15,169 nt of DNA from Belnapia sp. (lineage in GTDB: Bacteria > Pseudomonadota > Alphaproteobacteria > Acetobacterales > Acetobacteraceae), in NCBI GenBank assembly GCA_028291445.1, contig JAQGIA010000422.1:1-15169 (forward strand), written 5' to 3'. The notes under the pieces were generated by a model. It was not told the DNA's origin. It was given only the letters and a program-made list of their open reading frames with translations, and ran no database searches. The position numbers and the translations under genes are program-made. Positions 1-15,169 of this stretch are shown here, in pieces. Numbering within the stretch: position 1 is the first letter of the stretch; every line of letters starts with the position of its first letter.

Positions 1-326
1 GGGGTGAAGCGCTGGCCGGCCTTGGTGACCAGCAATACGCCCTCGCCCCGGCCGCGCAGCGGCGTGCCTGTGCCGTGGCCGCGCAGCGGCGTGCCTGTGC
101 CGTGGTCGCGCAGCGGCGTGCCCTCGCCCCATTCGCGCAGCGCGGCGCCGATCAGCCGCTCGCTGTCGCCCTGGCCATAGATATCGGCGGTATCGAGCAG
201 CCGGATGCCGGATGCCAGCGCATGGCGAAGCAAGGCTTCGGCCGCGGCGCCCGAGGCACCGCCCAGGGTGGCGCCGAGCCGGCTGCAGCCGAGGCCGATC
301 CGGCTGGCGGGGGGTATCGCCGTCAC
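1..326 (-). CDS. Aldo/keto reductase, N-terminal part (3' end beyond window)
   Basis: Leftward gene starting at a GTG at 326 and running off the left edge, so only about 108 residues are visible. The N-terminus RIGLGCSRLGATLGG followed by LLDTADIYGQGDSERLIG is the signature of NAD(P)H-dependent aldo/keto reductases: D45 and Y50 match the catalytic Asp and Tyr, and K102 in LVTKAG matches the catalytic Lys. The His of the tetrad lies outside the window. The GTG overlaps the TGA of the upstream membrane polymerase gene (GTGA at 326-323), implying translational coupling and a shared transcript. Oddity: between LIGAALRE and VLLVTKAG lies a run of repeated TPLRGHGTG units, so Tyr and Lys are 52 residues apart rather than about 29 as in the family. 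The substrate cannot be told; a role in making a sugar precursor is possible only from context. Confidence 0.85.
   Translation of the reverse strand, partial: MTAIPPASRIGLGCSRLGATLGGASGAAAEALLRHALASGIRLLDTADIYGQGDSERLIGAALREWGEGTPLRDHGTGTPLRGHGTGTPLRGRGEGVLLVTKAGQRFT
54..149. repeat. 27-bp in-frame tandem repeat inside the aldo/keto reductase gene
   Basis: The sequence gcgcagcggcgtgcc recurs at 54, 81 and 108, with a diverged copy at 135, a strict period of 27 bases. The copies at 54 and 81 are nearly identical over the whole unit. The period is a multiple of three, so on the minus strand it adds nine-residue units (TPLRGHGTG) without breaking the frame. This looks like a slippage-type coding minisatellite. 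Confidence 0.9.
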
Positions 327-1603
327 GCCGCCAACCCGGCCGCGCGCCGCCGCGGCAGGGTGCAGAACACCAGCACCAACGCCTGCATGCGCGGATCGAG
401 CAGCATGCCGCCGAAGGTGAAGTAGCCGATCAGCAGCGCCGCCCCGACCCAGCGCGAGGGCACGCCGGCGAGCAGCGCGGCCAGCAGCATCGGCCAGAAC
501 AGCAGCGTGCCGAGCAGGCCGTACTCGAACAGCACCTTGGCCCAGGCCGGGTCGTGCACCTCATAGGGCATCAGCTTGGCATGCAGCGGGAAGGCGCCGG
601 GGCCGAGGCCGAAGGCCAGGTCCGCTCCGCTGGAGAGCAGGAATTCGCCGATCAGCCGGCCGCCGGCAAAGAAGCGCGCATAGGCGCTGGAATCGGTCGA
701 GCCGAATTCCCCGGTGCGGGCCAGCAGCGCATCCAGGTGCCAGAAATCCCCGGTCGCCAGCGCGATGGCGCCGAGCAGGCCAAGGCCGGCGATCGCCCGG
801 AAGTCCCGCCGGTACAGCAGCACCAGCGGGATCATCACGATCAGCAGCAGCAGGCCGGTGCCGGAGAAGCTGGTGGGCAGGGCGATGAGGTAGACCGCCA
901 GCCGTGCCGTCATGCCGCGGAACAGCAGCTCGAACACCGCCGCCAGCGCCAGGTATTGCGAGAAGGTCGAGGGCTCGACGAAGAAGAAGCCGTTGCTTTT
1001 CAGGATGGGCGAATCCCAGCGCAGCGGGATCACCGTGTTGAAGCCGTTCAGCAGGAATTCCTGCGGCACATGGTCGGCGAAGCTGAACAGCCCGGCCGGG
1101 CCGATGGCGAATTGCAGGATGAATTGGGCCAGCCCGCACCAGGCGCAGACCAGCACCATGGTCTGGAAGGCGCGCAGACAGGCATGGAACATCCCCTCCG
1201 ACGCGCGCAGCGACAGGGCATAGGGCGCGCAGACCACGCAGAGCAGGGCGGTCGAGGCAAGGGAGGCTTCGCCGGCATTGCGCGCCGCGCTCAGCATCAC
1301 CGCAGCGGCGAAGGCGAGGAACAGCGCCAGCCGCCGGCCATCCACCAGCAGCGAGCCGCGCGCCAGCAACAGCGCAATCGCGGCGGTGGTGACCGCCAGG
1401 TTCAGCGCGATGGTATCCAGCACCGGCACGGCGAAGCGCTGCAGGAAGATCGAGGCGAAAAGCACGCCGACCAGGGCGCGGTAGGCCGGCCGGTCCACCG
1501 CGCCCTGGCGGCTGAGCAGCGGCGGCTGGCGCGACGCAACGCCATGCTCCTCCGCCGGCCGCGGCGGGCGGGGGTCGAGCCAGGTTCCGACCGTGGTCGT
1601 CAC
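323..1603 (-). CDS. Wzy/O-antigen-ligase-type polysaccharide polymerase, multi-pass membrane protein
   Basis: A 426-residue integral membrane protein with about ten or more hydrophobic segments (for example ALVGVLFASIFL, LAVTTAAIALLLA, YLIALPTSFSGTGLLLLIVM, VLFEYGLLGTLLFWPML). A long periplasmic-looking stretch in the second half (TGEFGSTDSSAYARFFAGG to MPYEVHDPAW) resembles the large loop of Wzy/WaaL-like O-antigen polymerases and ligases. The SGTG and EYGLLG motifs are common in this superfamily. It probably joins exopolysaccharide repeat units at the periplasmic face of the inner membrane. The start is a GTG at 1603 preceded by a weak ccggaa ribosome site. It diverges from the Wzc-like gene and overlaps the aldo/keto reductase by four bases. 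Sequence divergence in this family means the exact reaction (polymerase or ligase) cannot be settled. Confidence 0.8.
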   Translation of the reverse strand: MTTTVGTWLDPRPPRPAEEHGVASRQPPLLSRQGAVDRPAYRALVGVLFASIFLQRFAVPVLDTIALNLAVTTAAIALLLARGSLLVDGRRLALFLAFAAAVMLSAARNAGEASLASTALLCVVCAPYALSLRASEGMFHACLRAFQTMVLVCAWCGLAQFILQFAIGPAGLFSFADHVPQEFLLNGFNTVIPLRWDSPILKSNGFFFVEPSTFSQYLALAAVFELLFRGMTARLAVYLIALPTSFSGTGLLLLIVMIPLVLLYRRDFRAIAGLGLLGAIALATGDFWHLDALLARTGEFGSTDSSAYARFFAGGRLIGEFLLSSGADLAFGLGPGAFPLHAKLMPYEVHDPAWAKVLFEYGLLGTLLFWPMLLAALLAGVPSRWVGAALLIGYFTFGGMLLDPRMQALVLVFCTLPRRRAAGLAA

Positions 1604-1768
1604 CGCTGGGTTCCGGTGCCTGGCCGATGCCGGCAGGGGCCATGGCGCGGCACGGCCTGGATGCCGCGATCAGTTTGTTGCATTATCGCATCTTGTCCTG
1701 CAACCAGGGCCTGATGCTGCGCTGCAGCCCGTGCAGTGACATGATCCTACTTCCCCGGATTGGACCCG

Positions 1769-1797
1769 CCATTAGGGCAATGCCAATCGAATCGCAA
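1769..1797 (-). promoter_or_regulatory. Candidate leftward promoter for the polymerase gene
   Basis: Read on the minus strand: TTGCGA (1797-1792), 17 bases, then TAATGG (1774-1769). Spacing is right for sigma-70; the match is moderate and the position, about 165 bases before the GTG start, leaves a long leader. Confidence 0.35.
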
Positions 1798-1812
1798 CCA
1801 AATTTAAGGTTT

Positions 1813-1842
1813 TGCACGATTAACGCGACAAATCGCATATTT
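1813..1842 (+). promoter_or_regulatory. Candidate rightward promoter for the Wzc-like operon
   Basis: TTGCAC at 1813-1818, then GCATAT at 1836-1841 (17-base spacer) or CATATT at 1837-1842 (18-base spacer), in the most AT-rich stretch of the intergenic region. A sigma-70-like reading by eye only. Confidence 0.4.
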
Positions 1843-1977
1843 CAGGACAAGACTGACGATTTTACTAGGATCAGGCAATAATGTCGGTTACCGCAACCCA
1901 ACGAATGGGATGCGGTAATTGCCGGCATGCCAGACGCCGGGCCCGCCGCGACAACCAATCCGTCGCGCGCGGCCCCC

Positions 1978-2016
1978 GACCAAGACGCCCGACCAAGACG
2001 CCCCCGACCAGACGCC
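1978..2016. repeat. 13-bp tandem repeat in the leader of the Wzc-like gene
   Basis: gaccaagacgccc occurs at 1978-1990 and immediately again at 1991-2003, followed by a shortened copy gaccagacgcc at 2006-2016. The period is not a multiple of three, which argues that this stretch is untranslated and supports the ATG at 2033 over earlier starts. Confidence 0.75.
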
Positions 2017-2032
2017 ATGGAGCGCCGAAGCC

Positions 2033-4192
2033 ATGCCTTTCGACCAGCTACTGGGCACCGTCTGGCGCGCGAAATTCAGCCTGCTGGCGGCCGCCATTCT
2101 GGCCGGCGCCCTCGGCTTCATCGGCGCTCGCCTGGCGCCGGTCCGCTTCCTCGGCGAAGGCCAGCTGCTGGTCGAAAGCCGCGAGCCGGTGATCCCCGAG
2201 CTGAGCCAGGGCGGTGTCGCCGCCGCCGGCCCGGTCGGGCTGGTGCGGGTCAGGACCGAGGCCGACATCATCCGCTCCCGCCGGCTGGCCGAGGAGGTGG
2301 TCCGCAGCCTCGACCTGACCGATGCCCTGACCAGCACCCTGGCCGGGCAAGCCGCGCCGGCGACGGAGGGCTGGCGCGACTGGTTGCTGGCATGGCCGCG
2401 TGCCGGACGCACCGCGCTGCTCGCCCTGCTGGGCGTGGAGCCGGCGCCCGAGCCGGTCGAGGATCGCCTCAGCGAGGCGGTGACCGAGGTGCGGAAAAGC
2501 CTCGACGTGCGCACCGCCGACAACAGCAGCGTCATCACCCTCCGCTTCGTCGCGCCCAGCCCGGTGCTGGCGGCGGCGGTGGTGAATGCCGCCATGGAGC
2601 GCTACCTGGCGCTCGACCTCGCCGCCAAGGAAGAAACCACCGCCCAGGCCAACCGCTGGCTCACCGAGCGGCTGGTCGCCCTCCGCGCCGAGGTCGAGAC
2701 CGCCGACCAGCGCGTGCAGGCCCTGCTGCGCCAGTTCGGCCTCACCCAGACCTCGCTCGGCAGCACCGATGCCCTGGCGGTGCGCGAGGAACAGGACCGG
2801 TCGGCGACCGCGCGGCAGGATGTCTCCCGCGCCCAGAGCGCGCTCGACAGCGCGCTGCGGCCGGGTCGTGGCGGCGCGGCCCAGGCGCTGTCCTCGCCGG
2901 CGATCCAGAACCTGCTGGAGCGCGAGGGCGAGATCCTGCAGCGCGCCGCCGGACTGGCCCAGCGGCTGGGCGACCGGCACCCCGACCGGCTCGCCGCCGA
3001 AGGCGAGCTGCGCGGCATCCGCCGGCAGATCGAGATCGAGACCGGCAAGGTCGTCGCCACCTTGCAACGCGACCTGGACGCGGCGCGAATTCGCCTGGCG
3101 GATGCCGAGCGCGCCCTGGTGACGGCGCGCGGCAGCGCCCGGTCCAGCCGCGATGCCGAGGTGATGCTGTCCCAGCTCCAGCGCGAGGCGGATGCGCGCC
3201 GGCAGATCTACCAGGCCTTCCTGACCCGGGTGGAACAGACCCGGCTCTCCTCCGCGCAATTCGCCTCGGCCCGGATCATCTCCCCGGCCCCGGTGCCGAG
3301 CCGGCCCGCCGGCCTGCCGACCGGGATCATGGTGCTGTTCGCCAGCTTCGCCGGCCTGCTGCTGGCCACCGCCATCGTCGTGCTGCGCCGCGCCACCGAC
3401 GGCACGGTGGGCTCGGTCGGGGAATTGGTCATGCTGACCGGCCGGCCGAATGCCGCCAGCCTGCCGCGGCTGCGCGGCGGCAACCGCAACGGCATGGCGA
3501 CGCAGGTGCTGGACGACAGCCAGTCCGATGTCGCGGAAACCCTGCGCGGGCTCCGCATCAAGCTGCAATCGGTGGCGCCTTCCGGGTCCGGCTGCTGCGC
3601 GCTGGTGGTCTCCTCCGAGGTGGGCGACGGCAAGACCACCCTTTCCGCCTCCCTTGCCCGGCTCGCCGCGGCGGATGGCATGCGCGTACTGATCATCGAG
3701 GCCGACATGCGACGGCCCCGCCTCGCCCAGGTGCTCGGGGTGGTGCAATCCGGCCCGGGTCTCGAGGCGGTGCTGGAAGGCCGCAGCAACGTCGCCGATG
3801 CGGTCCTCATCGATGACCGCAGCGGGCTGCATTGCCTGCTCGCCGATCGCTCCGCCCGGCATCCGCAGGTGCTGCTGCAATCCGCCGCCTTCGGCGAGTT
3901 GCTGCAGGCCGCGCGGCAGCGCTACGACTTCGTGGTCATCGACAGCCCGCCGATCATGCATGTGGCCGATGCGCTGAGCCTCGCGCCGCTGAGCGATGCC
4001 GTGCTGTTTGCCGTCGCCTGGAAGCGCAACACCCGCCGCATGGTGGCGGCGGCGATCCAGCGGTTGCCGGAGGCGGTGCGGGCGCGGACCGCGACGGTCT
4101 TCACCCAGGTGCGGCGCGGCCGGCTCGACCCGCTCGACTACTACCATGGCTACAGCGGCTCGGCGCCGCCATCCCCGCGCCTCATCCGTTGA
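2033..4192 (+). CDS. Wzc/ExoP-type polysaccharide chain-length determinant with BY-kinase domain
   Basis: A 719-residue inner-membrane protein. An N-terminal Wzz domain begins with a transmembrane helix (about 18-36, LLAAAILAGALGFIGA). A long helical, coiled-coil-like periplasmic part (about 190-370) follows, then a second helix (about 431-452, MVLFASFAGLLLATAIVVL). The cytoplasmic bacterial tyrosine kinase domain has Walker A SSEVGDGKTTLS (about 527-538), Walker A' VLIIEADMRRPR (about 552-563) and Walker B FVVIDSPP (633-640). The C-terminus has only a short tyrosine group (DYYHGYSG) rather than a long Tyr-rich tail. It is expected to set chain length and drive export of the exopolysaccharide, with autophosphorylation as control. 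I chose ATG 2033 because ggag lies 10 bases upstream and because the earlier in-frame TTG (1919) would translate 13-bp repeats. The glycoside hydrolase starts two bases after its stop. Confidence 0.92.
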   Translation: MPFDQLLGTVWRAKFSLLAAAILAGALGFIGARLAPVRFLGEGQLLVESREPVIPELSQGGVAAAGPVGLVRVRTEADIIRSRRLAEEVVRSLDLTDALTSTLAGQAAPATEGWRDWLLAWPRAGRTALLALLGVEPAPEPVEDRLSEAVTEVRKSLDVRTADNSSVITLRFVAPSPVLAAAVVNAAMERYLALDLAAKEETTAQANRWLTERLVALRAEVETADQRVQALLRQFGLTQTSLGSTDALAVREEQDRSATARQDVSRAQSALDSALRPGRGGAAQALSSPAIQNLLEREGEILQRAAGLAQRLGDRHPDRLAAEGELRGIRRQIEIETGKVVATLQRDLDAARIRLADAERALVTARGSARSSRDAEVMLSQLQREADARRQIYQAFLTRVEQTRLSSAQFASARIISPAPVPSRPAGLPTGIMVLFASFAGLLLATAIVVLRRATDGTVGSVGELVMLTGRPNAASLPRLRGGNRNGMATQVLDDSQSDVAETLRGLRIKLQSVAPSGSGCCALVVSSEVGDGKTTLSASLARLAAADGMRVLIIEADMRRPRLAQVLGVVQSGPGLEAVLEGRSNVADAVLIDDRSGLHCLLADRSARHPQVLLQSAAFGELLQAARQRYDFVVIDSPPIMHVADALSLAPLSDAVLFAVAWKRNTRRMVAAAIQRLPEAVRARTATVFTQVRRGRLDPLDYYHGYSGSAPPSPRLIR

Positions 4193-4194
4193 TC

Positions 4195-5181
4195 ATGCCG
4201 GGCAAAGCGACGGGCCGGCGGGCCGCCCTGGCGCTTGGCGCATTGTCGGTGACGGCCCCGCCGCGCCCCGTGGCGGGGGCTGCCGCCACGCCGGCCGTCC
4301 ACCCGCGGCTGGGCGTCTATCGCGGCGCCGGCTGCGATTCACCACCGCGCATCGCCGAATTCGGCCGCTGGCTCGGCCGCCAGCCAGGCTGGGCGGTGGA
4401 TTTCCTGGCCTGCGCGGATATGCCCGACATCATCAATTCCGCCCGCTGGGCGCTGCGTTGCTGGCGTGGCGCGCCCTACCGCTTTTCCCTCGCGGTCCCG
4501 CTGCTGACCACCGACCGCATCAACACGCTGGCCCAGGGCGCTGCCGGCAAGTTCGACGCGACCTTCCAGGAACTGGGCCGGATGCTGGTGCAGGAAGGCC
4601 ATGGCGCCATCACCATCCGCCTCGCCTGGGAGTTCAACGGCGACTGGATGCCCTGGGTGGCGGCGCCCGACCCGGCCGCCTTCATCGTCTATTGGCGGCG
4701 GGTCGTCGGCATCCTGCGGGCGACGCCCGGCACCGACCTGCGCTTCGAATGGGCGCCCAGCCTTGGCCGCAACGCGCTGGATCCCGAACTGGCCTATCCC
4801 GGCGACGACGTCGTCGATCTGATCGGCATGTCGGTCTACAACCAGCACTGGCAGTTGCCGCAATCCGCCTTCCGTCGTCGCTGGGCCTGGCTGCGGGACC
4901 AGCCCAACGGCCTGGCCTGGCAGCGCGACTTCGCCCGGGCCCGGGGCAAGCCGCGCAGCTTCCCCGAATGGGGTACCGGAACCCGGCCGGATGGCGCCGG
5001 TGGCGGCGACGACCCCTATTTCATCGAGGCCATGGCGGAATGGCTGAACGCGCCGGATGTCGCCTATTTCAGCTACTGGGATTGGCCGGCGCCGGATTAC
5101 GACGGCTTCCTCTCGAACGAGCAGTACCCCCGGGCGGCCGCTGCCTTCCGCCGGCTGTTCGGCGCCGCCGGCAGCCGCTGA
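4195..5181 (+). CDS. GH26-type glycoside hydrolase (mannanase-like), exported
   Basis: A 328-residue protein. The N-terminus has a twin-arginine-like start (GRRAALALGALSV) and an alanine-rich possible cleavage region (PVAGAAA), so export is likely. The catalytic part follows the GH26 pattern of clan GH-A: ITIRLAWEFNGDWMPW holds the predicted acid/base E146, and SFPEWGTGT the predicted nucleophile E258. FEWAPSLG, DLIGMSVYNQHW and YFSYWDWPAPDYDG are further TIM-barrel strand ends. The family cuts beta-mannosidic and related beta-linked chains. The ATG lies two bases after the Wzc-like stop, so it is almost certainly cotranslated and probably trims or releases the polymer made by this locus. The true substrate is unknown; assignment to a neighbouring GH-A family is possible. 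Confidence 0.82.
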   Translation: MPGKATGRRAALALGALSVTAPPRPVAGAAATPAVHPRLGVYRGAGCDSPPRIAEFGRWLGRQPGWAVDFLACADMPDIINSARWALRCWRGAPYRFSLAVPLLTTDRINTLAQGAAGKFDATFQELGRMLVQEGHGAITIRLAWEFNGDWMPWVAAPDPAAFIVYWRRVVGILRATPGTDLRFEWAPSLGRNALDPELAYPGDDVVDLIGMSVYNQHWQLPQSAFRRRWAWLRDQPNGLAWQRDFARARGKPRSFPEWGTGTRPDGAGGGDDPYFIEAMAEWLNAPDVAYFSYWDWPAPDYDGFLSNEQYPRAAAAFRRLFGAAGSR

Positions 5182-5199
5182 GCCGGCGATCCCCGGAGG

Positions 5200-5660
5200 C
5201 TACCGGGCCGCCCGGGGAATGCCGTCCGCTACGGTGAAGGAGAGGGTGGAGACCAGCCGCAGCCGGGCAGGGGCGCCGAAGAACAGCAGTTGGAAAAGGT
5301 TGTTGAAGGCGACGAGCCCGCAGCGCGCCAGCTGGTTCCGGACCAGCACCATGGCAATGCAGCGGGCGAGGCCGATCAGGATCAGCCCGGTCAGGTAGTC
5401 CGGCCGGTCGGACAGGAACGGCACGGCGAGGCCGAACATCGGCACCGGGCCGATGACCCAGTTCTGCACCAGCGGCAGCAGCAGGATCCGCCGGTCTCGA
5501 AACACCGCCGGCAGCGCCTCGTAGCGGATTCGGGCCGATGGTGGCACCATCGCCAGGATCAGCCCGATGGCGATCGGCAGGCTGGTGCCGCCGAGCGACA
5601 GCGCGTCGAGCGCCGCCGGCAGCCCCGGCACCAGGCTGCCCAGCGCAATTCCGCCTGGCC
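5200..5660 (-). pseudogene. acr3: ACR3-type arsenite efflux permease, truncated remnant
   Basis: Minus-strand frame with GIALGSLVPGL, TSLPIAIGLILAMVPPSARIRYEALP, LVQNWVIGPVPMFGLAVPFLSDRPDYLTGLILIGLARCIAMVL and GLVAFNNLFQLLFF in order. These match the N-terminal half of ACR3 arsenite/H+ antiporters (bile acid:sodium symporter superfamily). The start region is missing: an in-frame TAG lies at 5685-5683 and no normal N-terminus follows it. About eight residues expected between NQLA and GLVAFN are absent. After LLFF the sequence leaves the family and ends at about 150 residues, where a full ACR3 has about 340 or more. An ATG at 5631 could still give a 143-residue product, but not a working transporter. 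It converges with the GH26 gene, 18 bases between stops. Confidence 0.85.
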
Positions 5661-5895
5661 ATGCGGTCGGACGGTGCCGCAGCTATGCAGGTTGGGAATC
5701 GATCAGCGGCGCCAGCGCCGGCGTCGCCTCCACCGCCGGGTCAAGGCCGAGCCGTATTTCATGCAAGAAGGACAGGTCCGGGCGGAAGCCGGCGGCGACG
5801 ATCAGGCGGTCGGCCTCGATCGTGGCGCTGCGGTCCCCCTGCCGGCCGGTGATCGCCAGCTTGCCCGCCTGCTCGGCGATCCGGTCGATCAGGAT
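5645..5895 (-). pseudogene. Flavoprotein (FAD/NAD(P)-binding oxidoreductase) fragment, frameshifted
   Basis: Reading leftward from about 5895: ILIDRIAEQAGKLAITG, IEADRLIVAAGFRPDLSFLHEIRLGLDPAVEATPALAPLID, then after a one-base shift near 5695-5700 PNLHSCGTVRPHGQAEL. IVAAGFRPDLSFL is the ATG-like strand of two-dinucleotide-binding-domain flavoproteins. The HSCGTVRPHG ending is typical of the flavin-dependent oxidoreductases that accompany ars operons. An apparent extra base turns the frame into DSQPA and a TAG (5685-5683). The N-terminal two thirds are absent, and the fragment runs straight into the ACR3 remnant around 5645-5665. Together they look like a deletion remnant of an arsenic-resistance operon. 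The family call rests on motif memory. Confidence 0.7.
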
Positions 5896-5924
5896 GGGGC
5901 CAGGGCGGTGACGGCGCCGCTTTC

Positions 5925-6003
5925 GACCAGCGTCAGCGGCCGGGCGCCGAGCGAGCCGCCACCGGGTCCCGGTGGCGGCGGGACCAGCGTCAGCGGCCGG
6001 GCG
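5925..6003. repeat. 22-bp direct repeat, 57 bases apart, flanking a palindrome
   Basis: The same 22 bases (beginning gaccagcgtcagcggccg) stand at 5925-5946 and 5982-6003. The rlpA-like stop codon lies in the right copy, and the palindrome at 5955-5979 lies between the copies. It looks like a 57-bp duplication of the gene's 3' end, now diverged between the copies. Confidence 0.85.
5955..5979 (-). terminator. Hairpin just after the rlpA-like stop
   Basis: gccgccaccggg (5955-5966), one base, then its exact complement cccggtggcggc (5968-5979). It lies ten bases past the leftward stop codon. There is no U-tract, so it may be a pause or mRNA-stabilising hairpin rather than a true intrinsic terminator. 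Confidence 0.5.
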
Positions 6004-6463
6004 AGGTCGCGCCTTCCGCGGGTGCCGCAGCGGCGGTTCGTTCGCCCCCCGCCGGCGTGGCGATCGGGGTGACCTGCACCGGCGCCGTACCCCGATGCTT
6101 CATGCCGAGGCGCTCGGCGGTGCGCGGGCTCAGATCGATGACCCGGCCCCTGACGTAGGGGCCACGATCGCGGATGGTGACCCGCTCCGCTTGCCCGGTT
6201 TCGAGGTTCTTGACCTCGGCCACGGTCCCGAGCGGCAGGGTGCGATGCGCCGCGGTATCCGATCCCGGGTCGAAGCGCGCGCCGCTGGCGGTGCGCCGGC
6301 CCTCGAATTGCGGACCGTAGTAGGAGGCTTCCCCGCGCTGGACCGGGGCCGCAGGGGCTGGCGCTTCCGCGGCCGGCGATGGGGGCGGGCTGCTGCAAGC
6401 GGCAAGGCCGGTGGCGATCAGCAGCGCGCATGCCGGGACGGCAAGGCGAATGGCGGTCGGCAT
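5990..6463 (-). CDS. rlpA: RlpA-like septal-ring lytic transglycosylase, lipoprotein
   Basis: A 157-residue lipoprotein. Signal peptide MPTAIRLAVPACALLIATG ends in lipobox LAAC (Cys23), followed by a Pro/Ala linker (24-43). The double-psi beta-barrel domain (about 44-130) holds GEASYYGPQFEGRRTASG, AAHRTLPLGTVAEVKNLETG and VTIRDRGPYVRGRVIDLSPRTAERLG. H73 and D99 lie 26 apart, the same spacing as the His and Asp of the catalytic site in characterised RlpA. RlpA cleaves naked glycan strands at the septum. There is no SPOR domain; the tail is a short Ala/Pro-rich stretch, as in many alphaproteobacterial short RlpA proteins. ATG 6463 is chosen because agga lies about 11 bases upstream; the in-frame ATG at 6475 would directly abut gagg. 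Confidence 0.88.
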   Translation of the reverse strand: MPTAIRLAVPACALLIATGLAACSSPPPSPAAEAPAPAAPVQRGEASYYGPQFEGRRTASGARFDPGSDTAAHRTLPLGTVAEVKNLETGQAERVTIRDRGPYVRGRVIDLSPRTAERLGMKHRGTAPVQVTPIATPAGGERTAAAAPAEGATSPGR

Positions 6464-6798
6464 GGTGCGGGACATCCTCGAAGCAGTTGCGCAGGCCGAG
6501 GCCAGACGCCTGGTTCCGAGGATGGTTCTTGCGACGTCGGACCAAGACGAGGCCGGTTCACGGACTGTTGCGCAATCGATATCGCCTTGGGTGATGGCGG
6601 CCGGATTCTGTCGCCCAGCGGGCGAAAACCGCTTGGCACGGCCCTTCAGGCTGGTCCGGCCTGGGGCAGCCTGAAGGGTGCCGCTCACACGCGACGAGGC
6701 GCCCGATAATTCCATCGAGGTGCTGTTCGAATGGCAGGCCGGGGCGAAGCCAGGCGACATCGCCGGCCGCAAGCCTGCACACGGCTTTGCTGCAGGTG

Positions 6799-6830
6799 GC
6801 CCGACGCCGCTGTTCGCAACGGCGTCGGGC
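6799..6830. repeat. Perfect 11-bp inverted repeat
   Basis: gcccgacgccg (6799-6809) and its exact complement (6820-6830) around a 10-base loop. Intergenic, with no U-tract on either side. Terminator, mRNA hairpin or protein site cannot be told apart. Confidence 0.7.
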
Positions 6831-6874
6831 CCCGCGGCTGCGGGACACTCGCCGATGCTGTCGGTGGTCTGCCA

Positions 6875-6915
6875 GCCCCTGTCGTTGGTCACCGGTGGCG
6901 ACCAACGACAGGGGC
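6875..6915 (-). terminator. 16-bp perfect hairpin immediately after the small lipoprotein gene
   Basis: gcccctgtcgttggtc (6875-6890) pairs perfectly with 6900-6915 around a 9-base loop. It begins seven bases beyond the leftward stop at 6922-6924, so it would form in the 3' end of that transcript. No U-run follows, so termination may be Rho-assisted or the hairpin may only protect the mRNA end. Confidence 0.55.
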
Positions 6916-6921
6916 GGGACA

Positions 6922-7209
6922 TCAGGGCCTGCTGCGCGGCAGGCGCGGCTGCGGCGGAACCCCGCCGACATCCGTGCTCGGCGTGCCGGTGCGGGAAATG
7001 ACCGGCCGGCCATCCCCGGTCGAGCCGGCGATCGAGGCGGTGCCGGCGGAAGCATTCGCGCTATGCGGCAGGTTGGTGCCTTCGGTGCGTAGCGGCGGCG
7101 CGGCGGTGCCACGCGAATCGCCGGCGATGGGCGGGCCGGACGGTGCCGTGATATCGGCGCAGGCCCCGAGCATGGCCAAGCCGGCGATCAGGGCAATGCG
7201 GAACTTCAT
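6922..7209 (-). CDS. Small lipoprotein, hypothetical
   Basis: A 95-residue protein with a clear lipoprotein signal: MKFRIALIAGLAMLGAC, with the lipobox Cys at 17. The mature part (ADITAPSGPPIAGDSRGTAAPPLRTEG and onward) is low-complexity, rich in Gly, Pro, Ser and Thr, ending QPRLPRSRP, and shows no domain I know. The start is supported by aaggac about eight bases upstream of the ATG and by the well-formed signal peptide. A small hairpin (gcagag/ctctgc, 7224-7242) sits just before the ribosome site in the mRNA. It lies about 200 bases downstream of the AraC-family gene on the same strand and is followed by a 16-bp hairpin. Function unknown; membrane-anchored and probably unstructured. Confidence 0.65.
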   Translation of the reverse strand: MKFRIALIAGLAMLGACADITAPSGPPIAGDSRGTAAPPLRTEGTNLPHSANASAGTASIAGSTGDGRPVISRTGTPSTDVGGVPPQPRLPRSRP

Positions 7210-7415
7210 GGCATTTCGTCCTTGCAGAGTGTTTCGCTCTGCGATCTTTGGCCGTCGCTGCATCCGGCCGCTTGCATCCGGTTGCGTCCGACCGGCCCAG
7301 GTTGCGGTCAAGTTACCGCGCCACAGCCAGTTTGCCGTGCCGCATGACGCTGGGCAGCGGTTCAGCCGCCGCGTCGCAAGGCGAAATCCCAGGCCACCAT
7401 CATGCCGGCCGCGCT

Positions 7416-8450
7416 TCAGCCGGCATCCTGGGCAACCGGCACCAGGGCCAAGGTCACCGGGGTCAAGGTCACCGGGGCCAAGGTCAAGGGGGCCAACGTC
7501 ACCGGGGCCAGGCCCATCGGCTGGCTGTCCCGCGAATTCTCGGGGCGGCCCCACGGCAGGGGTCTGGCCTTGGTGGCGCCCCGGTCGAGCAGTTCGGCGC
7601 GCCAGGCGCTCGGCGTCGTACCGAGCACCCGGCGGAAGGTCGCCGTCAGATGCGCATGCGAGCAGAAACCGGCTTCGAAGGCGGCATCGATGAGGGAAAT
7701 CGCGCTATCCGCGAGCAATTCCTGAACCCGCTCCAGCCGCCGCAGCATGAGCCAGGCCTGTGGCGCATGGCCGGTGGTCTGCTTGAAGGCCCGGCTGAAG
7801 TGGAAGACGCTGAGGCCCGCGACGGCGGCAAGCTCGGCCAGCCGGATGGTGCGGCCCAGGTGCTCCCTGGCGAAGGCCTCCACCCGGCGCAGCCGCCACG
7901 CCGCCAGACCGCCGGTATCGCTGCTCGGCGCCGGCGCCCGCGCCAGCAGGGCATCCGCCAGCCGTGCCACCAGCGCCTCGCCCAACGGCCCCGTCAGCGC
8001 CCCGCGGTCGTCCCGCTCCATCGCCTCGGCCAAGGCAAGCGCGAGCTGGGCCAGCAGCGGGTCGCGCAGCCGTAGCGGGACGCTGGCCGCCAGGCTTGGG
8101 CCATGCGGGGCCATGCCGTCGGCGGGCCTGGCAGCCAGGCGCTCCATCATCCGTCGCAGCGGTGCATCCTCGACCAGCAGCAGCAGGCCCGTCGCGCCGA
8201 ACCAGACCGGGGGGGCAGGCTGCGGCCCGGGCACCACGAGCAACTCATTCGGCAGCAATGGCGAGGGGCGCAGGCCGAGGCCGACCCGGCCGCCATTCGT
8301 GGTGGGCAGGAAGACCAGATGCGTCTGCTGGCCGAGCGCGAGCGGGAAGGGGCCGCTGAGCCGTGTCAACCGATGCAGCCTGACAGCGCAGCCGGGCACT
8401 GGCCTGCCCCACAGCAAAGGATCGGCGAAAGGCGAGGAGGTTGCCGGCAT
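7416..8450 (-). CDS. AraC-family transcriptional regulator with repetitive C-terminal tail
   Basis: A 344-residue protein. The N-terminal part (1 to about 180; LSGPFPLALGQQTHLVFLP, LLPNELLVVPGP) is a divergent sensor domain of the cupin-like AraC type. The C-terminal AraC DNA-binding domain (about 186-287) has both helix-turn-helix units: LAELAAVAGLSVFHFSRAFKQTTGHAPQAWLMLRRL and ISLIDAAFEAGFCSHAHLTATFRRVLGTTPSAWR. ATG 8450 is chosen because ggag stands nine bases upstream; the open frame extends 40 codons further up but lacks a ribosome site. The family normally ends soon after SAWR, but here a tail of about 57 residues follows, with five-residue repeats (LAPVT, LAPLT, LTPVT). A dyad lies just upstream of the start. 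The inducer and regulon are not deducible; neighbours are the small lipoprotein and small secreted proteins. Confidence 0.88.
   Translation of the reverse strand: MPATSSPFADPLLWGRPVPGCAVRLHRLTRLSGPFPLALGQQTHLVFLPTTNGGRVGLGLRPSPLLPNELLVVPGPQPAPPVWFGATGLLLLVEDAPLRRMMERLAARPADGMAPHGPSLAASVPLRLRDPLLAQLALALAEAMERDDRGALTGPLGEALVARLADALLARAPAPSSDTGGLAAWRLRRVEAFAREHLGRTIRLAELAAVAGLSVFHFSRAFKQTTGHAPQAWLMLRRLERVQELLADSAISLIDAAFEAGFCSHAHLTATFRRVLGTTPSAWRAELLDRGATKARPLPWGRPENSRDSQPMGLAPVTLAPLTLAPVTLTPVTLALVPVAQDAG
7447..7506. repeat. 15-bp tandem repeat in the 3' end of the AraC-family gene
   Basis: Four consecutive 15-base units (7447-7461, 7462-7476, 7477-7491, 7492-7506) vary around gccaaggtcaccggg; a fifth, degenerate unit follows. 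On the minus strand they encode five-residue repeats of the L-A-P-V-T type. The period preserves the frame. Confidence 0.9.
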
Positions 8451-8475
8451 CGACGGATGCTCCAAGCGGTGCAGC

Positions 8476-8492
8476 GAATACCGACTGTATTC
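8476..8492. promoter_or_regulatory. Dyad upstream of the AraC-family start, candidate operator
   Basis: gaatac (8476-8481), five bases, gtattc (8487-8492), a perfect dyad 26 bases upstream of the ATG at 8450, in a locally AT-richer region. The position fits a repressor or autoregulator site. The binding protein is unknown. Confidence 0.4.
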
Positions 8493-8570
8493 AGAACGAA
8501 GATGGCGCGTGCCGGATGGTGCCCAAGTGGTTCGACCATGTCTTGTAACGGATGTTCTGGAATGAAGCAT

Positions 8571-9143
8571 GGCGTCATATTCATGAAGATTCAGAAATGT
8601 TAACCTTTCGCTGCCCGCTCATCGCTGACTTTCAGGCCGCCTCTTGTGCCAATCCAGCCAGGACCGAGCTGGGGTCAGGGGTATCGCTCCAGACCGGCGT
8701 CCGCAGCCCGGGTCGCCGCGGCGATGGCGCGGTGGCCGGTGGCGACCTGCTTCGCCATGTCCACGGCAGCGGGCATTCGCGCTCCTGGGTCAAGGCCGCT
8801 CAATGCCAGCAGGTCGGCGCAGCCCCGACGCGCCGGATGGTCCAGCACCCGCGCGCTGCTAAGCGATCAGGACCCGGTCGAGGAGGAGCGCGAGGCTGCC
8901 TGAGGCCAGCGGAACCCCTGGACCTTGACGGCCAGGCTTCGAGCCAAGGCGACGATCCGGCGGTCGGCGGCAGGCCCGCGACCTTGCTGTGATTCTTATG
9001 GCGTCGGCGGTAGTCGGTGGCACCGCGACCCTGGGCGATCCAGGCCGGTCCACCGCGGCACCAGGCGACTCTCGCGGGCTTGCGCCGATGTGGCCGCGCC
9101 AGCCCGTCGGTCGCAAACCGGCGGAGGCGTCCCTGGGCTGCCG
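8571..9143. other. Gene-poor stretch, possible degraded coding remnant
   Basis: About 570 bases with no convincing gene. The AT-richer left end (to about 8640) probably belongs to the promoter region of the AraC-family gene. On the minus strand a GTG at 8848 opens a 57-residue frame to a TGA at 8675, reading CADLLALSGLDPGARMPAA and VDMAKQVATGHRAIAAATRAA. This has protein-like composition and helical pattern, but it has no clear ribosome site and an in-frame stop shortly upstream, and I do not recognise it. It could be the tail of a decayed gene. The longer frames at 8800-9288 (minus) and 8552-8992 (plus) look like shadows. Confidence 0.4.
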
Positions 9144-9377
9144 CTACATCGCGCCACCCACCGGTGGGGCCGGCTTGCCCAGGGCCTCCGCCACGCCCGC
9201 ATAACGCAGCGGCCGGCCCACCGCCACGGCATGGTCGAGCAGGGCGGCCGCCACCGCCTCGGCGTCGCCCCGCGTGTCGTACAGGCACGGCAACTGGTCC
9301 CGCCCGAATTTACCGCAGTAGCGATCGATCGCCCGGGCGAGTGCCGGCGTCCTGCCGGCTGCGCTGTCCTGGGTCAT
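9144..9377 (-). CDS. Small hypothetical protein (77 aa)
   Basis: Starts MTQDSAAGRTPALARAIDRY and continues CGKFGRDQLPCLYDTRGDAEAVA, then ALLDHAVAVGRPLRYAGVA. It has no signal peptide or membrane segment, a mix of helical segments and a balanced amino-acid use unlike the Arg/Pro-rich shadow frames around it. The ATG at 9377 has gagagg about five bases upstream; the frame is open nine codons further, but without a better site. Two cysteines lie 15 residues apart (CGKF and PCLYD). It diverges from the small secreted protein gene at 9570 across a 192-base gap. No family recognised; probably a small cytoplasmic protein. Confidence 0.55.
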   Translation of the reverse strand: MTQDSAAGRTPALARAIDRYCGKFGRDQLPCLYDTRGDAEAVAAALLDHAVAVGRPLRYAGVAEALGKPAPPVGGAM

Positions 9378-9436
9378 GGTCACCTCTCTGCCTGTGTCCA
9401 CCATCCAGATAGTGGCTGGACCGCGTCATCAGGAAT

Positions 9437-9451
9437 CCATCCGGTGGATGG
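9437..9451. promoter_or_regulatory. Dyad in the gap between two small divergent genes
   Basis: ccatcc (9437-9442), three bases, ggatgg (9446-9451). The octamer ccatccgg at 9437 recurs at 9455, and ccatcc also occurs near 9403. The dyad-plus-repeat arrangement in a divergent promoter region suggests a regulator site, on weak grounds. Confidence 0.3.
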
Positions 9452-9569
9452 AGGCCATCCGGCAATCGAGTTGGCCGGACACCGGGGCGACGACCATCTT
9501 GCTGCCAACGGTCGAGGGCGACGGGGGCTGCGAAGCCCCGGGCGCCGGACCTTCGAAGGAGACCACCCC

Positions 9570-9911
9570 ATGTTCCGCAATACCGTATTCGCTTCCATCA
9601 TCGCACTCGGCGCCGCCGGTGCCGCGCAGGCGCAGGACAATGGCCCTCGCCTGGTCGGCGGCGGCGGCGATGGCGGCCCCCGTATCGAGTATGTGGTGCC
9701 CAGCCGGAACGTCGTCGGCGGCGGCGATGCGCGGCTGGTCGGCGACAGCAGCAGCCGCAGCCTGGCCTATTCGGGCCAGACCCAGGCGCAGGCCCCCTCC
9801 GGCTTGGTTGCCCAGGTCATCGGCGGCGGCAACGAGCGGCAGCTGGTGTATTGGCCGGCGGCGCAGGCCCCGGTGAGCCTGGCTGGCCAGCTGAACCGCC
9901 ACGGCGGCTGA
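9570..9911 (+). CDS. Small secreted Gly-rich protein, hypothetical
   Basis: A 113-residue protein with a textbook ribosome site (aaggag, eight bases before the ATG) and a clean Sec signal peptide, MFRNTVFASIIALGAAGAAQA, cleaved before QDNG. The mature chain of about 92 residues holds three degenerate units built as hydrophobic-V-G-G-G-x-x-R-x-V/L (RLVGGGGDGGPRIEYV, VVGGGDARLVGD, VIGGGNERQLVYW) separated by Ser/Gln/Ala-rich linkers. No known domain is recognised; the protein is probably periplasmic or secreted. A 20-bp hairpin followed by a T-rich run lies about 120 bases downstream and probably ends its transcript. Confidence 0.75.
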   Translation: MFRNTVFASIIALGAAGAAQAQDNGPRLVGGGGDGGPRIEYVVPSRNVVGGGDARLVGDSSSRSLAYSGQTQAQAPSGLVAQVIGGGNERQLVYWPAAQAPVSLAGQLNRHGG

Positions 9912-10029
9912 ACCTGCCGCCACGCGGGGCGCCCTCGTGTCCGGCTGGGCCGGTGCGGACGTCGCCGTCGCCTGGCAGTACGAGGAATTAACGTCGCCGT
10001 CACCCTCGGGCGGTTGCCTCTCGTCGCCC

Positions 10030-10090
10030 GCCTGGACCATGATCCGCGCCGACAGCAGCGCGGATCATGGTCCAGGCTGTTGTTTATCGC
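10030..10090 (+). terminator. Strong rightward intrinsic terminator
   Basis: A perfect 20-bp stem, 10030-10049 pairing with 10058-10077 around an 8-base loop, followed directly by the T-rich tgttgtttat. This is the classical layout for a rightward transcript and is the best terminator in the window. It would close the small secreted protein transcript and insulate the hydrolase gene at 10207. Confidence 0.75.
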
Positions 10091-10206
10091 GTGCCTCGCG
10101 TCCCTCCGCGATGCCGCCTTGAACGACAGCGCTCTGCATCCTGCGACGCCTTGTCCGGTCTGGCCGGGCCCATCACGGCCATCCACTAAGGCCTGCGGAG
10201 ATACTC

Positions 10207-11031
10207 ATGCCGATCCTGACCGTGCAGCCTGGCGTCGACATCTTCTACAAGGATTGGGGTACCGGGCAGCCGGTGGTCTTCCATCACGGCTGGCCGCTGA
10301 GCGCCGATGATTGGGACGCGCAAATGCTGTTCTTCCTGCATCAGGGCTATCGCGTTATCGCGCATGACCGGCGCGGTCACGGCCGGTCGTCCCAGGTCGC
10401 CGATGGCCATGACATGGACACCTATGCCGCCGACGTGGCGGCGCTGGCGGCGGCGCTCGACCTGCGGGAGGCGATCCATGTCGGGCACTCGACCGGCGGC
10501 GGCGAGGTCGCCCGCTACGTCGCGCGCCATGGCCAGGATCGCGTCGCCAAGGCCGTGCTCATCGGTGCGGTGCCGCCGATCATGGTGCGGACGGCCGCCA
10601 ATCCCGGCGGCCTGCCCATCGCGGTATTCGACGGCTTCCGCGCCGCATTGGCCGCCAATCGCGCGCAGTTCTTCCGCGACGTGCCCGCGGGCCCCTTCTA
10701 TGGCTTCAACCGCGAGGGCGCCGCCGTCTCGCCCGGCGTCATCGATAATTGGTGGCGCCAGGGCATGATGGGCAGCGCCCAGGCGCATTACGACTGCATC
10801 AAGGCCTTCTCGGAAACCGATTTCACCGAGGATCTGCGGGCCATCGCGGTACCGACGCTGGTGCTGCATGGCGACGACGACCAGATCGTCCCGGTCGCCG
10901 ATGCGGCGGAGCTTTCGATCAAGCTGCTGCGCAACGGCACGCTGAAAATCTACCCGGGCTATCCGCACGGCATGTGCACCACCCATGCCGAGACGATCAA
11001 TGCTGACCTGCTGCGCTTCTTCCGGTCCTGA
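10207..11031 (+). CDS. Alpha/beta hydrolase, non-heme chloroperoxidase/arylesterase type
   Basis: A 274-residue alpha/beta-hydrolase of full family length. [15 protein letters not shown] gives the oxyanion-hole region; [11 protein letters not shown] is the usual strand-4 turn. The nucleophile S95 is in [17 protein letters not shown], the acid D225 in [10 protein letters not shown] and H254 in YPHGM. The S-D-H spacing equals that of bacterial cofactor-free haloperoxidases (S98, D228, H257). These enzymes hydrolyse esters and can form peracids that oxidise halides in vitro; the physiological substrate is usually unknown. ggag lies six bases before the ATG. It stands alone on the plus strand, converging on the SDR gene. 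No signal peptide, so cytoplasmic. Confidence 0.92.
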
Positions 11032-11093
11032 TATCTGGCGGCGCTACCACTGGCTCTGAATCGGCAAGGTGCTCGCCGGTCATCGTGGCGAAA

Positions 11094-11123
11094 GCGGCAG
11101 GATCGTAGCGTTGCACCTGCCGC
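11094..11123. terminator. Candidate bidirectional terminator between convergent genes
   Basis: gcggcagg (11094-11101) and cctgccgc (11116-11123) around a 14-base loop, in the 98-base gap between the hydrolase and SDR stops. On the leftward transcript the stem is followed by a short tttcg. Modest stem and weak tail. Confidence 0.35.
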
Positions 11124-11129
11124 AGCCCG

Positions 11130-11894
11130 CTACCGTCCCCCCGCCACGTCGAGGGTGACGCCGGTGACGTAGCTTGCCTCGTCCGATGCCAGGAACAGCA
11201 CCGCGTCGGCGATCTCGCGGGGTTGCCCGATCCGCCGCATCGGCACCATGCGATCGGGGCTGTGCTCGAGCGTCGCATTCATCTCGGCGAAGACCGCACG
11301 GGTCTTGTCGGTTTCGATCGGCCCGGGCGCCACCGCATTGATGCGAACGCCGAGCGCCGAGACTTCGAGCGCGACATCCCGGATGAAGCCGTGGATACCG
11401 GCCTTGGCGGCGGCATAGGCGGCCCCGCCGGAATGCGCGGCCGTCCAGGGTGTGCCCTCCCGCGAGCCCGACGACATGCAGACGATGCTGCCGCTGCGGC
11501 GCGCCATCATCGCGGGCAATACGGCGCGGGTGCAGAGGAAGGTCGGGCGTAGATTGAGGCGCAGCGTGAAATCCCAGTCCGCCGCCGACATCTCCCAGAT
11601 CCTGGCGTTGCGGCTGCCGCCGACATTGTTCACCAGCACATCGACCGGCCCAAGCTCGGCCTGGATGCGGGCGAAGGCCTGCTGCACCACCGCTTCCTCG
11701 GTGACGTCGCCGGAACATGTCGTCACCTCCGTGCCGGAGGCGCGCAACTCGGCTGCCAGCGCCTGCAGGCCGGGCTCGTCGATGTCCAGCAGGGCAAGCC
11801 TGGCGCCCTCCTGGCCGAGCCGGCGGGCGATGGCCTGCCCCAGGCCATTGGCCGCACCGGTGACGACGGTGACCTTGTCCTGCAACCGGGCCAT
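11130..11894 (-). CDS. Short-chain dehydrogenase/reductase (SDR), classical
   Basis: A 254-residue classical SDR with the full set of motifs: cofactor motif TGAANGLG (12-19), D37 at the end of strand 2 (LLDID, pointing to NAD(H) preference), NNVGG (89-93), active-site Ser in CMSSGS (141-142), Y160 and K164 in YAAAK, and INAVAPGPIETD after it. These enzymes oxidise secondary alcohols or reduce ketones; the substrate cannot be read from sequence. It lies 109 bases downstream of the MFS exporter gene on the same strand and may be the last gene of the nitrile-hydratase-family operon, though the gap allows a separate promoter. Confidence 0.93.
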   Translation of the reverse strand: MARLQDKVTVVTGAANGLGQAIARRLGQEGARLALLDIDEPGLQALAAELRASGTEVTTCSGDVTEEAVVQQAFARIQAELGPVDVLVNNVGGSRNARIWEMSAADWDFTLRLNLRPTFLCTRAVLPAMMARRSGSIVCMSSGSREGTPWTAAHSGGAAYAAAKAGIHGFIRDVALEVSALGVRINAVAPGPIETDKTRAVFAEMNATLEHSPDRMVPMRRIGQPREIADAVLFLASDEASYVTGVTLDVAGGR

Positions 11895-12003
11895 GTTTCA
11901 TTCCTTCTCGCGCAAGGCGGCGCTGCGTGACGCCGTGGGCGAGACCATGCGGCGGTTTGGCGCGCCGACCAAGCCAGGACCGCGGCGAGCAGCGGCGTGC
12001 CGG

Positions 12004-13350
12004 TTAAAGCCGTCCCCGCAGCATGCTGAACACCGCGGCGGCGAGGGCGAAGCCGACCCCTGCCGCCAGCGCCAGCTTGGGCCCGCCGCCGAGCTGGAAG
12101 GCGATCGCCACCAGCGTCGTCCCCAGCGTCTGCCCGGCCAGCCGTGCCGTCGCCTGCATGCCGCCGGCGCCGCCGCTGCGCGCCATCGGCGCAGCCAGGA
12201 GCATGGTGCGGTTGTTGGGGGTCTGGAAGAAGCCGAAGCCGGCCCCGGCCACCGCGACGGCGACCGCCAGCACCGGGATCGGCGAGGCGCCCGGCAGCAG
12301 CACCAGCGCCAGCAATGCGACGGACAGCACGCTGCCCCCCAGCATGCACAGCAGCGCCGTCGGCAGGCGGTCCGACAGCCGCCCCGCCAGCGGTGCCGCA
12401 ATGGCCAGCGCCAGCGGCCAGGGCGTCATCAGCACCCCGGTTTCCACTTGGTTGTGGCCATTGGCGATGAAGTGGAAGGGCAGCGACACGAAGCTCAGCG
12501 ACCAGGCGGCGAAGGCACAGACCGAGGCGGCGACGGAGGCCGCGACGGCCGGCAGCCGCAGCAAGTCGAGCGGCAGCAGCGGCGTCGGCGTCGCCAGATC
12601 CCGCCGCACCAGCGCCAGGGCCGCGACCGTCCCCAGGGCGAGCCCGGTCACCCCCACCAGCGGCAGCGTCAACAGCAGGTCCAGGCCGAGGAAGATCAGC
12701 CCGAAGGCCAACGCCGCCAGTCCCGCCGCCGTCCAATCGAAGCGCCGGCGCGCCCGTGGCGTCTGCGGCAGGGTGAGGTAGCCGACCACGATGCCGACGA
12801 TCCCGAGCGGCACGTTCACCGCGAACAACCAGGGCCACGGGCCCAGCGCCAGGATGGTGGAGCCGATCGTCGGACCCGCCGCCGCCGAGATGGCGACGGT
12901 CATCGCATTCACCCCGATCGCCCGGCCGAGCTGCCGCGACGGATAGGTGTAGCGCACCAGCCCCGCGGTCAGCGCCATGACCGCCGAGGCGCCCAGCCCC
13001 TGCACCACGCGGGCCGCGACCAGCAGCGGGAAGGTCGGGGCCAGCGCGCAGCCCAGCGAGGCGCCGACATAGACCACCATCCCGGCCAGGAAGACCCGGC
13101 GGAAGCCGAGGATCTCGGCCAGCGAGGCGAAGGAGATGAGCGTCGCCACCACCACCACCTGATAGCCATTGGTCAGCCAGATCACCCTGGCCGGATCGAC
13201 CCCGAGATCCCGCCCGATCGCCGGCAGCGCCACGTTGATCATGGCGGTATCGAGCACGGTGATGACGATGGAAACCAAGATGGCGGCGACCGCGAAGCTG
13301 CGGCGCGGCTCCGGCAGGCCGTCCTCGGCTGTCGGTGTCACCTCGGCCAT
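12004..13350 (-). CDS. DHA2-family MFS drug/metabolite exporter
   Basis: A 448-residue membrane protein with about 14 hydrophobic segments, as in the DHA2 (EmrB/QacA/SmvA) family. Segment 1 carries the signature LDTAMINVALPAI with a membrane-embedded Asp. WLTNGYQVV opens segment 2, and LGFRRVFLAG corresponds to the motif-A loop. VQGLGASAVMALT and GPTIGSTILALGPWPWLFAVNVPLG match the motif B and C regions. Such proteins export toxic compounds by proton antiport. It lies 93 bases downstream of the nitrile-hydratase-family alpha gene, same strand. A short hairpin (13361-13377) in the mRNA stands about ten bases before the ATG and no good ribosome site is visible, so translation may be low or controlled. 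The exported substrate is unknown. Confidence 0.9.
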   Translation of the reverse strand: MAEVTPTAEDGLPEPRRSFAVAAILVSIVITVLDTAMINVALPAIGRDLGVDPARVIWLTNGYQVVVVATLISFASLAEILGFRRVFLAGMVVYVGASLGCALAPTFPLLVAARVVQGLGASAVMALTAGLVRYTYPSRQLGRAIGVNAMTVAISAAAGPTIGSTILALGPWPWLFAVNVPLGIVGIVVGYLTLPQTPRARRRFDWTAAGLAALAFGLIFLGLDLLLTLPLVGVTGLALGTVAALALVRRDLATPTPLLPLDLLRLPAVAASVAASVCAFAAWSLSFVSLPFHFIANGHNQVETGVLMTPWPLALAIAAPLAGRLSDRLPTALLCMLGGSVLSVALLALVLLPGASPIPVLAVAVAVAGAGFGFFQTPNNRTMLLAAPMARSGGAGGMQATARLAGQTLGTTLVAIAFQLGGGPKLALAAGVGFALAAAVFSMLRGRL

Positions 13351-13443
13351 GATGCGCCCGCCGCGCCGATGGCGCGGGGCCGGTTGATTCTTTGGATGCT
13401 GTCCTCCCGACCCAGGCCGCGCGGCCGAAGCCGCCGGCGCAGG

Positions 13444-14046
13444 CTACTCGGCGGCCATGGCCACCGGAAGCCGCGGCAGCGCAACCCCGACCAGCACGTC
13501 GCGCGTGACCAGGGCGGCGAGCTGCTCCTCGGTCCAGCCCTCGGTGCCTTCGGGGCGCAGCGGCAGCACCATCCAGCGGTAATCGGCGGTGCTGTCGATG
13601 ACCCGGAGCTGCACGCCGGCCGGCACGCTGGTGCCCCACTCAGCCAGCACCGCGCGCGGCTCCCGCACCGCCCGCGACCGGTATTCGAAGGATTTGTACC
13701 AATGCGGCGGATAGCCGAGCACCGCGCGCGGGTAGCAGCTGCACAGGGTGCAAACCACCAGATGGTGCAGGCTGGGCGTATCCTCGAGGATGCCGAGCGG
13801 CGGGGCGCCGGCCATCGAGACGCCCATCTGCTCGGCGGCGGCGGCGCCATTGGCCACCATGAATTGGCGCCATGCGGGGTCGAGCCAGGCCTTGGCCACC
13901 ATGCGGGCGCCGATTTCCGGGCTGGCGCGATCGGTGCTGGCCTGGCGGGCGGCGATCTCCGCCTCGGACACCAGGCCCTTGGCCTTCAGCGCGGTGATCA
14001 GCTTCTCGAGCAGGGCCAGGGATTCGGGACGGGCGGGCGCGCTCAT
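13444..14046 (-). CDS. Nitrile-hydratase-family alpha subunit (thiocyanate hydrolase gamma-like), cobalt-type
   Basis: A 200-residue metal-binding subunit. The metal site is VVCTLCSCYP (C99, C102, C104). The Thr in CTLCSC is the hallmark of the cobalt-type centre, whereas iron types have CSLCSC. C102 and C104 would be the two cysteines oxidised to sulfinic and sulfenic acid. RVIDSTADYRWMVLPLRPEGTEGWTEEQLAALVTRDVLVGVALP is the standard C-terminal region of the family. Nitrile hydratases turn nitriles into amides; thiocyanate hydrolase, whose gamma subunit is homologous, turns thiocyanate into carbonyl sulfide and ammonia. ATG 14046 overlaps the stop of the preceding subunit gene (ATGA at 14046-14043), which picks this start over the upstream ones. 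The choice between nitrile and thiocyanate as substrate is open. Confidence 0.92.
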   Translation of the reverse strand: MSAPARPESLALLEKLITALKAKGLVSEAEIAARQASTDRASPEIGARMVAKAWLDPAWRQFMVANGAAAAEQMGVSMAGAPPLGILEDTPSLHHLVVCTLCSCYPRAVLGYPPHWYKSFEYRSRAVREPRAVLAEWGTSVPAGVQLRVIDSTADYRWMVLPLRPEGTEGWTEEQLAALVTRDVLVGVALPRLPVAMAAE

Positions 14047-14360
14047 GCTGCTTCTTTCGATGCTGAGGGGGTCGGGCTCGCCGGCTCCAGCCAATGCTCG
14101 AAGATTTCCACCAGCAGGCTGTCGCCGGCCTCGCCTTCGGACCAGATCGGCGGCTGGTCGAACAGGATGTGGTACAGCGGCCGCGCCGGGGCCGGCCGGG
14201 CGAAGGCGAGGTCCTCCGGATTGGGGAAGCTGCCGAGCACCCGCTCCACCGTGCCGCTGCGCCCACGCAGATAATGTGGCGTGCGGATATGGCAGCGGCC
14301 ACGCCGCTCCGGCCAGTCGTCCTTCACCTGCACCCGGTCGCCGGGCTGGAAGGCGCTCAT
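14043..14360 (-). CDS. Nitrile-hydratase beta C-half subunit (thiocyanate hydrolase alpha-like)
   Basis: A 105-residue protein matching only the C-terminal domain of nitrile hydratase beta: FQPGDRVQVKDDWPERRGRCHIRTPHYLRGRSGTVERVLGSFPNPEDLA, then LYHILFDQPPIWSEGEAGDSLLVEIFEHWLEP. This is the SH3-like barrel that packs on the metal site. The pattern xHxRxPxYxRG holds arginines that in the family contact the oxidised cysteines. Ordinary beta subunits are about 210-230 residues with this as their second half; here it is a free-standing gene. It overlaps both neighbours by ATGA (14360-14357 and 14046-14043), so the three proteins are almost certainly made in fixed proportion. Confidence 0.9.
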   Translation of the reverse strand: MSAFQPGDRVQVKDDWPERRGRCHIRTPHYLRGRSGTVERVLGSFPNPEDLAFARPAPARPLYHILFDQPPIWSEGEAGDSLLVEIFEHWLEPASPTPSASKEAA

Positions 14361-14647
14361 CGCACCTCCTCCGCGGCGATCACGCCCTTCTCGACCATCA
14401 GCGTGGTGATCGAGGTGAGCCAGCGCTCGTAATAGGTCAGGGTGAAGTATTCGGCCTCGGGGATGGATTCGATGCCCCGCCGGAGCTCGTCCACCGTCAT
14501 CATTTTCTTCTGCGCCAGGATCTGCCGCAGCGCATCGACCCGCTTGCCGAAATCATCCGGCGGCGCCTCGTCGCGCTCGACGGGGGTGCAACGATAGCGG
14601 CTGGCGCCGCCGAGATCATGGATGGCCGGGATGGGGACGTCGCTCAT
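14357..14647 (-). CDS. Nitrile-hydratase beta N-half subunit (thiocyanate hydrolase beta-like) or accessory protein
   Basis: A 96-residue protein matching the N-terminal half of nitrile hydratase beta: IPAIHDLGGASRY near the start, then RRGIESIPEAEYFTLTYYERWLTSITTLMVEKGVI, the helical hairpin that wraps the alpha subunit. YYERWL carries a conserved Arg expected near the metal site. Small accessory/activator proteins of cobalt nitrile hydratases (P14K/NhlE type) share this fold, so an activator role is the alternative. Because the matching C-half is encoded separately next door, the simplest reading is a split beta subunit. First of three coupled genes. The ATG at 14647 has no clear ribosome site, an in-frame TAG lies just upstream, and no other start is credible. 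Confidence 0.85.
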   Translation of the reverse strand: MSDVPIPAIHDLGGASRYRCTPVERDEAPPDDFGKRVDALRQILAQKKMMTVDELRRGIESIPEAEYFTLTYYERWLTSITTLMVEKGVIAAEEVR

Positions 14648-14680
14648 CGGTACAGGCTAAGGCGCCGGCGGGGGGCGCGT

Positions 14681-14712
14681 CCAGCTTTCCTCAGTCCCAG
14701 CTTTGCTCAGTC
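14681..14712. repeat. 16-bp tandem duplication at the 3' end of the SH3 gene
   Basis: ccagctttcctcagtc (14681-14696) is followed directly by ccagctttgctcagtc (14697-14712), one mismatch. The second copy contains the SH3 gene's stop codon (14709-14707). The first copy lies in the 59-base gap before the enzyme operon. Confidence 0.9.
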
Positions 14713-15169
14713 TATGACCTCGTCCGCCGCCACGCCCCAGATCTCGCTGCGCTTGATCCAGCCGCGGTAATCGCCGACCCGCGCCTCGCACCAGCCGCTG
14801 CCGGCCTCGCAATGGCGGAGGCTGCCGATCACCCCGGGCCGCAGCCGGGCGACGGGCTCCGCCGCATCCTCCGGCCGCCGCCGCAGCGCCCGCTCCTCGC
14901 CCTGCACCAGGAAGGTACGGCGGGCCGCGAGCAGCGGCTTCTGCACCCAGCCCTCGGTGCCTTCCGGGTCGCGGATGCGGCGCCAGGCCTGATGCTCCTC
15001 GACGATCTGCACCGGCAGGTCCTTGCGCTGATAGGTCCAGTCGATGCGGAAGCGCAGGTCCGGCCCGACCCGCAGGTTGACCTGGTTGGACCCGAGCGCG
15101 GCGAAGCGGGGCAGCGGGCGGCCGGTATCGGTGCCGACCGCGGGGGGCGCCGGCGGTGCGGGGGCGGGC
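14707..15169 (-). CDS. SH3-domain protein, C-terminal part (5' end beyond window)
   Basis: The last 153 codons of a leftward gene whose start lies right of the window. After a Pro/Ala-rich stretch there are two bacterial SH3-like repeats. The first is PRFAALGSNQVNLRVGPDLRFRIDWTYQRKDLPVQIVEEHQAWRRIRDPEGTEGWVQKPLL, the second ERALRRRPEDAAEPVARLRPGVIGSLRHCEAGSGWCEARVGDYRGWIKRSEIWGV. VNLRVGP is the usual SH3_3 opening and EGWV/RGWI the closing strands. Such alphaproteobacterial proteins are usually exported and cell-wall associated, but the signal peptide would be outside the window. It is 59 bases upstream of the nitrile-hydratase-family genes on the same strand; whether they share a transcript is unclear. 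Confidence 0.85.
   Translation of the reverse strand, partial: PAPAPPAPPAVGTDTGRPLPRFAALGSNQVNLRVGPDLRFRIDWTYQRKDLPVQIVEEHQAWRRIRDPEGTEGWVQKPLLAARRTFLVQGEERALRRRPEDAAEPVARLRPGVIGSLRHCEAGSGWCEARVGDYRGWIKRSEIWGVAADEVID

Follow-up and report, generated by a model that had tools for sequence, protein, structure and literature searches.

We propose that the operon found in the window, by which we mean the whole stretch of 15,169 nucleotides of a Belnapia sp. contig that was analyzed, encodes a three-chain nitrile hydratase of the cobalt type, which would hydrate a nitrile to the amide and in which the separately encoded N-terminal half of the beta subunit (N-half) would also serve as the cobalt loader. 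We give this reading a probability of roughly 0.7. The kind of layout is already known, and the enzyme is a relative of that from Streptomyces canus; the Acetobacteraceae clade to which it belongs is distinct from the S. canus type. On its sequence, the enzyme is best read as a member of a widespread group with an arginine in the pocket. The genes and the features discussed below are as follows.

14707..15168, minus strand: bacterial SH3_4 protein, upstream neighbor, running off the window (PF06347, E 3.9e-27)
14357..14647, minus strand: beta N-half (AnhD-like), 96 aa (PF21006 NHase_beta_N, E 1.3e-17)
14357..14360, minus strand: ATGA overlap of the N-half stop and the C-half start
14043..14360, minus strand: beta C-half (AnhE-like), 105 aa (PF02211 NHase_beta_C, E 1.5e-17)
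14043..14046, minus strand: ATGA overlap of the C-half stop and the alpha start
13444..14046, minus strand: alpha chain, 200 aa, ATG at 14046, stop TAG included (PF02979, E 6.6e-72)
13735..13752, minus strand: metal-binding claw CTLCSC of the Co type, alpha residues 99-104, read from the sequence
13726..13728, minus strand: Arg107, third residue past the claw (CTLCSC-YP-R), read from the sequence
12004..13350, minus strand: MFS transporter (DHA2-like), downstream neighbor (PF07690, E 3e-44)

The sequence-only reading had described a nitrile hydratase-family enzyme with the beta subunit split into 96 and 105 aa, in the order N-half, C-half, alpha, and with a cobalt-type claw. The open reading frames were found at those places, matches to PF02979, PF21006 and PF02211 support the family assignment, and the claw is present in the alpha chain as described. 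When compared with TIGR03888, a model of the single-chain beta subunit, the two halves cover complementary parts, positions 4-91 for the N-half and 138-226 for the C-half. The alpha chain scored 232.6 bits against TIGR01323 (NCBIfam nitrile_alph), under the cut-off of 249.85. The same chain (13447-14046, minus strand) exceeded the cut-off of the NHLP leader-peptide model TIGR03793 (62.3 bits against 50.9), and annotation by that model alone would be misleading. Comparison with six relatives showed that differences at codon position 3 outnumbered those at positions 1 and 2 combined in 17 of 18 gene comparisons, the exception being the N-half against locus L228 (19/18/32), and this excess indicates that N-half, C-half and alpha are all real genes. 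The nearest named protein relatives are from Belnapia and Acetobacteraceae. A length-filtered search returned 1682 half-length proteins similar to the N-half and 1127 similar to the C-half, numbers from which full-length beta subunits are removed by the filter but which may still contain contig-end fragments and, for the N-half, activators.

The window genome (3.83 Mb, 75% complete) gave one PF02979 and one PF02211 match in the profile search, and what is assembled of it yielded neither a second alpha nor a second beta C-domain. Seven other genomes of the genus (97-99% complete) likewise gave one alpha and one PF02211 match each. The beta subunit is split in all seven, which rules out a sequencing accident, and a single full-length beta gene was found neither in these genomes nor in that of the window. 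The SH3_4, N-half, C-half, alpha and MFS genes occur together in all eight genus loci, window included. Among 39 loci with an alpha chain at least 58% identical to that of the window, an SH3 gene was seen in 27 and an MFS gene in 15; this set was picked by alpha identity and not by tree, includes one thiocyanate hydrolase (L255), and its counts are limited to the retrieved stretches, many of which are 4.4 kb or shorter. Neither gene was present in the 17-19 kb stretches of L012 and L013.

That an ordinary two-chain nitrile hydratase had its beta gene recently broken in this lineage would be in line with the complementary match of the halves to one beta model, and with the splits of beta in nine loci of the ordinary type elsewhere. 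On the other hand, the ATGA overlaps are clean, the genes are under coding selection, and the split is shared by the other genus genomes and by 94 non-identical loci with the order N-half, C-half, alpha (N-C-A). Recent breakage is rejected on these grounds, and we regard this alternative, which the careful tree of alpha chains described next also contradicts, as extremely unlikely.

From the 103 alpha rows of a first, larger tree, 70 were taken for a quick tree and a careful tree, on which the AU tests were run; the rows left out include L258 (a long branch), L159, L248 and L251. The careful tree, which is unrooted, has a main branch with support 100/98. It separates 24 rows of ordinary enzymes, which form a group of their own (99/93), and 6 rows of the S. 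canus type from the window, the remaining split enzymes, those with the order C-half, alpha, N-half (C-A-N), the N-alpha fusions and true thiocyanate hydrolase. The window alpha lies inside an Acetobacteraceae clade with support 100/100 and, as judged from these sequences, appears to stand apart both from the ordinary two-chain enzymes and from the S. canus type (100/98). The 103-row tree gave a similar picture, with support 98 for the side holding Streptomyces and the ordinary enzymes. A constraint that unites the window clade and the ordinary enzymes was rejected on the careful tree (AU p 0.026), and together with the 99/93 group that leaves the window outside, this led us to reject an ordinary nitrile hydratase. 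The alpha chain is thus not placed firmly among the ordinary enzymes, the outcome that the sequence-only reading had named, in combination with a full-length beta gene elsewhere, as speaking against it, although caution is called for by the quick tree of the same 70 rows, where this constraint was not rejected (AU p 0.316). A single clade of window and Streptomyces was not rejected on the quick tree either (p 0.318). Variants of the claw were seen in L205, L245 and L177; they read CMLCSC and CTQCSC, the latter placed next to the Fe-type enzyme of Rhodococcus in the tree.

To describe how the layout is distributed, a profile census of 40 Acetobacteraceae regions from 37 genomes, picked across scores and not randomly, was made. 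The split N-C-A layout was frequent, with 26 regions; the C-A-N order, an N-half fused to alpha and the ordinary alpha-beta order were each seen in 4, and in the remaining 2 alpha precedes a two-frame beta. Since the census loci were chosen by us, partly for a low PF02979 score, these fractions are not prevalences. Duplicate loci of a genome were kept in this census and in the 103-row tree but removed from the residue, activator, amidase and neighbor counts, and 2-3 'incomplete' loci were left unclassed. Regardless of layout, PF02979 was matched by 122 of the 200 Acetobacteraceae genomes searched and, at the level of the class, by 142 of a sample of 385. The N-C-A order also occurs on Planktothrix and Agrobacterium plasmids and in Streptomyces sp. 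NBC_01176, where, in contrast to the S. canus type, the alpha chain carries Arg at the position past the claw. The C-A-N order was found in six loci (L150, L153, L156, L164, L257 and L260), of which the five placed in the 103-row tree form one group (support 98) and two have a HoxN cobalt transporter nearby.

Fusion of the beta N-half to alpha through a His-rich linker was observed in four Acetobacteraceae loci (L158, L161, L172 and L177/L264, 5002-6003), and no C-half was found in their retrieved regions. The arrangement recalls the opisthokont beta-alpha fusion with a His stretch, as that is described in PMC3323583. In one genome with such a fusion (G434, a single contig of 3.37 Mb) the sole C-half is 2.3 Mb distant on the contig, or about 1.05 Mb in the opposite direction if the contig is circular, directly after an amidase gene and among ABC-transporter genes (L263:1410-3462). 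The sole PF02211 match of three further genomes (G581, G537 and G482) adjoins a different alpha gene. Nine loci (L027, L042, L045, L047, L119, L141, L143, L233 and L259) have beta N and C in different frames at near-usual spacing; these are of the ordinary type, with alpha first and Trp after the claw, and their betas represent either independent splits or frameshifts. One N-C-A locus with beta in two frames (L248, from the order of G694) has Trp after the claw and groups with the ordinary enzymes in the 103-row tree, so the presence of a split beta is no sure sign of the Arg group.

A split operon with the gene order anhD-anhE-anhA is described for S. canus CGMCC 13662, where AnhD and AnhE correspond to the N- and C-terminal parts of beta and the predicted masses of AnhD, AnhE and AnhA are 10.41, 11.35 and 21.33 kDa (PMC7329996). 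In the account given there, the nitrile hydratase was purified and assayed and hydrated acetamiprid, no activator was found, the authors infer a D2E2A2 composition, and a metal-chaperone and subunit-swapping role is assigned to AnhD (PMC7329996). We used the locus of S. canus V4I20 (L107) for comparison; the anhD and anhE forward primers of that paper match it exactly and the other two with 2 mismatches each. L107 encodes an N-half of 93 aa, a C-half of 95 aa and a CTLCSC alpha of 194 aa. It shares with the window the gene order, the chain sizes and the cobalt claw, and the S. canus system as published shares the lack of an activator. Identities to the window chains are 38% (N-half), 33% (C-half) and 46% (alpha). 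The S. canus type differs in having Leu, Ile or Val and not Arg after the claw, and in its position across the 100/98 branch. The suggestion of a compact, undescribed subgroup therefore does not hold in that form, given that an enzyme of the same size class has been purified from S. canus. No assayed member of the Acetobacteraceae clade itself was found in our literature searches.

A three-chain enzyme from a plasmid of Microvirga flocculans (Zhao 2020, as summarized in the review PMC11573777) has, like the window, two small beta-type subunits plus alpha, but its alpha gene stands between the two beta genes, and a HoxN cobalt transporter lies nearby. M. terrae, of the same genus, has a locus (L257) whose alpha carries Arg past the claw, falls on the same side of the main branch as the window and is 53% identical to the window alpha; the gene order of L257, like that of L260, is C-A-N as against N-C-A. 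The toyocamycin nitrile hydratase ToyJKL likewise has three subunits, and its alpha alone has been reported active, according to the discussion in PMC7329996. Ordinary Co- and Fe-type NthAB enzymes share with the window the alpha family and claw, the beta domains and a conserved Arg pair, but their beta is encoded by one gene, an activator gene usually accompanies them, the residue past the claw is mostly Trp, and they form their own 99/93 group.

The residue that follows CTLCSC-YP separates these groups. It is Trp in 57 of 63 ordinary alphas (order alpha, beta N, beta C; A-N-C) and Leu, Ile or Val in all 32 readable alphas of the actinobacterial set (S. canus type, 35 in total). The N-C-A alphas outside that set (n=94) have Arg in 87 and Lys in 5 cases, and Val was read at this position in L232. 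All six C-A-N and all four N-alpha fusion alphas carry Arg, which brings the count of Arg to 97 of 104 when the split and N-alpha-fused forms outside the actinobacterial set are taken together. Other residues marked in the beta halves are Leu55, Arg56, Glu60 and Tyr72/73 of the N-half and His24 and Arg26 of the C-half. Arg is found at the Arg56 position in 92 of 94 N-C-A rows and at the Arg26 position in all 94. Glu60 and His24 are the equivalents of AnhD-Glu56 and AnhE-His21 (numbering checked on L107), both of which are thus kept, and which are described as important in ScNHase (PMC13243292).

Among the substrates that the sequence-only reading had considered was thiocyanate, and the operon could accordingly be one for a compact thiocyanate hydrolase (SCNase; ScnB-ScnA-ScnC), which would convert SCN- to carbonyl sulfide and ammonia. 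The ScnB-ScnA-ScnC gene order is N-half, C-half, alpha, as in the window, and Arg107 corresponds to SCNase gamma Arg136. Split beta and the CTLCSC claw are shared as well, and Arg follows the claw in the SCNase loci L254 and L255, as it does in the window. True SCNases moreover are not separated from the window by the main branch, and a clade of window and SCNase was rejected neither on the quick tree (AU p 0.617), where this constraint raised the likelihood by 8.6, nor on the careful tree (0.345). However, since most split alphas carry it, Arg after the claw is not specific to SCNase, and the window alpha scored only 196.2 bits against TIGR03887 (cut-off 291.45), 95 bits short of a threshold that L254 and L255 pass with 357 and 359 bits. 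This shortfall indicates that the enzyme probably does not belong to the thiocyanate hydrolases. The second pocket arginine of SCNase is presumably beta Arg90, equivalent to Leu55 of the window N-half. At this position all three SCNase-clade sequences have Arg, and they have Asn and Tyr where the window has Glu60 and His24; the third of these sequences, the split relative L159 (Acetobacteraceae G430), is assigned by its position in the 103-row tree only, where it groups with L254 and L255. The window enzyme would thus seem to have half of the SCNase pocket, with Arg107 but without the second Arg. Its chains are also shorter, 96/105/200 as against 157/126/243, the SCNase lengths given in the sequence-only reading, which agree with PDB 2dd4 B/A/C. 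On the strength of the profile score and the three differing positions the thiocyanate hydrolase reading is disfavored, and we consider it very unlikely, although the sequence still leaves some room for thiocyanate or another pseudohalide as substrate. In L254 and L255, which come from Azospirillum ramasamyi and Roseomonas marmotae plasmids, a genuine scnC stands with one fused protein resembling ScnB-ScnA; a true ScnC over the cut-off was detected in none of 398 genomes from the phylum and none of 390 from the order of G694.

For the favored reading, a nitrile hydratase with a bifunctional N-half, the activator is of particular importance. TIGR03889, the activator model, was matched over its cut-off in all seven control genomes chosen for an ordinary nitrile hydratase. 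It was matched in none of the 13 Acetobacteraceae genomes selected as carriers of the split type, nor in the window genome (75% complete) or the seven other genus genomes, and six Streptomyces genomes with an S. canus-type operon showed only one sub-threshold match each. The retrieved regions gave the same pattern, with an activator-like gene in 41 of 65 ordinary A-N-C loci and 7 of 9 A-N-C loci with a two-frame beta, and in none of 94 N-C-A, 35 actinobacterial, 6 C-A-N and 4 N-alpha fusion loci. The absence of the activator from split-type genomes and loci generalizes the finding in S. canus and suggests that the N-half is likely a chaperone; most likely it doubles as the cobalt chaperone of the enzyme. 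The NicO cobalt transporter (PF03824) was found in two of eight genus genomes, and a search for it gave nothing in that of the window or in five of the seven others.

The neighboring genes bear on the substrate. Amidase-like genes were present in the retrieved regions of 5 of 94 N-C-A, 3 of 4 N-alpha fusion and 7 of 65 ordinary loci; three of the five N-C-A regions concerned are of the type with Lys after the claw, and in Agrobacterium rubi the order is amidase-N-C-alpha. Amidases beside split or fused loci fit a route from nitrile via amide to acid. No amidase was seen among the scanned neighbors of the window operon, and this, the Arg at the pocket position and the link to the MFS transporter that is conserved in the nearest relatives could also point to a three-chain hydratase for one specialized nitrile, as in ToyJKL, or for an anionic cyano compound. 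Against it, no biosynthetic cluster, including toyocamycin/sangivamycin genes, was recognized beside the operon in the window, and we judge such a dedicated enzyme to be rather unlikely. An alpha/beta hydrolase gene (plus strand) and an SDR dehydrogenase gene (minus strand) adjoin the MFS gene at window positions 10207-11894; each stayed under the cut-off of its best 25 NCBIfam models. An ABH-like gene also adjoins two of the C-A-N loci (L156 and L164).

As a mechanism for the three-chain nitrile hydratase, we suggest that the beta halves made from the separate overlapping genes assemble with alpha, probably as N2C2A2 by analogy with S. canus. Alpha would bind Co(III) through CTLCSC, with two of its cysteines oxidized as expected for the family, and the conserved Arg56 of the N-half and Arg26 of the C-half would complete the metal site. 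The N-half, which is homologous to activators, would most likely load cobalt into alpha by subunit swapping, as reported for AnhD of S. canus, and the complex would then hydrate a nitrile to its amide. Arg107 would place a positive charge where the ordinary enzymes have Trp, and the natural substrate may therefore be small and polar or anionic.

More tentatively, the three-chain form with a bifunctional N-half might have come first in the family as a whole, with beta fusion and a distinct activator, as in the industrial nitrile hydratases, being later developments, and SCNase might have arisen from the split group with the Arg pocket by gaining the second pocket Arg. The clade of the window would then be a living form of what preceded thiocyanate hydrolase, acting on a small anionic or polar cyano substrate, a scenario that we offer as an idea and consider doubtful.

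Nitrile hydratases are industrial catalysts, and their dependence on an activator is a nuisance in production. A large group of three-chain enzymes whose tested genomes lack the activator provides material for asking whether the N-half acts as the chaperone. In addition, an enzyme with Arg after the claw but without the second Arg of SCNase would allow the origin of thiocyanate specificity to be tested by the exchange of one or two residues.
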